This document shows positions 1-64,000 of a DNA stretch of 64,000 bases, in pieces. The notes beneath the pieces were generated by a model, which was not told the origin of the DNA, made no database searches, and saw only the letters and a program-made list of their open reading frames with translations. This stretch comes from Blautia faecicola. Its GTDB lineage: Bacteria > Bacillota > Clostridia > Lachnospirales > Lachnospiraceae. The position numbers and the translations under genes were made by a program. Within the stretch, counting starts at the first letter, position 1; each line of letters begins with the position of its first letter. The stretch lies in the NCBI RefSeq assembly GCF_004123145.1, contig NZ_SDKC01000001.1:1879501-1943500 (forward strand), read 5' to 3'.

Positions 1-1135
1 TTTCTCCTCTGGCAGTGAGTCCATATTTATCGTTTGTCACACTGTAAATCAGCTTGGCGGCAGATAAAAGAATCAGTCTTTTACGCGTTTCATCAATACT
101 TTCCCTGTCGAATCCGTAAGATACCTTAGCTATGATAGAAAGCGTTTTTGCATTTTTCGGTTCTTTTCTGAGCTCTGCCAGCAATTCATAGACAAATAAA
201 TATCTTGCTTCCAGACATGCGATCAGATCAACCGGTGATTGTTTTTCAATCCATGTATTTCCAAGTTCAGAGGTTACATACATATTCTTACTGATACGAT
301 CAACAAATCCTATTTTTTCCAGAAATGAAAGAAACATATTCGACGATGACACTGCAATCTGATAATTGATTTTCGAATATTCCCGAATCTCCTCGATAGA
401 AATCGCCTGATTCATCAATTGCAAATATGCGCTGATTGTTATACATGCATCGGCTGTTTTTCCCGGCATGTATCCGATCGCCATTCTTTTTTTCTCTGTT
501 GGTGCAGGCTTTAAGGCACTTGCCCATTCTGACATTGGAAGCTGGGTTTCCAGAAGTGTTTCGTCCGGTTCTTCCTCTGTCTCTGACGGCATAGTAACCT
601 CTATCTGCTGCAGAAATTCCTGTCCTTTTTGTGTCAGACTATACTCCAGTTTATATTCTTCAAACCGAACCATATCCACATCCCGAAACCATTTGATCCG
701 GTTATGAATTTCAGAATTTGTTTTCCAGTTCAAATGATATTCTTCTGCAATTTTCAGGAGTTCCTGTGAGTTTTTTGGTTTTTGAAGATAGAATAATATT
801 TCTCCCATAAATACAATTGTTGAACAGAAAACAGCGGTAGAAAAGCAACTATCCTGTCGTTCCAAAACCATTTCTCCTAATTCTGTCAGCGTCCACACCT
901 GTTTCTCTTTATTAACCAGACCAATCGGACGGATCCATTCACACATTCGACCTAAGGTGGCTGTGCTGTTGCTTCCTTCAATATTAAGCATTATATTTGC
1001 TGATTTACCGTCCTTGACCATTTTCAGAATATAGTACAACACTTTATCCTGCCCCATATCTCCACTGGGCAGTTTTGGCATTCCAAATGCTTTTTGTTTC
1101 CATTCTCTGTTTTCCGGATATTCACTATTTGTCAT
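1..1135 (-). CDS. Multi-winged-helix protein of unknown function (C-terminus beyond window)
   Basis: The frame is open from an ATG at 1135 to base 1, giving 378 residues without a stop, so the 3' end lies outside the window. The start follows GTGGGGGAAAAACAA, a good ribosome site. I see four stretches that read like winged-helix DNA-binding units, at about residues 28-92, 115-178, 228-298 and 303-378. Each ends in a wing-like pattern such as WTLTELGEMVL, YSLTQKGQEFL, MYVTSELGNTW and YGLTARGE. An acidic linker (about 183-196) separates the second and third. No catalytic motif, signal peptide or membrane segment is visible. The gene lies 70 bp downstream of the IS-split nuclease-helicase, on the same strand, and probably shared its transcript. 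I do not recognise a named family; a DNA-sensing or regulatory partner of the helicase is an inference. Confidence 0.75.
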   Translation of the reverse strand, partial: MTNSEYPENREWKQKAFGMPKLPSGDMGQDKVLYYILKMVKDGKSANIMLNIEGSNSTATLGRMCEWIRPIGLVNKEKQVWTLTELGEMVLERQDSCFSTAVFCSTIVFMGEILFYLQKPKNSQELLKIAEEYHLNWKTNSEIHNRIKWFRDVDMVRFEEYKLEYSLTQKGQEFLQQIEVTMPSETEEEPDETLLETQLPMSEWASALKPAPTEKKRMAIGYMPGKTADACITISAYLQLMNQAISIEEIREYSKINYQIAVSSSNMFLSFLEKIGFVDRISKNMYVTSELGNTWIEKQSPVDLIACLEARYLFVYELLAELRKEPKNAKTLSIIAKVSYGFDRESIDETRKRLILLSAAKLIYSVTNDKYGLTARGE

Positions 1136-1205
1136 TTGTTTTTCCCCCACTATATCACATACATTGGCAACATGTGTAATGAACTTATTTTTGCTTAAAA
1201 ATCAT

Positions 1206-2100
1206 TTAAACTCCGCCCATCCCGTCATAATACTTCCGCAAATCTTCCCTCATCTGTCTCCGCACTCTTTCCCAGTCTTCCTCTTTCATTTGTCCAAACA
1301 GCGCATGGTTCATCGAAATCACGCTCAAATCTTTCGAATAATACAGAAATCTCTTTCTTTCAAATTTTTCAAATGGATTCGTAAGCATATTTCTCTGCAC
1401 CGCTTTTCGGTCTTTCAGCATTTTTTCATCATACGGGCAGGTGCTTCGATCCACCTGGAGTCCTCTGGCCAATCTGTCCTGATAAAAGGCAATATAATCA
1501 TCCAGAACATCTTCTATTTTCGCGTCTCCGATAGCATCTATATGTTTCACAATCGCCAGCAGGAACGGCATTTTATACGAAAGTGAGTAATCTCTTTCTT
1601 CCAGGAATTCAAAGAAATCTTCTTTGATCGTACTGTCATTATGTTCTTTGATGTTTAATTCTTTCCGGTATTTTTCGACATCGTCCGGACTGAACAGGTA
1701 AATGGATTTGTTGCCGAACCGGTATTCTACACTCGGCACGATCTTTTTCTTTTTGACCCAGCTTGTCACGGTTCCAGTACTGACGAAATATTCTCTGGCA
1801 ACCTGTTCCTGACTGAGATAATCGCCATATTTTTCCTCGAAAGAATTGATATCGACTTCCATGATACGTTCAATTCTTTCTTTCAGCCCATCGATAACAA
1901 CCATATCTCCGGGTGTATAATCTGTTTTTATAATATCTCCAAACGGCACATAATATGAATTGGCAAAGATCGTGTGCATATTACAGGCTTTGATCATTGC
2001 ACCATACTCGTCCACCACATCGATAACGATAATATTTTTCTTTGTATCCGTTTTCCGCAGTCCTCTTCCAATCTGCTGCAGATAGAGCACTTTGGAAAGC
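1206..2100 (-). pseudogene. C-terminal fragment of IS-interrupted SF2 helicase
   Basis: This is the 3' half of the helicase gene whose 5' half is at 3927-5570. It begins directly at the insertion sequence and carries helicase motif VI (VLYLQQIGRGLR) followed by about 270 residues. A MerR/excisionase-like helix-turn-helix is readable as YLSQEQVAREYFVSTGTV, followed by WVKKKK and a wing-like stretch. Joining it to the 5' fragment over one copy of the 4-bp target duplication restores the reading frame as ARPT-LSKVLYLQQIGRGLR. No ribosome site of its own is visible near its first GTG (2090), so the fragment is probably not translated. Stop TAA at 1206-1208. Confidence 0.85.
2097..2100. repeat. 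Target-site duplication AAGC, left copy
   Basis: AAGC borders the left end of the insertion sequence and recurs at 3927-3930 on the right. A 4-bp duplication is within the range known for IS3-family elements. Removing the element and one AAGC restores an in-frame helicase gene, which supports these exact borders. Confidence 0.75.
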
Positions 2101-2181
2101 CCCTGTGTGTTAGGATAGTTGTCAGTGAAAGATAATTACTTTTGTGGTAGTATAGAGCCATCACAGGAAGGAGCTTTCACT

Positions 2182-2676
2182 ATGAACTATAGTCCAGAAT
2201 TAAAGGATGCACTCCTTAGAAGGATGCTTCCACCAAACAATGAATCCATTACCAAGATTTCCAGGGAAGAAGGTATCTCTGAACAGACACTTCGTAACTG
2301 GCGGGATAAAGCCAGAAAGGAAGGTTATGCCGCTCCTGGTACAGATGCTGTCCCTGACGACTGGAGCACACAGGACAAATTTTTAGTTGTCGTTGAAACA
2401 GCAAGCATGAATGAGACGGAACTTGCTGAGTATGCCCGTAAAAAAGGACTTTATATTGAACAGATCAAAGCCTGGAAAGATGCCTGCATGAATGCAAATG
2501 GCGGTATCGCGAAGGAAGCTTCCCGGCTTAACCGTGAACTCAAGGATTCTGAAAAAGAACGCAGAAAACTTGAAAAAGAATTACAGCGCAAGGAAAAAGC
2601 TCTTGCGGAAGCGGCAGCTTTACTTGTACTGTCAAAAAAAGCAAATGCGATCTGGGGGGATCCAGAGGACGAATGA
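2182..2676 (+). CDS. IS3-family transposase OrfA
   Basis: A 164-residue protein. The ATG at 2182 follows AAGGAGCTTTCACT; a longer frame starting with TTG at 2119 would run through the terminal repeat and is less likely. Residues 15-45 form a helix-turn-helix (ITKISREEGISEQTLRNWR), the usual end-binding domain of OrfA proteins. Residues 110-155 are rich in K/E with a heptad pattern and look like a coiled coil. The stop overlaps the OrfB start as ATGA (2673-2676). That suggests translational coupling rather than the -1 frameshift used by many IS3 relatives. Confidence 0.9.
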   Translation: MNYSPELKDALLRRMLPPNNESITKISREEGISEQTLRNWRDKARKEGYAAPGTDAVPDDWSTQDKFLVVVETASMNETELAEYARKKGLYIEQIKAWKDACMNANGGIAKEASRLNRELKDSEKERRKLEKELQRKEKALAEAAALLVLSKKANAIWGDPEDE

Positions 2677-3758
2677 TCAGCGCCCCAGACCGCGAAACTG
2701 CTGTACTGCTGATCGATGAGGCCATTGCATCGGGGGCTACCTGCAAAAAGGCATGTGACCGTCTCGGGATCACGGAACGGACTTTCTACCGTTGGAAAAA
2801 ACGAAAGACAGATACGGATTCCTATGGGGATGGACGTCCTTCAGCAGATCACTCGGATCCTGCAAATAAGATATCGGCAGAGATACGCCGGGAGATCATA
2901 AGTATCTGTAACAGGCCAGAATACGCAAGCATGGCACCATGTGAGATCGTTCCTGCATTAGCCGATGAGGGGATTTATGTTGCCTCTGAATCAACCTTTT
3001 ACCGTGTATTGCGGGAAGAAAAAATGTTAAATCATCGTGGACGCAGCGAAGCACCAAAACACAACCGTCCATCTACATACAGCGCAACAGCTCCGAATCA
3101 GGTGTATATGTGGGATATCACTTATCTGAATGGACCACATAAAGGGATGTTTTATTACCTGTACCTTTTTTCAGACCTTTATGACCGTAGTATCGTTGGC
3201 TGGGAAGTCTACGAAGAAGAAAGTGCAGACTGTGCCAGCAGCTTGATCAAAAGGATCTGTCTGAAACAAGGCCGGCTCACTACAGAACCGTTAGTGTTAC
3301 ATTCTGATAACGGCTCACCCATGAAAGGGGCAACAATGCTGGCGACACTGTATCAGCTTGGAATCACCCCTTCAAACAGCAGACCGCGTGTGAGCAATGA
3401 TAATCCATACGCCGAAAGCCTATTCAAAACGCTGAAGTATCGTCCGAATTATCAGCCCAAAGGATTTGGAACACTGGAAGAGGCACGGGAATGGGTCAGC
3501 CTGTTTGTAAAGTGGTATAACCACGATCACCATCACAGTGGGTTGAAGTTTCTTACTCCATACCAGCGCCGCAGCGGCTTGTCTGATAAGATACTGGCCA
3601 AACGCAAAGAGGTCTACGAAGCTGCCAAAGCAGAGCATCCAGAACGTTGGAATGGACGTGCAACCCGTGACTGGAGTCTTCCAGATACAGTGTATCTGAA
3701 TCCGGATAAGATGCCGGAGCAGCTTGAAACAGAAGCTGAAAAGACTGCTGTATCATAA
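2673..3758 (+). CDS. IS3-family transposase OrfB, DDE integrase
   Basis: A 361-residue transposase. An N-terminal helix-turn-helix (CDRLGITERTFYRWKK) is followed by an HTH_21-like segment and the integrase core. The catalytic triad is readable as D148 (MWDITYL), D212 (LHSDNGSP) and E248 (NDNPYAESLFKTLK), with the DD(35)E spacing of IS3. The C-terminal WYNHDHHHSGL stretch is also typical. It starts at the ATG overlapping the OrfA stop. The frame is full length with no disruption, so the element may be mobile. Confidence 0.93.
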   Translation: MISAPDRETAVLLIDEAIASGATCKKACDRLGITERTFYRWKKRKTDTDSYGDGRPSADHSDPANKISAEIRREIISICNRPEYASMAPCEIVPALADEGIYVASESTFYRVLREEKMLNHRGRSEAPKHNRPSTYSATAPNQVYMWDITYLNGPHKGMFYYLYLFSDLYDRSIVGWEVYEEESADCASSLIKRICLKQGRLTTEPLVLHSDNGSPMKGATMLATLYQLGITPSNSRPRVSNDNPYAESLFKTLKYRPNYQPKGFGTLEEAREWVSLFVKWYNHDHHHSGLKFLTPYQRRSGLSDKILAKRKEVYEAAKAEHPERWNGRATRDWSLPDTVYLNPDKMPEQLETEAEKTAVS

Positions 3759-3794
3759 AAATCAATTCATTCAAAATGCTAGCGCTCAAGCAGG

Positions 3795-3860
3795 GTTCTG
3801 TGCCTGACGTGATTGCCAATAAATTAGATCATTTATTGATACTCACGTCAGGTACAGAAC
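3795..3860. terminator. Long hairpin at the 3' end of the IS
   Basis: GTTCTGTGCCTGACGTGA at 3795-3812 pairs with TCACGTCAGGTACAGAAC at 3843-3860 (one mismatch). The loop holds a smaller inverted repeat (AATAAA...TTTATT). It lies 37 bp after the OrfB stop and inside the element. It may end transposase transcription or insulate the element, but there is no clear U-run. Confidence 0.5.
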
Positions 3861-3920
3861 AATATCTGATAACCTGCACGAACAAAAAATATAAATTTTT
3901 ACTGACAACTACCTTGACAA

Positions 3921-5570
3921 TCAGCGAAGCGTAGGTCTTGCCATAACGAGAATTCCCAGTTCCGGATAGTCCCAGCCCTCGGAGATCATATTACAGGCAC
4001 ACAAAAACCGAATCTTCTTCTGTTTAAAATCTGCCATAACAGCCGCCGGATTCTTTGTCTGTCTGGTGTAGCTGGCTGCAGTGATATTGGCTTTGTTGAG
4101 TAGTTTTGCCATCTCATTTGCATGGGCAACATTGACACAAAAGATGACTCCCTGCCGTCTGGCAGCTTCTCCGTCTCCAAAATATTCCTGAAGGACATTG
4201 ACAATCAGCTCATTTCTTGAAGTAACCCGTATTCTTTTTTCAAGATCTGCATTGATATAGTCTTTTCCGTTGAATCGGACTTTTGAAAGATCAATATTTG
4301 TTTCGATCCTGTAAACATTTGCCCGGGCAACGATTCCTTTTTCCATGGCTTCTTTTAAGGATAACGAAGTGGAGTATGTTCCGAAAACTGTTTCCAGTTT
4401 TTTCTTATCCGGACGCTGATCCGTTGCGGTAAGTCCAACCGTAAAATCCGCCTCATAATACTGAATCACTCTTTTCAGCATCGGTGCAACCGCATGATGC
4501 GCCTCATCCACTACGATATAATTGTAATAATCTGCTGGAAATTCCGTATAATGTCTGCACATATAGGCATAGGTTCTGATCTCAATTTTCTCTGCCAGTT
4601 CCGGTACGGATTCCTGTACTCTTGCCCTCCAGTCCGCAAGAATATTGATTCCCGGAACCAGTATCAGTCCTCTGAATCCCGGTTTTTCTTTTGCAAATTC
4701 GCGCAGGTCTTCCTCTACAATCCTGGATTTTCCGGATGCCGTTGGTAATACGATCAAAAATGCTTTGATACCTGCCATTCTACGTTTTTGTATTTCCTGT
4801 AAACTGATCGTCTGGTGTTCATATAATTCCACTTTTCTGTCGATTTTCAATCCGTCATCGACAAATGCTGTGGTATCTTTTCCGAAATATTGTTTGATAT
4901 CATCTTCGATTCGATTTTGAAACGCACAATCTTCTTTTGAAAATCGGAACAGTTTGATTCCCCATAAAACACAGGTATTCTGTTTCTTCAACTGTTTTTT
5001 GTATTTTTCTTCTCCGATAATCTGTGGATGATGAAAACTCAGTCCATTTTCTTCTACAGCGTATCTTTCATTCTGTGTTCTGATAAAATAATCGAGAAAA
5101 TAATTGTTTCCGTTTTCATCACAGATTCCATATTCGCGTGTCAAATATCTGAGCGCATTCATACCGTAGGTATTTGAAAAGCTATCCTCAAAATGGATCT
5201 CCAGAGGTGATGCATCCGCCTGTTCTGCCCGGTCCCCAACGGTTATCCTGTAATCTTCAGGTAATGTCATTTCATCGTTAGCAAGATAGCTGTCAACTTC
5301 AGACTGTATATAACCTAAGAAACGAAAAACTCTTTTAAACTGATGGATATAACTGTTCTGTTTGTTTGTAATAAGCATATAAGAAAAAACAGGCTCACCC
5401 GGGTTATGGTCACAAATATTTTCATCAATAATGACCATATCGATGCCATTATCATAAAATCTTGATATTCCACCATTCGGGTAGTTCACCTGTTCTCTCA
5501 AAGAAAAATCTGTATGTTGTATCAGAAAATTATCGCTATCTGCTGCTCTCACCATATTCTCTGTCTCCAT
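3921..5570 (-). pseudogene. N-terminal fragment of IS-interrupted nuclease-SF2 helicase
   Basis: This is the 5' part of a gene that would encode about 844 residues if the IS were removed. The present frame ends at residue 549, the stop being formed inside the IS end. Residues about 155-230 resemble the Vsr/DUF559-type restriction-endonuclease-like fold: YFLDYFIRTQNERYAVEENG with candidate acidic residues D160 and E173, then a basic helix and a WGIKLFRFSKED strand. The helicase core has a Q motif-like QTISLQEIQ, Walker A PTASGKS (276-282), DEAH (355-358) and TAT (381-383). Motif VI is on the other fragment. The ATG at 5570 lacks an SD; the ATG at 5555 has GGAGA 8 nt upstream and may be the true start. 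A restriction or antiphage role is inferred from architecture only. Confidence 0.85.
3927..3930. repeat. Target-site duplication AAGC, right copy
   Basis: Right-hand copy of the AAGC duplication that brackets the IS; see 2097-2100. It is the residue of the helicase codons ACG CTT read on the minus strand. Confidence 0.75.
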
Positions 5571-5608
5571 TATTTTAAATCCGTATTAAAAATGATGCAT
5601 TATTTTAT

Positions 5609-5638
5609 ATTATAGCATATAACAGGTAATGTTTCCAA
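5609..5638 (-). promoter_or_regulatory. Promoter of the nuclease-helicase gene
   Basis: On the minus strand, TTGGAA (5633-5638) and a perfect TATAAT (5609-5614) are separated by 18 bp. Transcription would start near 5602, about 30-45 bp before the start codon. Nothing else in 5571-5740 looks like a gene. Confidence 0.65.
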
Positions 5639-5744
5639 AGCTTTTCGACATTTTATAGTGTATTTTGCTATTTTATTCGACACTTCTCGACAAATTATTA
5701 TTTATTTTTCCAATTCATATTGTTTTCCAGATGTTTCTTTCCAT

Positions 5745-5787
5745 AATCAAAATTGCTCCACTGGATCAATTATCGATATGAAATGCA
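5745..5787 (-). repeat. Terminator-associated repeat family R2, copy 1
   Basis: Read on the minus strand it is TGCATTTCATATCGATAATT followed by GATCCAGTGGAGCAATTTTGATT. The same 40-base pattern recurs at 33244-33285, 46999-47043 and, degenerate, at 36227-36257. Each copy is on the minus strand directly after an intrinsic terminator. The core (TTGATCCA-TGGATCAA) is an inverted repeat. Confidence 0.7.
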
Positions 5788-5790
5788 ATA

Positions 5791-5827
5791 AAACCGCTAT
5801 TACCGTTCTTCCAGATAATAGCGGTTT
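5791..5827 (-). terminator. Intrinsic terminator of the DUF3786 gene
   Basis: AAACCGCTATTA (5791-5802) is the inverted complement of TAATAGCGGTTT (5816-5827). On the minus strand the stem is followed by TTTTATTGCATTT. It lies 15 bp after the stop of the gene at 5843-6463. Confidence 0.75.
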
Positions 5828-5842
5828 ATAGCAACCTGTTCT

Positions 5843-6463
5843 TTACTTTCGCTCCATCTCTTCTCCCACTCTCTCCAGCAAATGTCCAATTGCAAACATC
5901 ACCGTCTCATAATGCATATACTCCAGAATGTTCCGGTCCACCAGCACCTGCAAACTCGCTGGGAATTCGTCATCGGATTCCCAGAATCTCAGTACGACAA
6001 GCAGAAACGAAAACATTTCCAGCTGATAAGCCACATCGTCTTTTTCCATCTTAATCCCATGCAGCCGCTCGCAGGCTTTTGCAAGTTCTGCAGTCTTTCC
6101 ATCGAATTTCTTTCCTGCATCCTTGAAAAAGTTACTGTCATTTGCCAGATTTCCTCCCCGCACCGTAGAAAGGCTGCCGATATGAACCCATTCATGGGCG
6201 GGATGACAGTATTCTTTGGAATTACACAGGACATCGTAAATTGTCATGGCTTCGTTGTAATTTGCATTTTCTTCCGTCTGGAATTCATCCACAGACCAGG
6301 TGATTCCTCCGGTGATGCGGTTAATCCGGTATTTTCTTCCTACAAAGAAAATATAGAGATACTTTTCATCATGCTCCAGAGCAAATTTCCGGATCATTTT
6401 TTCCTGATCGTATTCCAGGAAATGGGAGGACATACGGTCTTTCATCGTTTCATAGTTTGACAT
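5843..6463 (-). CDS. DUF3786 family protein
   Basis: A 206-residue soluble protein without signal peptide or membrane segments. The opening (NYETMKDRMSSHFLEYDQ) and the close (VDRNILEYMHYETVMFAIGH) match what I recall of DUF3786 proteins of Clostridia. A His/Glu cluster (HPAHEWVHIGSL) in the middle could bind metal or be structural; no function is established. It is a single-gene unit with its own terminator, and a 13-bp inverted repeat in its leader (6490-6532) may be a regulatory site. The start at 6463 follows AAAGGAAAAATCGAC. Confidence 0.75.
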   Translation of the reverse strand: MSNYETMKDRMSSHFLEYDQEKMIRKFALEHDEKYLYIFFVGRKYRINRITGGITWSVDEFQTEENANYNEAMTIYDVLCNSKEYCHPAHEWVHIGSLSTVRGGNLANDSNFFKDAGKKFDGKTAELAKACERLHGIKMEKDDVAYQLEMFSFLLVVLRFWESDDEFPASLQVLVDRNILEYMHYETVMFAIGHLLERVGEEMERK

Positions 6464-6489
6464 GTCGATTTTTCCTTTCTATGGATCAT

Positions 6490-6532
6490 ATATTATCCAA
6501 AATCTGGATTTTTTACTTGTTTTGGATAATAT
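6490..6532. promoter_or_regulatory. Inverted repeat upstream of the DUF3786 gene
   Basis: ATATTATCCAAAA (6490-6502) is mirrored exactly by TTTTGGATAATAT (6520-6532), with a 17-base spacer, 27 bp before the start codon. It could be an operator for a dimeric regulator or an mRNA leader hairpin. No U-run follows, so it is not an obvious terminator. Confidence 0.5.
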
Positions 6533-6654
6533 GTTATCTATAAAAATCATATCACATCAAATAAAATTTGCAATTTTAATTCCATCTTCAGCCACCGCGT
6601 TAATCACCAGTTTCTTATGAAGGAAAAGATTTTCGTTCATTGCTCGAACAACCA

Positions 6655-6708
6655 AAAACAGAGTATTTTCAAATTTTGTTGTATCTCAAAATCAAAAATA
6701 CTCTGTTT
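6655..6708 (-). terminator. Terminator of the Na/Pi cotransporter gene
   Basis: AAAACAGAGTATTTT (6655-6669) pairs with AAAATACTCTGTTT (6695-6708). On the minus strand the stem is followed by TTTTTGG. It begins about 40 bp past the stop of the gene at 6747-8474. Confidence 0.7.
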
Positions 6709-6746
6709 CTCTTAAATTATATATTTCTTATCACTGTTATTATCTT

Positions 6747-8474
6747 TTACACAGCCTCCACAACCGCAGACGGTGTTGCAAAGTTTCTGGCAGCTTCGCC
6801 TAATTTTACATATCCCTGATTATCCAGAGCTTCTTCTGCGATACTTACGCAGTTGTCTGCAGCTCGGTCCAGGTTGTAGAGGATGCCGGAGAAGTAGCCG
6901 GTCATCGCCGGATCGCATTTCTGATTCTTTACGCGGTTCAAGTGGGCTTTGTTGAATTTCTTTTCTGCTTTATGCAGTTTCTTTTTATTTTTAAATACCA
7001 GTTCCGCTTCCTCTTCGCTGCCCTGTTTTACCGCTGTCATCGCCTGACGCAGCAGAGACAGAAGGACATCGATACAATTTTCAATCTCCTTACCGGCTTC
7101 CTCGGAAAAGCTCATGCCATCGTCCTGGATTTTCATCCAGATGCTGTCGATATCCTGACACCGGTCGGCGATACGTTCGATATTGTTGGTTACATACAGA
7201 AGTCCTGCTGTTTGTTCAGACTGAAGCTCTGTCAGATTACCACTGGAAAACAATTTGGTGATATAGTCCGTGATTTCTTCCTGCAGGTGCTGGACGATAT
7301 CCAGCTGATTTTTGAATTTTTCATATGCAGCTGAGGTCTTTTTCTGATTCAGAGAACCTTTCAGGCTGTTCAGCATATGTACGGCAAATCCTGCCAGATT
7401 CTCCAGTTCCTGAGATACCAGATACATCGCAGCCACCGGCTGATCAATCACTTTGTTATCCAGATACTTCGGTTCATAAACTACACCTGTGTTCTTATCT
7501 TCTCCGCGTATAATCGTGGTAACGATCTTCACCATAATCGGGATCAGCGGCAGCCATACCAGCGTACAGACCACGTTGAATGTCGTATGTGCATTGGCAA
7601 TCTGGCGGGAGATCACATCGATCTCATTTCCTTTTGGAGAGATATAACGTATAAATTGTGCAAACCACGGAATGATCCAGATAAATACGCAGGTACCCGT
7701 GATATTGAAAAAGCTGTGTGCAATTGCGGTACGTTTTGCATCTTTGGATTGTCCGATGGATGCCAGAAGTGCTGTGATCGTCGTACCGATATTATCGCCA
7801 AGCAAAATCGGAATCGCTCCTGTCAGTCCGATCACGCTGCTGACACCGTCCGGTCCTGCCTGGGAAGCAAAGCTCTGAAGGACTGCGATCGTTGCAGAGG
7901 AACTCTGTACCACCAGAGTCATCACCGCACCGAGGACAACACCCAGCACCGGAACAGAAGATACTTTTCCCATCAGATCTACAAAGATCGGGCTTCCTGC
8001 CAGTGGTTTCATAACGCTGCCCATGATCTCGATTCCTTCAAACAAAAGTCCGAAAGAAAAGATAACCATACCAATATTTTTAACCTTTTCTTTTTTCCCT
8101 AAGAAGTTCAGCATGAATCCGATGAAGATCAACGGATAAATGTAATCACTGATTTTGAATGCCATCAGCTGGGCAGTCATCGTCGTACCGATGTTGGCTC
8201 CAAAGATAACGGAAATCGCCTGTGGCAGGCTCATCAGTCCGGCACTTACAAAGCCGATGACCATAACGGTAGTTGCCGAACTGCTCTGTAACACAGCCGT
8301 AACCAGGGCTCCGGCCAGCGCTCCCATGATCGGATTCTTCGTGAGAAATTCCAGAATCTTCTTCATCTTTTCTCCGGCTGCCTTTTGCAGCGCATCACTC
8401 ATACTGTTCATTCCATAAAGGAACAGCGCCAACCCACCAATCAGCCCAAATACTACTTTTACATTTTCATTCAT
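6747..8474 (-). CDS. Na/Pi cotransporter family protein with PhoU-like domain
   Basis: A 575-residue membrane protein of the NptA/PhoU-fusion type, which imports phosphate with sodium. Two copies of the Na_Pi_cotrans repeat carry the QSSSATTV signature: AVLQSSSATTVMVIG near residue 62 and LVVQSSSATIAVLQS near 190. About eight to nine hydrophobic segments lie before residue 330. The cytoplasmic C-terminal third (about 345-560) is helical and reads like two PhoU-type bundles, probably regulatory. The start at 8474 follows GGGAGAACACAAA. The gene is monocistronic with its own terminator. Phosphate as substrate is by family only. Confidence 0.88.
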   Translation of the reverse strand: MNENVKVVFGLIGGLALFLYGMNSMSDALQKAAGEKMKKILEFLTKNPIMGALAGALVTAVLQSSSATTVMVIGFVSAGLMSLPQAISVIFGANIGTTMTAQLMAFKISDYIYPLIFIGFMLNFLGKKEKVKNIGMVIFSFGLLFEGIEIMGSVMKPLAGSPIFVDLMGKVSSVPVLGVVLGAVMTLVVQSSSATIAVLQSFASQAGPDGVSSVIGLTGAIPILLGDNIGTTITALLASIGQSKDAKRTAIAHSFFNITGTCVFIWIIPWFAQFIRYISPKGNEIDVISRQIANAHTTFNVVCTLVWLPLIPIMVKIVTTIIRGEDKNTGVVYEPKYLDNKVIDQPVAAMYLVSQELENLAGFAVHMLNSLKGSLNQKKTSAAYEKFKNQLDIVQHLQEEITDYITKLFSSGNLTELQSEQTAGLLYVTNNIERIADRCQDIDSIWMKIQDDGMSFSEEAGKEIENCIDVLLSLLRQAMTAVKQGSEEEAELVFKNKKKLHKAEKKFNKAHLNRVKNQKCDPAMTGYFSGILYNLDRAADNCVSIAEEALDNQGYVKLGEAARNFATPSAVVEAV

Positions 8475-8666
8475 TTTGTGTTCTCCCTTTTCCGACAGCT
8501 GTCTGCTGCTCGATTCTTGAAATCATCTGTAAAATCTCTGTTATGAATCTGTATAATTCATTTACGGTTTACAGTATAGTGGGAGAACGCATATGGCTCT
8601 ATCATGGTATTGTATGATTTTCGTTAAATCTGTGTAAAGCTGGTAGTTAGTTCCTGTTAACTCCAG

Positions 8667-9161
8667 TTAAAAGGTCAGGCGCATCTGATTCCAGACAGCA
8701 TCGCCGTGGACAGATTTGTCTGTTACTCCTTCATTTTGGAAACCGAATTTTGCATAATAATGGATCAATGCATCTTTGCAGGTCAGCACCAGACCCTTCC
8801 TTCCCTGTTTTCTGGCATCTTCGATCGCCCGCTCCAGCAGTTCTCCTGCCAGCCCGCGTCTTCGATAAGCCGGGATTGTATTCACCCCGAAAATCATCTG
8901 CCAGGCACCGCTTTCGTCGTGCATGGAAGCTTTTTCATACATTTCATCCGTCAGATCCGGTTCGTTGGTGACAAAACCGTCGACGAACGCAACCAGTTTG
9001 TTGTCATTTTGCTCGTCGAACATCAGCCAGAAATGGTTGGCGTAATGAATAAGGCGGTCGGCGAATTCCTCTTTTGTGGCGGCTTCGGCCGGTGGGAAGC
9101 ACTCGGACTCTACGGCGGCGATCTGTGGCAGATCATCTATGGTTGCAGTTCTGATTATCAT
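8667..9161 (-). CDS. GNAT family N-acetyltransferase
   Basis: A 164-residue acetyl-CoA-dependent acyltransferase. The GNAT fold is complete: an N-terminal strand MIIRTATIDDLPQIAAVESE, motif A around NTIPAYRRRGLAGELLERAI with the RRRGLAG pyrophosphate loop (about residues 103-120), and motif B ALIHYYAKFGFQNEGV. The substrate cannot be read from sequence. The start follows GGAGGATACAATATC. It stands alone between the phosphate transporter and the TauE gene; no clear terminator is visible. Confidence 0.85.
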   Translation of the reverse strand: MIIRTATIDDLPQIAAVESECFPPAEAATKEEFADRLIHYANHFWLMFDEQNDNKLVAFVDGFVTNEPDLTDEMYEKASMHDESGAWQMIFGVNTIPAYRRRGLAGELLERAIEDARKQGRKGLVLTCKDALIHYYAKFGFQNEGVTDKSVHGDAVWNQMRLTF

Positions 9162-9296
9162 GATATTGTATCCTCCAATTTATTATCTATTAACTTTTTT
9201 CTTTCCATTTCGCAGCTGATATCATTTTCGGGTATAGTCTGCGTGGTTGTGCATAATATTTTCAAAGAGCCATCCGACCAGCAGACATTTGGTACT

Positions 9297-10073
9297 CTAT
9301 CCCAACACCGAAAACGCCATAACCGCAACTCCCAACACCACCAGGATCACTCCTGTAGCACGGTTCAGAGTCTTTGGCGTTGCTTTATTGGCAAATACGG
9401 CTGCGATTCTTGCCCAGAGGAAGGTAAAGACCACACACAGGATCCATACTGTCCAGTCTGGTGTGCCGCCGATGGCAAAGTGGGATACGGCTCCGGTGAG
9501 GGCGGTGAACGTCATGATAAATACACTGGTTCCCACGGCTGTTTTCAATTCATATCCGAGAACGGATGTCAGGATCAGAAGCATCATCATACCGCCACCG
9601 GCACCGATAAATCCGCAGATAAAGCCGATCATCACTCCGCAGATCACAGACTGAATCGCACGTTTTTTCGCAGACACCTGTGCCATGGCTTCTTTTGTAG
9701 TCATGACCGGGCGAAGGATGAATTTGATACCGAGCAGAAAGGTCATGAAGACGGAGAAATTTCCCATCGTTGTGGACGGTACCAGGCTGGAAACGTAACT
9801 TCCCACTATGGTAAACAACAACACGGTAACCATCATGATCAGACCATTTTTTATATCGAGATTCTTATTCTTCCCATAAGTATATGCGGATACGGCACTT
9901 GCCAGCACATCCGAGGACAATGCGATTCCCACTGCCATGTAGGGATCCATTCCCAAGAATGTGATCAGCATCGGGCTGATGACCGCCGCCGCACTCATGC
10001 CGGCAAATCCGGTCCCGAGACCTGCACCCATACCTGCAAAAAATGTAACAATTACTGTCAGTAAAATACTCAT
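9297..10073 (-). CDS. TauE/SafE family anion exporter
   Basis: A 258-residue polytopic membrane protein with about eight hydrophobic segments. It contains the two glycine-rich TauE repeats: GAGLGTGFAGMSAAAVISPM at residues 15-34 and GFICGFIGAGGGMMMLLILT at about 150-170. The family moves sulfite, sulfoacetate or other small organosulfur anions. The ATG overlaps the stop of the upstream marR gene (10070-10073), so the two are translationally coupled. The MarR protein probably controls export. Confidence 0.85.
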   Translation of the reverse strand: MSILLTVIVTFFAGMGAGLGTGFAGMSAAAVISPMLITFLGMDPYMAVGIALSSDVLASAVSAYTYGKNKNLDIKNGLIMMVTVLLFTIVGSYVSSLVPSTTMGNFSVFMTFLLGIKFILRPVMTTKEAMAQVSAKKRAIQSVICGVMIGFICGFIGAGGGMMMLLILTSVLGYELKTAVGTSVFIMTFTALTGAVSHFAIGGTPDWTVWILCVVFTFLWARIAAVFANKATPKTLNRATGVILVVLGVAVMAFSVLG

Positions 10074-10507
10074 TTCTTTTTGTTCTCCTTTTGATATGTA
10101 TTCAGATTTTCCTCTGTCTGTTCCATCACCTGTTCAAAGATCTTTCTGGACTCCGCAGGCACACCGGAAAATAAGGTTTCGATAAATGTTTTCTGAATCT
10201 CACATCCCTGTCTCCAGACATGCTCCGCTTTCCGGGTACAGATTAGTTCTGTCTTTCTCCGGTCGCCCGGAACCTCCCGGCGTTCGAGATATCCTTCCTG
10301 CACCAACCGTTCCACATGGATGGATACCAGATTCGCCTTGATCCCGCGGATCTTTACAATATCTGCGGCATTTTTATACTGCGGATTATTTTTCAGGAAC
10401 ATCAGGATATCCAGGGATGTCTGCGGAATGCCGGTCTGCTGGCATAACGGTCGGCACAGCTGATTATAGACATCCAGCAATTTATGTATATACTCAATGC
10501 TTATCAT
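10070..10507 (-). CDS. MarR family transcriptional regulator
   Basis: A 145-residue winged-helix repressor. The helix-turn-helix is at about 45-75 (YKNAADIVKIRGIKANLVSI). The wing REVPGDRRKTELICTRKAE shows the D-R-R pattern conserved in MarR proteins. It is the first gene of a two-gene operon with the TauE exporter, a common arrangement in which the regulator senses the exported compound. The start follows GAGAGGTATAGAAGGC. The ligand is unknown. Confidence 0.88.
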   Translation of the reverse strand: MISIEYIHKLLDVYNQLCRPLCQQTGIPQTSLDILMFLKNNPQYKNAADIVKIRGIKANLVSIHVERLVQEGYLERREVPGDRRKTELICTRKAEHVWRQGCEIQKTFIETLFSGVPAESRKIFEQVMEQTEENLNTYQKENKKK

Positions 10508-10524
10508 GCCTTCTATACCTCTCT

Positions 10525-10582
10525 TTCATTTTTAGAATGTTCATTTTTGAATTATTTTAACATGAAATTCCTATCATTACAA
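10525..10582 (-). promoter_or_regulatory. marR-tauE promoter with possible operator
   Basis: On the minus strand TTGTAA (10577-10582) and TAAAAT (10554-10559) are 17 bp apart. Just downstream, two near-direct repeats (TTCATTTTTAGAATG and TTCATTTTTGAAT, 10525-10552 on the plus strand) overlap the expected start of transcription. They are a candidate site for MarR autoregulation. Confidence 0.5.
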
Positions 10583-10742
10583 GCGTGAAATAATCATTAC
10601 ATTTTCATGAATTATACTATATCTTTCTGTCTATATAATACCTTCCTTCTATTTCTTACAAAATCCTGAAGTTTGTGGTAAAACATGTCAGAATTTGTTA
10701 TGATACGGGTAGAACATATAAATTTTGAGGGAGGATTTCAAT

Positions 10743-11681
10743 ATGTTTAAGGAAAAAATACGTGTACTACTTCTCGGGGGAAGTCTGACGGATCACGGCA
10801 GCTATGCAGATGGCAATTATCAGGGATATCCGGTTGTCATTACAACGGAATCGACGGTTTACCACGTTCGTATCAATGCCGTCTCCACACAGGATCCGGA
10901 CAACGCACAGCTGGCACAGTATCTGGAATACCAGAAGCAAAATGTCAAACACCTGGCAGACTATTCCTGTACTTCTACTTCCGCCTTACTGACCATAAAA
11001 ATGCCGGCAGTAAACGGAAACAAAGTTCCGGATATGATCAACAGTGTCGTAGATCCTCTGATTCAGTATCTTCATGGCGGTAACTATCAGCCTTGCTGTG
11101 AGTCCTGTGGCAGCACACAGGAATATCTGTCAAATTATGAGGTTAATGGTTCCTACCATTATCTGTGTACTTCCTGTGCACAGCAGATCGAGCAGAATCT
11201 TCAGCAAAATCAGCAGACAACCCGTGCAAAAAAGAGTAATCTGGTTGCCGGACTCGTAGGTGCTTTCGTCGGTTCTCTGATCGGATGTGTGCTCTGGGTA
11301 CTGATCTATCGGCTCGGATACATCGCGGGTATTGCCGGTGCAGTCACTGCAATCTGCGCACTGCGTGGATATGAACTGCTTGGCGGTCATCTGGATCGGA
11401 AGGGTGTGATCATTTCCACTGTGATGATGCTGGTGATGATTTTCTTTGCCAATCGGCTTTCCTGGACCTGGGATGCTTACGATGCACTGAAAGACGAAGG
11501 ATACACCTTTTCCGAGTGTTATCAGTATCTGGATAACATTCTGGATCTTTCCGAACTCACCGGAAGCTATTACAGCGATCTGTTCATCGGATACGGACTT
11601 ACCTTACTCTGTAGTGTACGGCGCATCATCGACGCTTTCCGCACCAGTAGTGGAAGTTATCGCATGAAGAAGGCGCAGTAA
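10743..11681 (+). CDS. Zinc-ribbon membrane protein of unknown function
   Basis: A 312-residue protein. The ATG at 10743 is preceded by GAGGGAGGATTTCAAT; an in-frame TTG at 10725 would place the ribosome site inside the gene. Residues 1-110 are soluble and unrecognised. A four-cysteine zinc ribbon follows (CESCG at about 117 and CTSCA at about 144). A Gln-rich linker and then about four hydrophobic segments lie between 168 and 290, including a glycine-rich one (LVAGLVGAFVGSLIGCVLWV). I do not recognise the family. The topology suggests a cytoplasmic sensor or chaperone-like head on a membrane domain. It is a single gene with a strong terminator. Confidence 0.75.
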   Translation: MFKEKIRVLLLGGSLTDHGSYADGNYQGYPVVITTESTVYHVRINAVSTQDPDNAQLAQYLEYQKQNVKHLADYSCTSTSALLTIKMPAVNGNKVPDMINSVVDPLIQYLHGGNYQPCCESCGSTQEYLSNYEVNGSYHYLCTSCAQQIEQNLQQNQQTTRAKKSNLVAGLVGAFVGSLIGCVLWVLIYRLGYIAGIAGAVTAICALRGYELLGGHLDRKGVIISTVMMLVMIFFANRLSWTWDAYDALKDEGYTFSECYQYLDNILDLSELTGSYYSDLFIGYGLTLLCSVRRIIDAFRTSSGSYRMKKAQ

Positions 11682-11726
11682 TCACCATAGATTCTGTAAT
11701 AGAATCATTCGAGCAATAAACACAAA

Positions 11727-11790
11727 AAGACAGAAATCGGAATCGTCCCGTACCATTGGTACATGTCTGAAACAGATTTCTGTCTTTTTT
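11727..11790 (+). terminator. Terminator of the zinc-ribbon membrane protein gene
   Basis: AAGACAGAAATC (11727-11738) pairs with GATTTCTGTCTT (11775-11786), followed by TTTTTT. Repeat R1 copy A begins 6 bp after the U-run. Confidence 0.85.
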
Positions 11791-11795
11791 ATTTA

Positions 11796-11857
11796 CGCGA
11801 GCAACGATTCAAAGTCCGTACTTGCACGAGACCCTGACGACTATCGCAATAACGAGT
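11796..11857 (+). repeat. Terminator-associated repeat family R1, copy A
   Basis: About 62 bases with the core AAAGTCCGTACTTGCACGAG. Two further copies are at 33181-33244 and 63303-63364, both on the minus strand. Over the core they match at roughly 80-90 percent by eye. The centre (CCGTACTTGCACGAG) is partly self-complementary. Here and at the cobalamin locus the repeat starts directly behind the U-run of an intrinsic terminator, in the direction of transcription. Confidence 0.8.
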
Positions 11858-11888
11858 AAAAAAATCCCGGGAATACCTTTCACATCTT

Positions 11889-11942
11889 CTAGAGCGTGTC
11901 TGAAAAAGGCTCTCCGGAAATGATTTTTCAGACACGCTCTAG
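11889..11942. terminator. 19-bp perfect inverted repeat at the end of the bile-salt hydrolase gene
   Basis: CTAGAGCGTGTCTGAAAAA (11889-11907) is repeated exactly as its complement at 11924-11942. The right arm contains the TAG stop of the hydrolase gene, so the stem begins at the stop codon. No real U-run follows in either direction, except the A5/T5 inside the stem. It may protect the mRNA 3' end or act as a terminator. Confidence 0.55.
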
Positions 11943-12913
11943 TTCTGCCACCGGATCTCACCTTTCTGAATCAGTGGATACCGTGCCAGTATGGTTCCGT
12001 CCAGATTCTCACGATGCATATCAACCGCAGTGATCTGATGATTTTCATAGCTATTATAATAGTAGATTCCCTTCTGAGCATTCCAGCAGGAAGTGTAGAT
12101 CGTGATCTCATATTTTCCGTCTGCCACCTCACAGCATCCTCTCTGCTGGTCCACCGATCCCAGAATGTGGAAAAACTGGCTGACACTTTCCGCCTCAGAA
12201 TCTCCCGATACTGCATGTGCTCTGGTAAATGCCACTTTTGCAAAGCGGGAAGTAGAAGAAAGATCTCCCGGAAGTCCAAGTGCACCCATGCCGCGGCTGT
12301 AGGTCTGTAATGGCAACTGCTCGGAAAAATGATTCTCCGGCTGTTTCGGTGACAGATGCATATACTGATTCAATAAAAACATCTGCTGTTCAAATGGCGG
12401 ATTATTGGTCAGTACACCTGCCGGATTATCATAAACCTTCAGTCCCTCCCGGACACATTCGATGGTGATACACGCATATTTGTCCGCCAGAATCCAGTGC
12501 AGCTGTGCCGCCGGAAACTGTGGGGCGAATACGGTTCCCACCAGATTCATTTCTGCCAGCATTTTCTTCGCTTCCTCCACGGACGCGCACTGGGAAAGGA
12601 TCCATGGAATAAACTCAAACTGAGCCACATTTTCCCGTCCCTCCTGGATTTCCTGGTAGACAGCGTTTCCTACGAAGTTCAACCCTGCCATTCCAAGGCC
12701 TTTTTCATTGACCGCATCGTAATACAGCGGGTAATCGTCCGCTACATGTGCCATACCAATGATCGCATAATGATTTTCCAGTTCTTCCATATGGCGAAAA
12801 TGAAACGGATAATTTCTTGGTGTTACTGTAATCTCATCTCCATAGGAGAATTCATAATCCAGCGTCCGTCCCATATAAAAATCTTTTGTCTTATAAGTAG
12901 CTGCTGTACACAT
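11939..12913 (-). CDS. Choloylglycine hydrolase family protein (probable bile-salt hydrolase)
   Basis: A 324-residue N-terminal-nucleophile amidase that would cleave glycine or taurine from conjugated bile acids, or related linear amides. I place the start at 12913: it has AGGAG at 9 nt spacing and makes the protein begin MCT, so Met removal exposes the nucleophile Cys2. The ATG at 12919 would bury it. Other active-site residues of the family are present: R16 and D19 (GRTLDYEF), N79 (GMAGLNF), N171 (LTNNPPF) and R223 (SSTSRF). Only acyl-specificity loops separate bile-salt from penicillin-V hydrolases, so the bile-salt assignment is likely but not certain. No signal peptide. It supports a gut habitat. 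Confidence 0.85.
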   Translation of the reverse strand: MCTAATYKTKDFYMGRTLDYEFSYGDEITVTPRNYPFHFRHMEELENHYAIIGMAHVADDYPLYYDAVNEKGLGMAGLNFVGNAVYQEIQEGRENVAQFEFIPWILSQCASVEEAKKMLAEMNLVGTVFAPQFPAAQLHWILADKYACITIECVREGLKVYDNPAGVLTNNPPFEQQMFLLNQYMHLSPKQPENHFSEQLPLQTYSRGMGALGLPGDLSSTSRFAKVAFTRAHAVSGDSEAESVSQFFHILGSVDQQRGCCEVADGKYEITIYTSCWNAQKGIYYYNSYENHQITAVDMHRENLDGTILARYPLIQKGEIRWQN

Positions 12914-12964
12914 TTCCATCTGCTCCTTTTATCCAAAATACTTGCATGGCTGTTCTGTTTTTTC

Positions 12965-14530
12965 TCATTGTTCCGATACTTTCATAATTTTCTCTGCACT
13001 GGAAGGATCCCAGGAAGAAATCTCCAAAACTGCATCCGGAATCTGCTGATCTCCGGAATCTGGATTATGGAACCAGACGCAGGACATTCCTGCTGCTTTT
13101 GCCGCCTTTCCTCCATTAGTGGAATCTTCTACTACCATACATGCGGAAGAATCTAATAACAGTGCTTCTGCCGCAGCAAGAAACGTATCCGGTGCCGGCT
13201 TTGGATGTGCCATATTTTCTCCACTGATAAAAGCAGAAAAATACTGAGCCAGGTCAAGATCCTTCAACACTTTTTGGATCACATCCTCCGGAGAAGAAGA
13301 TCCGACTGCCAGCAGATATCCTTCCTGATGTAGTTTTTCCAGAACTTCCCGGATTCCTTCACATTGCGGGAATCCTTCTTTTTCCACGATTTCCTTTTTC
13401 TTTTCTTCCATTCTCCGGTTCATCGTCGGATAATCCTCGAAAATATCACCGTAAGCATCCACCATCAGCTGCCGGAAAACTTCTCTGGTAGAACCGATGC
13501 ACGGTTTGTAAATCTCATAGTCCAGCGTGATTCCGTCCTCTTTCAGCACTTCCTGCCAACACCGAAAATGCAACGGTTCCGTATTGACCAGAACACCATC
13601 CATATCAAAAATGATCCCTTTTTTCTCAGCCAGTCGATTAGCTACTTTCGTATACGAGGGAACCGGCACACCATACAGTTTTCCCATGCGAACCACTTCG
13701 TATACCAGTCCGTCGATTTCTGATGGTTTCCCAGCCATTACATCCCTCTGCATAGAAGTAGTTGTTTCCGGTGCAAGAGTAGACAAAATATGTAAATTAA
13801 CATCTACCATGTCTTTTTGAAACGGAACGCCCATAGCATCTGCAAGTGCTGCGATTTCCTGGATCATCGAACAAAACAGTTCCCGCGGAGCGCCCTCTTC
13901 CTGAAAATCCCCCGCTACTGCGTTACAGTACAGTCCTGCTGCTCCGATCGGGGAGACATAGGAGAATTTTTCCAGTGCTTCTCTGCGGATATTTTCGGAT
14001 AAAATACCGTCGATGGCACTGTCCGCAAAATCCTGACGGATCTCTTCGAATTCCGGTCTCCAGTCTGCTTTTTCTCGCACTCCATAAACAATCCGCAGGA
14101 TCTTTCCATGCTGCAATAACACACCCGGTTCTTTGATGTTGGCAGATACATAGATGCATCCGTCTGTCACCAGAAGTTCCGGCAGTTTTTTTTGCAGTTT
14201 TGCACCGGTTCCATAGATATTCAGAATCGGAATCACGATCGTATCCGGTTTTGCCACGCGGCGGATAAACGGGACGGTATCTTCTAGTGAATACCCTTTT
14301 ACACACACCAGGATCACATCCGGTTGTTCCTTGTAGTGTTCCATATCCGTTGCTTTCACAGCAATTGTCTCAGGATTCGGATCCCAGAGACGCTCCAGAG
14401 TCAATCCATGCTCTTTCATAGCTTCCAGATGACGGCCACGGGCAATCAGTGTCACATCTTTTCCTGCCTTTGTCATAAAATATCCCACAACTCCGCCGGT
14501 TCCTCCGGCTCCTATGATTGCATATTGCAT
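12965..14530 (-). CDS. Fusion of ketopantoate reductase (PanE/ApbA) and HAD-IA hydrolase
   Basis: A 521-residue two-domain protein. Residues 1-310 are a 2-dehydropantoate 2-reductase: GAGGTGGVVGYFMTKAG NAD(P)-binding loop, LVCVKGYSLEDTVPFI and a helical C-domain. Residues 312-521 are a beta-phosphoglucomutase-like HAD phosphatase: motif I IIFDMDGVLVNTEPLHF, motif II VGSSS, motif III K in MAHPKPAPDTF, and motif IV VVEDSTNGG. The reading frame passes without a stop through LAEKKGIIFDMDG, with almost no linker. PanE makes pantoate for coenzyme A; HAD-IA enzymes dephosphorylate small phosphates. A joint role is not established. The start follows AAGGAGAACACAA. Confidence 0.85.
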   Translation of the reverse strand: MQYAIIGAGGTGGVVGYFMTKAGKDVTLIARGRHLEAMKEHGLTLERLWDPNPETIAVKATDMEHYKEQPDVILVCVKGYSLEDTVPFIRRVAKPDTIVIPILNIYGTGAKLQKKLPELLVTDGCIYVSANIKEPGVLLQHGKILRIVYGVREKADWRPEFEEIRQDFADSAIDGILSENIRREALEKFSYVSPIGAAGLYCNAVAGDFQEEGAPRELFCSMIQEIAALADAMGVPFQKDMVDVNLHILSTLAPETTTSMQRDVMAGKPSEIDGLVYEVVRMGKLYGVPVPSYTKVANRLAEKKGIIFDMDGVLVNTEPLHFRCWQEVLKEDGITLDYEIYKPCIGSTREVFRQLMVDAYGDIFEDYPTMNRRMEEKKKEIVEKEGFPQCEGIREVLEKLHQEGYLLAVGSSSPEDVIQKVLKDLDLAQYFSAFISGENMAHPKPAPDTFLAAAEALLLDSSACMVVEDSTNGGKAAKAAGMSCVWFHNPDSGDQQIPDAVLEISSWDPSSAEKIMKVSEQ

Positions 14531-14614
14531 TTGTGTTCTCCTTTTTTCTTTGCATCTGCCACAGATTCTGATAGTATTCAGAACATAATCATAATATTAT
14601 GTACGAGATAGTTA

Positions 14615-15298
14615 TTATTCACCAAATAACACTTCTCTGTTTGTTCCGTAAAAGATTTCATCATGACCGGACAATTTTTTCAGGATCTCTTCCATCCGAT
14701 CCCAGTTCTGATCCACGTCAAACTCATAACTGTGTCCCCACAGATAGAAAAGCTGTGGTTCCTCACTGTCAGATGCCAGAAAACGGTCAATCAGATCCAT
14801 CACATCCGCATCATTATGATGGCAGGTTGGATTCAGTGTCAGCGGCTCTTCCGGAATTCCAAAATTTCCGGTCCGCTCTACCGTACGGGAATAACGGATA
14901 CCACAGGCACGCGCAATATCCACTACTGTATCGTTATAAGTACCAAACGGATACGCCATTCCCACAACAGGCTGCCCAAACCGTTCTTCCAGATTTTTCT
15001 TGTCTTCCAGAATCTCATTGCGGATCGTCTCTTCATCATATTTGGGAAGATCTGCATGCGTCAGACAATGTGCTGCAATCTCATGTCCCTGATACAGTTC
15101 TTTTAAACCTTCAGTGTTCATTCGATGAATCAGAAGCCCCTTGGGATGTTCCCATACATTTGCATAAGACTGCGTACCGCTGTTTAAGTTAAAGGTGCCT
15201 TTTACACCATAAGTATTCATCATTTCCACCAGACGGCGATCCTGTGTCACACCATCATCGTAACTGAATGTTACTGCTTTTTTCTTTCCATTCCACAT
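14615..15298 (-). CDS. Polysaccharide deacetylase (NodB/CE4) family protein
   Basis: A 227-residue protein covering one NodB domain. Motif 1 is TFSYDDGVTQDRRL, with the catalytic Asp pair in YDDG. Motif 2 is HEIAAHCLTHADL, the metal-binding HxxxH region. Motif 3 corresponds to GMAYPFGTYND. No signal peptide or membrane anchor is visible, so a cytoplasmic substrate or non-classical export must be considered. The start follows CAAGGAGGATAAGTGTT. It stands between the PanE-HAD fusion and the AAA ATPase, all on the same strand. Confidence 0.82.
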   Translation of the reverse strand: MWNGKKKAVTFSYDDGVTQDRRLVEMMNTYGVKGTFNLNSGTQSYANVWEHPKGLLIHRMNTEGLKELYQGHEIAAHCLTHADLPKYDEETIRNEILEDKKNLEERFGQPVVGMAYPFGTYNDTVVDIARACGIRYSRTVERTGNFGIPEEPLTLNPTCHHNDADVMDLIDRFLASDSEEPQLFYLWGHSYEFDVDQNWDRMEEILKKLSGHDEIFYGTNREVLFGE

Positions 15299-15363
15299 AA
15301 CACTTATCCTCCTTGGGCAATTTTAGTGTACCCAGTCATCTGTCACACTTTCTTTCATATTTA

Positions 15364-16848
15364 TTACTCAAGCACTTTCTCTACCATCTGTGCATCGATC
15401 GTTATAGATTGCATATGATTGACTTCAATCTGATACAGAGCATTGGCTGCGATATGCTCTGCGGCCTGTTCCAGATCACGGATACCGCTGGTATTCGCAT
15501 GTTTCTGAATGATTCTGTCCAGCCCCTCAGCTGTCAGAATAATTTCATTTTCTTTCAGACTCATTCGCTTCAGTACTTTCGGCAGTGCATATTTTGAGAA
15601 AATAATTTTCTTCTCTTCATCTGTATAATCCGGAATGTCGATCACCGCAAAACGGGACATCAGCGGTGCACTGATCTGGGATTTGTCGTTGGCGGTGGCG
15701 ATCGGATAGACACCTACCGTAGGGATCATACATTCCATATAGTTATCGGTGAATCCCAGGTTATCAAGCAGGGTCAGCAGAACATCCGCCGGGTTTCCGT
15801 TTCCTTTTCCGGAGGCTGCTTTGTCCAGCTCGTTGATGATAAATACCAGATTGGACTCTCCTGCCATCGAAAATGCATCCATGATGATACCGGGTTTTGC
15901 ATTGGCATAGACACGGGAGCTTCCGGTCAGCTGTTCCGGATCATTGATGGAACTCATATCCAGGGTTGTCCACGGCAGTTTCAGGATTCTTGCAACCGCA
16001 TAGGCAATCTGTGATTTTCCTGTTCCGGCAGGTCCTACCAGAAGCAGACCGTATGCCGGTAACGTATGCGTACGGTTGATCTGGATGATCGTCTCGATAA
16101 TTCTCTGTTTTACCTTCTCCATGCCGTACAGTTCTTCATCGAGGATTCTTCTTGCTTCCTGCGGGTCGATAGACTCAAAGTAATTACTCTTCCACTGTAC
16201 ATTCATCATAATCGACAGTGCTCTCTGTGCATGCCGTCTCTCTTCCGGAGATACCTCATGGGATTTTGCAACCGCCAGGTTTCTTCTCGCCCAGAGACGA
16301 ATATTATCCGGCAGTGTTTTTCCGGCGCAGGTCATAAAGTCGGTGATGCTCTGTATACTGGTCAGTTTCATATCATCGCCGATTTCTTCTGCATCCTCAT
16401 CTTCCTCGATTTCTTCCGGTGCATTGCTTGCCAGAAGACGTTCGATCATAAACTGTAAAAAACCATCCTCCGCCGAAAGTTTGGTGCCGCCGCCGAAAGC
16501 GATCTCACGGATCTTATAAACGGCATACCCATTTTCTCGGTTCTCACCGGACAGCCGGATATGAATATGATTGCCGCCGAGCCATTTTAACAGACTGACA
16601 AAACGGGCATCGATCTGCAGGATGTCCGCGGATACGATACCGTCTTCCTCCTCAAATTCAAAAGTTGTCTGTTTCGCCGGATTGGAAAAGAATCCGCTGG
16701 AATGATGTTTCCACTGCCGTTTTTTATTATCCAGCACCAGCATCGGGCGTTCCGGTGTAGCGGTGGATTCGTCGGAGCGGAAGGTTGTATAAGTACAGGT
16801 CAACGGTTTGTCTTTATCCGGGGTATTATTAAAATCAAATACTGGCAT
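15364..16848 (-). CDS. Lon-like AAA ATPase without protease domain
   Basis: A 494-residue ATPase. Residues 1-130 are an unrecognised, beta-rich N-terminal part; 145-160 are strongly acidic. The AAA module (about 235-480) resembles Lon/RavA-type proteins. Walker A is GPAGTGKS (272-279), sensor 1 lies around PIATANDKSQIS, and an arginine-finger candidate is in LMSRFAVIDIP. The C-terminal lid has SGIRDLEQ, as in the Lon family. Walker B reads LVFIINELDKA, with Asn in place of the usual Asp. No Ser-Lys protease domain follows. The target is unknown; a remodelling role is inferred. The start follows AAAGGAGAAATTACA. Confidence 0.75.
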   Translation of the reverse strand: MPVFDFNNTPDKDKPLTCTYTTFRSDESTATPERPMLVLDNKKRQWKHHSSGFFSNPAKQTTFEFEEEDGIVSADILQIDARFVSLLKWLGGNHIHIRLSGENRENGYAVYKIREIAFGGGTKLSAEDGFLQFMIERLLASNAPEEIEEDEDAEEIGDDMKLTSIQSITDFMTCAGKTLPDNIRLWARRNLAVAKSHEVSPEERRHAQRALSIMMNVQWKSNYFESIDPQEARRILDEELYGMEKVKQRIIETIIQINRTHTLPAYGLLLVGPAGTGKSQIAYAVARILKLPWTTLDMSSINDPEQLTGSSRVYANAKPGIIMDAFSMAGESNLVFIINELDKAASGKGNGNPADVLLTLLDNLGFTDNYMECMIPTVGVYPIATANDKSQISAPLMSRFAVIDIPDYTDEEKKIIFSKYALPKVLKRMSLKENEIILTAEGLDRIIQKHANTSGIRDLEQAAEHIAANALYQIEVNHMQSITIDAQMVEKVLE

Positions 16849-17016
16849 TGTAATTTCTCCTTTATCACCGTTCCGTTTTTAACTCTCATCACCGGAACAG
16901 TTCTTCTGTTTTTTCGATTTCCTTTTTTGCTCGTAACTGTGAAGGTACTGAACAGTTACCCTGTCACACTTTAACAGTTTACCATGATTTTCCGAAAAAA
17001 AAAAGTGAAAACGTTA

Positions 17017-18723
17017 CTAAACCATTATGATCCGTCCCATTTCCGCTGAAGTTCTGTGGGAAATCGAGATTACCGTTCGGTTTTCCGATACGCGCCGCAG
17101 TGCCTGTAAGACTTCCTTTTCCGTCTCCACATCCAAATTTGCCGTGATCTCATCCAGCAACAGAATCGATGGTTCTGCAACTGCTGCCCTGGCGATGGAT
17201 AACAATTGCCATTGCCCCTGCGAAAAGATCTCCGGGGTACACACGGTATCGTAGCCATTTTCCAGACTGGCGATCGAATCTTCAAGACCAGTCAGTCTTG
17301 CTGCCGCCTGCACCTGTTTTTCCGTGATGCTCCGATCATACAGTGTGATCTGCTCACGCACCGTACCCGGCACCATATGGAAAGACTGCTCCACATAGCC
17401 AAACAGCGATCTCCTTTCCTCTTCCGGAACTTCTGTAGCAGAAACATTACCGATCCGTATGCTTCCACTCTGCGGCTCATACAGACCAAGCAGCAGCTTC
17501 AGGATCGTACTCTTTCCGGCACCGGTACGCCCGGACAATGTGACCTGTTCGCCTTTTTTCACCTCAAAACTCACACCTTCCAGAACCAGATGTTCGTCAT
17601 AGCCAAAGACTACATTTTCAAAGGATACCGCGGTCTGATCTCCGGCATCTGCCGTATGTATCTTATCTATTGTAACCTGTTTTTTCTGTTCACTGATATC
17701 TTTTGCTGTTTTCCGGACACCCTGTCGTTTTCCGCTCGCTCTGTCTGCTTCATCCGCCTCCAGATTGAAAAACTCATTGATTCTGTGAATACCTGCCATC
17801 GCTGACTGGATCGTCTGAATCTCCATACCAAGGCTTTCTACCGGTGTGAAAATCTGGGAAATATAATTGATCACGGCTACTGCTGTTCCGGCAGACATTC
17901 CAAAGAATGTCAGAATCTGCTGATCGCCAGATGCAGATAACAGCATCACAACAGCAACCACAACCGCGTTCAGGATCAGAATCACCGGTGAATAGATCGC
18001 ATCATAGAAGTTCGTTCGTTCCATCGCCCGATAGCTGTCGCTGATATATTTGTCATACCGCTCTTCCATATATTTTTCTTTTCCAAAGCAATGGATCGTC
18101 CGAATATTGTGAATCGTCTCCGGCACATGACCTGAGGCACGGCCTACTGCTCTTCGATTCTCGATCTGCGCGGTTAACATATTTTTCTGTACATGTCTGG
18201 TAAACCAGAACAAAAATGGCAATAAAAACAGTAAAACCAACGTCAATCCCTTATTCCGAAACCAGATCACAGCCAGGATACTCAAGATCTTACACGTATC
18301 CGCAAACATACTGATGATTCCGGAAGTAAACAGGTTCTCTACCGTATCCACATCTCCCACAAACCTAGATACCATCGTTCCCGGCTCCTGCTGATTGATC
18401 GTATCTGCACTGAGGCCGAGAAACTTTTCCATCAGGCGGCTTCGAAGTGCATGCGTGATCTTCTGTCCGAAAACAGTCAGAAGACTCTCGCGCGCCGTAT
18501 CCATAAAACCGGTCAGGGCAAGCACAACAAAATAGAGGACAAAGAACGAAAACGCTACCGCATCTCCTTCCGTAATACTGTCCACGATTTTTCCAAGAAG
18601 AAGCGGCGGGATCAGAGAGGCTCCGATGGCTCCAAGTACCGCGATCAGGATCCCGATCGACAGCCATTTTTGTCTTTTTACTGTAGTAATCAGAATATTT
18701 CGTACATTTCCTTTATGCTTCAT
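17017..18723 (-). CDS. ABC exporter half, subunit with degenerate signature motif
   Basis: A 568-residue half-transporter with six N-terminal membrane helices fused to an ATPase domain. I start it at 18723 (GAAGGAGAGGACAGTC upstream); it overlaps the upstream ABC gene by 11 bp. The ATPase has Walker A GRTGAGKST and a consensus Walker B (ILLLDEITANLD), but the signature motif is FSQGQ rather than LSGGQ. Its partner shows the opposite defects. The pair thus fits a heterodimeric exporter of the BmrCD/TM287-288 type with one consensus and one degenerate nucleotide site. Substrate (drug, peptide or lipid) unknown. Confidence 0.88.
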   Translation of the reverse strand: MKHKGNVRNILITTVKRQKWLSIGILIAVLGAIGASLIPPLLLGKIVDSITEGDAVAFSFFVLYFVVLALTGFMDTARESLLTVFGQKITHALRSRLMEKFLGLSADTINQQEPGTMVSRFVGDVDTVENLFTSGIISMFADTCKILSILAVIWFRNKGLTLVLLFLLPFLFWFTRHVQKNMLTAQIENRRAVGRASGHVPETIHNIRTIHCFGKEKYMEERYDKYISDSYRAMERTNFYDAIYSPVILILNAVVVAVVMLLSASGDQQILTFFGMSAGTAVAVINYISQIFTPVESLGMEIQTIQSAMAGIHRINEFFNLEADEADRASGKRQGVRKTAKDISEQKKQVTIDKIHTADAGDQTAVSFENVVFGYDEHLVLEGVSFEVKKGEQVTLSGRTGAGKSTILKLLLGLYEPQSGSIRIGNVSATEVPEEERRSLFGYVEQSFHMVPGTVREQITLYDRSITEKQVQAAARLTGLEDSIASLENGYDTVCTPEIFSQGQWQLLSIARAAVAEPSILLLDEITANLDVETEKEVLQALRRVSENRTVISISHRTSAEMGRIIMV

Positions 18724-20476
18724 GACTGTCCTCTCCTTCCTGTGTGGTAAATAATGCTGTATACGCCGGTACTTTCTGCAACAGTTCCTCATGTGTTCCT
18801 ACGACTGTTTTTCCCTCGTCCATCCAGATGATCTGATCCATCTGTGGAAACAGATACAGTCGATGTGACAAAAGCAACACGATTGAATCACGGGTCATCG
18901 CCCGTACATTGGCAAACACTTCTTTCTCCGTCGATTTATCCAGTGCAGAAAACGGATCATCAAGTACCAGTAACGGCTTTTTATGGCACAGTGTTCTTGC
19001 CAGTGCCACACGCTGTGCCTGACCTCCGGAAAGGCGAACCCCACCATTTCCAATCAAGGTATCCTCTCCCTCTTCCATATCAGAAACTTCCCGGTCAATA
19101 CACACTGCTTTCAGATAGGTTTTCAAATCTTTTTCGTCTCCCAACAACACATTATCTCTGACGCTGTCATGAAACAGCTCCGGATCATGCCCCAGGTAGG
19201 CTACGATACCCTTACGTTCTGCCTCTTCCATCTGCAGCAAATCTTTTCCTGCAAATCGTATCGTTCCCTCATATGGACATTCACATAAAAATAACTTCCC
19301 AAGAGTTGATTTTCCACAGGCTACCGGACCGGTCACGCCGATGATCTGTCCCGGTTTTGCTGAAAAAGTCACATGTTCCAGCACGCGCTTTCCATCCGGA
19401 TAAGCAAATGAGACATCTTTTACTTCCAGATATCCAGGTCTCCATTCTTTTCCGTCTTCTTCCTCGTTTACCGAGTCAAGCAGCGGACGGATACGATTCC
19501 AGGAAACCTGCGCTTTATGTACGGCATTGAAGAGTTTTGCCGCACTGGATGATTTTGTAGAAAGCTTCACAAAGCATGCCAGAAACGTGGTAAATGTTGC
19601 GATTGACCAGCTGCTCCATCCGCTTCCCAGTATGTTTTTCTGACCAAAATACAGAATAAACAATACACTGGTCATAGAAATCACTTTATAAATCGGAGGC
19701 ATGGCACTGTTCCAGATATTTGCCTTTACCGCGGATGTTTCATAATCGGTAAGATTCTTCTCATAAGCCATCTGCCGGTCTCTCTCACAGCCAAACACCC
19801 GGTAGGTGACAGCGTTCTGTGCACGATCAAGAGTCACTGCGCTCAATACTCCGCACTGCTTTTTATATGCTGCTCCGGTTCTCTGGATCATCCGTTTCAT
19901 CTTCTCCGCTGTAATATATGAAATCGGCGGAAAGATCATACACAGCAGAGCAAGCCGCCAGTCATACCACAAAAGCATGCCTGCATAGGCAGTCAGAGCC
20001 ACACCGGTATCAAAAATCTCCGTCGTGAATTTACGCATTCCCTCCACACAATCATCTACATCCAGGATGGCTTTTGTCATGATGGTTCCTTCCCCTTCTT
20101 CCCGAAGACTCGCCCTCCCCCTGGTCACAAGACTGTGATACAGGATCTCTTTCATTCTCCGGTTTACATTATTTGCAAACCTGCGTACATAAAAACGTTT
20201 GACATATCTGGATACCTGTACGATCCCGATTGCTGCCACATAACCGATTACAAGAAACAGCATATTGGCAAAAGTTCCGCTGCCTCTCAGAATATCCACC
20301 AACATTCCCGTCATCCGTCCCTCAAACCACGGTTCCGCCAGAAGTCCCAGGTTATAGATCAGGCCGGAGATTGTAATTGTAAGAAGAACTTTCCATTCTA
20401 CCCGAAAATACGAACCGATTTTTTCCGGACAAAACTTCTCATCCTCTCTCTTCTTTTGCAGTTCCTTGTTTTTCAT
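18713..20476 (-). CDS. ABC exporter half, subunit with degenerate Walker B
   Basis: A 587-residue half-transporter with six membrane helices (about 45-320) and an ATPase domain. Walker A is GPVACGKST and the signature is a perfect LSGGQAQRVALAR. Walker B reads PLLVLDDPFSALD, with Asp in place of the catalytic Glu, the mark of the degenerate site in heterodimeric exporters. The start at 20476 has AGAGGAGA nine bases upstream; the ATG at 20485 is too close to it. It is the first gene of the pair and its stop overlaps the partner's start. Confidence 0.88.
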   Translation of the reverse strand: MKNKELQKKREDEKFCPEKIGSYFRVEWKVLLTITISGLIYNLGLLAEPWFEGRMTGMLVDILRGSGTFANMLFLVIGYVAAIGIVQVSRYVKRFYVRRFANNVNRRMKEILYHSLVTRGRASLREEGEGTIMTKAILDVDDCVEGMRKFTTEIFDTGVALTAYAGMLLWYDWRLALLCMIFPPISYITAEKMKRMIQRTGAAYKKQCGVLSAVTLDRAQNAVTYRVFGCERDRQMAYEKNLTDYETSAVKANIWNSAMPPIYKVISMTSVLFILYFGQKNILGSGWSSWSIATFTTFLACFVKLSTKSSSAAKLFNAVHKAQVSWNRIRPLLDSVNEEEDGKEWRPGYLEVKDVSFAYPDGKRVLEHVTFSAKPGQIIGVTGPVACGKSTLGKLFLCECPYEGTIRFAGKDLLQMEEAERKGIVAYLGHDPELFHDSVRDNVLLGDEKDLKTYLKAVCIDREVSDMEEGEDTLIGNGGVRLSGGQAQRVALARTLCHKKPLLVLDDPFSALDKSTEKEVFANVRAMTRDSIVLLLSHRLYLFPQMDQIIWMDEGKTVVGTHEELLQKVPAYTALFTTQEGEDSHEA

Positions 20477-20561
20477 CCCCGTCATTCTCCTCTTTTGCCA
20501 AAATCCGTGTAATATTTTCAAATCCTGCCTATCGTTCTCTTTTTCTATTCGTATAAGAGCT

Positions 20562-21230
20562 TCAAATATCTCCCTCTTTATATTTTTTCATTAATTTAGC
20601 CAGTGCTTTATTTTCTCCTGCAAGAATCAAAATCTCTCCTCTGCACAGGTTTTCTTCCGGATTGATGCTGACGCAAATCGTTTCCCCCCTCTTGATTGCA
20701 ATAACATTAATTTCATATTTTTTTCGAAGATTCAGTTCTTCCAGATTATGATCGATCCAACTATCCGGAACCGCAAGTTCTACCATCGAAAAGGAATCTG
20801 ACAGCATAAAGAAATCCTGAAATCCTCCTGAAATCAGGTTTTTACCAAGACGGATACCCGTTTCGATTTCGGCCATCACTACACGGTCTGCACCGATCTT
20901 TTTCAGAATCTTGGCATGCATCTGATTCATCCCCTTGGCGATTACCAGTGGCACACCTGCCTCTTTTGCCTGCAATGTCGCCAGAATGCTTGACTCCATA
21001 TCTTCTGAGATCCCTACGATCACCACATCCATGTTACTGATTCCCAGCGATTCAAATACACGGCTGTCCGTCACATCTGCCCTTGCAGCATAAGTCACAT
21101 AATCTGCTATCTCCTGCACCAGTTCCTGGTCTTTATCCACTGCCAGAACCTGTTTTCCTGCCTGTGACAGTGTCTGTGCCACAGCATAACCGAATTTTCC
21201 AAGTCCGATTACTGCATATTGTTTATCCAT
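20562..21230 (-). CDS. KtrA/TrkA-type potassium channel regulatory subunit
   Basis: A 222-residue cytoplasmic gating subunit. The N-terminal RCK domain has the NAD/ATP-binding loop VIGLGKFGYAVAQTL and the acidic end of the second strand (VLAVDKD). A C-terminal TrkA_C domain (about 140-220) may bind a regulatory nucleotide such as c-di-AMP, as known in Firmicute KtrA. The start at 21230 follows AAAGGAAAATTAAAATC. It lies 43 bp behind the ktrB/trkH gene and is probably co-transcribed. The two proteins would form the octameric ring-membrane complex. Confidence 0.88.
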   Translation of the reverse strand: MDKQYAVIGLGKFGYAVAQTLSQAGKQVLAVDKDQELVQEIADYVTYAARADVTDSRVFESLGISNMDVVIVGISEDMESSILATLQAKEAGVPLVIAKGMNQMHAKILKKIGADRVVMAEIETGIRLGKNLISGGFQDFFMLSDSFSMVELAVPDSWIDHNLEELNLRKKYEINVIAIKRGETICVSINPEENLCRGEILILAGENKALAKLMKKYKEGDI

Positions 21231-21273
21231 GATTTTAATTTTCCTTTCTGTTAATCTGTTCTCCCCTATTCTT

Positions 21274-22659
21274 TTATCCAATCAGAATCCTCTGTTCCGG
21301 TCTCTGAATATCCGCATCCACATGTCTTGTTCTGCGCCCAAGGGCTACCGCAAGTGTAATCGGCCCGATTCGTCCCATATACATAACAAGTATAACAATG
21401 ATTTTCCCTGCTGTCGGAAGCTGTGAAGTCAGAGAACGGGTCAGTCCCACCGTCGCCACCGCCGAAACAACCTCATAGGCACAGTCCAGAAGCGGATAAC
21501 CACTGACGGCAACCAGAAGGATTGTGGCCGTAAGAGCAGTAGCCAGTGCAAAAAAGAAAATCACCACCGCAGAGCGGATATTTTCTTCCACAACTTTTCT
21601 TCCCCATACTACCGTATCATGATTTCCACTGATATAAGAAGTAACCAGCACGATAAGAAGAGCAACCGTAATTGTCTTCACACCACCGGCTGTTCCCATC
21701 GGTGAACCGCCGATAAACATCAGAATCATGCTCACCATCGCAGACCCATCCGTAAAATTTTTCTGTGGAATCGTCTCAAATCCGGCTGTTCTTGTTGTTA
21801 TGGACTGAAAAAAAGCAGCCATCACTTTCTCTCCCGGTTTCAGATCTCCGAGAGACCCTGTATGATTCCAGTCCAACAGGAGGATCAGAAGTGCCCCGCC
21901 TGTGATCAGGATTACTGTCGTCGTCAATACCAGTTTTGTATGAAGGGTAAATCCGCGGATAAAATTTTTTCTGGTTCGTTTTCCTCTCAGCAGATCCTGC
22001 ACATGCTCGATCACTTCCCACCAGACGGGGAAGCCAAGTCCGCTCAAGATAATTAGTCCCATGGTTGTAACATTCATCAGAGGATTGGTTACAAAAGGCG
22101 CAAAAGAAGATTCACCTACCAGATCGATTCCTGCATTGCAAAACGCGGATATCGAATGGAAAATACTGTACCCGATTCCTCTCCACAATCCATAATGAGG
22201 AACAAACCAAAAGCTATAACATATCGCTCCTGCAATCTCAACCACCGCTGTTCCGATCAGGAGTCTTCTGACAATTCCCACGCTTCCTTTCAGCACCGGC
22301 AGATTATAGGTATCCTGAATCAGTTTGCGACTCTGCAGGCTGATTTTTCTTCGCAAAACCAGAAATATCATGATCAGACATGCCATGATTCCAAGCCCGC
22401 CAAACTGAATCAGCCCCAGAATCACAATTTTTCCAAACACGCTCCAGGTGGTTGCAGTGGGCACGGTCACAAGGCCGGTTACACACACAGATGTAGTCGC
22501 CGTAAATAACGCATCAAGCCAATATACGCCCTTTCCACTGGCCGATGAAACCGGCAGACACAAAAGAAGCGTTCCCAGTATGATCACTACACCAAATCCG
22601 GTCATCATAATTCTTTCTGCCGGCGTATGCCACTGCCTTTTTTTCTGTTTTTCAGACAT
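21274..22659 (-). CDS. KtrB/TrkH-type potassium uptake protein
   Basis: A 461-residue membrane protein of the TrkH superfamily with four pore-loop repeats. Selectivity-filter segments can be read as TATTSVCVTGL, SAFCNAGID, TRTAGF and ATVGLTRSL, each with the conserved filter glycine. A glycine-rich gating segment (GGSPMGTAGGVKT) lies between. The start at 22659 follows GGAAAGAAGAGAAAAAGAGG. Paired with the KtrA-like gene downstream, it forms a Na- or H-dependent K uptake system. Confidence 0.9.
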   Translation of the reverse strand: MSEKQKKRQWHTPAERIMMTGFGVVIILGTLLLCLPVSSASGKGVYWLDALFTATTSVCVTGLVTVPTATTWSVFGKIVILGLIQFGGLGIMACLIMIFLVLRRKISLQSRKLIQDTYNLPVLKGSVGIVRRLLIGTAVVEIAGAICYSFWFVPHYGLWRGIGYSIFHSISAFCNAGIDLVGESSFAPFVTNPLMNVTTMGLIILSGLGFPVWWEVIEHVQDLLRGKRTRKNFIRGFTLHTKLVLTTTVILITGGALLILLLDWNHTGSLGDLKPGEKVMAAFFQSITTRTAGFETIPQKNFTDGSAMVSMILMFIGGSPMGTAGGVKTITVALLIVLVTSYISGNHDTVVWGRKVVEENIRSAVVIFFFALATALTATILLVAVSGYPLLDCAYEVVSAVATVGLTRSLTSQLPTAGKIIVILVMYMGRIGPITLAVALGRRTRHVDADIQRPEQRILIG

Positions 22660-22745
22660 CCTCTTTTTCTCTTCTTTCCTATATTTTTTCCAAAATATCA
22701 ACTTTCTGTTTCATTTCTGATATTTTACAACCAATGATTCTTCTT

Positions 22746-23285
22746 TTAGAATCCGAAATCTGCATAATCCTCCGGAAGAAATCTGTGGTAAATGATATGG
22801 CAGCCCTCATCTTTAAAACAGTAGTAATATGGATCTTCCGAGTCCACAAAGCGGATCATCAGGTCAAATTCTCCGTTGTCCATCGGTTCCATCGCGCACT
22901 CAGATGTCTGACTGCGGAATAATTCTTTTACCTCATCCAACGTCGTTCCGTGTTTTGTAAGCAACTGTACCAGTGCAAAGATAAATGCATTCTCGTCCCG
23001 GTGTTCGTGCACATATTCTGTCGCATGTTCCGACAGAAAGAAGCAGAAACGATCTCCTTTGTGCGATACCTGTACTTCCCCGAATATTTCTTTTGTTGCC
23101 CTCGGAAATCCTTCCAGTGACTCCTGCATCGCCTCCGCATCACCTTCGCTTTCAAAAAAATGATGCAGAGAACTCAAAGGATAATACAGCCGGATCGGTT
23201 CTTTCATATATCCAAGCTTTGCCTGTTCCTCTGCAATCACATCGATCAGACTGTCCTGCAGTTTTTTATATCCATTTTCGTACAT
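22746..23285 (-). CDS. DUF3877 family protein
   Basis: A 179-residue soluble protein. The opening (MYENGYKKLQDSLIDVIAEE) and the C-terminal part with FRSQTSECAMEPMDNGEF match my memory of DUF3877 proteins of Lachnospiraceae; function unknown. I choose the ATG at 23285 with AAAGGATTATAGAATT upstream. The frame stays open to 23372 but that stretch covers two small hairpins (GACCGGCGGTC and ATGGTGCCTGACACCAT), which look like mRNA leader. It is followed by the potassium uptake genes 86 bp downstream. Confidence 0.72.
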   Translation of the reverse strand: MYENGYKKLQDSLIDVIAEEQAKLGYMKEPIRLYYPLSSLHHFFESEGDAEAMQESLEGFPRATKEIFGEVQVSHKGDRFCFFLSEHATEYVHEHRDENAFIFALVQLLTKHGTTLDEVKELFRSQTSECAMEPMDNGEFDLMIRFVDSEDPYYYCFKDEGCHIIYHRFLPEDYADFGF

Positions 23286-23418
23286 AATTCTATAATCCTT
23301 TCTGGCTGGCCCCTTCGACCGCCGGTCGTCGATGGTGTCAGGCACCATTAAATTTTTATGAAATATTTTCACAGCTATGTGAATTATATAATCTCACGGA
23401 TATTTTCGCAAGCAGAAA

Positions 23419-23454
23419 GAACATCCTGTACATTTAAAACTGTACAGGATGTTC
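23419..23454 (-). terminator. Terminator of the EF-G-like gene
   Basis: GAACATCCTGTACA (23419-23432) pairs with TGTACAGGATGTTC (23441-23454). On the minus strand it is followed by TTTCT. It lies 38 bp past the stop at 23492. Confidence 0.7.
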
Positions 23455-23491
23455 TCCCTTACACTTTTATTCTTTATTTCATACTGTCGGG

Positions 23492-25582
23492 TTATTCTTC
23501 CCCTTTGTCTACCTTGCTGGCTCTTGCTTCAATTTCTCTTTCCTGTACATCGCCAGGTGCCTGCTCGTAACGGGCAAATGTATAAGAGAAATCACCGGCT
23601 CCACCTGTCATGGAACGAAGTACCGTTGCATATCCGTAGATCTCCAGTTCCGGAACATCTGCTTCTACGATGGTATATCCCTGTTTATCCGGGTTCATAC
23701 CAAGCACACGACCACGCCGTTTGTTCAGATCACCCATAACATCACCGGTAAATTTATCCGGTACACGGATCTGCATATTTACGATAGGCTCTAACAGAAC
23801 CGGCGAAGCTGCCAGGAAACCGTCTTTGAATGCCATCTTTGTTGCTGTCTTGAATGCCATCTCAGAAGAATCTACCGGATGATAAGATCCATCATACAGA
23901 ACCGCTTTCACACCGACTACCGGGTATGCCGCCAGAGGACCGGATACTACAGATTCCTGCAGACCTTTTTCTACTGCCGGGAAGTAGTTCTTCGGAACGG
24001 CTCCGCCGACAACGATCTGCTCAAATACATATGGTGTATCCAGATCACCGGATGGTTCAAAGGTCATCTTTACATGACCATACTGGCCATGTCCACCGGA
24101 CTGTTTTTTATATTTTTTATCAATATCTGATTTTTTACGAATGGTCTCACGGAAAGCTACTTTCGGTTTGGAAAGTTCCACATTCACTTTATACTGTTCC
24201 TGCAGTTTGCTGACGATCACGTCTATATGCTGGTCACCCATGCCATAAAGAAGAGTCTGACGGTTTGCAGAATCATTGACTACTTTCATTGTCAGATCTT
24301 CCTGACACATCTTGGAGAGTGCCTGGGAAATCTTATCCATATCTGCTTTGTTCACTGCTTTGTAGCGTTTGCAGGTATATGGAATGGAAATCTCCGGTTT
24401 GCCGTAGAATACCGGGACAGCTTTTGTTGCCAGAGTATCGCCAGTACGCAGTTCGTTAATTTTGGCTACGGCTCCGATATCACCTGCATGAAGTTCCGGA
24501 ACCTCAATCGGTTTTGATCCTTCCATAACATACAGCTTGCCGATCTTCAGTTCTTCTTCTCTTTCTACATTATATAAGGTATCTCCGGACTTGATAACAC
24601 CGGAACAAACTTTCAACAGTGAGTATTTTCCGATAAACGGATCTACGATCGTCTTGAAGACCTGTGCGGATTTTGGCATGGTGAAATCATAGTCAGCTTC
24701 GAAAATTTCACTGGTTGATTTTACGATACCGGCGCGTTCTCTCAGATTCGGGCTCGGGAAGTATCCACAGATATCGTCTAACAGGATCTTAACACCCTGC
24801 AGATTGACCGGAGATCCCATGCATACAGGAACCAGACTTCCATCACCTACGCACATGGATAATGCTGCGGAAATCTCGGTTACGGAGAATTCTTCGCCCG
24901 CAAAATAGCGATCCATGAATTCTTCACTGGTCTCTGCTACGGCTTCGAGTAAGATCTCTCTGTATTTTTCCAGATATTCTTTGGAATATTCCGGGACCTC
25001 ACATTCTTCTTTTTTGTCTTTTTCGATGTAACGACGACCTTTGTTCTTTACGATGTTGATATATCCGACAAATTTTCCGTCTTCACGAAGCGGCATGTGC
25101 AGCGGAGCGATCCGCTTGCCATACAGCTCGGTCAGATCTTCTACTACCTGACGGTAGCTGACATCATCCATATCCATCTCTGTTACGAAGAACATACGCG
25201 GCAGTCTGTATTTTTCACACAGTTCCCATGCTTTCTGGGTTCCTACCTGTACGCCTGATTTACCGGAGATCACGATCACTGCTGCGTCGGCGGCTGCAAC
25301 TGCCTCTTCAGCTTCTCCTACGAAATCAAAGAATCCAGGTGTATCTAAAATATTTACTTTTACCTTATCCCATACAACCGGCACGGTGGAAGTACTGATC
25401 GAGAATTTTCTCTTGATCTCTTCTTTGTCGTAATCACTGATGGTATTGCCATCTGTCACCTTGCCTAAACGATTTGTAATACCTGAAAGATAAGCCATAG
25501 CTTCTGTCAGTGTAGTCTTACCTGCTCCGCCATGACCAAGCAGCACTACATTCCTTATTCGGTCAGTTCTAAAAACGTCCAT
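23492..25582 (-). CDS. Elongation factor G-like GTPase (EF-G paralogue)
   Basis: A 696-residue translational GTPase with all five EF-G domains. G1 is GHGGAGKTTL and G3 is DTPGF. G4 reads TEMD where classical EF-G has NKMD. Domain IV carries SGGHGQYGHVKMTFEP and the tail GYATVLRSMTGGAGDFSY. The divergence and the lack of adjacent rpsL-rpsG-tuf genes show it is not the main ribosomal EF-G but a paralogue often annotated EF-G or FusA2. Possible roles are recycling, stress translation or ribosome protection. The start follows GGGAGGTATTACAT and a clear promoter. Monocistronic. Confidence 0.85.
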   Translation of the reverse strand: MDVFRTDRIRNVVLLGHGGAGKTTLTEAMAYLSGITNRLGKVTDGNTISDYDKEEIKRKFSISTSTVPVVWDKVKVNILDTPGFFDFVGEAEEAVAAADAAVIVISGKSGVQVGTQKAWELCEKYRLPRMFFVTEMDMDDVSYRQVVEDLTELYGKRIAPLHMPLREDGKFVGYINIVKNKGRRYIEKDKKEECEVPEYSKEYLEKYREILLEAVAETSEEFMDRYFAGEEFSVTEISAALSMCVGDGSLVPVCMGSPVNLQGVKILLDDICGYFPSPNLRERAGIVKSTSEIFEADYDFTMPKSAQVFKTIVDPFIGKYSLLKVCSGVIKSGDTLYNVEREEELKIGKLYVMEGSKPIEVPELHAGDIGAVAKINELRTGDTLATKAVPVFYGKPEISIPYTCKRYKAVNKADMDKISQALSKMCQEDLTMKVVNDSANRQTLLYGMGDQHIDVIVSKLQEQYKVNVELSKPKVAFRETIRKKSDIDKKYKKQSGGHGQYGHVKMTFEPSGDLDTPYVFEQIVVGGAVPKNYFPAVEKGLQESVVSGPLAAYPVVGVKAVLYDGSYHPVDSSEMAFKTATKMAFKDGFLAASPVLLEPIVNMQIRVPDKFTGDVMGDLNKRRGRVLGMNPDKQGYTIVEADVPELEIYGYATVLRSMTGGAGDFSYTFARYEQAPGDVQEREIEARASKVDKGEE

Positions 25583-25614
25583 ATGTAATACCTCCCAAAA
25601 ATTAGTATGGTTAT

Positions 25615-25643
25615 ATATTACTAAATTTCTTCGAATATTTCAA
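25615..25643 (-). promoter_or_regulatory. Promoter of the EF-G-like gene
   Basis: On the minus strand TTGAAA (25638-25643) and TAATAT (25615-25620) are 17 bp apart, 33 bp before the start codon. The rest of the 370-bp gap 25583-25952 is AT-rich and holds only this promoter and the divergent one at 25867-25895. Confidence 0.65.
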
Positions 25644-25866
25644 GTTATTTATGAAATATTGACAATTATTTTCCGAACTTTTTTGATCTATGTTTGTATA
25701 TTTTATGTTTTTTGTGTATAAATTGTTTCTTTTTTGTATATTTTATCTTCATTTTATGAAATTTTTCTCAGAGGAACTGTTTTTTCTATACTGTGTGCCT
25801 TTTTCTCTTCTCTTTTCCTTCTATGCTTTTTGGCGTTAAAGTTCCATAGTTTAAAGTGCTAAATCA

Positions 25867-25895
25867 TTGACTTTTCCCCTCCTGTGTTTTACAAT
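25867..25895 (+). promoter_or_regulatory. Promoter of tyrA-aroA
   Basis: TTGACT (25867-25872) and TACAAT (25890-25895) are separated by 17 bp. Transcription would begin near 25903, 50 bp before the tyrA start. No leader peptide, T-box or riboswitch is visible in this short leader. Confidence 0.7.
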
Positions 25896-25952
25896 GGTGA
25901 AAGTACGCAAAATACACGCGTAATTACGGAGAAAGGATTTTGACAGACAACT

Positions 25953-27053
25953 ATGAGTGATTCACTGAATATAGGATTTATCGGTCTGGGGCTGATCGGC
26001 GGATCCATCGCCAAATCTCTGAAACGTTTTCACCCGCAGACTAGAATTTTTGCATATACCAGAACGGAAGCTACGCTGGATCTTGCCGTGTCTGAGGGTA
26101 TTGTGGATGTAAAATGTACGAAAGAAGATGAGGCATTTGCTTCCTGCGATTATATTTTCCTCTGCGCGCCGGTTCACGACAATATTTCTTATCTTGAATG
26201 GCTGAAGGATCATATAAGTCCGGACTGTATTATTACGGATGTGGGAAGTGTAAAAGGTGAGATCCATCAGGCGGTTCAGAAACTTGGTCTGGACGATCAT
26301 TTCATCGGAGGACATCCAATGGCAGGTTCCGAAAAGACCGGTTTTGAAAATGCTACCGACATGCTGATTGAAAATGCTTACTATATTCTGACGCCGGGCG
26401 GACAGATTGATATCCCACGCCTGACACAGTTTATGGAGCTGATTTCTTCTCTGGGAGCGATCCCTCTGGTACTTACTTATGAAGAGCATGATTACATCAC
26501 CGCAGCTGTGAGCCACCTGCCACACATCATCGCTTCTACGCTGGTCAACGCCGTACAGAAGATGGATACGCCGGAGGAAAATATGAAACTGATCGCAGCC
26601 GGAGGTTTTAAGGATATTACCCGTATTGCCTCTTCTTCTCCTGTGATGTGGCAGCAGATCTGCCTGGAAAACCGGTCAATGATCTCCAAAGTGCTCGACG
26701 AGTATATCCGCCTGATCGTACAGGCAAAATGCTGGGTGGATAATGGTGATTCAGATGAAATCTATAATATGTTCAGTAATTCCAGAGAATACCGCAATTC
26801 TCTTCCGGAAGCGAGCAAAGGGGTAATCGAGAAGATTTATGCCTTTTACTGTGATATTTATGACGAAGCCGGTGGTATCGCTACAATTGCCACACTGCTT
26901 GCGATGAATTCAATTAGTATTAAAAATATCGGCATCATTCACAACAGAGAATTCGAGGAAGGTGTTCTTCGGATCGAGTTTTATGATGAGGAATCCTGTG
27001 TGAAGGCACAGGGTGTTTTGAAAGAACGGAATTATACACTTCATATTCGGTAA
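25953..27053 (+). CDS. tyrA: Prephenate dehydrogenase with C-terminal ACT-like domain
   Basis: A 366-residue enzyme that oxidatively decarboxylates prephenate to 4-hydroxyphenylpyruvate in tyrosine synthesis. The NAD-binding loop is GFIGLGLIGGSIAKSL. The family signatures GGHPMAGSEKTGF (about 122-134) and AAVSHLPHIIAS (His in the active site) are intact. After residue 290 the sequence (GGIATIATLLAMNSISIKN) looks like an ACT regulatory domain, consistent with feedback by tyrosine. It is the first gene of a two-gene operon with aroA, 13 bp downstream. Confidence 0.93.
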   Translation: MSDSLNIGFIGLGLIGGSIAKSLKRFHPQTRIFAYTRTEATLDLAVSEGIVDVKCTKEDEAFASCDYIFLCAPVHDNISYLEWLKDHISPDCIITDVGSVKGEIHQAVQKLGLDDHFIGGHPMAGSEKTGFENATDMLIENAYYILTPGGQIDIPRLTQFMELISSLGAIPLVLTYEEHDYITAAVSHLPHIIASTLVNAVQKMDTPEENMKLIAAGGFKDITRIASSSPVMWQQICLENRSMISKVLDEYIRLIVQAKCWVDNGDSDEIYNMFSNSREYRNSLPEASKGVIEKIYAFYCDIYDEAGGIATIATLLAMNSISIKNIGIIHNREFEEGVLRIEFYDEESCVKAQGVLKERNYTLHIR

Positions 27054-27066
27054 GGAGGATGTACAT

Positions 27067-28347
27067 ATGGAACTTATGCAGGCAAAAATGCCTCTTCGCG
27101 GAGAGGTGAAGATTCCGGGAGACAAGTCGATCTCCCACCGCGCTGTGATGTTTGGTGCACTGGCTGACGGTACGACAAGAGTGACGAATTTTTTGCAGGG
27201 AGCGGATTGTCTTTCTACGATCTCCTGTTTCCGCAAGTTAGGAATCGATATTGAAAATACACAGGAGGAAATCCGGATTCATGGGAAAGGCCTTCACGGG
27301 CTTACTGCTCCGACAGAGATTCTGGATACCGGTAACAGTGGAACTACAACACGACTGATCTCCGGTATTCTTGCCGGTCAGAATTTTACCACAACACTTA
27401 CCGGTGACGCATCGATCCAGAGCCGGCCGATGGGAAGAATCATCAAACCGCTTTCTATGATGGGTGCTACGGTCGAGAGTCTGAAGGAAAACCAATGTGC
27501 ACCGTTACAGATTCAGGGACACCCATTGACTGCGATTCATTATCAGTCTCCGGTAGCCTCTGCGCAGGTCAAATCCTGCATCCTGCTTGCCGGACTGTAT
27601 GCGGACGGTGTCACATCGGTTACGGAACCTTATCTTTCGAGAAATCATACGGAGCTGATGCTCTCCCACTTCGGTGCACAGGTCACCAGTGAGGGAACCA
27701 CGGCTTCGATTGCTCCGGATCCGGAACTTCACGGATTGGATATTTCTGTTCCGGGAGATATTTCTTCCGCTGCTTATTTTATCGTGGCTGCTCTTTTGGT
27801 TCCGGGTTCTGAAGTGCTGATCAAAGATGTGGGAATCAATCCTACCAGAGATGGGATTCTTCGTGTCTGCAAGGCAATGGGGGCTGATATCACCCTGTTA
27901 AACGAACGGACAGCCGCCGGCGAACCGGTTGCTGATCTTCTGGTTCGACACAGTGAACTTCACGGTACGGTCATTGAGGGGGAACTGATCCCGACTTTGA
28001 TTGATGAAATTCCGGTTCTGGCGGTTTTGGCTGCTTATGCAGATGGAACTACGGTGATTCGAAATGCGGAAGAACTGAAGGTGAAGGAATCGAACCGACT
28101 GGATATTATGGTGAACAGTCTGGGAGCTATGGGATGTGATATCGAGGGTACAGATGATGGTATGATCATCAGAGGTGGCAAACCGTTGCATCATGCTTCT
28201 ATCGACAGTCATCTGGATCACAGGATCGCGATGTCGTTTGCAGTAGCCGGTCTGGTTTCCGAAGGGGGAGTGGAAGTACTGCGGGCGGATTGTGTGGATA
28301 TTTCTTATCCGGAGTTTTATGCGGATCTTGGTAAGCTGATGAAGTAA
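27067..28347 (+). CDS. aroA: 3-phosphoshikimate 1-carboxyvinyltransferase (EPSP synthase)
   Basis: A 426-residue enzyme of the shikimate pathway that joins phosphoenolpyruvate to shikimate 3-phosphate. Conserved segments: GDKSISHRAVMFGALADG (residues 18-35), LDTGNSGTTTRLISGIL, DASIQSRPM, KSCILLAGLYADG, PGDISSAAYFIVAALLVPGS, and KVKESNRLD near the C-terminus. The G-N-S-G-T pattern resembles class II enzymes of Gram-positives. The start follows GTAAGGAGGATGTACAT. It ends 23 bp before a large palindrome that could end transcription. Confidence 0.95.
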   Translation: MELMQAKMPLRGEVKIPGDKSISHRAVMFGALADGTTRVTNFLQGADCLSTISCFRKLGIDIENTQEEIRIHGKGLHGLTAPTEILDTGNSGTTTRLISGILAGQNFTTTLTGDASIQSRPMGRIIKPLSMMGATVESLKENQCAPLQIQGHPLTAIHYQSPVASAQVKSCILLAGLYADGVTSVTEPYLSRNHTELMLSHFGAQVTSEGTTASIAPDPELHGLDISVPGDISSAAYFIVAALLVPGSEVLIKDVGINPTRDGILRVCKAMGADITLLNERTAAGEPVADLLVRHSELHGTVIEGELIPTLIDEIPVLAVLAAYADGTTVIRNAEELKVKESNRLDIMVNSLGAMGCDIEGTDDGMIIRGGKPLHHASIDSHLDHRIAMSFAVAGLVSEGGVEVLRADCVDISYPEFYADLGKLMK

Positions 28348-28370
28348 TATTTTTTATTGGCTAGAGGGAC

Positions 28371-28554
28371 GCCGAGAGCTGCGGGAAACCGGGGTGGACA
28401 ACATGGGCAGGGCAACTTTGAACTAGCCGCTAACTTCGACTATATTCACTTGGGTCAGCTGACCCAAGTGAAAGTCTTCGTAAGCGTCGGATTTCAAAGC
28501 TTGCCCTAACCGCCCATAAAGTGTTGTCCACCCCGGTTTCCCGCAGCTCTCGGC
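28371..28554. repeat. Long palindrome 1 in the aroA-phosphatase gap
   Basis: A 33-bp arm (28371-28403, starting GCCGAGAGCTGCGGG) is repeated perfectly as its complement at 28522-28554. The inside continues as imperfect pairing to a 28-base perfect palindrome in the centre (28445-28472, with GGGTCAGCTGACCC). The whole 184 bp can fold into one cruciform or RNA hairpin. No ORF is present. Its position just after the aroA stop would allow a terminator function, but there is no U-run. Confidence 0.85.
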
Positions 28555-28652
28555 TGTTTCCTGGCAAAACAAATTTGAAACAACCGTTAATTTTTCGTCA
28601 TATCTTTCCAGTTGCACGCAATGACAATTTTTATCGATACCCAGCCCAGCAG

Positions 28653-28980
28653 GGCAAAAAGATGCCTTTCAAAAGCATTTTGCGGGCGGTTAGGGCGAGT
28701 TTTAAGATCCTGTGTTTAGTAAGACTAGGCGATGAGCGGCTCTCCGCGAATCATGTACATCGTTGAAAAAACTCCCCATATCAATCACGCAGGATGCAGA
28801 TTCGAGTGTACAGGTAAAAAAACGTAGGCGTAGCGGGCTACGCTGAGGCTTTTTTGTCTGTGCAATCGGATTTGCAGACAAGCGAGTGATATGGGGATTT
28901 TTTCATAAGATGTACAAGTCGCACTTAACACATAGCTTAAAATCGTCCTGCCCACTGCTTTTGCAGGGGAGCTTTTTGCA
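28653..28980. repeat. Long imperfect palindrome 2 in the aroA-phosphatase gap
   Basis: Arms run inward from GCAAAAAG (about 28654) and its complement CTTTTTGC (about 28979). Strong inner blocks are TCCCCATATCAATCACGC (28773-28790) against GCGAGTGATATGGGGA (28882-28897), and GCGTAGCGGGCTACGC at the centre, followed by a T6 run on the plus strand. The left arm shares GGGCGGTTAGGGC with the complement of the right half of palindrome 1. Bases 28348-29005 thus hold no gene, only these two related palindromes. Confidence 0.75.
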
Positions 28981-29005
28981 ATTTGGGGCGTACGCCTTGA
29001 ATATC

Positions 29006-29644
29006 TTATTTGTAGAAATCTACAACATCTTCCGGATTATAGTACACTTTATCCTGCTCTTCTATCGTCGCTTTTCCATCTTTCACATCAATAATCGTTA
29101 CCGCGCAGTTTGGCGGTACGTGACCTCTCCAGAAGTCGTCTTTCCGGCCGTCAATGTAATAGAGAAAGGCCCGTGTCGAGCAGCCGTGTGCTGCTATTAG
29201 AATTGTTTTATTCTGGTAGTCCGGGTTGTGGATCAGATCCTCGTAGAAGGCACCGCAGCGGTCAATCATCTGCTGAATAGATTCGCCGTCTTTCGGTGGC
29301 TTGTAACCGAAGGGATCCGTGAAGAACTGTTCAAAATCTTTTGACGGAATCTGATAATTCTTCCTTCGACAGCAAAGCCCTTCCCATTCTCCGAAACTGA
29401 TCTCTTCTATTCTCTCATCCGTAAGAATCGGTATATTTCTGTCACCCAGTACCAGTCTGGCGGTCTCGTAAGCCCGCTTTAACGGGCTTGCGATTGCCAG
29501 GTCAAAATGCACATCTTTTAATTTTTCACCGGTGATTTTTGCAAGGCGGATACCATTTTCGTTCAGTTCAATATCCGTTCTTCCCTGCAGCCGTCCCAGT
29601 GTGTTCCATGGAGTTTCTCCATGACGAATCAGATATATTTTCAT
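29006..29644 (-). CDS. Histidine phosphatase family protein
   Basis: A 212-residue phosphoglycerate-mutase-like phosphatase. The catalytic RHG is in MKIYLIRHGETPWN; the second conserved block is ASPLKRAYETA, and the second histidine is in LIAAHGCSTR. These account for the phospho-His mechanism. The substrate is not readable; family members act on sugar phosphates or on alpha-ribazole phosphate. It starts 5 bp after pheT and belongs to the pheST operon. A second paralogue (51779-52396) lies in the cobalamin cluster. Confidence 0.88.
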   Translation of the reverse strand: MKIYLIRHGETPWNTLGRLQGRTDIELNENGIRLAKITGEKLKDVHFDLAIASPLKRAYETARLVLGDRNIPILTDERIEEISFGEWEGLCCRRKNYQIPSKDFEQFFTDPFGYKPPKDGESIQQMIDRCGAFYEDLIHNPDYQNKTILIAAHGCSTRAFLYYIDGRKDDFWRGHVPPNCAVTIIDVKDGKATIEEQDKVYYNPEDVVDFYK

Positions 29645-29649
29645 CTTTT

Positions 29650-32067
29650 TTACTTTCTAAGCTGGATTCCCATGCCTTCCAGACCATTCAGGATCTTGTT
29701 CATAGCGCCATTGATTTCTGCTTCTTCCAGAGTTTTCTCTTTGGAGCGGAAGGTCAGAGAATAAGCAACGGACTTAAATCCTTTTTCGATCTGATCACCT
29801 TCGTAAATATCAAACAGTTCGAAGTGTTCCAGAATCTTTCCACCTCTCTGTGCGATCATATGCTCGATCTGTCCAACCATGATGTCTTTCGGTACTACCA
29901 TGGAGATGTCACGGTTTACTGCAGGGAATTTTGCGATTCCTTCGTATTTGCGGTCGAAGGATGCATGTTTTACGACATTCAGGATATCCAGAACTGCCAC
30001 ATATGCGCGCGTTCCGATACCATAGGTATCAGCTACTGCAGGATGCACTTCGCCCAGATAACCCATCACTTCATTTTCGTAGCTGATCAGAGCCTGGCGA
30101 CCCGGATGCAGGAAAGTCTTACCGGCTTTCGGATCGTACTCAGTTTTCTTATGCATACCGATCTGATCGAAGAACTCTTCTACCACACCCTTCATATCAA
30201 AGAAATCACCATCTCCGTACATACCCAGAGTGAACATCATACGTTCATCCGGCAGTTCGGTCAGAGGAAGTTCTTTTGGCAGATATACATTGCCCAGTTC
30301 GTACAGACGGACATTTTTATTTCTTCTGTTATAGTTGGTTGCCAGAGAAGTCAGCATACCATTCAGAGAAATGGTTCTCATGATACTGAAATCTTCACCC
30401 AGCGGGTTGGAGATTGTGATTGCTTTTCTCAGTTCATCCTCTGCCGGAATCTGCAGTTTGTCAAATACCTTCGGGCTTTCGAAGGAATAGCAGTATCCCT
30501 GGGAGAATCCACAGTACTCAGCCACATCTCTTGCCACTTCTTCGATTCTCAATTTAAATGGCAGTTTTCCTGTTGTTGCCTCACCACTTGGCAGTGTGGT
30601 CGGGATATTGTCATATCCGTAGAAACGTGCAACTTCTTCTGCGATATCTGCGGTACGGAAGATATCATGACGGAAAGTCGGAGCAACGATCTCGTTAGTT
30701 GCTTCATCATACGCCAGTTCTACTCTGGACAGATACTCCAGCATATCTTCTTTGGAAATATCGGTTCCCAGCAGGCTGTTGATTTTTTCCGGCTCAAACG
30801 GTACTCTTACCGGCTCTTTTTTCTTGGTATATACATCAGCCATACCACCGACAACTTCACCGGCTCCCAGTTCTTCCATCAGCTGGCAGGCACGGTCGAT
30901 GGCTGCCTGCGCATTATTCGGATCCAGACCTTTCTCGAATTTTCCGGAAGCATCGGTACGAAGTCCGATTCTCTTTGCAGACAGACGGATGTTCGGACCA
31001 TCAAAGCATGCCGCTTCGAACAGAACGGTTTTTACATTGTCTGTGATCATGGAATTTTCTCCACCCATGATACCTGCGATACCGATGGATTTTTCTCCAT
31101 CACAGATCATCAGGACATTTTCATCCATCTGACGTTCCTGTCCGTCCAGAGTAACAAATTTTTCGTCTTTTCCGGCACGGCGTACATGGATCTCATGGTT
31201 TGCGATCGTATCCAGATCATAGGCATGCATCGGCTGACCATATTCTTCCATGACATAGTTTGTGATATCTACCAGGTTGTTGATCGGGCGGATACCGTTG
31301 GCTGCCAGACATCTCTGCATCCATTTCGGTGACGGACCGATTTTTACATTTTTTACGACTCTTGCACAATAACGTGGGCAGAGATCTTTATCTTCTACAG
31401 TTACTTTTACATAATCGTTGATATCTTCGTCGTTACCGGTAGCTGTTACAACCGGAGGAACGAATTTTTTCTGGAAAGTAGCTGCTGCTTCTCTTGCGAT
31501 ACCCAGTACACCGTAGCAGTCTACACGGTTGGAAGTGATCTCATATTCGATCACTGCATCGTTCAATCCCAGTGCTTCGATCGCGCTTGCACCAACGATA
31601 GCATCTTCCGGGAAAATATAGATTCCGTATTCCGGAGCTTCCGGATACATTTCTCTTGTGGAACCCAGTTCTTCAATGGAGCACATCATACCGTAGGAAT
31701 CCACACCACGCAGTTTTCCGGCTTTGATCTTGATTCCACCCGGAGTTTTCTTACCGTCGTGTCCGCCTGCAACTCTTCCGCCCGGAAGAACAACCGGAAC
31801 TTTGTCTCCTTCTTTTACGTTCGGAGCACCGGTAACGATCTGTGTTACTTCATTTCCTACATTGACCTGGCAGATAATCAGTTTATCTGCATCCGGATGT
31901 TTTTCGATCTTTTCGATCTGTCCGATCACGATATTTTCCAGATCGGCATCCAGTAATTCATATCCTTCTACTTTTGTTCCGGACAGTGTCATCGCATCTG
32001 TATATTCCTGAGCTGTAACGTCCAGATCCGGGACAAACATTTTAATCCATGATAAAGATGTATTCAT
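29650..32067 (-). CDS. pheT: Phenylalanine-tRNA ligase beta subunit
   Basis: An 805-residue subunit of the usual length. The N-terminal tRNA-binding (EMAP-like) domain is at 40-150 (VNVGNEVTQIVTGAPNVKEG). B3/B4 editing domain and B5 segments follow (YGQPMHAYDLDTI, IAGIMGGENS, SAKRIGLRTDASGKFEKGLD). The C-terminal anticodon-binding FDX domain is at about 710-805 (KFPAVNRDISMVV). It is 13 bp downstream of pheS. The large antisense open frame over this gene is a codon-bias shadow. Confidence 0.96.
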   Translation of the reverse strand: MNTSLSWIKMFVPDLDVTAQEYTDAMTLSGTKVEGYELLDADLENIVIGQIEKIEKHPDADKLIICQVNVGNEVTQIVTGAPNVKEGDKVPVVLPGGRVAGGHDGKKTPGGIKIKAGKLRGVDSYGMMCSIEELGSTREMYPEAPEYGIYIFPEDAIVGASAIEALGLNDAVIEYEITSNRVDCYGVLGIAREAAATFQKKFVPPVVTATGNDEDINDYVKVTVEDKDLCPRYCARVVKNVKIGPSPKWMQRCLAANGIRPINNLVDITNYVMEEYGQPMHAYDLDTIANHEIHVRRAGKDEKFVTLDGQERQMDENVLMICDGEKSIGIAGIMGGENSMITDNVKTVLFEAACFDGPNIRLSAKRIGLRTDASGKFEKGLDPNNAQAAIDRACQLMEELGAGEVVGGMADVYTKKKEPVRVPFEPEKINSLLGTDISKEDMLEYLSRVELAYDEATNEIVAPTFRHDIFRTADIAEEVARFYGYDNIPTTLPSGEATTGKLPFKLRIEEVARDVAEYCGFSQGYCYSFESPKVFDKLQIPAEDELRKAITISNPLGEDFSIMRTISLNGMLTSLATNYNRRNKNVRLYELGNVYLPKELPLTELPDERMMFTLGMYGDGDFFDMKGVVEEFFDQIGMHKKTEYDPKAGKTFLHPGRQALISYENEVMGYLGEVHPAVADTYGIGTRAYVAVLDILNVVKHASFDRKYEGIAKFPAVNRDISMVVPKDIMVGQIEHMIAQRGGKILEHFELFDIYEGDQIEKGFKSVAYSLTFRSKEKTLEEAEINGAMNKILNGLEGMGIQLRK

Positions 32068-32080
32068 TCTTTTTATCCTC

Positions 32081-33112
32081 CTAGAACTGTTTTAAGAATC
32101 TGTAGTCATTTTCATACAGAAGGCGCATATCATCGATCTCGTATTTCAGAAGTGCGATACGCTCCAGACCTACACCAAATGCAAAACCAGTGTATTCTTC
32201 CGGATCGATGCCACACATCTCAAGTACATGCGGATGAACCATACCACAGCCAAGGATCTCGATCCAGCCGGATCCTTTACAGAAACGGCATCCTTTGCCG
32301 CCGCATTTGAAGCAGGATACGTCAACCTCTGCACTCGGTTCTGTGAACGGGAAATGATGCGGACGGAATTTTGTTTTTGTTTCCGGTCCGAACAGTTCTT
32401 TTGCAAATTCTTCCAGTGTACCTTTCAGGTCTGCAAATGTGATATGTTTGTCAATAACCAGACCTTCGATCTGATGGAAGGACGGAGAATGTGTTGCATC
32501 CACTTCATCAGAACGGAATACACGTCCCGGAGCGATCATACGGATCGGCAGTTTGCCCTGTTCCATGGTTCTCGCCTGTACCGGAGAGGTCTGGGAACGA
32601 AGCAGGATGCTGTCTGTGATGAAGAAGGTATCCTGTTCGTCACGAGCCGGATGATCTTCCGGAATATTCAGTTTGGTGAAGTTGTAGTCCGCATACTCTA
32701 CTTCCGGTCCTTCTACAACTTCATAACCCATACCGATGAAGATTCTTTCTACTTCTTCCAGAGCAATGGTATTCGGATGACGATGTCCTACATTTGCTTT
32801 CTTAGCCGGCAGAGTCACATCGATGACTTCTGCTGCCATCTTTGCTTCCCGCAGTTCTTTCTCCAGACGGGTTTTTGTCTCCTCCATCATGGTTTCGATC
32901 TTTGCTCTGGCCTCGTTGACCATCTGTCCTACTTTCGGGCGGTCTTCCGGAGCTACATCTTTCATACCTTTCAGTACAGAAGTAAGCTGTCCTTTTTTAC
33001 CAAGGAAATTTACTCTTACATCATTCAGTTTGTCCAGGGCATCGGACTGTTCAATCTTCTCAGAAGCTTCATCCAGAATCGCCTGTAATGTTTCTTTGAT
33101 ACTATTGCTCAT
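32081..33112 (-). CDS. pheS: Phenylalanine-tRNA ligase alpha subunit
   Basis: A 343-residue class II synthetase subunit. The N-terminal coiled coil (1-90) is followed by motif 1 (HPNTIALEEVERIFIGMGYE), motif 2 (GRVFRSDEVDATHSPSFHQI) and motif 3 (FGVGLERIALLKYEIDDMR). A Cys cluster CFKCGGKGCRFCKGSGW sits in the catalytic core, as in many Clostridia. The start follows AAAGGAGAACTGCC. Expression is controlled by the T-box leader at 33287-33553. Confidence 0.96.
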   Translation of the reverse strand: MSNSIKETLQAILDEASEKIEQSDALDKLNDVRVNFLGKKGQLTSVLKGMKDVAPEDRPKVGQMVNEARAKIETMMEETKTRLEKELREAKMAAEVIDVTLPAKKANVGHRHPNTIALEEVERIFIGMGYEVVEGPEVEYADYNFTKLNIPEDHPARDEQDTFFITDSILLRSQTSPVQARTMEQGKLPIRMIAPGRVFRSDEVDATHSPSFHQIEGLVIDKHITFADLKGTLEEFAKELFGPETKTKFRPHHFPFTEPSAEVDVSCFKCGGKGCRFCKGSGWIEILGCGMVHPHVLEMCGIDPEEYTGFAFGVGLERIALLKYEIDDMRLLYENDYRFLKQF

Positions 33113-33180
33113 GGCAGTTCTCCTTTTCTATTTGTTTGGGGCGGATGCAAGGCAACGAGTAAAATACGCTTCGCGAATTT

Positions 33181-33244
33181 CACTCGTTTTCGCAGCAGTT
33201 GCCAAAGTCTCGTACTAGCACGAACTTTTGCTCGTTGCTCGCGA
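33181..33244 (-). repeat. Terminator-associated repeat family R1, copy B
   Basis: On the minus strand it begins CGCGAGCAACGAGCAAAAGT and continues with TCGTGCTAGTACGAGACTTT. It is the most divergent of the three R1 copies. It lies in the pheS leader behind the T-box terminator, directly following an R2 copy. Confidence 0.75.
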
Positions 33245-33285
33245 ATCAAAATTGATCCACCGGACCAATTATTGATATGCAGTAC
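33244..33285 (-). repeat. Terminator-associated repeat family R2, copy 2
   Basis: On the minus strand it reads GCATATCAATAATTGGTCCG then GTGGATCAATTTTGATT, 4 bases after the U-run of the T-box terminator. See 5745-5787 for the family. Confidence 0.75.
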
Positions 33286-33286
33286 A

Positions 33287-33553
33287 AAAAAAGCCCCGTC
33301 CTTCCAGTTTCCTGGAGGGACGAGGCAACTATCTCATAATCTCGCGGTACCACCCTGATTTCCGATTAAAAAATTAACGGACACTCATTAAGACTTAACG
33401 CGTCTGTACGTCTTCTCTTACTGTATTTTCAGAGAAGCAGCTCCGGTGGGAATCTCAATATGCATCTGAACTTAAAGGAGCTTGCAGCCGGTGACTCCTT
33501 CTCTCTGTAAGAAAATACATATCTACTGACACTTTCACAGCTTTTTTCTATCG
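33287..33553 (-). ncRNA. T-box leader (phenylalanine) of pheST
   Basis: The T-box sequence AGGGTGGTACCGCG (complement at 33342-33355) is perfect. It is followed by the terminator stem (33293-33326: GCCCCGTCCTTCCAG against CTGGAGGGACGAGGC) and a T7 run. Upstream is a stem I region with AGTAGA and a candidate specifier UUC (Phe) in TTTAAGTTCAGATG. Uncharged tRNA-Phe would stabilise the antiterminator and turn on pheST. The exact specifier is inferred from context. Confidence 0.92.
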
Positions 33554-33559
33554 GCATCA

Positions 33560-33588
33560 ATTATAGTATGAATCTTCTTATCTGTCAA
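33560..33588 (-). promoter_or_regulatory. Promoter of the pheST T-box leader
   Basis: On the minus strand a perfect TTGACA (33583-33588) and TATAAT (33560-33565) with a 17-bp spacer. The start would be near 33553, just upstream of the T-box stem I. Confidence 0.85.
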
Positions 33589-33616
33589 GTTCTATTTCCG
33601 ATTCCCGCCCTTTTTG

Positions 33617-34546
33617 CTACTGCTCTTTCTTTTCCTCTGTTTTCTCTTCTTCCGGATCATTTTCCCGGATTCCCCGTAGAAGTCCCTGATACTCATTGCG
33701 GATCCGCTCGCTCGCCACCCGGTGCAGTCTGCGAAGACGTTCTTCAAAGTAGGCGTTGATCTCTGCCCCGATCAGAACGATATACATACAGAAATACAGC
33801 CATAAAAGGATTAAAATAATCGTTGTCAGGCTTCCGTACATATTGGAAAATCCGTCGTAATAGTCCAGATAAACGGAAAATCCCAGGGAAAACAGCGACC
33901 ATGCCACCGCAGAAATCACCGCACCAGGTACCTGGCTTCGAAAAGATGTTTTCCTGTTCGGCAGAAATTTATAGACCATCAGGAAAATCAGTGCCAGTAC
34001 GACCAGAGAAACCGCGGTACGCATGCCAATGATATAAGCTGTCACTCGCGCCAGCGCCGGAATGTATCGTGTCAGAAGCTTCTGGATACTGTTACCAAAT
34101 ACCAGAAGGATCAGACTTCCGATAACGGCGAGGATAAAAACCAGCGTATACAAAGCGGACCGGATCCTGGTTACCACATAATTTCTTGTCTCTTTTACAT
34201 GGTAAATCGCATTTACCCCGTTCGTCAGTCCCTGCAGACCTTTTCCCGCACTCCACAGGGTAAAGATCGCACTGATCGGTACCACTGCAGTCGACTTATC
34301 ATAAACTTCCTGAATAATACTCAAAAGAAAACTTCGAAAATCCCCTGCATCCGGCATCACCTGTAAAATCATCTCCACAACCATATCTTTCGTAATCGAA
34401 ACGTAGGTGACCAGCGGAAGCAGAAGCATCAAAAAGGGCACAAAGGACATCAAAATAAAGAATGCTGCCTGTGCAGCAAACGCACTCACATGATCCTGAT
34501 TCATGCGGTTCATGAATCCGGTCATGATTTTTATGAACTTTTTCAT
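33617..34546 (-). CDS. YihY/virulence factor BrkB family membrane protein
   Basis: A 309-residue integral membrane protein with about six hydrophobic segments. Family features include SAFAAQAAFFILMSFVPFLM near the N-terminus, GLTNGVNAIYHVKETRNYV around 105, and LFSLGFSVYLDYYDGFSNMYG around 215. The C-terminus is charged (DPEEEKTEEKKEQ). Once called ribonuclease BN, the family has no proven enzymatic role. I start at 34546 (AAAGGAAAACAAA upstream). It is separated from the T-box promoter by only 28 bp and may be followed by read-through from the SpoIID-like gene. Confidence 0.85.
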   Translation of the reverse strand: MKKFIKIMTGFMNRMNQDHVSAFAAQAAFFILMSFVPFLMLLLPLVTYVSITKDMVVEMILQVMPDAGDFRSFLLSIIQEVYDKSTAVVPISAIFTLWSAGKGLQGLTNGVNAIYHVKETRNYVVTRIRSALYTLVFILAVIGSLILLVFGNSIQKLLTRYIPALARVTAYIIGMRTAVSLVVLALIFLMVYKFLPNRKTSFRSQVPGAVISAVAWSLFSLGFSVYLDYYDGFSNMYGSLTTIILILLWLYFCMYIVLIGAEINAYFEERLRRLHRVASERIRNEYQGLLRGIRENDPEEEKTEEKKEQ

Positions 34547-34607
34547 TTTGTTTTCCTTTCTGCGCAATATTTATTTTTTATATACTTATTTTTATCATAC
34601 TATTTTT

Positions 34608-36164
34608 TCAGAAATCCTGCAAGTTTTCTATCGTAATATTCTGATAAAAAACCTGCAGGATCTCCCGCCAACCCATTCCGTCTTCCGCAAGATGCTTTGC
34701 TCCGTTCTGACTCATCCCCACGCCATGCCCATAACCGCCACCGGTAAATACCAACAAATCAATTCCCTGTTCGTTCCCGGTATCGATCACAAAACAGGCA
34801 CTCGGCAGCAGTTCCATCGTGTTACAGGTACTTCCATCATTTCTGATAATAGACAGCCCTTTTACTGACAGAAACTTTCGGATCGCATATTCATTTTCCA
34901 GTGTCACACTCTGTTTGTCTGCCTGAATCTCCAGCATTTTTACCCCTCCGCCGGGATTTCTTTCCTGTATCGCTAAACCGGTAAATGTGCCAATCTGGGG
35001 ATACTGTCTCTCACTTCGCTCCTTCAGCACCTCCCAGGGAATACTCACTTTCCATCGATACCAGATATCTTCTTTTTCATAATCTCCCGCTTCTGTCTGT
35101 GATATCAGTTCCCGGAAATATGTTTCTGACATGTCTGTCTGCTTTGCCGTTCCTGTCTGCTCTTCTGCGCCATTCCCGGTTGCCATAGCTTCCACTGCCT
35201 GATGGCTCACTGCAACACTTTTCAGATAAGACGCGCTTTTCTTTGCATCCCAGACTTCATCCGTATCGGTATATCCCCAGGAAGTCGAAAAAAAGTAGGC
35301 TTCGATCGGCTCTCCACCACAGAGCATCACCATCCCACAGGTAGCATCCACCGCCTGATTGCTTGTTTCCTGCTCCGGAATATTGTTATACACCTGACAG
35401 GAAACCGTATCATCCACATCTGCATTCCATTCTGCCATTCGTTGTTCTCTGATCTGGCGTACCGCATAGGTTCGCGCGCAGACCGCCTGTGCACAGAGCG
35501 CTTCCACAGGTGCATCAGCAGGCATCTCACTTGGTACAACTCCTTTCAGATACGATTCCAGATCCACCTGATTAATGATCCGAAATCCCTCTTCCTCTCT
35601 TGTCACTTCCAGGATTCCCCGATAGGCAGGTGCTCCCTGATTTCTTCTGACAGATTCCAATGTCAGCGGTGTTGTCGCTTCTGTCGGTTCTACCCAGACA
35701 GTCTGCCCCGGCTGCATCTGTTCCGACAGGCAAAGTTCCGTGCCCGCCTCCTCCTGCACCGTAAAATCTCCCTTCACACAGTAGGCTCCCGCGCAGGATA
35801 TCCGCACCTCTGAATGAACATAATGTTCCGTTCCGTCGACGGAGATCAGTACCCGGATCGTATCCTCCTTTCTGTCCGTCTTCGTTTCATTTTCCAGATT
35901 TGCGAAATCCTCCTGTGATACATCCTGATTTTCTTTTCTTTCATTTTCCGTCTGTTCTTCCTCTATATTTTCCCCGGAAGTCCCGACTTTTGCCATCTGC
36001 TGTTCCGCCTGTAATTTCTCCAGATAATCATTTTCCTCTTCCCGTTTCTGTCTCCCTTCCCGTATTCCCATCAGAAAGAGTAAAATAAAAAACAGTACCG
36101 TTCCTGCAATCGTCAGCATCCATTTCCATGGAATATTTTTATTTGTTTCACCATTTTTTCCCAT
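34608..36164 (-). CDS. SpoIID/LytB domain protein
   Basis: A 518-residue membrane-anchored protein. A single N-terminal membrane helix is at about 15-35 (MLTIAGTVLFFILLFLMGI), followed by an acidic linker. The SpoIID domain spans about 185-515. It has the catalytic-Glu region VVPSEMPADAPVEALCAQAV, CARTYA, and the C-terminal YGHGVGMSQNGAKHLAEDGM, as in the SpoIID lytic transglycosylase that trims peptidoglycan stems in engulfment. It is longer than B. subtilis SpoIID (about 343). It is not next to spoIIQ or murA, so it may be a paralogue acting in wall remodelling. Confidence 0.85.
   Translation of the reverse strand: MGKNGETNKNIPWKWMLTIAGTVLFFILLFLMGIREGRQKREEENDYLEKLQAEQQMAKVGTSGENIEEEQTENERKENQDVSQEDFANLENETKTDRKEDTIRVLISVDGTEHYVHSEVRISCAGAYCVKGDFTVQEEAGTELCLSEQMQPGQTVWVEPTEATTPLTLESVRRNQGAPAYRGILEVTREEEGFRIINQVDLESYLKGVVPSEMPADAPVEALCAQAVCARTYAVRQIREQRMAEWNADVDDTVSCQVYNNIPEQETSNQAVDATCGMVMLCGGEPIEAYFFSTSWGYTDTDEVWDAKKSASYLKSVAVSHQAVEAMATGNGAEEQTGTAKQTDMSETYFRELISQTEAGDYEKEDIWYRWKVSIPWEVLKERSERQYPQIGTFTGLAIQERNPGGGVKMLEIQADKQSVTLENEYAIRKFLSVKGLSIIRNDGSTCNTMELLPSACFVIDTGNEQGIDLLVFTGGGYGHGVGMSQNGAKHLAEDGMGWREILQVFYQNITIENLQDF
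34613..34661 (-). terminator. Hairpin overlapping the end of the SpoIID-like gene
   Basis: ATCCTGCAGGTTTTTTATC on the minus strand pairs with GATAGAAAACTTGCAGGAT. The stem encodes the last codons of the gene, before its TGA at 34608-34610, and is followed by TTTC. It could work as a terminator or stabilise the 3' end; the U-run is short. Confidence 0.4.
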
Positions 36165-36226
36165 ATTTCAGTATATGGCATTTTTCAAAAAATTATCCAG
36201 CGGGACGGGTTGTGTTTTTTTCTGTC

Positions 36227-36257
36227 GATCAAAGTTGATTCACTGAACAATGACTGA
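36227..36257 (-). repeat. Degenerate copy of repeat family R2
   Basis: On the minus strand GTCATTGTTCAGTGAATCAA then CTTTGATCG resembles the R2 3' half (CAGTGGATCAATTTTGATT). It lies 19 bases after the U-run of the galM terminator. Similarity is weaker than among the other three copies. Confidence 0.4.
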
Positions 36258-36275
36258 CAGACAGTAAAACAAGTT

Positions 36276-36317
36276 AAAAAGACGCTGTATTCGGAATGTT
36301 ATACCGGATACAGCGTC
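36276..36317 (-). terminator. Terminator of galM
   Basis: GACGCTGTATTCGG (36281-36294) pairs with CCGGATACAGCGTC (36304-36317). On the minus strand it is followed by T5 (36276-36280). It lies 18 bp after the galM stop. Confidence 0.85.
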
Positions 36318-36334
36318 CTCTTATTCTTCTTTTC

Positions 36335-37381
36335 TTATTTTACCAGAAAACGATATACTGTTTTTGTATCGTATTTTTCTCCTGCTTTCAGGAATGGCTG
36401 TGCAAAATGCGTATCGTTGACCGCATTCGGGCAGTACTGGGATTCCAGGCAGAATGCATGGCGTTTGTCATATACCGCACCATTTTTTCCTTTTTCGTTA
36501 TCTACAAAGTTTGCTGCGTAGAACTGAACACCCGGGCAGTCTGTATAAGCTTCCAGCGCGATTCCAGTTTTTTCACAGTATGCTTTTGCCATCCAGTCAA
36601 AAGCTCCTTTCGGTTTGTCCAGTACAAAGTTATGATCATATCCGCCTGTCATCTGCAGCTGTTCAAAGTCCGCATCGATCTCTTTACCGATTGCTTTCGG
36701 CTGTGTGAAATCCATCGGAGTTCCGACTACAGGAGCGATCTCACCGGTAGGAATGGATTTGGAATCGATCACCGGTGTATATGTGGTTGCATTCAGCTGC
36801 ATAGTCTGTTCATATACATTACCGGAATCATGTCCACCCAGATTAAAGTAGCTGTGGTTGGTCATATTGGCTACGGTGTCCTGATCGGAAATTCCTTCGT
36901 AATGGATCTCTACAGCATTGTCATCTGTCAGTGTATAAGTAACTGTCACATCGAAGTTTCCAGGAAATCCCTGTTCTCCGTCCGGGCTGTGATGATGGAA
37001 GGCAACTGCCTGTTCTTTTGTCTCAGCTTCCCACATCATAAATTCAAATCCATCCGGACCGCTGTGCAGGTTGTTTCCGTTTTCATTCGGTGTCAGCTGG
37101 ATCTTCTTTCCATTCAGCATGAAAGCTGCTCCGTTGATACGGTTTCCGTTTCTTCCGATCGTAGAACCGAAATGTGGTGGATTTACCTGATAATCTTCTC
37201 CGTGATCATATCCGAGTACTACATCGGTCAGAACTCCGTTTTTATCCGGCACCAGCACGCTTACCAGAATCGCACCAAAATCTGTCACTTTCATTACCAT
37301 ACCGTTTTTATTGGTTACCGTATACAAAGAAATGGCTTCCCCTTTTTTCGTTGTTCCAAAACTCTGTTTCTCTACACTCAT
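36335..37381 (-). CDS. galM: Aldose 1-epimerase (galactose mutarotase)
   Basis: A 348-residue enzyme that interconverts alpha and beta aldoses for galactose or glucose use. Family landmarks: NRINGAAF near 63, NNLHSGPDGF with the catalytic-region His, NHSYFNLGGH (second His), the substrate-binding GGYDHNFVL, and the C-terminal LESQYCPNAVN with the catalytic Glu in CLESQ. No signal peptide. I place the start at 37381, 5 bases after GGAGG; an ATG 12 bases upstream lies on the ribosome site. It stands alone, between SpoIID-like and 6S RNA. Confidence 0.92.
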   Translation of the reverse strand: MSVEKQSFGTTKKGEAISLYTVTNKNGMVMKVTDFGAILVSVLVPDKNGVLTDVVLGYDHGEDYQVNPPHFGSTIGRNGNRINGAAFMLNGKKIQLTPNENGNNLHSGPDGFEFMMWEAETKEQAVAFHHHSPDGEQGFPGNFDVTVTYTLTDDNAVEIHYEGISDQDTVANMTNHSYFNLGGHDSGNVYEQTMQLNATTYTPVIDSKSIPTGEIAPVVGTPMDFTQPKAIGKEIDADFEQLQMTGGYDHNFVLDKPKGAFDWMAKAYCEKTGIALEAYTDCPGVQFYAANFVDNEKGKNGAVYDKRHAFCLESQYCPNAVNDTHFAQPFLKAGEKYDTKTVYRFLVK

Positions 37382-37438
37382 CTTATCCTCCATTCCAGCC
37401 GCTTCCTGATTTTCTGCCGAGCAACTATGTAATCACAT

Positions 37439-37462
37439 AAAAAAAGAGTCATTTTCTGACTC
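37439..37462 (-). terminator. Terminator of the 6S RNA gene
   Basis: GAGTC (37446-37450) pairs with GACTC (37458-37462) around ATTTTCT, followed on the minus strand by T7. Together with the mature RNA's closing stem it marks the end of the 6S transcript. Confidence 0.7.
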
Positions 37463-37469
37463 CTCATTT

Positions 37470-37663
37470 TCTTTTTTTATAACCCCGGAGTGCCGTTTCC
37501 CTTTTTTTGACGCCTAGCGACTGCTAGGTGGGTGACCGCAGTATCTCTTTTGTCTTCCGCTGCGTAATGACGGCCTGACATCCAATCAACAATATAGGAG
37601 TCCCATAAACGTAAATGTAGGTTCAAAATAAAGAGAGGATCGTACACCCCAGGTGTTATTTCT
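37470..37663 (-). ncRNA. ssrS: 6S RNA
   Basis: The RNA is not coding and has a consensus promoter. Its 5' (ACCTGGGGTGT) and 3' (GGCACTCCGGGG) ends can form the closing stem. Internal landmarks match what I recall of Clostridia 6S RNAs: GAACCTACATTT, TGGGACTCCTATATTG, GGATGTCAGGCCG, and GCGGTCACCCACCT followed by a small hairpin CTAGCAGTCGCTAG. 6S RNA mimics an open promoter and binds RNA polymerase in stationary phase. The ends are estimates from the promoter and the closing stem. Confidence 0.85.
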
Positions 37664-37669
37664 TATTGT

Positions 37670-37698
37670 ATTATACCCTAGTCTATGTTGTATTTCAA
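37670..37698 (-). promoter_or_regulatory. Promoter of the 6S RNA gene
   Basis: On the minus strand TTGAAA (37693-37698), 17-bp spacer, TATAAT (37670-37675). The transcript would start near 37663. Confidence 0.8.
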
Positions 37699-37741
37699 GG
37701 AATAATGTACAAAAATATCAAATTTTCAGCGAATATTTAGT

Positions 37742-39235
37742 TTATTTAATACCAAGAATATTCTTCACAACAGCAGGCATCTCTGCCACCTCTGCAACGG
37801 TATTGTGACGCACTTCTGCATTGCGGATCTCTTCGATCGCGTTCGGTACAGCAACGCCAGAAATCTCAGACAGCTGATCGATCAGTTCAAAATCACCCAT
37901 GGAAGCATATTTGCCTTCATCAATTGCTTCCATCACGCTTCTTGTGAACTTATACGGGCTTGCGGTAGATGCAATAACAGTTTTGGCTGTATCACCGGTT
38001 TCTTTTGTGTATTTACCATATACGGTTGCAGCAACACTGGTATGTGTATCGATCACATAACCACAGTCTTTGTAGATCTTTCGGATCGTCTCCGCAGTCT
38101 CTTCTTCTGTCGCATAGTTTCCATAGAAATCAGCCAGCTGTGCTTTCATCTCGTCTGTGATATGATAAGCACCATCTTTTGTCAACTCTTCCATCAGAAC
38201 TTTATTTTTCTCCGGATCATTTCCTGCAATTCTGTAAATCAGACGTTCCAGGTTGCTGGAGATCAGAATATCCATAGACGGTGATGTTGTCAGGATAAAT
38301 TCTCTGTTTCTATCATAAGTTCCTGTAGTAAAGAAGTCAAACAGAACTTTATTATCATTGGATGCACAGATCAGTTTTTTGATCGGCAGTCCCATATTTT
38401 TTGCATAGTACGCTGCCAGAATATTTCCAAAGTTACCGGTAGGAACCACTACATTAATCTCTTCACCTGGCTGGATCTGTCCTGTTTTATACAGATTTGC
38501 ATATGCGTATACATAATATACAATCTGTGGAACCAGACGACCGATATTGATTGAGTTTGCAGAAGAAAACTGATAACCTGCATCTGCCAGCTCTGCTTTC
38601 ATCTCACTGTCGTTGAAGATTTTCTTCACGCCGGTCTGCGCGTCATCAAAGTTTCCGCGGATCGCAACAACGTAAGTATTGTCACCTTTCTGAGTTACCA
38701 TCTGTTTTTCCTGGATCGGGCTTACACCGTCCTTCGGGTAAAATACGATGATTTTTGTTCCCGGTACATCTGCAAAACCTGCCATCGCTGCTTTTCCGGT
38801 ATCACCGGAGGTTGCGGTCAGGATCACGATATCATTGGTCACACCGTTTTTCTTTGCTGCTGTTGTCAGCAGATATGGAAGAATCGACAGAGCCATATCT
38901 TTGAAAGCAATGGTAGATCCGTGGAATAACTCCAGATAATAAGCGCCATCTGCTTTTACAAGAGGTGCAATGACATCGGTATCAAATTTCTGATCATAAG
39001 CAGACTGAATACATTTTTTCAGTTCTTCCTCTGTAAAATCAGTCAGAAAACGACTCATTACTTCATAGGCAACTTCCTGATAAGACATCTGTGCCAGCTG
39101 CTCCATGGGAACCTCCAGTGCCGGAATCTGATCCGGTACAAATAACCCGCCATCTTCGGAAAGACCTTTTAAGATTGCATTTGATGCAGTTACTGTACTT
39201 CCATTTCCTCTGGTACTTCTGTATAATACTTCCAT
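37742..39235 (-). CDS. thrC: Threonine synthase
   Basis: A 497-residue PLP enzyme that converts O-phosphohomoserine to threonine. The N-terminal signature VLYRSTRGNG and GLSEDGGLFVPDQIP is followed by the PLP-lysine segment LFHGSTIAFKDMALSILPYL (K in FKD). TATSGDTGKAAMAGF and the phosphate-binding VVPTGNFGNILAAYYAKNMG follow. It is the long fungal/Clostridial type. I start at 39235 after GAGGAGTGTACAG. It is preceded by its own promoter; no T-box or riboswitch is visible, and no hom or thrB is nearby. Confidence 0.94.
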   Translation of the reverse strand: MEVLYRSTRGNGSTVTASNAILKGLSEDGGLFVPDQIPALEVPMEQLAQMSYQEVAYEVMSRFLTDFTEEELKKCIQSAYDQKFDTDVIAPLVKADGAYYLELFHGSTIAFKDMALSILPYLLTTAAKKNGVTNDIVILTATSGDTGKAAMAGFADVPGTKIIVFYPKDGVSPIQEKQMVTQKGDNTYVVAIRGNFDDAQTGVKKIFNDSEMKAELADAGYQFSSANSINIGRLVPQIVYYVYAYANLYKTGQIQPGEEINVVVPTGNFGNILAAYYAKNMGLPIKKLICASNDNKVLFDFFTTGTYDRNREFILTTSPSMDILISSNLERLIYRIAGNDPEKNKVLMEELTKDGAYHITDEMKAQLADFYGNYATEEETAETIRKIYKDCGYVIDTHTSVAATVYGKYTKETGDTAKTVIASTASPYKFTRSVMEAIDEGKYASMGDFELIDQLSEISGVAVPNAIEEIRNAEVRHNTVAEVAEMPAVVKNILGIK

Positions 39236-39292
39236 TCTGTACACTCCTCACATATTTTTATGCTTTTATGTAGTAAATCACTATAGTTTAGA

Positions 39293-39321
39293 ATTATAGC
39301 ACAGGTCACTTTTTCTGGCAA
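39293..39321 (-). promoter_or_regulatory. Promoter of thrC
   Basis: On the minus strand TTGCCA (39316-39321), 17-bp spacer, perfect TATAAT (39293-39298). The leader of about 50 bases shows no attenuator. Confidence 0.75.
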
Positions 39322-39389
39322 TCCTATTTTCTCGGATTTCCGATCGCAAAATATGCTTCCATCGTTTCGTTCAAAACATATCACTGATA

Positions 39390-40232
39390 TCAGGCATAAA
39401 AACTGTGCCCGCCATGTTCAAACAGAAAAGTCAGTTTCTCATCGAACCATTTTACGTTTTTTTCGTCTGCCTGGTCTCTTGCAATAAAATACAACGCCCC
39501 CTGCGACAGATCTTCCCCATCGATCGCACGGTTTACTGCTTCTCTCGTATCATCCGAAACCGTTACGGTATAGATTCTTCCATCTTCGGTCGGCGAAAAC
39601 TGTGGGCTTCCTCCTGTCCGGTCCCAGATCACGGAAGTTACATTATCCGGAAACTGATCACTCGCCACACGGTTTAAAATAACATCCGCAACCATGATTC
39701 TTCCTTCCAGATCTTCTCCACCGGCTTCTGCCTCCACGATCGACAGAAGATTTTCATAGTCTTTATCTGACATACGCATCTGTTTCGTCAAATCTTCCGT
39801 CTGCTGATCTGCAGCCTCCACCGCCTGGATCATTCGGGTTCCCACATCCAACTTTGCCACTGTTTCGGTTCGAATCATCCACTGTCCCACGAGAACCGTC
39901 TCACACGGACCTCCAACAGCCCGATAACTCTTCGTCAGCCCTTTCGTAGCCTGAATACCATCGATTACCCCTGCATAGCCACAGGGGATCGACCCGTCAG
40001 GGTCATCGTCTCCGGTATCCGACTCTTCCTCTTTTTGTCCGACTGCTTCCTGCGTAACTTCCACTCCCTCTGTCTGCTTTATGATCGTCGGTTTGCCGCC
40101 CATCAGACTTCCAGCACCCGCGATGATCACCGCTGCGCCTGCTCCCACTGCCAGACATTCTTTTTTCCGTTCTCTGACTGTCCGCAGAAGCATCGTCCGA
40201 AGAGAATTCCAGGCCTTCTTTAATCGTTCCAT
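39390..40232 (-). CDS. Cell wall hydrolase, SleB-type (Hydrolase_2) domain
   Basis: A 280-residue secreted or membrane-tethered protein. A hydrophobic segment at about 28-45 (ECLAVGAGAAVIIAGAGSLM) is an anchor or signal. The C-terminal domain from about 155 has the Hydrolase_2 pattern: YENLLSIVEAEAGGEDLEGR with the catalytic Glu, VADVILNRVAS, FPDNVTSVIWD and ALYFIA. The family contains the spore cortex-lytic SleB/CwlJ, but related proteins act in vegetative cells. The start at 40232 follows AGAGGAATAGAA. A second member is cut by the right window edge (63590-64000). Confidence 0.85.
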   Translation of the reverse strand: MERLKKAWNSLRTMLLRTVRERKKECLAVGAGAAVIIAGAGSLMGGKPTIIKQTEGVEVTQEAVGQKEEESDTGDDDPDGSIPCGYAGVIDGIQATKGLTKSYRAVGGPCETVLVGQWMIRTETVAKLDVGTRMIQAVEAADQQTEDLTKQMRMSDKDYENLLSIVEAEAGGEDLEGRIMVADVILNRVASDQFPDNVTSVIWDRTGGSPQFSPTEDGRIYTVTVSDDTREAVNRAIDGEDLSQGALYFIARDQADEKNVKWFDEKLTFLFEHGGHSFYA

Positions 40233-40474
40233 TTCTATTCCTCTTCGTTCTTCTATTTTTTCATACTTTTGTAATATTCTATTCACATTTCTAAATAAAG
40301 TCAAAAGAATCTATGTTTTTTCTACTTATTTCACGAATTTGCTCCCACTTTTTCATGAAAAACGACAGTATTTTTGATATCAAGAACCCACTTTTTTCTA
40401 TTTTTCGATACATTTAATTGTTTTTTAACATTTCTGATGATTTTGTAACATTTTTTCAGGTGACGCCAAAAAAG

Positions 40475-40521
40475 AAGGCAGAATATTACATTTTTGCAAC
40501 ATTCTGCCTTAATTTCTTTTT
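40475..40521. terminator. Bidirectional hairpin in the 40.2-40.8 kb gap
   Basis: AAGGCAGAAT (40475-40484) pairs with ATTCTGCCTT (40501-40510). It is flanked by T-rich tails on both strands (TTTCTTTTT on plus; CTTTTTT on minus). It is part of a 579-bp gap (40233-40811) that holds only hairpins: a second one at 40601-40653 (AAAAGATAT against ATATCTTTT) and the one at 40656-40680. Confidence 0.6.
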
Positions 40522-40655
40522 ACAACATCGTACTTCGCTTTTGCCAGAATTCTCTTTCCAAAGTTGCCCGATATGTTTATTCCACAATCTTTTCTAAACA
40601 AAAAAGATATCATTTTCGATGCAACACACTTACATAGGAAACAATATCTTTTTGT

Positions 40656-40680
40656 AAAAAACTTCCGGATACAACTCCGG
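40656..40680 (-). terminator. Small terminator behind the NahK-like gene
   Basis: CCGGAGTTGTATCCGG followed by AAGTTTTTT on the minus strand, 130 bp past the stop at 40812. The stem is only 4-5 bp. A hairpin with T6 flank lies directly after it. Confidence 0.45.
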
Positions 40681-40811
40681 TTTTATTCATGATGTAGCAC
40701 GCGAAGCGCGCATGGGAATTTAGTTCAAAATTGCATTGCCAACGGTTGTCTGAGGTTACGGAGCAGGCTCGTCCTTTCGTCCGTTAGTCCTGTCTATCCG
40801 TTACCACAACT

Positions 40812-41930
40812 CTATTTATTTTTATACTTCCTAGCAATCTCCTGCATCTGCTCCCACTTCTGTTCCATATCCCACACCAGTTTCAGCTGTGTTCTCGTGC
40901 GATCCAGGTTGTGTGTCGGATAATCAATCTTAAAATATGTATCCCCGGACAGATAATCTGTCAGGAATCTCATTCCACACTCATAGGTCATAACCTTCGC
41001 TCCGATCGGCAGACACTCAATCTCCATATCCGTCAGCGCACCGCCGCATCCTTCTACGAAACCTTTTGTATAAATATCATACAGTTCCATATCACAGGAA
41101 ATTTTGGAAAGATCCTTTTCATCCTCCGTACCTGTACTCGCGCCGAAACGAATGGAATCACCAAAATCATTTACCGCCAGTCCCGGCATTACTGTGTCCA
41201 GGTCAATGACACAAAGACCTTTGCCGGTCGCATTATCCATCAGAACATTGTTTGACTTGGTATCGTTATGCGTTACACGAAGTGGAAGTTCACCAGCTTC
41301 TAACAAATCACCCAGCACACATGCCACATCATAGCGATCCTTCACAAACTGAATCTCTTTCTGCACTTCAGCTGCTCTTCCGCATACATCCTCTTCTACT
41401 ACTTTTTCGAACGCTGCAAACCGTGCCTTGGTATCATGAAATCCGGCAATAGTTTCTGTCAGTGTATCTGCCGGAAAATCTGCCAGCATTCTCTGAAAAT
41501 TTCCAAATGCCACAGCACTCTCATAAAAATCCTGCGGATCCTTTATTTCATCCAGTGCATATGCATCTTCTATAAAATGATAGGCTCTCCAGTACTCTCC
41601 AAAACTGTCTACAAAATACGCTTCTCCATTCTTGGCACATACAAAATCCAGTGTTTCTCTCTGCGGATCTCCACCCTGTGCCTTAATCTGCTCTTTCAGA
41701 TAAGCAGTCACATGAAGAATATTATTCATCAGAGAAACCGGATCCTTGAATACGGACCGGTTCATGTGCTGCAGAGAATACCGATGTGTTTCCCCGTTTC
41801 TGTCAAATGACATCATAAAAGTATCATTAATATGACCATTTCCACAAGGTGTACATTCCAGAAATATTCCCTCAATATCGAATCCCTGGATTGCCTCCTG
41901 TCTTCCTGTCTGTAAGTTTTCCTGATTCAT
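40812..41930 (-). CDS. Phosphotransferase (APH fold), N-acetylhexosamine 1-kinase-like
   Basis: A 372-residue kinase of the aminoglycoside phosphotransferase fold. The sequence follows N-acetylhexosamine 1-kinase (NahK) of bifidobacteria closely as I recall it: CGNGHINDTFM near the N-terminus, RYSLQHMNRSVFKDPVSLM, WRAYHFIEDA, LTETIAGFHDTKARFAAF. The catalytic loop is VTHNDTKSNNVLMD and the Mg-binding VIDLDTVMPGLAVNDFGD. NahK phosphorylates GlcNAc/GalNAc at C1 in the lacto-/galacto-N-biose pathway. The usual partners (lnpA phosphorylase, galT-like and galE-like genes) are absent here. The start follows GAAAGGATATAGAACT. Confidence 0.8.
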   Translation of the reverse strand: MNQENLQTGRQEAIQGFDIEGIFLECTPCGNGHINDTFMMSFDRNGETHRYSLQHMNRSVFKDPVSLMNNILHVTAYLKEQIKAQGGDPQRETLDFVCAKNGEAYFVDSFGEYWRAYHFIEDAYALDEIKDPQDFYESAVAFGNFQRMLADFPADTLTETIAGFHDTKARFAAFEKVVEEDVCGRAAEVQKEIQFVKDRYDVACVLGDLLEAGELPLRVTHNDTKSNNVLMDNATGKGLCVIDLDTVMPGLAVNDFGDSIRFGASTGTEDEKDLSKISCDMELYDIYTKGFVEGCGGALTDMEIECLPIGAKVMTYECGMRFLTDYLSGDTYFKIDYPTHNLDRTRTQLKLVWDMEQKWEQMQEIARKYKNK

Positions 41931-42030
41931 AGTTCTATATCCTTTCGTATTTCTGACTTTTCTATACGGATGCCGGTTGTATATGTAATTTCAGTCTTTT
42001 CTACTCCGTGTCACATGCGTCATAATATTT

Positions 42031-42058
42031 AGTATACCATATTGTCAGAAAAACTCAA
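42031..42058 (-). promoter_or_regulatory. Promoter of the NahK-like gene
   Basis: On the minus strand TTGAGT (42053-42058), 16-bp spacer, TATACT (42031-42036), giving a leader of about 90 bases. Confidence 0.55.
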
Positions 42059-42100
42059 CTTAAAATTCTGTATTTCTATACCTGTATTTTAGATTTGTAT

Positions 42101-43180
42101 CTATCTGTCTCTGCTGCTTTCAGTCTTTTTCATGATCTGCCATGCCATCCAGACTCCTGCAATGCCCCCGGTCAGTTTTCCAGCCAGAAGTGCTCCTGTC
42201 GCCGGAGCATCCACACCCAGGACAAATCCGAGATGTGCTGCCACCATGGATGTTCCACACACCAGAAGAGCTGCATTCATCACAATTTCTCTCTCGTTCA
42301 TCTGTTTCATATCTGCTATCACAGGCAAGGCACTGACAATTCCCACAAGAAGTCCCGCAGTACCAAGTCGTCCAAGACCAATCTTCTCGCCCACCCATTC
42401 CAGCGGTTTTTTCAGCAGGCGCTGCAGAATCTCTGCAAATGGCAGACTGCCCAAAAGAACAATCCCAATAGAGGAAACTACCCCCAGTGCCTCATCCAGA
42501 CCTGCCATCTCCGGAAGCAGCTGCACTCCGGTCATGTAGGAAAATGCTCCCAGAGCAATGCCAATTGTTCCTGCACCACGAATTATTTCTGCAAAAACAC
42601 GAAATCCACGAATCATCCCATCCGGGAATCGGGAAAGTCCCAGTATCAACAGTACCGCCAGAAGAAATACCGAAATACTCTGAATGAGCAATTTCCCAAT
42701 AGAAAGACCGCACAACAGTCCGCCCACCAAAATTCCGACAGGCAGCGCACTCAAACCTGCTAATATTCCTTTTGCAAACAATGGCTTCTCCCGCTCGCCT
42801 AACATTCCCATCCCTACCGGAATCGTAAAAGTAATCGTACAGCCAAGCGTAGCACCGACGATAATTCCTCCGTATCTTCCAATCGCAGGATCCAGTGCCA
42901 GTTCTTTACAAAGCTGGTAGCCTCCCATATCAAGAGCCAGAATCCCACCCAGCATACCTGGATCCAGATGAAGCATACGATAAAATGGCACAATCGTGTA
43001 TTCCAATCCCAGTGATACCAACGGCGTAATGCAAATCAGTCCAGCCATGGAAAGCGCTGTCGGTCCAAGGAGCTGAAATCCGTCCTCAAATCGTTTTCCC
43101 AGCCCAAGACGATTCCCCAGCAACCGGTCCGTTCCACCGATCAGAGCACAGATTGCCATGATCCACATCATTATCTTGTC
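42101..43180 (-). CDS. eutH: Ethanolamine transporter-like protein EutH
   Basis: A 359-residue membrane protein with about ten hydrophobic segments. EutH hallmarks are ICALIGGTDRLLGNRLGLGK at the N-terminus, DMGGYQLCKELA, GATLGCTITFTIPVG and SALPVIADMKQMNEREIV near 270. EutH is the presumed ethanolamine facilitator of eut operons, but no eutABC or shell genes are near, so the gene is an orphan. I start at 43180 with GGGGGAAATTTAT upstream. It follows an amino-acid ABC transporter, from which a strong hairpin separates it. Confidence 0.88.
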   Translation of the reverse strand, partial: DKIMMWIMAICALIGGTDRLLGNRLGLGKRFEDGFQLLGPTALSMAGLICITPLVSLGLEYTIVPFYRMLHLDPGMLGGILALDMGGYQLCKELALDPAIGRYGGIIVGATLGCTITFTIPVGMGMLGEREKPLFAKGILAGLSALPVGILVGGLLCGLSIGKLLIQSISVFLLAVLLILGLSRFPDGMIRGFRVFAEIIRGAGTIGIALGAFSYMTGVQLLPEMAGLDEALGVVSSIGIVLLGSLPFAEILQRLLKKPLEWVGEKIGLGRLGTAGLLVGIVSALPVIADMKQMNEREIVMNAALLVCGTSMVAAHLGFVLGVDAPATGALLAGKLTGGIAGVWMAWQIMKKTESSRDR

Positions 43181-43218
43181 CATATAAATTTCCCCCTGTA
43201 CAGAAATATGTTCAACGC

Positions 43219-43257
43219 AATAATGAGCAATGACCATTTCCAGTCATTGCTCATTAT
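43219..43257. terminator. Hairpin between the ABC transporter and eutH genes
   Basis: AATAATGAGCAATGAC (43219-43234) pairs perfectly with GTCATTGCTCATTATT (43242-43257), only 1 bp after the glnQ-like stop. A T-run follows only on the plus strand. It probably ends or attenuates the transporter mRNA before eutH. Confidence 0.65.
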
Positions 43258-43258
43258 T

Positions 43259-44005
43259 TTATAATACTTTCGATAAAAATTCCTGTAGTCTCGCGTTCTT
43301 CGGATGTGCGAAAAACTCTTCCGGAACATTTTCTTCCTGGATCTTTCCTTCATCAATGAAGAGAACTCTGGTTGCAACTTCTCTTGCAAATCCCATCTCG
43401 TGGGTAACAACCACCATGGTCATACCGCTCTGTGCCAGTTCTTTCATGATCTCCAGTACTTCTCCAACCATCTCCGGATCAAGCGCTGAAGTCGGCTCGT
43501 CAAAAAGCATGACATCCGGATTCATCGCCAGTGCACGGGCGATTGCGATTCGCTGCTTCTGACCACCGGAAAGGCTGTCCGGGTAAGCATCCGCTTTATC
43601 CGGAAGTCCTACACGGGCGAGAAGTTCTTCCGCTATTTTTGCAGCTTCGTCTTCTTTCGTCAGTCCGAGCGTAACCGGAGCCAGCATAATATTTTCCTTA
43701 ACGGTCTTATGTGGAAACAGGTTAAACTGCTGGAATACCATACCAATTTTCTGGCGATGACGGTTGATATCGACTTTCGGATCGGTAATGTCCACACCTT
43801 CAAAAAGGATCTGACCACCGGTAGGCACTTCCAGAAGGTTCAGAGAACGAAGAAACGTAGATTTTCCGGAACCGGATGGGCCGATGACTGCTACCACTTC
43901 ACCCTGACAGATATCTGTGGTGATACCGTCCAGAACCTGGTTATCATCAAACTTCTTCTCCAGTCCCTGTACCTGCAATAAAACTTTTCCTTTATTTGCG
44001 GTCAC
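43259..44005 (-). CDS. Polar amino-acid ABC transporter ATP-binding protein
   Basis: A 248-residue ATPase of the GlnQ/HisP group. Walker A is GPSGSGKST, signature [15 protein letters not shown], Walker [16 protein letters not shown], and the H-loop is VVTHEMGFA. It begins with GTG at 44005 after GGAGGTTGAGAAAAA and overlaps the permease stop by 14 bp. It is the last gene of the binding protein-permease-ATPase set. Substrate (glutamine, cystine, arginine or other) not readable. Confidence 0.93.
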
Positions 44006-44684
44006 TTTTTCTCAACCTCCTCTCCAGTTTACCCATAAAGTATGTCAGAATCGTTACCAGCACCCAGTAAAATACTGCTGCTGCGATCAACGGTACAAAG
44101 GCTTCGTATGTACGACTCTGTACCAGTGTCGCTGCTTTCGTGATATCTGTCATACCGATATAACCGATGATAGATGTCTCTTTCAGCAGCACGATCATCT
44201 CATTGATCAGTGCCGGCAGCACATTTTTAAATGCCTGGGGCATAATGATCAGCTTCATCGTCTGTCCGGAACTAAGTCCCAGACTCCGTCCGGCCTCCAT
44301 CTGTCCTTTATCGATGGACATGATACCCGACCGCACGATCTCCGCCACATACGCACCGGAGTTAATACCAAATGCCACACCACCAACGATAACTTCATTC
44401 ACCGCGATGGAAGCAAATATAACAAAGTTAAATATCAACACCTGAACCATCGTAGGCGTACCACGGATAACACTCAGATACACCTTACAGATCGCATTCA
44501 GCACCTTCAGCTTCCCTGTCTGCTCATAAGTCGACCGGATAATCGCCACCGTAAACCCAAGCACCACACCAATACAAAGTGCCAGCACCGTAATCAGCAA
44601 CGTATTCCGCAAACCCGTCAACCACCAACTGGAAGCCCCATTATCCACAAAATACCTGTGAACCCAATGACTTAAAGATCCCAT
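43992..44684 (-). CDS. Polar amino-acid ABC transporter permease
   Basis: A 230-residue permease of the HisM/GlnP type with five membrane helices. The family start ([20 protein letters not shown]) and the EAA loop facing the ATPase ([20 protein letters not shown], about 140-159) are present. It is the only permease gene, so the channel is probably a homodimer. It follows the binding-protein gene after a 309-bp spacer holding a long palindrome (44841-44973). Confidence 0.92.
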
Positions 44685-44840
44685 ATCGTTTCCCTTACAC
44701 TCCTTTTACAAGGTCTTTTCGTATATTTTTTACTTCATCTCTCATATCCCGGGGATTATCTTTCACCTTACTAAACCTCACTAACATAAAAGCCATCCCC
44801 CATTGTCAGAAAATATATTTTCTTACCTCCCGCCTGCGAA

Positions 44841-44973
44841 GGTTCGCTTGATATTTCAATACGCAGACCATCTGACACGGCCGGTCCTTAGGCAGCGTAT
44901 TTTGCTGCCTTAGTACCGCTGCCAGTGTCAGCTGAGCGGGAGCGGGTCGGAGTATTGAAATATCAAGCGAACC
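44841..44973. repeat. 133-bp palindrome between binding-protein and permease genes
   Basis: A 22-bp arm (44841-44862, GGTTCGCTTGATATTTCAAT then AC) is repeated exactly as its complement at 44952-44973. Inner blocks also pair (CTGACAC with GTGTCAG), and the tip is CTTAGGCAGC-GTATTTT-GCTGCCTTAG. It starts 20 bp after the binding-protein stop. Such structures between a binding-protein gene and its permease are known to stabilise the upstream mRNA and lower downstream expression. The remaining gap (44685-44840) shows no gene. Confidence 0.85.
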
Positions 44974-44993
44974 CCACCCGGGTATCCAAATAT

Positions 44994-45776
44994 TTATTTT
45001 CTAACAATCACAACCTGAGACGCATTCGCATAAGTATCCGTAAAATCAACACTCTCTTTTCTCTCATCTGTCACAGTCATACCAGCCGCACCAAATTCAG
45101 CCTTACCACTGGAAACTGCTGCCAGGATGGATTCGAATGCCATATCGTCAATCTTCAGATCATAACCCATCTTGTCGCAGATTGCTTTCGCCATATCTGC
45201 ATCGATTCCTACGATATTATCTCCTTCTTTATACTCCCAAGGCTCGAACTCTGCGTTGGTAGCCATGGTCAGAGTACCGTTGGTATACTCGGTTCCTTCC
45301 GGAGTCTCGTACTGGTAGCTTCCCTGGTCATCACCGATGTAGTTTGCCATGATCTTATCCAGAGTTCCATCCTCTTTCAGTTCCTTGATGGCCGCATTCA
45401 TTTTCTCTGTCAGTTCTGTATTTCCTTTTTTCAGACAGATCGCATATTCTTCCGGTTCCCAGATATTTTCTACGATCTTCAGATCATCGTTGGCATCTAC
45501 GAACTTCTGAGCCGGCAGAGAGTCGATCACAACCGCATCGATCTTACCGGTCTTCAGAGCCTGGATGGCATCCGCACCTTTGTTATAACGTTTCATCTGA
45601 GAATCACTTGCTACTGCATCGCTGGCATTGCTGTCTCCGATAGTACCGGTCTGCACACCGATGGTCAGATCTTTCAGATCATCTACGCTGGATACCTCTA
45701 CCTGTTTTTTGCTGCCGCATCCGAACATGGATACTGCCATAATACCTGTCAGTGCAAATACAACTGCCTTTTTCAT
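44994..45776 (-). CDS. Amino-acid ABC transporter substrate-binding lipoprotein
   Basis: A 260-residue periplasmic-binding-protein-like lipoprotein of family 3. The signal peptide MKKAVVFALTGIMAVSMFGC ends in a lipobox, with Cys20 as the lipidated residue. Solute-binding landmarks are LKDLTIGVQTGTIGD, IDAVVIDSLPA and DGTLDKIMANYIG. An oddity is the order: the usual first lobe (NAEFEPWEYKEGDNIVGIDADMAKAICDKMG) comes near residue 175, after the second-lobe part, so the domain looks circularly permuted. The start follows GGAGGATAAGAGT. First gene of the transporter operon. Confidence 0.9.
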   Translation of the reverse strand: MKKAVVFALTGIMAVSMFGCGSKKQVEVSSVDDLKDLTIGVQTGTIGDSNASDAVASDSQMKRYNKGADAIQALKTGKIDAVVIDSLPAQKFVDANDDLKIVENIWEPEEYAICLKKGNTELTEKMNAAIKELKEDGTLDKIMANYIGDDQGSYQYETPEGTEYTNGTLTMATNAEFEPWEYKEGDNIVGIDADMAKAICDKMGYDLKIDDMAFESILAAVSSGKAEFGAAGMTVTDERKESVDFTDTYANASQVVIVRK

Positions 45777-45896
45777 ACTCTTATCCTCCTGTTATTCTTG
45801 TGTACTCACGAATCTGCATATAGTTTTCCGTCTGATTCATCCTTCTGCATATCTATACAGAGTGAGTGCATTTTTATACTAATTAAAATCTTCTTT

Positions 45897-45924
45897 ATTA
45901 TAACAGCTTTTTATTTTTTTGCAA
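45897..45924 (-). promoter_or_regulatory. Promoter of the amino-acid transporter operon
   Basis: On the minus strand TTGCAA (45919-45924), 16-bp A-rich spacer, TATAAT (45897-45902). The leader is about 110 bases and shows no recognised riboswitch. Confidence 0.65.
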
Positions 45925-45966
45925 CCGGGAATTTCTGCCTGTAAGATTCTTTTTCCTTTTGTCTTG

Positions 45967-46869
45967 CTATGAGAATCTTTCTTTTATCAGCCGGTCACCG
46001 TTTCGGATCCGCTTTTCCCAGTCCGGGAAGTCTTCTTCCAGAATCTCCCGGAAAGCCCGGTATTCATCAAGAAGTCCCTGACCGTGGAGGACACGATAGG
46101 CTCCGGCATCACTTCCGAGAGCAAGTTTTGCTCCGAGCTGATACCCGCGGAGTAATGCTTTTTTCTGTCCTTCCCAGATATTTTTCACTACTTGTTCCGG
46201 AAACCGTCCGTCTCCGAGAAGATTTTTTACTGTTACTATCGTAGGTACCCAGACAGCATCGGAAGCAGCAAGTGCCCGAAGCGCATCCTCATCACAGAAA
46301 TTTCCATGTTCGATGCTGTCCACACCTGCAAGAGCTGCTGCCCGAACTGCCTGACTGCCGTTTGTATGTGCCATAACGGGGAAACCTTCTTCATGGGCAA
46401 TATGGATCAGTTCGCGGATCTCACTGTCGGCAAGTGAGGGTTCCGTCAGACCTCCATGCGTAAAGTCCATGATCCCGGAGATCATAATTTTCACGAAATG
46501 GCCTCCCTGCCTGCGCAGCTCCCGGATCAATTCGCAGTATTCCTGCATGGTTTCATAACTTCTTCCCACGATGCCTCCGTAGTGCCCCTTTTTGTGAATG
46601 GCAAAGATCGGTGTCCGGTAGGTGATCCCATAGGCAGGTGCCAGTTCCATCGTCCGTTTTGATGTTCCGTAGATATCCCCGCCTTCCCGCAGCCAGGTGA
46701 TTCCGCGCTTCCGGTATTCCGCAAGATGCGCGTGGATCACCCGGTCGCAGACGCCATTTTTCTGGTCGGCTACGGCTTTTTTATAGTCTGTGCCGTTCAT
46801 AAAAATGTGCATGTGGGCTTCGCCGTATGGGAATTGGTTGATTGCTTTTCTTTGTAGCTGTTGTTTCAT
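45967..46869 (-). CDS. Amidohydrolase family protein
   Basis: A 300-residue metal-dependent hydrolase. Metal ligands of the TIM-barrel amidohydrolase fold are visible: HMH near the N-terminus (GEAHMHIFMNG), a mid-chain Lys/His region (FVKIMISGIM), HTNGSQ and EHGN for the later histidines, and LGSDAGAYRVLH for the final Asp. No signal peptide. The ATG at 46869 is the most likely start although its ribosome site is weak; the frame is open to 46908. The substrate (imidazolone-, dipeptide- or lactone-type) is not readable. It is expressed apart from the transporter downstream, which has its own promoter. Confidence 0.8.
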   Translation of the reverse strand: MKQQLQRKAINQFPYGEAHMHIFMNGTDYKKAVADQKNGVCDRVIHAHLAEYRKRGITWLREGGDIYGTSKRTMELAPAYGITYRTPIFAIHKKGHYGGIVGRSYETMQEYCELIRELRRQGGHFVKIMISGIMDFTHGGLTEPSLADSEIRELIHIAHEEGFPVMAHTNGSQAVRAAALAGVDSIEHGNFCDEDALRALAASDAVWVPTIVTVKNLLGDGRFPEQVVKNIWEGQKKALLRGYQLGAKLALGSDAGAYRVLHGQGLLDEYRAFREILEEDFPDWEKRIRNGDRLIKERFS

Positions 46870-46998
46870 ATTCTTTATCGCCTGTCCCTCACTATCGTTA
46901 CTGTTCACTCCGTTCTCAGCAACCTCATTATCTTCTATTTCAATCTTTCACATATAAAACACTTGAATTCTTTGATATAAAGTGATAGTATTTAATTA

Positions 46999-47043
46999 AA
47001 TCAAAACTGATCCATTGGATCAATTATTGATTTGCAATGTAAC
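46999..47043 (-). repeat. Terminator-associated repeat family R2, copy 3
   Basis: On the minus strand TTGCAAATCAATAATTGATC then CAATGGATCAGTTTTGATT. It follows the hairpin AGCATCCACCATTGGAGTGG at 47048-47072 and its T-rich tail. See 5745-5787. Confidence 0.75.
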
Positions 47044-47047
47044 AGAA

Positions 47048-47072
47048 AGCACCCACTCCAATGGTGGATGCT
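47048..47072 (-). terminator. Terminator of the toxin mRNA
   Basis: AGCACCCACT (47048-47057) pairs with GGTGGATGCT (47063-47072) with one mismatch. On the minus strand TTCTGTT follows. It lies 70 bp beyond the toxin stop. Confidence 0.6.
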
Positions 47073-47141
47073 CCGAGTTTAGGCTTTAACTTATGTCCTT
47101 AAGGATGCGGCCTATCCTGTGGGCTGACAGGATAGGCTTTT

Positions 47142-47258
47142 TTATTTTCGCTTCTTTCTCTTATCGAAAAAGGTAAGCAACGCTACGAACATGTTACCAA
47201 GAGATATCAATAATGCCAATATCCCAAGAACAATCGAATGAATTTCATAAGCTGTCAT
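47142..47258 (-). CDS. Holin-like type I toxin small protein
   Basis: A 38-residue peptide: MTAYEIHSIVLGILALLISL, then GNMFVALLTFFDKRKKRK. It is one membrane helix with a short polar N-terminus and a basic tail. This matches the putative holin-like toxin family (TxpA/Hol_Tox type), which depolarises the membrane when over-expressed. The start follows AAGGGAGGTGGCGCG. The leader has GCCTCCC and ACCTC segments that could mask the ribosome site. A convergent antisense unit overlaps its 3' end. Toxicity is by family only. Confidence 0.8.
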   Translation of the reverse strand: MTAYEIHSIVLGILALLISLGNMFVALLTFFDKRKKRK

Positions 47259-47349
47259 CGCGCCACCTCCCTTCTTATGTATTCCGTCAAACGGTACCAT
47301 AACCTCGGGAGGCTACCTCACCCTGTCATGGGTGCTTTTCTTGCATAAT

Positions 47350-47379
47350 ATTTTATCACACATATGGTATTTTATACAA
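47350..47379 (-). promoter_or_regulatory. Promoter of the toxin gene
   Basis: On the minus strand TTGTAT (47374-47379), 18-bp spacer, TAAAAT (47350-47355). The leader of about 85 bases is rich in inverted repeats (AGCACCCATGACAGGGTG and GAGGTAGCCTC). Confidence 0.5.
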
Positions 47380-47407
47380 GCACATTTCTGTTTTTTTCTG
47401 TTATCGT

Positions 47408-48049
47408 CTAATCTCTCCGATCATCGATCATATACAGTAACGCATTGCAGATGCACGCTGCGATATTGCTTCCGCCTTTTCTTCCCCGTGCCACGATATA
47501 TGGGACATCCGCTTTCATGATCAGTTCTTTGGACTGTACCACGTTGACGAATCCTACCGGGACACCGATGATGAGTGCCGGATTCAGTTTTCCCTCTTCG
47601 ATCAGTTCGTAGAGACGTACTAGAGCAGTCGGAGCGTTACCGATCGCAAAGATCAGTGGTTTGTCCAGCTGTGCTGCCTTATCCATACTTGCAGTGGCTC
47701 TTGTGGTTCCGTTTGCCTTCGCTGTGGCTGCCACATCCTCATCGGACATGAAGCAGTAAACCTCTCCGCCGTAACGGGCGAGGGCACGTTTGTTGATGCC
47801 GGATCTGCCCATCTGGGTATCCGTAACGATACAGGCACCCTGGCGAATCGCATCCATGGCTTTTGCCACGACATTGTCAGAAAAACACAGACTGTCCGCA
47901 TATTCAAAGTCTGCACTTGTATGGATACAGCGTTTGATGATCAGTTCTTTGTCCGGGTCCAGTTTCCGGTCGCCCAGTTCTTCCGTGATGATCTCAAAGC
48001 TTCTGCGTTCAATATCTCTTGGTTTTACATTTTCCAGTTCTATTTTCAT
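47408..48049 (-). CDS. cbiC: Precorrin-8X / cobalt-precorrin-8 methylmutase
   Basis: A 213-residue enzyme that moves a methyl group from C11 to C12, making (hydrogeno)cobyrinate. The catalytic His is in IKRCIHTSADFEYADSLCF. TDTQMGRSGINKRAL, FAIGNAPTALVRLYELI and GVPVGFVNVVQSKE are the family blocks. It is the last gene of the cobalamin operon, 3 bp after cbiP, and is oddly placed for an early-middle step. No terminator is obvious in the 140 bp to the toxin promoter. Confidence 0.94.
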   Translation of the reverse strand: MKIELENVKPRDIERRSFEIITEELGDRKLDPDKELIIKRCIHTSADFEYADSLCFSDNVVAKAMDAIRQGACIVTDTQMGRSGINKRALARYGGEVYCFMSDEDVAATAKANGTTRATASMDKAAQLDKPLIFAIGNAPTALVRLYELIEEGKLNPALIIGVPVGFVNVVQSKELIMKADVPYIVARGRKGGSNIAACICNALLYMIDDRRD

Positions 48050-48052
48050 AAC

Positions 48053-49564
48053 TTATACCCCTGCTTCCAGAATCTCATATATTGCTTTCATATCCAGATG
48101 TTCCCGCAGCGCTGCTGCCAGAATATCGTACTGTGTCTCCTTGAATGTCTGAAAATCCACACCTTTCATCTCTGAGGTATCAATTCCCTTCTTTTTCCCC
48201 AGTGCCCGGATCACAGCCTCCGCCACACCTTCTTTGTCAAATACACCGTGAACATAGGTGCCATAGACACGGGAAGTATACGCACCATCCTGTTTTTCCT
48301 CTGTGGTCTTTGCATGATCCCGGATCGTTGTCAGCGGGGATGCCCCTTTATGCAAAGTCGTCACACCCATATGAATCTCATACCCTTCCAGCTCCACGCC
48401 GGAAAGCTGGGAAAGTTCGCCCTCTACCTGTCCGAATGTACCGCTGACTCTGGTTCTGGTCTTTCCGTCTGCAAATACGGTATCCATCGGAAGCAGTCCC
48501 ATACCTTTCATGGTTCCACCCGCTTCCACGCCATCCGGATCGGAAAGGGTTTCCCCTAACATCTGATAGCCGCCACAGACACCGAAAATCACGGTTCCGG
48601 CTGCTGCCAGTTTGAGGACTGCCGCTTCCATTCCGCTCTCCCGCATCCACTGCAGGTCTCCCATAGTATTTTTTGTTCCCGGGAGAATCACCATATCCGG
48701 ATGCTTCAGTTCATGGATATGCTTTACATATCGAAGAGACACACCCGGAATATTTTCAAATGGATTAAAATCTGTAAAGTTAGAGATCCGTGGAACCCGG
48801 ATCACCGCGATATCGATCTGTCCCACCTCCTGCTGACTGTCAAACCGCTCCGTCAGACTGTCTTCGTCTTCCACCTCGATCTGCAGGTACGGTGCCACAC
48901 CAACTACCGGGATGCCGCTTCGTTCTTCCAGCATCTCCACACCGGGATCAAGAATGGTTTTGTCCCCTCGAAATTTGTTGATGATCAGACCCTTTACCAT
49001 CTCTTTTTCATCGTCTTCCAAAAGCATTACCGTACCGATCAGCTGGGCAAATACGCCGCCGCGATCGATATCTCCAACCAAAAGCACCGGGGCTTTTGCA
49101 AGCTTTGCCATACCCATATTGACGATATCATCCTGCTTTAAGTTGATCTCCGCCGGACTTCCTGCGCCCTCGATCACGATGATATCATTTTCCGCCGCCA
49201 GAGTATCATACGCTTTCATAATATCCGGGATCAGTTTCTTTTTGTAGGCAAAATAATCGCGTGCGCTCATATTTCCAAGAACTTCGCCGTTTACGATCAC
49301 CTGGCTGCCTACATCATTAGTCGGTTTTAACAGGATCGGATTCATCAGAACGGAAGGCTTGATGCCTGCCGCTTCCGCCTGCATGACCTGTGCTCGTCCC
49401 ATCTCGAGTCCTTCTTCGGTGATAAAGGAATTCAGTGCCATATTCTGTGATTTAAACGGTGCTACCCGATAACCATCCTGTTTAAAGATCCGGCACAGTC
49501 CGGCTGCCAGCAGGCTTTTTCCCGCATTTGACATGGTTCCCTGTATCATAATTGCTTTTGCCAT
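48053..49564 (-). CDS. cbiP: Cobyric acid synthase
   Basis: A 503-residue amidotransferase that amidates side chains b, d, e and g of adenosylcobyrinate a,c-diamide. The N-terminal ATP-binding domain ([20 protein letters not shown]) is dethiobiotin-synthetase-like. The C-terminal class I glutaminase domain has [12 protein letters not shown] with the nucleophile Cys and YVHGVFD with the His. The start follows GTGAGGAGATGAATC at the end of cobD (3-bp gap). Also called cobQ. Confidence 0.95.
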
Positions 49565-49567
49565 GAT

Positions 49568-50611
49568 TCATCTCCTCACTTTCCGAATCTTCCGTAATAA
49601 CTGTTCGTTTTCGTTATGCAGCTTCACCGCGATCCGATAACATCCTTTCCAGAGGCCCGGATAGTTGCTGCAGTCCCGGATCATCACGCCTTCTTCCAGA
49701 AGTTTTTCATACAGATCCGGCTCTCCCTCAAAGAACACATAATTTGCCTGGGAGTCCAGCACCGGATATCCACACGCTTTCAGCCCGTCTTTCAGAAATG
49801 CCTGTTCCTGAAAGATCAGTTCTCTTGCTTTTTCTACATACGCGGTTTCTTTTAACGCCGCAACCCCCGCTTCCTGCGCCGGCATCGACACATTCCACGG
49901 CTGCAGCTGTTGTTCCATTTTCTCCATCAGTGTTTCACTCGATGTGATTCCGTATCCCAGTCTTAAGCCCGCCATCGCGTATCGTTTGGTAAATGCTTTC
50001 AGAAGAAACAGATATTGTTTTCCTTCCAGTTCACCCTTTAGCGTATGCACTTCCGGTTCCGAAACGAAATCCAGGAAACACTCATCCACTACCAGATAAA
50101 TATTTTTCTCTTCACAGATCGTTACAATCTCCCGCAGAAGCTTCGGATTTATCAGTATTCCCGTTGGATTGTTGGGATTGCATAAGAATACCATCTGCAA
50201 GTCTTCTTTTTGCAGTTTCTCCAGAATCGTACGCTGTAAGGTAAATCCATCCTCTTTTTTCAGAATTTCCCTGTCCACCTCACATCCAACGGCTTCCAGT
50301 GCCTGGGCATATTCCGCAAAAGTCGGTGCCATGACCAGCGCCCGTTTCGGTTTTACTGCCTGCACCAGTGCAAAGATCAGTTCCGCCGCCCCGTTTCCAC
50401 AGATCAGCCATTCCACCGGAACCTGTTCGTATGCAGCCAGTGCCTGTTTCAGTTTTTCCTGACAGGCATCCGGGTAATGACAGATCCATTCCATGCTGTC
50501 TTTTGCCGCCTGAACGACCGCGGACGGTGTTCCCAGCGGATTGATATTTGCTGAAAAATCCAGCACATCCGGGTGGCGGTAGATGTCTCCGCCGTGTATG
50601 TATTCTTTCAT
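49568..50611 (-). CDS. cobD: Threonine-phosphate decarboxylase, CobD-type
   Basis: A 347-residue PLP aminotransferase-fold enzyme that makes (R)-1-aminopropan-2-ol phosphate, the linker of the nucleotide loop. The start HGGDIYRHPDVLDFSANINP is typical of CobD. NPNNPTGILI and DECFLDF are fold-type I blocks. The PLP lysine lies in LKAFTKRYAMAGLRLGYG. It stands between cbiB, whose substrate it makes, and cbiP. Confidence 0.93.
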   Translation of the reverse strand: MKEYIHGGDIYRHPDVLDFSANINPLGTPSAVVQAAKDSMEWICHYPDACQEKLKQALAAYEQVPVEWLICGNGAAELIFALVQAVKPKRALVMAPTFAEYAQALEAVGCEVDREILKKEDGFTLQRTILEKLQKEDLQMVFLCNPNNPTGILINPKLLREIVTICEEKNIYLVVDECFLDFVSEPEVHTLKGELEGKQYLFLLKAFTKRYAMAGLRLGYGITSSETLMEKMEQQLQPWNVSMPAQEAGVAALKETAYVEKARELIFQEQAFLKDGLKACGYPVLDSQANYVFFEGEPDLYEKLLEEGVMIRDCSNYPGLWKGCYRIAVKLHNENEQLLRKIRKVRR

Positions 50612-50641
50612 GAGTCCGTTGCTTCTCCTTTTATTATAATT

Positions 50642-51610
50642 TTAAATAAACAGACAGACCAGAACACGCACCAGTCCAAATACGACCAGTGACAGTACTG
50701 TTCCTGCATACATCAGTTTATGTGATCTTAAGATATCCTCCATTTCCACTTTCCGGATCGAATCGCCGATAAATGGTTTTTTATGCAGTTCTCCAAAATA
50801 CCATGCATCTCCTGCCAGCTGGATATCCAGTGCGCCCGCCATCACTGCTTCTGTCTGTGCAGAGTTCGGACTGGCATGTTTTCTACGGTCGCGGAGATAG
50901 ATTTTCTTTGCATTTTTTCCATCCATACCGATCAACCAGGCTCCCGCGATCATCAGCCAGGCGGAAAGTCTTGCCGGGATATAATTTAACACATCGTCCA
51001 GTTTTGCCGCCGCCGTTCCGAAATACTGGTATTTGTCATTCACATAGCCTACCATGGAATCCATGGTATTCACGCTTTTATAAGCAAATCCAAGCACTGC
51101 GCCGCCGATCATCATATAAAAAAGCGGGGCAATGATACCGTCGGATGTATTTTCCGCAACGGTCTCAACTGCTGCCTTGGTTACACCTTCCTCGGTCAGA
51201 TTCTGCGTGTCGCGTCCTACGATCATCGATACCGCGTAACGGCTCTTCTCGATATCTCCGGTTTGCAGCGCATCGTAGACTTTTTTGCTCTCATCACGAA
51301 GGGATCTTGCGGCAAGCAGCTGGTAGCACATAAAGCTTTCCAGTGCCACACCCAGCCAGGTACGGAATCCATACGCCAGATGCAAGATCAGCCACGGAAC
51401 AAAAGACGAAGCCGCCACGATTCCCACCACCAGGAATCCTCCGGCGATCCGCTCTCCTGTTTTTGTTTTCGGAAATATGTTCCGCAGGATTTTTTCTAAA
51501 AATGTGATTCCCTTTCCGATGATACGCACCGGATGATACAGCCATCTGGGATCCCCAAAACACAGATCCAGCAAAAATCCCAGTACTACTGCCAGTAATG
51601 TCCATCTCAT
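50642..51610 (-). CDS. cbiB: Adenosylcobinamide-phosphate synthase CbiB
   Basis: A 322-residue membrane enzyme that joins aminopropanol phosphate to adenosylcobyric acid. Family blocks: LLDLCFGDPRWLYHPVRIIG at the N-terminus, SMIVGRDTQNLTEEGVTKAAVETVAENTSDG cut here in its known form around 130-160, and NTMDSMVGYVNDKYQYFG. The C-terminal helix is hydrophobic. About five membrane segments. The start follows GAAAGAGGAAGAAAAG, downstream of a 168-bp spacer that holds a stem-loop (51689-51734). Confidence 0.93.
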   Translation of the reverse strand: MRWTLLAVVLGFLLDLCFGDPRWLYHPVRIIGKGITFLEKILRNIFPKTKTGERIAGGFLVVGIVAASSFVPWLILHLAYGFRTWLGVALESFMCYQLLAARSLRDESKKVYDALQTGDIEKSRYAVSMIVGRDTQNLTEEGVTKAAVETVAENTSDGIIAPLFYMMIGGAVLGFAYKSVNTMDSMVGYVNDKYQYFGTAAAKLDDVLNYIPARLSAWLMIAGAWLIGMDGKNAKKIYLRDRRKHASPNSAQTEAVMAGALDIQLAGDAWYFGELHKKPFIGDSIRKVEMEDILRSHKLMYAGTVLSLVVFGLVRVLVCLFI

Positions 51611-51688
51611 CTTTTCTTCCTCTTTCTGTAACCGCCTGCTTTTTTGCAGTTGCGTGTTTTCTTTTTTCTTCCATTATGTTTATGTTCT

Positions 51689-51734
51689 CATATTTTCGCC
51701 TCGTTTTCTCGAGTCATTCGCATACGAAAATATG
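51689..51734. repeat. Stem-loop in the cobC-cbiB spacer
   Basis: CATATTTTCG (51689-51698) is mirrored by CGAAAATATG (51725-51734), with a smaller CTCGTTTTCTCGAG hairpin in the loop. It is the largest gap inside the cobalamin operon. It may adjust expression of the distal genes; no U-run follows. Confidence 0.5.
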
Positions 51735-51778
51735 TGTTTGTTCGAATTTATTATGTTTGTACTATGTATCATTGCCTA

Positions 51779-52396
51779 CTACTGTTTTTCTTTTTCTGTC
51801 AGTTGGATCGCCGTTATTACACGTAGCACTGGGTTTTCTCCCGCTCCTTCCATCCATTCCAGATTTACTTCCGCCTCATATCCGCATCCGTTACCTACAT
51901 GCCATTCATAAAATTCTTTTTTTGTTTCCGCAAACCGTTCCAGCACCGCCATGATGATCCCGCCATGTACTACGAACGCTGCTGATTCTGCTCTATCTTC
52001 TGCACAGATCTTCAGTCCTTCCAGAAATCCCTGACATGCTCTGTCGCGGAATTCCTGCGGATCTTCTCCTCCCGGAAATGGCAGCGTTGCGTTGCTGTCC
52101 ACCCACGCCTGATACTCGGCATCACCGGTCATTTCTTTCCAGTTTTTGTTTTCGAATCTTCCGAAATCACATTCTCTGAGATTCTGAATCACCTGCTGTT
52201 CCTGTCTAGGATAGATACACGCGGCTGTCTGACGGCAGCGAAGCAGGGGACTTACAAAAAGTTTTTCTGCATTCGGATAGTTCTGTGTTTTCAGTCGTTC
52301 CTGATCTTCTTCCAGAACGGGTTCATCGGTGATCCCGATATATCGCTGCAGTTGATTCCCGGGTGTTTTTCCATGCCGGATCAGATATATTTTCAT
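51779..52396 (-). CDS. cobC: Histidine phosphatase, probable alpha-ribazole phosphatase
   Basis: A 205-residue phosphoglycerate-mutase-like phosphatase: RHG in MKIYLIRHGKTPGN, SPLLRCRQTAACIYP, and the second His in AFVVHGGIIMAVLERF. Its place between the nucleotide-loop genes suggests it removes the phosphate from alpha-ribazole-5'-phosphate or adenosylcobalamin-5'-phosphate (CobC role). I start at 52396 with AAGGAGAAAAACAG upstream. The assignment rests on context. Confidence 0.82.
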   Translation of the reverse strand: MKIYLIRHGKTPGNQLQRYIGITDEPVLEEDQERLKTQNYPNAEKLFVSPLLRCRQTAACIYPRQEQQVIQNLRECDFGRFENKNWKEMTGDAEYQAWVDSNATLPFPGGEDPQEFRDRACQGFLEGLKICAEDRAESAAFVVHGGIIMAVLERFAETKKEFYEWHVGNGCGYEAEVNLEWMEGAGENPVLRVITAIQLTEKEKQ

Positions 52397-52413
52397 CTGT
52401 TTTTCTCCTTTTC

Positions 52414-52794
52414 TCACTTGATCCGCGTTCCAAGCCCACAGCATACACGGGTTACCTGATCCGCATAAGCCGCCAGTTTCGTACAGACACGACCACAGGC
52501 TTCTCTCCATTCCCGTTCTTTCGCTTCCATCGGGACGATTCCGTAGCCTACCTCATTCGTTACGATGAGCAGATTGGGGTTTTCTTTCCATATTGTTTCT
52601 GCGAGATCCTGGACGGATCTTCCTTCGTCGAGTTCTCTGCGGATGAAGGAGTGGAAATGATGGACTGCTTTTGCTGTTTTCAGATCTTCTATCGTGCAGG
52701 TCTGGCCGTCTTTCCAGTCGGGATTGGTCAGGTTGTATGTTTTCGATGCGTAAGATTGTTTGCCCTGATAAGCACCGCCGATTACTAATTTCAT
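52414..52794 (-). CDS. Short CobU-like protein (second copy)
   Basis: A 126-residue relative of CobU. It keeps the first strand and P-loop region (MKLVIGGAYQGKQSYA) and the last third, LLIVTNEVGYGIVPM followed by GRVCTKLAAYADQVTRV. It lacks the middle third with the guanylylated His, and the Ser/Thr after GK in the P-loop is Gln. The full-length CobU is encoded at 53587-54138. This one may be a pseudo-enzyme, a regulatory subunit or a specialised kinase. The start follows AAAAGGAGAACCAACA. Confidence 0.8.
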   Translation of the reverse strand: MKLVIGGAYQGKQSYASKTYNLTNPDWKDGQTCTIEDLKTAKAVHHFHSFIRRELDEGRSVQDLAETIWKENPNLLIVTNEVGYGIVPMEAKEREWREACGRVCTKLAAYADQVTRVCCGLGTRIK

Positions 52795-52841
52795 TGTTGG
52801 TTCTCCTTTTACTTTACTATACAGTTATTCAATCTCATCTT

Positions 52842-53606
52842 TTAAAACCAGAGCGCACCAAGCACTGCCCCACAAGCCATAAACACCTCACAAAGCGACA
52901 AAAAGCACCCAGCCAGGTCCCCGGTAGTTCCGCCAAAATATTTCATCGCATTCCGATAATAAAGCACATAAACCAGCCCTGCGATCGCATACACCAGAAG
53001 TCCAACCTTCCAGTCCACCAGCAGCATCCCGATCAACAGCACCACCAGATACACACACATCGTAACCTTCACTCTCTGATCCTTCGCTCCGCGTGCCATC
53101 GCTGATACCGATCCCGTCTTCTTCGCTTTCGGGAATGTCACAACCGCCAGTCCGCTTAACGTCCGTGACAGACAAAACGTAAACGGAATCATCGCAAGCG
53201 CCCGTGTACTGATCTGGCTGTATACGCCGTAGTAGAACAGGAAATAAACCACACACGTAATCACCGCAAACGCTCCGGAATTTGAATCTTTCAGGATCTC
53301 CAGCCGGCGATCCCGCTCCTGCCAGGAACTCATCGCGTCTGCCGTATCCAACAGTCCGTCCAGATGAATTCCACCCGTGATCAGCCACGGGATCAATGTC
53401 AGAATCACGGTATAAAAAGCTGCTGAAAGTCCCAGCCGCGCCCCGAATGTTCCCCACAGCCAGGTGACACCGCCGATGGCTACACCTACCCACGGAAAGA
53501 AACACATCGCATACGCCATATTTTCCTCATTCCATTCACACTGCGGCATCGGGATCTTCGAGTACATCGAAAATGCGATCAGAAAACTATGATAAAACTT
53601 CTTCAT
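52842..53606 (-). CDS. cobS: Adenosylcobinamide-GDP ribazoletransferase (cobalamin synthase)
   Basis: A 254-residue membrane enzyme that joins adenosylcobinamide-GDP and alpha-ribazole (phosphate) as the last assembly step. FSMYSKIPMPQCEW near the N-terminus and the acidic active-site motif GGIHLDGLLDTADAMSSW (about 65-82) are conserved. Six or so hydrophobic segments follow. I start at 53606 with GAGGAGAGAAAAA upstream, overlapping the cobU end by 20 bp. Confidence 0.94.
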   Translation of the reverse strand: MKKFYHSFLIAFSMYSKIPMPQCEWNEENMAYAMCFFPWVGVAIGGVTWLWGTFGARLGLSAAFYTVILTLIPWLITGGIHLDGLLDTADAMSSWQERDRRLEILKDSNSGAFAVITCVVYFLFYYGVYSQISTRALAMIPFTFCLSRTLSGLAVVTFPKAKKTGSVSAMARGAKDQRVKVTMCVYLVVLLIGMLLVDWKVGLLVYAIAGLVYVLYYRNAMKYFGGTTGDLAGCFLSLCEVFMACGAVLGALWF

Positions 53607-54138
53607 TTTTTCTCTCCTCACCTGTCTTTTTATGAGAAATCGGGATTCCGTAGACTACTTCCGTGACTGCGTCTGCCAGCTGTGCCATCTGACCGTTGAT
53701 CGCACCCAGCTTTTCCAGATATTTTTCGGTCTCCGGATCGTAGGTGATACCGTCGGAAAACACCTCGTTCGTCACGACCACCAGATTTCCCGCCTGTTCC
53801 AGCAGATGGCGGATTCCCGAAAGAACTGCGGCCACAGTATTTTCCCCGGCTCCGCCCTCCTGATAAATCTCATTTGCCACCAGATTTGACATGCACTCGA
53901 GCAGTACATCCGCACCTGCCGGTATCGTAAGATGCTCCAGATCGGTATACCGTTCCATCGTCGTGAACTTTTTTTCCGCCCGCATGGCGCGATGTCTCGC
54001 GATCCGCCGGTGGCTTTCCTCATCAAACGGGTACATCGTCGCAATATAGATTCTATTCTCTCCCTGAAAATCCAGGATACACTGTTCCGCATAGGCAGAT
54101 TTTCCACTGCCGCTTCCCCCTGTTACTACATGAAACAT
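53587..54138 (-). CDS. cobU: Adenosylcobinamide kinase / phosphate guanylyltransferase
   Basis: A 183-residue bifunctional enzyme that phosphorylates adenosylcobinamide and then attaches GMP. The P-loop is VTGGSGSGKSAYAE. The active-site His segment is RHRAMRAEKKFTTMER, and the C-terminal block VVVTNEVFSDGITYDPET is present. Full length, between cobT and cobS in the operon. Confidence 0.93.
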   Translation of the reverse strand: MFHVVTGGSGSGKSAYAEQCILDFQGENRIYIATMYPFDEESHRRIARHRAMRAEKKFTTMERYTDLEHLTIPAGADVLLECMSNLVANEIYQEGGAGENTVAAVLSGIRHLLEQAGNLVVVTNEVFSDGITYDPETEKYLEKLGAINGQMAQLADAVTEVVYGIPISHKKTGEERKNEEVLS

Positions 54139-54163
54139 TTCTGATTTCCTTCACTTTCTCTTA

Positions 54164-55213
54164 TTACACCAGTGGCACATAATTATCCATCTGAATATCC
54201 GCAAATGTAGACATGCTTCCATAAACCGCCAGTGCCATATCCAGGATCGGATAGATTGTTACCGCGCCGGTTCCCTCGCCCAGGCACATGTCACAGTCCA
54301 AAAATACCGGAATATCAAGTGCTTCCAGGATCATCACCGTCGCAGGTTCCTTTGATTTATGTGAAGTAATTACATAATCTTTTACCGCCGGACAGATTCG
54401 GATCGCACACAGTGCTGCCACACAGGAGATAAATCCATCGGCAACCACCGGGATCTGACAGGCTGCTCCGCCTAAGAATACACCCGCCATACCGGCAATA
54501 TCAAGTCCTCCCACTTTTGCGAGCACATCGATCGGATCTTCTTTTTTCGGTTTATGTAACGCAATGGCATCCCGAATCACAGAAATCTTCTTTTCCAGTC
54601 CCGCGCTGGACAGCCCTGCGCCGCGTCCGGTTACCTTTGCCGGATCCTGTTCCAGTAAAACGGCGGTCACTGCACTGCTGGTTGTCGTATTTCCGATTCC
54701 CATCTCGCCGGTTGCCGCGATTCCATAGCCTTTTTCTTTGAGTTCTTCTACCATATGGATGCCGACCTCCAGTGCCTGCACTGCCTGTTCTCTCGTCATG
54801 GCAGGTTCTTTCGCCATATTTTTCGTTCCATACATCACTTTGTGCTGGATGATCGTGCTGTCTGTGGCAATTCCGATATCCACAGGGAAGATGTCCGCGC
54901 CTGCTTTCTTACAGAGGATGCTTGCCGTAGCCTTTTCTTTCAGAAAGTTCTCTGCTACGATCTTCGTCACTTCCTGTCCGCTCTGCGTCACGCCTTCTTC
55001 CACCACACCGTTATCGGCACACATAACCACCAGTGCTTTTTTCTTCAGATCCACCCGCGGATCTCCCGTCATGCCGGCGATACGAACGACGGTGTCCTGC
55101 AGCCGTCCCAGACTGTGTAACGGCATCGCAATATTGCTCCAGTGTTCCAGTGATGCTGCCATGGCAGCCTGATTTGCCGGATGAATCTTCTCCAGTGTTT
55201 CCTCTAATGTCAT
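54164..55213 (-). CDS. cobT: Nicotinate-nucleotide-dimethylbenzimidazole phosphoribosyltransferase
   Basis: A 349-residue enzyme that activates the lower base to its alpha-ribotide. Conserved features: PAMTREQAVQALEVG, GEMGIGNTTTSSAVTAVLL, a glycine-rich GRGAGLS loop, and the catalytic Glu in CDMCLGEGTGAVTIYP. The ATG overlaps the cbiA stop (ATGA at 55210-55213), so translation is coupled. The actual lower base is not predictable. Confidence 0.95.
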   Translation of the reverse strand: MTLEETLEKIHPANQAAMAASLEHWSNIAMPLHSLGRLQDTVVRIAGMTGDPRVDLKKKALVVMCADNGVVEEGVTQSGQEVTKIVAENFLKEKATASILCKKAGADIFPVDIGIATDSTIIQHKVMYGTKNMAKEPAMTREQAVQALEVGIHMVEELKEKGYGIAATGEMGIGNTTTSSAVTAVLLEQDPAKVTGRGAGLSSAGLEKKISVIRDAIALHKPKKEDPIDVLAKVGGLDIAGMAGVFLGGAACQIPVVADGFISCVAALCAIRICPAVKDYVITSHKSKEPATVMILEALDIPVFLDCDMCLGEGTGAVTIYPILDMALAVYGSMSTFADIQMDNYVPLV

Positions 55214-56583
55214 ACTTCTGCCTTCCTTTCCTCACAGGCGCGTAAAAACTGCTCCGGCACCCGTAGATTGCTGTAATAATACATATGCGGAAATCCGCTC
55301 ATTCCCTGTCCATCACTATGAATACACTTCCACGACCGGCTGCTCAGAGGTTTCTTTGCCGTATACGCTTCACCGCAGTGATTCGAATCAAAATAGTGAA
55401 ATTCGTGCGCGCGGATAGCTCCCACATGTTCACCAAAACAGGTCCCATCTTCCAGTGTGATATAGCCAAATCTGGTAAGCCGTGGCGTCCGCCAGGATTT
55501 TCCATGGATCACTCCTGCCATCGGCCAACTGTGTCCTTCCATATCTTCCATCTCCTGATGCAGATACATAAAACCGCCGCACTCCGCCATGTACGGAATG
55601 CCGGTCTGTACCGCCGCACAGACAGCTGCGAGCATTTCTTTATTTTCACTTAATTTTTTTGCATACAGTTCCGGGTATCCTCCGTGAAAGAGCATCCCAT
55701 CAATATGTTCCGGCAGTTTTTTATCGTGGATCGGAGAAAATGGAACCAGTTCTGCTCCCATCTCTTCCAAAAGTTCCAGATTATCCTGATAAAAAAAGCA
55801 GAATGCCTCGTCTTTTGCCAGAGCGATCCTTATTTTTCGCCCGGTATGATAAGCAACCGGGGATTCCTGCACCGGCAGTTCTTCTGCATGTTCTGCCAGT
55901 TCCAGAAGTCCGTCAATATCCACAGATTTTTCCAGGATCTCTGCCAGTTCCATTAGTTTTTGCTGAAGATCGACAATTTCCTCCGGCATGACCAGTCCCA
56001 GGTGCCGGCTCTCCAGCATGCAGTCTTTCACAACCGGCACATATCCGTAGACTTTGATCGAGAGTTCCTCCTCGATGATCTGCTTTAACCGCGGATACAT
56101 CATCGATGAAACCTGATTCAGGATCACTCCGCGGATCTGGCTGTCTTCTTGGTATTCGACAAATCCTTTGATAAACGCAGCTGCCGACAGACTCATTCCC
56201 TTCGCATTGACGATCAGAACCGCCGGCGTTTTTGTGATCTTTGCCACATCGTAGGCACTGGCTTTCGGAGAAATTCCCGCAAGACCGTCGTAATAACCCA
56301 TTACGCCCTCAATCACGGAAATCTCACAGTCTCTTGCATTTTTTTCCAGCAGATACCGCACGGTATCCTCATCCGCGAAAAAACTGTCCAGATTTCTGCT
56401 CTTTGTTCCGATCACACGGCTGTGAAACATCGGATCAATATAATCCGGACCGCATTTGAAGGAAGTCACCTGTAACTTCCGATTTTTCAATGCCTGTAAC
56501 AGTCCACAGGTGATCAGCGTCTTTCCGCTTCCGCTTGCCGCTGCGCCAAGAAGGATTCTCGGCACTTTGCGTTGTTTATTCAT
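55210..56583 (-). CDS. cbiA: Cobyrinate a,c-diamide synthase
   Basis: A 457-residue glutamine amidotransferase acting on the a and c carboxylates of (cobalt) cobyrinate. The ATP-binding start is GAAASGSGKTLITCGLLQAL, then FKCGPDYIDPMFH. The class I glutaminase domain has MAECGGFMYLHQE with the nucleophile Cys and a late HEFHYFDS. It overlaps the upstream cbiJET gene by 8 bp and the downstream cobT by 4 bp. Confidence 0.95.
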   Translation of the reverse strand: MNKQRKVPRILLGAAASGSGKTLITCGLLQALKNRKLQVTSFKCGPDYIDPMFHSRVIGTKSRNLDSFFADEDTVRYLLEKNARDCEISVIEGVMGYYDGLAGISPKASAYDVAKITKTPAVLIVNAKGMSLSAAAFIKGFVEYQEDSQIRGVILNQVSSMMYPRLKQIIEEELSIKVYGYVPVVKDCMLESRHLGLVMPEEIVDLQQKLMELAEILEKSVDIDGLLELAEHAEELPVQESPVAYHTGRKIRIALAKDEAFCFFYQDNLELLEEMGAELVPFSPIHDKKLPEHIDGMLFHGGYPELYAKKLSENKEMLAAVCAAVQTGIPYMAECGGFMYLHQEMEDMEGHSWPMAGVIHGKSWRTPRLTRFGYITLEDGTCFGEHVGAIRAHEFHYFDSNHCGEAYTAKKPLSSRSWKCIHSDGQGMSGFPHMYYYSNLRVPEQFLRACEERKAEV

Positions 56584-58747
56584 CTGTCTCTTCCTTTCCC
56601 TGACAGGAGATCACATAGACCGGATTCTGTCCCATCATCAGATGGTAGGATCCCGCTTTTTTACCTTTTGCGACCTGTACCTGTGCGATATCCACCTGCT
56701 CCAATGGCAGTTCTTTCAGACAGTTCATCGCTTCTCCGACCGATTCGAGAGCGATACAGTTGATCATCACTCGGATCTTCGGATTTTTGGAAAGCAGCAG
56801 TTCCAGGATTTCTTTCATATTCCCGGAAGATCCTCCGATAAATGCATGCGTCGGTACCGGCAGATCCACACAGGCCTCCGGTGCCAGACCTTCGATGATC
56901 GTAAGATTGTCTGCTGCGAATTTTTCTTTGTTTTTATATAACAGTTCTACAGCTTCCGGTTTTTTCTCGATCGCGTATACCTGACCTTCTACCGCCTGCA
57001 TCGCCATCTCCACGGATACCGAACCGGTTCCGGCTCCCACATCGTAAATGACGGAATTACGCGTTAACTGCAGTTTGGACAGGGAAATACTTCGCACTTC
57101 TTCTTTCGTCATCGGCACTTTCCCGCGGATAAATGCTTCGTCCGGGATGCCATGCGTCACGACCGTTTCCTTTCCCTCTCTGGTAAATAAAACGACGCTC
57201 AAGCTGTCCGTTTCAAGTTCCGTCAGCTGCCATGCATATCCGCGGGTGATCTTTTCTTCCGGGTAAGAGAGTCTCTCACCCACTTCCACCCGCACATCGC
57301 CCATGCCGTAACTTTGCAGTTTTTGACACAGTTTTGCGATGCCGTCGGTAGTTCCCACAATTGCAAAAATCTTTCCGTAAATGCGCAGCAGCCCCGGTAA
57401 ATTACATTCTCTTCCGTGAAGGCTCACCGGATGAACGTCTTCCCATGGAGTTTCCAGTTTTGCACAGAAATAAATCATGGAAGAAATGCCGCAGTACACT
57501 TTTTTCTGTACCATCGGAAGTTCCCGATGCAATGTCTCCAGAAGTTTTTTCGCTCCACTGTAGAATCCGACATCCCCGGAGAGCGCAATCGCTACGTTTT
57601 TATGTTCCGGGTGTGCAGCGATATAAGCACAGATCTCTTCCGGTTTGTATCCGGTCCAGACTTCCTGTCCCGGTCTTTTGATATGTTCTACCATCCGTCT
57701 TGCCCCGATCAGAAGATCCGCGCTCTCAAGCGCCTGTTTTCCTTCCTGTGTCAGGGTGTCCGATGTTCCCATACCGATTCCAACAAGAGACACTTTTTGC
57801 CCCAGAAGGATATCTTCGGCTGCTTCTTTCGTTTCCCGCGTGAATGTTTCCTGCGTAACGGATTCCTGTTCAACGGTTCCCTGTATTTTTCCAGATTCCG
57901 TTTCCGGATTCTCCGCACTTTCTATATTGTCTGCATTTGTATCTGTAATTCCGTTTTTTGCATCATTTGTGACATTTTCTTCCGATACAAACCGACGTTT
58001 CAGATACCCGATACACTCTTCCAGCTCCACGCCATGTTCTTCTTTCGGTCGTCCGATCACGATCATCTTGCAGCCGGTCTCTTTTGCCGCCTGGTATTTT
58101 TCCAGAAATCCTCCGGCTCTTCCGGATTCTTTGCTGACCATCCATGCGATGTCAAACTGGTGGATCAGCGCTACATTCATTTCTTTCGAAAATGGCCCCT
58201 GCATACATAACAAGTGTTTTCCTTCGATGCCAAGGCTTGCGCAGGAAGATACGACTTCCACCAGAGAGAGTACTCTGGCATAGATACGCTCCTGATAATC
58301 CGTCAGTGACGTATAGGAAGCCAGTTCCTTGCTTCCGGTCGTAACCAGAATATTTCCGCTGGTTCCTTCCAGATATTCCACCGCTTCCCGGATGCTTTTT
58401 ACATAGGTGATCGTCTCTTCTTCCTCGAGCCGCTGGCTTTCCTGGCGTACCACGCGCAGATACGCGGTTCCGGTACGTTCGCAGGCAGCTTCGATATTTT
58501 CCGTCACCACCTGTGCATACGGATGCGTCGCATCGATAACCAGTCCATCCTCCATCTGTAACATCTTCTTTTCCATCTGCTTTTCATCCAGACGGTCGTG
58601 GGAGAGTTCCAGATATTCGCCCTGTGGCAGCAGGCTTTCGCCGTATTCCGTAGCCACACATACCATAGCAGGTATTTTATTTTCATTCAAATATTCCGCG
58701 ACAGTGCGTCCCTCCACTGTTCCGCCGAACAACAGAACTTTATACAT
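56576..58747 (-). CDS. Triple fusion: CbiJ reductase, CbiE and CbiT methyltransferases
   Basis: A 723-residue protein joining three corrin enzymes. Residues 1-255 are cobalt-precorrin-6A reductase CbiJ/CobK (LLFGGTVEGRTVAEYL, DATHPYAQVVTENI, QGPFSKEMN). Residues 256-315 are a polar Thr/Glu/Asn-rich linker. Residues 316-530 are the C5-methyltransferase CbiE (VSLVGIGMGTSDTLTQEG, ALSGDVGFYSG). Residues 535-715 are the C15-methyltransferase/decarboxylase CbiT, with the SAM motif DVGAGTGSVSVEMA and PTHAFIGGSSGNM. CbiE-CbiT fusions (CobL) are common; the added reductase is less so. All three act on successive precorrin-6/7 intermediates. Confidence 0.93.
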   Translation of the reverse strand: MYKVLLFGGTVEGRTVAEYLNENKIPAMVCVATEYGESLLPQGEYLELSHDRLDEKQMEKKMLQMEDGLVIDATHPYAQVVTENIEAACERTGTAYLRVVRQESQRLEEEETITYVKSIREAVEYLEGTSGNILVTTGSKELASYTSLTDYQERIYARVLSLVEVVSSCASLGIEGKHLLCMQGPFSKEMNVALIHQFDIAWMVSKESGRAGGFLEKYQAAKETGCKMIVIGRPKEEHGVELEECIGYLKRRFVSEENVTNDAKNGITDTNADNIESAENPETESGKIQGTVEQESVTQETFTRETKEAAEDILLGQKVSLVGIGMGTSDTLTQEGKQALESADLLIGARRMVEHIKRPGQEVWTGYKPEEICAYIAAHPEHKNVAIALSGDVGFYSGAKKLLETLHRELPMVQKKVYCGISSMIYFCAKLETPWEDVHPVSLHGRECNLPGLLRIYGKIFAIVGTTDGIAKLCQKLQSYGMGDVRVEVGERLSYPEEKITRGYAWQLTELETDSLSVVLFTREGKETVVTHGIPDEAFIRGKVPMTKEEVRSISLSKLQLTRNSVIYDVGAGTGSVSVEMAMQAVEGQVYAIEKKPEAVELLYKNKEKFAADNLTIIEGLAPEACVDLPVPTHAFIGGSSGNMKEILELLLSKNPKIRVMINCIALESVGEAMNCLKELPLEQVDIAQVQVAKGKKAGSYHLMMGQNPVYVISCQGKEETDE

Positions 58748-59471
58748 TTCGATATCCTCTCGGTGTTACCATCTTACCGTTGATTTCTTTGGTCTGTGAA
58801 TTGCCTACCCATACGGTTGTAAACATATCTACTTTCGTATCCCGCAGAGTCTTCAGATCCATCACTTCATAATGCTCGCCGTCTCTTCCGATGTAGCTCA
58901 CGATACCACATACGGTTTCCGGGCTCTTGTACTGCATCATCAGGTCGCAGGCTTTCTGCAGATAATCGCTTCGTTTCTTGCTGGACGGATTGTACAGACA
59001 TACCACAAAATCCGCCTGTGCCGCTGCCAGCAGACGTGCCTCGATCTTCTCCCACGGAGTCAGCAGATCACTTAGACTGATCAGACAGAAATCATGGATC
59101 AGCGGAGCACCAAGCAATGCCGCACCACCGGTCGCTGCCGTTACACCCGGGATAATTTCCAGTTCTACTTCCGGATAGTTGACACCAACTTCATACATCA
59201 GTCCGGACATGCCGTAAACTCCGGCATCACCGCTGCAGATCATGGAAACCACTTTTCCTTTTTTGGCTTCTTCAAATGCCATCACACAGCGGTCCACCTC
59301 TTTTTTCATCGGCGTTGTCATGAATTCTTTTCCTGGAAAATGTTCTTTTACCAGATCCACATATACGGTGTATCCGATAATTACCTCGCTCTTTTCCATT
59401 GCGTGGATCGCTTTCAGTGTCATCTGTTCGTATTCTCCCGGCCCAATGCCGATTACATATAATTTATTCAA
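58740..59471 (-). CDS. cbiH: Precorrin-3B / cobalt-factor III C17-methyltransferase
   Basis: A 243-residue SAM-dependent methyltransferase (CbiH/CobJ) that methylates C17 with ring contraction. The N-terminal block YVIGIGPGEYEQMTLKAI, SGDAGVYGMSGLMYEV and PGVTAATGGAALLGAPLIHD are the family signatures. It begins with a TTG codon at 59471 (GGAGTG eight bases upstream), because the conserved N-terminus starts there. It overlaps the cbiG stop by 8 bp and the cbiJET start by 8 bp. Confidence 0.94.
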   Translation of the reverse strand: MNKLYVIGIGPGEYEQMTLKAIHAMEKSEVIIGYTVYVDLVKEHFPGKEFMTTPMKKEVDRCVMAFEEAKKGKVVSMICSGDAGVYGMSGLMYEVGVNYPEVELEIIPGVTAATGGAALLGAPLIHDFCLISLSDLLTPWEKIEARLLAAAQADFVVCLYNPSSKKRSDYLQKACDLMMQYKSPETVCGIVSYIGRDGEHYEVMDLKTLRDTKVDMFTTVWVGNSQTKEINGKMVTPRGYRNV

Positions 59472-60543
59472 AGTTCACACTCCATTTCTTTATCGTACAC
59501 GCAGCGGTCACTCCCTCTGCGGCCTGTTTTCTCATGATAAATGCTCCGCCGTCACTGGAAAGGCTGGCACTTCGTTCGCATACATTGTCCACACCTGTGA
59601 TCTTGCTGACAAATGCAGACGGGGTAAAGGTTCCCTTTGCTCTTTCCAGCTCTTCTTTGCTGTAAGTCACAAAAGGGATTTGATACTTTTCACAGAACGC
59701 CAGCAGTCCCGGCTCCTCTTTTTTCAGATCGATACTGGCTGCCTGCAGGATCTGTGTTATGGATATTCCGGCTTCGGACAGATAGGTTCGGATCTGCGTT
59801 TCGATTTTTTCTTCCGGCGTATGTTTCCTGCAGCCTGCGCCGAGATACACATTTTTCGGATACAGATGAAGAATCTGCACCTCTTTACCGTCGCTTTGCG
59901 GAATCGCAAACCACAACGTTCCTTTTTTTCCGTCCGGGCTTTCTGTTTCCTGAAATTGCAGCTGTAACGGAATGTTCTGTCCTTTTGGATAGACAAATCC
60001 TTCCCCGGCTCCCCAGGTGATCGTCTTTCCCCGGATCAGCAATGCCGCCATCTCTTTTGCCAGCCGCATATCCGCGATCACCAAGTTATTTTTCCGGGCA
60101 AATACATCCACCGCAAAGGTATGGTTCACATCCGTCCCTGTCGTGATCACCGGAACGGCTCCGATGCTCTCTGCTGCAAATTTTGCTAGTTCATTGGCTC
60201 CGCCGAGATGACCGGACAGAAGAGAAATCGCATAATTTCCCTGTTCGTCGATCACCACAACCGCCGGATCTGTCTTTTTACTGACCACGAACGGTGCGAT
60301 CGTTCTCACCGCGATACCGGTGGCACTGAAAAATACAATTCCATCCAGTTTTGGGATCCATTCTTCCGCCCATTCCCGCAGCGTTCCTGTCACTTTCTGA
60401 AAGGAATGTCGTTCCGGCAGATCCACATATTTACTTTTTACAAATCCATATATTTCCTGATCCTGTTTTTGCAGATCTCTCAGAAGTTTCTCTCCAAGAA
60501 CGCACCCATGTTCCGTGAAAGCAATAATTCCTGTCTTTTTCAT
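59464..60543 (-). CDS. cbiG: Cobalt-precorrin-5A hydrolase
   Basis: A 359-residue protein that opens the ring-A lactone and releases acetaldehyde. The N-terminal domain has IAFTEHGCVLGEKLL, VFFSATGIAVRTIAPFV and the glycine/histidine-rich SLLSGHLGGANELA. The C-terminal CbiG_C domain has LGAGCRKHTPEEKIE and AFVSKITGVDNVCERSA. Starts at 60543, immediately after the cbiF stop. Confidence 0.94.
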   Translation of the reverse strand: MKKTGIIAFTEHGCVLGEKLLRDLQKQDQEIYGFVKSKYVDLPERHSFQKVTGTLREWAEEWIPKLDGIVFFSATGIAVRTIAPFVVSKKTDPAVVVIDEQGNYAISLLSGHLGGANELAKFAAESIGAVPVITTGTDVNHTFAVDVFARKNNLVIADMRLAKEMAALLIRGKTITWGAGEGFVYPKGQNIPLQLQFQETESPDGKKGTLWFAIPQSDGKEVQILHLYPKNVYLGAGCRKHTPEEKIETQIRTYLSEAGISITQILQAASIDLKKEEPGLLAFCEKYQIPFVTYSKEELERAKGTFTPSAFVSKITGVDNVCERSASLSSDGGAFIMRKQAAEGVTAACTIKKWSVNFE

Positions 60544-60544
60544 C

Positions 60545-61303
60545 TTATTCGGTAGCTTCCCTGAACTCCGTGGTAAATGCCGGATTGTACAGTTCGGAAC
60601 GATTGTAATGGCTGTGCGCCACCACATCACCGATGATCATCAGTGCAGTTTTAGTAATATTGTTTTCTTTCGCAGTCTGTGCCAGAGTTCCCACAGTGCA
60701 GACAAAGGTTTTCTGGTCTTCCCAGGTTGCCTTGTATACAATAGCAGCCGGGGTGTCTGCGGTATAGCCGCCCTCGATCAGCCGTCTGCTCAGTTCTTCC
60801 AGCATGCCGGTACTCAAAAATACTACCATCGTTGCATGGTGTGCAGCAAAGGACTGGATGCTCTCTTTCTCCGGTACCGGCGTTCTTCCTTCCATACGGG
60901 TGATGATCACACTCTGTGATACATCCGGAAGCGTGTATTCCAGATTCAGTGCGGATGCAGCGCCACAAAAGCTGCTGACACCCGGACAGTAATCAAATGC
61001 AATATTTTTTTCTTCCAGAACATCCATCTGTTCACGGATCGCACCGTACAAAGATGGATCGCCGGTATGAAGGCGCACGGTCGTCAGACCTTTTTCTTCT
61101 GCCGCGAAGATCACGTCCAGAACTTCTTCCAGTGTCATCTTTGCACTGTTATAGATTTCACAGTTTTCTTTTGTATATTCGAGAAGCTGCGGATTGACCA
61201 GGGATCCTGCATAGATCACAACATCCGCTTCCTCCAGAAATTTTTTTCCTCTCAGGGTAATCAGATCCGGTGCTCCGGAACCTGCTCCTACAAAATGTAC
61301 CAT
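60545..61303 (-). CDS. cbiF: Precorrin-4 / cobalt-precorrin-4 C11-methyltransferase
   Basis: A 252-residue SAM methyltransferase (CbiF/CobM). HFVGAGSGAPDLITLRG, VIYAGSLVNPQLLEY, RLHTGDPSLYGAIREQ and PGVSSFCGAASALNLEYTLP are conserved family blocks. The start follows AGGAGAACAGGAGGAAATGT. Its stop abuts the cbiG start. Confidence 0.95.
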   Translation of the reverse strand: MVHFVGAGSGAPDLITLRGKKFLEEADVVIYAGSLVNPQLLEYTKENCEIYNSAKMTLEEVLDVIFAAEEKGLTTVRLHTGDPSLYGAIREQMDVLEEKNIAFDYCPGVSSFCGAASALNLEYTLPDVSQSVIITRMEGRTPVPEKESIQSFAAHHATMVVFLSTGMLEELSRRLIEGGYTADTPAAIVYKATWEDQKTFVCTVGTLAQTAKENNITKTALMIIGDVVAHSHYNRSELYNPAFTTEFREATE

Positions 61304-61348
61304 ACATTTCCTCCTGTTCTCCTAGTGTCAGGCACTCTTACTTTTTTC

Positions 61349-62041
61349 TTACTTTTCTTTCACAATCAACAGGGTATAATATCCTGCCTCTTCCGGAATC
61401 TCTTCCGCTGATTCATAGATTTTTTCATCCGGCATTCCACAGTTTTCGATCATCACCGCTTTCTGACCACTTCTTAAGATACTTTCCCGTACTGCTTTCA
61501 GCCGTTTTCCGCTCTTCATCAGAACTTTGGTTCCCGGCAGTTTTAAAAGATTGTCCATCTCTTCTGCCTTATACGTTGCCGGAATCACATGCAGTGGCTC
61601 TGCCATCTCCACCAGTCCCATATTTAATCGGGCAGCAACCGCGCAGAAAGAAGTGATACCACTTACGATTTCTGCCTGATAGCCGCGCTCCAGGATCCGT
61701 TTATGCACATACAGATAAGTGGAATATACGGTAGGATCTCCCAGTGTCAGGAACACTACATTTTCTCCCTGTTTCAGATAGGATTCCACGGCATCTGCTG
61801 CCTTATTATGATTGTCTTCCAGTACCTCCTTATCTTTTGTCATCGGCATCGCTACCGGGATCAGTTCTTTTTCGTCCAGTTCCGGGTAGGCGCCTTTTAC
61901 GATCTGATACGCTACACTGCTCTTTGTATCGTTTCCCGGCACTGCGATCACGCGGTTTTCGCGGATCAGGCGAAGTGCCTTTAAGGTCAGCAGTTCCGGA
62001 TCTCCCGGTCCTACGCCAAGTCCATATAATGTTCCACTCAT
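61349..62041 (-). CDS. cbiL: Precorrin-2 / cobalt-factor II C20-methyltransferase
   Basis: A 230-residue SAM methyltransferase (CbiL/CobI), the first corrin-specific methylation. GLGVGPGDPELLTLKALRLI, LTLGDPTVYSTYLYV and VSGITSFCAVAARLNMGLVE are the family blocks. The start follows TAGAGGAGAAAACATT. It is the second gene of the operon. Confidence 0.94.
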   Translation of the reverse strand: MSGTLYGLGVGPGDPELLTLKALRLIRENRVIAVPGNDTKSSVAYQIVKGAYPELDEKELIPVAMPMTKDKEVLEDNHNKAADAVESYLKQGENVVFLTLGDPTVYSTYLYVHKRILERGYQAEIVSGITSFCAVAARLNMGLVEMAEPLHVIPATYKAEEMDNLLKLPGTKVLMKSGKRLKAVRESILRSGQKAVMIENCGMPDEKIYESAEEIPEEAGYYTLLIVKEK

Positions 62042-62101
62042 AATGTTTTCTCCTCTATTTTGCTGTTTTTTATTTATCAGTAATCCCGTCTCTGCGGGAG
62101 A

Positions 62102-63286
62102 TCACTCTTTCTTTGTACTCGCTGTCTGTTCATTAATCTTCATTGTCAGTTCCGCAACCTTTGAAGTCTCTCCCAGTTTCCCATACACATTGGAAAATAA
62201 AATGGTTCCCACTTCCAGCTGTTCCCCTGCCCGTTTGTTCAGGTAAAATTCTACCCGGTCGCTGATCTCCTTCATCGTGGCTTCCAGATAACCTTTCTGT
62301 CGCAGGATCTCCACACTTTGTTCTGTGGTGATCGTATCCAGAATCTCTTTTGCCGTCTCCAGATCCGCACCAGCCCGGATCGCATTCGCTGCCATCAGTT
62401 CACTTCGGCTGTCTGCCTGGCGGGAATGGGTGTTCATGATGCCGCCTGCCACTTTTACGAACTTTCCGATATGGGCGATAAACAGGATTCCTTTTACACC
62501 AAGCTCCCGCGCCATATCCAGTGTTTCTCCTACATAATTACTGCATTTCATCGAATAAGTCAGATTCAGCTGTGTCTGTTCTTTTGAAAATGCCTGTCCG
62601 TAATTGCCCGGCGTGATCACCAGATAAGAGCCGCCGCCTTCCACTAGCATCTTCATCTCCAGTCGGAGACTTGCCACCAGCGCTGCCTCACTCATCGGAA
62701 TTACAATGCCGCTTGTCCCGAGAACCGAGATTCCGCCTTCGATACCGAGTCGTGGATTAAAGGTTTTCTTTGCCAGTTCCACTCCTGCAGGGATCTCGAT
62801 CACTACGTTCAGTCCACCGGTATAGTGATATTCTTTGCAGACCTGCTCTACATTTTCCAGGATCATCTGACGGGGAACTTTGTTGATCGCCGCTTCCCCG
62901 ACTGCCTGCCACAGTCCTGGTTTTGTCACTCTTCCGACACCGATCCCTCCGTCCAGCGTGATCTGTGGAGTATCGCTGTAAGAAACGTTCGCATACACAT
63001 AGATTCCCGTCGTTACATCTGGATCGTCGCCACCGTCTTTTTGTACGGCGCAGCGAACCTTCCCTTCTTCCCGGGAAATATCTTCAATCAGCAGATGCAG
63101 TAAAATCCCCTTCGGAGTCTGCAAAGCCACCTCTTCCACTTTTTCACCGGTCAGCAGCATCCGTGTCGCCGCCTGTGCCGCTGCCGCCGCGCAGGAACCG
63201 GTCGTGTATCCATAACAAAGTTTTCTGTTTTTTTCGTCTACCGCGTAATATCCTTCCAGTCCGGTATGATGATTTTTCTTGTCCAT
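62102..63286 (-). CDS. cbiD: Cobalt-precorrin-5B C1-methyltransferase
   Basis: A 394-residue enzyme that methylates C1. The N-terminal signature LCYGYTTGSCAAAAAQAATR, DVTTGIYVYANV, GGIGVGRVTKPGLWQAVGEA, and the C-terminal FIAHIGKFVKVAGGIMNTHS are conserved. First gene of the operon. Its ribosome site (GTGAGAATACT) is weak compared with the other genes. The leader contains the cobalamin riboswitch, a terminator and a copy of repeat R1. Confidence 0.95.
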   Translation of the reverse strand: MDKKNHHTGLEGYYAVDEKNRKLCYGYTTGSCAAAAAQAATRMLLTGEKVEEVALQTPKGILLHLLIEDISREEGKVRCAVQKDGGDDPDVTTGIYVYANVSYSDTPQITLDGGIGVGRVTKPGLWQAVGEAAINKVPRQMILENVEQVCKEYHYTGGLNVVIEIPAGVELAKKTFNPRLGIEGGISVLGTSGIVIPMSEAALVASLRLEMKMLVEGGGSYLVITPGNYGQAFSKEQTQLNLTYSMKCSNYVGETLDMARELGVKGILFIAHIGKFVKVAGGIMNTHSRQADSRSELMAANAIRAGADLETAKEILDTITTEQSVEILRQKGYLEATMKEISDRVEFYLNKRAGEQLEVGTILFSNVYGKLGETSKVAELTMKINEQTASTKKE

Positions 63287-63302
63287 AGTATTCTCACTTT
63301 TT

Positions 63303-63364
63303 ATTCGTTATCGCTGCAGTCATCAAGGTCTCGTGCAAGCACGGACTTTGACTCGTTGCCCGCG
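63303..63364 (-). repeat. Terminator-associated repeat family R1, copy C
   Basis: On the minus strand CGCGGGCAACGAGTCAAAGT then CCGTGCTTGCACGAGACCTTGATGACTGC. It begins at the end of the U-run of the riboswitch terminator and reaches to 16 bp before cbiD. It matches copy A (11796-11857) most closely. Confidence 0.8.
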
Positions 63365-63398
63365 AAAAAAAAACCGCTGTCAAAAAAGACAACGGTTT
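63365..63398 (-). terminator. Terminator of the cobalamin riboswitch
   Basis: GAAACCGTTGTC and GACAGCGGTTT form a stem with loop TTTTTT, followed on the minus strand by about nine T residues. Ligand-bound aptamer would favour this stem and stop transcription before cbiD. Confidence 0.85.
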
Positions 63399-63427
63399 CC
63401 TGCTCATTTCTATTCTGTAATTCTTCG

Positions 63428-63537
63428 GTTGCCGCAAATGCATACAGTCCACACAATACAGAGAGTGCTCCGACTTTCACGATAACGGACTTGTACGGGA
63501 ATTTCACCTGTTTTCCTGCACCTGTATGTGGCAAATT
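63428..63537 (-). promoter_or_regulatory. Cobalamin riboswitch
   Basis: On the minus strand the aptamer has ACAGGTGCAGGAAAACAGGT, then GAAATTCCCGTACAAGTCCG and TTATCGTGAAAGTCGG, which follow the cobalamin-aptamer core pattern (GGTGAAA-TCC-ACA-GTCCG-TA-CGTGA). TTGCC and GGCAA close the domain. A classical B12 box (AGCCAGGAGACC) is not seen, so it may be one of the variant Cbl classes. It precedes an intrinsic terminator and the 16-gene cobalamin operon. Confidence 0.82.
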
Positions 63538-63548
63538 TTCACGACAAT

Positions 63549-63577
63549 ATTATAAACGTTTTCCTATAGGCTGTCAA
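63549..63577 (-). promoter_or_regulatory. Promoter of the cobalamin operon
   Basis: On the minus strand a perfect TTGACA (63572-63577), 17-bp spacer, TATAAT (63549-63554). The predicted start near 63542 is a few bases before the riboswitch. The -35 region begins only 13 bp after the stop of the hydrolase gene at 63590. Confidence 0.9.
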
Positions 63578-63589
63578 TGTGGAAGACTA

Positions 63590-64000
63590 TCAGGATTTTT
63601 TAATCCAACTGGTATAAAAAGCGGTATTTTTATATGTAAACATAGCTGTTTTTACCGGATCAAGGTTTGAACTCTGAAAAGCAGCCGGTGTCATAAATCC
63701 CAGATATTCAAAAATCGTATGACCTGCCGGTACATTCAGCCCCTCAATCGGTGTTACTGTTCCGTCTTTCTGATACGCCGCACGGATTTCTCTTGCTTTT
63801 CGAACAGCTTCTTTTGCGTTCTTCATCGCAGTCTCCGATGAATTCAACTTTGCAATCGCTTTTGTCAGTGCTCCATCTCTTGCCACCTCAAACTGGGATG
63901 CCTGATAGATCATAATTCTCGCATCACTCGGATACGCTGCATTTGCCATCCGGTTCAGCATGACCATAGCCACACCAGTCATTCCTGTAAGTCCCTGGTT
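63590..64000 (-). CDS. Cell wall hydrolase, SleB-type domain (5' end beyond window)
   Basis: The last 136 or so residues of a protein whose frame is open to the right edge. It contains the Hydrolase_2 core: GMTGVAMVMLNRMANAAYPS and a later FEYLGFMTPAAFQ. The catalytic Glu would lie upstream, outside the window. Similar in family, not in detail, to the gene at 39390-40232. A Lys/Ala-rich helical insertion (KAIAKLNSSETAMKNAKEAV) splits the domain. It ends 13 bp before the cobalamin promoter, and no terminator is visible. Confidence 0.75.
   Translation of the reverse strand, partial: NQGLTGMTGVAMVMLNRMANAAYPSDARIMIYQASQFEVARDGALTKAIAKLNSSETAMKNAKEAVRKAREIRAAYQKDGTVTPIEGLNVPAGHTIFEYLGFMTPAAFQSSNLDPVKTAMFTYKNTAFYTSWIKKS

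Follow-up and report, generated by a model that had tools for sequence, protein, structure and literature searches.

The 658-bp gap at positions 28348-29005 of the window, the 64,000-nucleotide stretch of Blautia faecicola DNA that was analysed, contains two long palindromes. These belong to a newly recognised family within a known general class, the extragenic palindromic elements. The plan of this family is unusual, in that a conserved, bulged core lies within private, perfectly paired arms. We consider it probable that both palindromes belong to a non-autonomous (REP/MITE-like) extragenic palindromic element family of Lachnospiraceae, in which pairing would be kept by template-switch repair.

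The gap is bounded by aroA, on the plus strand and ending at 28347, and by a convergent histidine-phosphatase-like gene on the minus strand (29006-29644), both functions being read from the translations. Between these genes there are only short overlapping open reading frames, and both strands of the gap have predicted folds well below those of dinucleotide shuffles (-310.7 versus -190.9 kcal/mol for 20 shuffles, z -16, on one strand; -290.4 versus -181.0 kcal/mol, z -22.9, on the other). These results agree with the preliminary description of a gene-free gap with two long palindromes. The perfect 33-bp arms and the 28-base perfect centre of palindrome 1 were recovered, and palindrome 2, given there as about 330 bp, measures ~340 bp, with arms from ~28644 to ~28989 and an inner inverted repeat (28754-28786 / 28884-28916). 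A further claim, that four related copies of one unit form two head-to-head pairs, holds for the relatedness of the units and fails for their equality: GGGCGGTTAGGGC is found at 28516 (minus) and 28684 (plus), whereas shorter partner sequences, GGGCAGGGC / GGGCAGGAC, occupy the sites near 28404 (plus) and 28960 (minus); each of the two palindromes accordingly has unlike halves. With respect to the convergent gene on the minus strand (end at 29006), palindrome 2 is in the B, or sense, orientation (Table 1).

Table 1. Features of the two palindromes, in window coordinates.
Feature	Position	Strand	Description or basis
Palindrome 1, complete family member including feet	28366..28559	+	B orientation (sense to aroA), ~20 nt past the aroA stop codon
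Palindrome 1, gene-proximal conserved foot GGGAC (GTCCC on A strand)	28366..28370	+	Foot alignment across genera
Palindrome 1, outer stem S1, left arm	28371..28403	+	Sequence only in own element and orthologue
Palindrome 1, conserved core	28404..28521	-	A orientation on minus strand: CACTTTATGGGCGGTTAGGGC...GCCCTGCCCATG; ~30 genomic copies, covariation
Palindrome 1, core tip, perfect 14+14 palindrome	28445..28472	.	Sequence
Palindrome 1, outer stem S1, right arm	28522..28554	+	Complementary to left arm, 33/33
Palindrome 1, conserved foot TGTTT (ACA on A strand)	28555..28559	+	Conserved across copies
Palindrome 2, second family member	28640..28994	+	A orientation on plus strand; split by insertion
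Palindrome 2, S1 left arm	28644..28676	+	Pairs well with right arm in sister genome
Inner miniature element in palindrome 2 core	28755..28915	+	Imperfect terminal inverted repeats GTACATC...GATGTAC; missing in sister genome
Palindrome 2, S1 right arm	28957..28989	+	Mutated in own genome

Both palindromes are present at the same locus in a sister genome (G001), which is an independent assembly of a second species. Palindrome 1 is 100% identical there, a finding that refutes, for this palindrome, both the recent birth and the assembly artefact that had been considered. Nor are the two palindromes inverted duplicates of one another. Their cores do align in inverted orientation (75% over 51 nt), but the arms show no relationship, and for each core there are closer relatives at other genomic sites. 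What survives of the proposed inverted duplication of one mobile or structured element is that the element is present twice. For palindrome 1, a local duplication in inverted orientation, a recent birth and an assembly artefact are thus all ruled out by the sister genome, the arms and the relatives of the cores, and as origins we regard them as extremely improbable.

In the sister genome, palindrome 2 lacks the segment 28755-28915, its right arm pairs well and its GTCC foot is normal; in the B. faecicola genome this arm and foot are decayed (GTCC to GTAC). More copies of the inner segment, full and partial, occur elsewhere in the B. faecicola genome, one of which (L034) has TA flanks on both sides and another of which (at L032) sits within a different member of the palindrome family. 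Since the sister genome is without the insert and the insert is a repeated miniature element, the extra length of palindrome 2 appears to be a nested insertion in the B. faecicola lineage, or else reflects a loss in the sister. We suggest that palindrome 2 would have been split by this second miniature element after its own arrival. A different miniature element, bounded by CTAGAGCGTGTCTGAAAAA / TTTTTCAGACACGCTCTAG around a centre GTAGCCCGCTACGCC, lies at the flanks of L003, L011/L102, L025 and L027, and is polymorphic between the two species.

A search of the B. faecicola genome with palindrome 1 gave 34 matches at ~30 separate places, and palindrome 2 found partly the same places, plus others. 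Read on the A strand, a full copy runs from an ACA foot through the outer stem S1, the core CACTTTGTGGGCGGTTAGGGCAAGCTTTRARATCC... tip ...TAGTCGNAGTTA...TAGYTCAAAGTTGCCCTGCCCACG and S1' to a GTCC foot, forming a rod-like hairpin of ~190 nt. The outer stem (~28-33 bp) is near-perfectly paired and private to its locus, the core (~125 nt) has conserved internal loops, and the conserved feet, GTCCCYC / TGTG, lie outside the private arms. Core identity among copies is mostly 80-97%, and the S1 sequences are not alike.

The covariance search in other Lachnospiraceae that the preliminary description proposed found the family in 28 of the 397 genomes sampled, representing 25 genera; at most 8 candidates were scored per genome, so that copy counts per genome are minima. 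In a sample of the class, the only two genomes with matches are both Lachnospiraceae, and none outside that family carried the element. At least 120 stretches were returned by a pattern scan, in records of Blautia, Dorea and further Lachnospiraceae; among the matches listed, the records are Lachnospiraceae or broader Clostridia/Eubacteriales MAGs, including Blautia schinkii and Oliverpabstia intestinalis. BLAST searches of plasmid and phage collections gave no match, and Rfam 15, at gathering and relaxed thresholds, gave only chance matches for the window elements and those in 8 further loci. We found no prior description of the family in Lachnospiraceae in the open literature, although a paywalled one is possible. 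Two predicted viral contigs in IMG/VR (L341, 9089-9153; L342, 3328-3392) carry a divergent, shorter form of the hairpin, and in one genome with a single family member, that member has a TwoAYGGAY RNA (L154, 3359-3523, minus) next to it.

Long perfect palindromes are generally expected to disappear quickly. Here, ~30 palindromes per genome have survived across species; their sequences differ, yet their pairing is intact. Among 253 paralogue pairs, S1 is 53% identical and the core 82%, the random baseline for S1 being 46% (26-mers under the same aligner), and in the 30 pairs whose cores are >90% identical S1 still stands at 53%. By contrast, 15 pairs of orthologues between the B. faecicola and sister genomes are 94.1% identical in S1 and 93.6% in the core. 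Thus the arms are not simply faster-mutating; rather, copies differ in their arms while their cores are kept alike. An origin of the arms elsewhere in the genome was considered and no source was found, each arm matching only its own two places and its orthologue; the one exception, a segment at L016, belongs to a rearranged copy carrying another repeat.

When 19 copies from five genomes are aligned, 19 of 24 pairs show changes on both sides of the stem, with few one-sided intermediates, and 97.2% of the cells of the alignment are paired, versus 82.5% after shuffling and 29-41% after sliding. Sudden double changes of this type are predicted by hairpin template switching, which has been shown for RNA genes to yield multi-base compensatory changes and sudden perfect stems (PMC8794818). 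Both signatures are seen here, although in a dispersed element with locus-private arms and not in RNA genes. At L015 and L025, one half of the B. faecicola copy is the exact reverse complement of the other, and the sister-genome counterparts (L088 and L091, respectively) retain an imperfect arm form; these arms were made perfect in one lineage, apparently by hairpin-templated correction. Centres are swapped relative to the orthologue at L017/L083, L020/L083 and L023/L094 despite orthologous flanks, which points to exchange between copies, and centre deletions in the B. faecicola genome (L024) and in the sister genome (L102 and L104) are as expected of unstable palindromes. With its perfected arms, centre swaps and centre deletions between sister species, the family offers a natural archive of bacterial repair templated by hairpins. 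A related hairpin subfamily, GACAGCCTTTTGCTGG...CCAGCGGTTGTC, occurs at L087 (G001:C45) and in the flank of L024, with tandem copies in the sister genome and fewer in the B. faecicola genome.

We considered how these patterns might differ if the element were a structured RNA under selection, either free or within a 3' UTR, whose loops bind a protein or nuclease and whose hairpin protects or processes messages. Unpaired nucleotides are conserved across ~25 genera, helices covary, and the element lies in sense position shortly past stop codons. The core also has a modest excess of wobble pairs on one strand, with 35 G.T versus 17 A.C mismatches on the A strand (p = 0.018, related rows clustered), a weak hint that the A strand may be the one that folds for a purpose. 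This excess would fit a folded RNA, or a single strand, under selection and in that respect counts against the repair-maintained element family that we favour. However, the A strand is antisense to the adjoining gene, and isolated arm mismatches are divided between G.T (59) and A.C (55) in 45 Oliverpabstia and 108 other arms, so that there is no sign of selection on the arms as RNA. The lack of an Rfam match, the differences in copy number and sites between sister species, and a promoter signal that is not above chance at the elements likewise argue against a structured RNA, which we consider unlikely.

The position of the family relative to genes is strongly biased. In genera other than Oliverpabstia, the median distance from the GTCC foot to the facing stop codon is 37 nt, versus 197 nt on the other side (p = 1e-9), and in Oliverpabstia the corresponding values are ~32 nt and 290 nt; the foot lies ~35 nt past a stop codon in most Oliverpabstia copies and in roughly half of those from other genera. 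A gene start nevertheless faces the GTCC side in 56 of 105 elements outside Oliverpabstia, and gene calls were simple longest-ORF calls, so that the rule is a strong preference and not a law. In low-copy genomes the neighbours are ordinary genes. The head-to-head arrangement noted for the window proves general: neighbouring members face each other in all 20 cases, comprising 16/16 two-member loci and 4/4 close pairs in the B. faecicola genome, of which the window pair is one.

An invariable facing arrangement at gene ends is what one would expect of a transcription barrier or bidirectional terminator that the host uses between convergent genes, and terminator-like matches do occur in the gap. 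They are found, however, only within the inner insert of palindrome 2 or at its decayed foot. The feet of the element, GTCCCYC and TGTG (ACA), are not U-tracts and, in contrast to an intrinsic terminator, no T-run directly follows the GC-rich stem; at L085/L208 and L090/L209 a separate terminator-like hairpin adjoins the element. Together with the gene starts that face the GTCC side, these observations make a dedicated barrier a rather improbable explanation. In the element family that we favour, any host effect would be that of a 3'-end hairpin, through message protection or as a roadblock to convergent transcription. The family is an unannotated, strongly structured gene-end feature of common gut bacteria, with a possible effect on termination or message stability.

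A further explanation is that the core inserts at the tip of a pre-existing stem-loop, such as a terminator, and that the outer stems are target remnants, as for EFAR. Outside the feet, the left flank of a locus is complementary to its own right flank (mean score 8.1 versus 5.4 permuted; 6.9 versus 5.1 in Oliverpabstia), a level that 0 of 2000 permutations reached. This complementarity fits settlement in pre-existing stem-loops or, alternatively, a further outer stem of the element. Some outer stems are terminator-like with T-runs (L335), and the locus-private S1 would also be accommodated. Against this model, however, S1 lies inside the conserved feet, and a search for core-less hairpins with the same feet found only centre-deleted or collapsed copies. 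Moreover, L022 and L080, which are different loci, have arms and foot ~90% alike through GTCCCCTTTTTCAAT, after which they diverge, and the empty site at L009 is without an arm. We regard insertion into stem-loops as a less likely account of the arms. The likeness of L022 and L080 suggests movement of the whole unit, arms and foot included.

Several sites are occupied in one sister species only, and most of these differences are ragged. The cleanest empty site, L009/L201, is near-precise and lacks both a target duplication and an arm; absence of the element and deletion between GCC repeats explain it equally, and this single site is accordingly a weak point of the mobile-element explanation. 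A non-exhaustive search found no parental element or transposase and no gene within any copy, which also counts against that explanation. For each of the Y1, IS110 and reverse transcriptase families there are high-copy genomes that lack it, and all three are thereby ruled out as obligate partners; PF01797 (Y1_Tnp/RAYT), for example, has no match in G061, G118, G338 and G367, each with 5-8 scored copies. We suggest that copies would spread as folded single strands, with the enzyme supplied in trans, and settle near gene ends, perhaps at pre-existing stem-loops. The pairing of S1 would then be kept at the DNA level by hairpin template switching and not by RNA selection, and recombination between copies would homogenise cores but not arms. 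This scheme leaves the feet outside the private arms unaccounted for. In a quite unlikely alternative, an enzyme would recognise the conserved bulged core and the feet of a single-strand DNA element, each copy would gain or evolve a private, perfectly paired stem by fold-back synthesis, and facing pairs behind genes would act as a barrier to convergent transcription. If correct, such a fold-back element would represent a system of hairpin transposition or arm renewal unlike REP/RAYT, IS200/IS605 and classical MITEs.

Several known systems resemble the family in part. Integron attC sites are imperfect hairpins whose bulges are conserved and whose paired stems vary, and they have strand polarity. 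Compared by description, the elements here are likewise imperfect bulged hairpins with variable stems and strand polarity; in contrast to attC, however, conservation lies in the centre instead of the ends, and single copies lie beside ordinary genes, no cassette arrays being seen. EFAR elements have modular centres and target stem-loops. Compared by description, the present family resembles them in its palindromes near gene 3' ends, its modular centres and its variable terminal stems. The Efa repeats of Enterococcus faecalis (PMC1590033) belong to another genus, and in the present family the feet lie outside the private stem. REPs are ~20-40 nt long, with a GTAG/GTGG head and RAYT transposases (PMC2817692). 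The family shares with REPs and BIMEs the extragenic palindromes in many copies, the compensating stem changes, the short conserved foot beside the hairpin, and the facing, inverted pairs in extragenic space (16/16 and 4/4 here), but is ~190 nt long, has GTCC/ACA feet and no GTAG/GTGG head, and is present in several high-copy genomes without Y1/RAYT-type genes. Similar to the MITEs and small repeats of Firmicutes, exemplified by BOX, RUP and SPRITE of pneumococcus (PMC10969869), it is non-autonomous, intergenic and folding, with nested insertions. It differs in having no constant terminal inverted repeat, the outer stem being locus-private (53% versus 46% at random), no target duplication at its near-precise empty site or deletion (L009/L201), and no parental IS found.

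Other repeats and structured RNAs were observed in the course of this analysis. The left flank of L089 carries a repeat of 80 nt, GACATATCATGCAATAAAGGCATTTTGGCTTGTATGTCTCGGG..., at query positions 3381-3461, which recurs dozens of times in near-identical form in both G000 and G001. Within the window, a T-box leader (33313-33547, minus) and a 6S RNA (37478-37658, minus) score above the Rfam gathering threshold.
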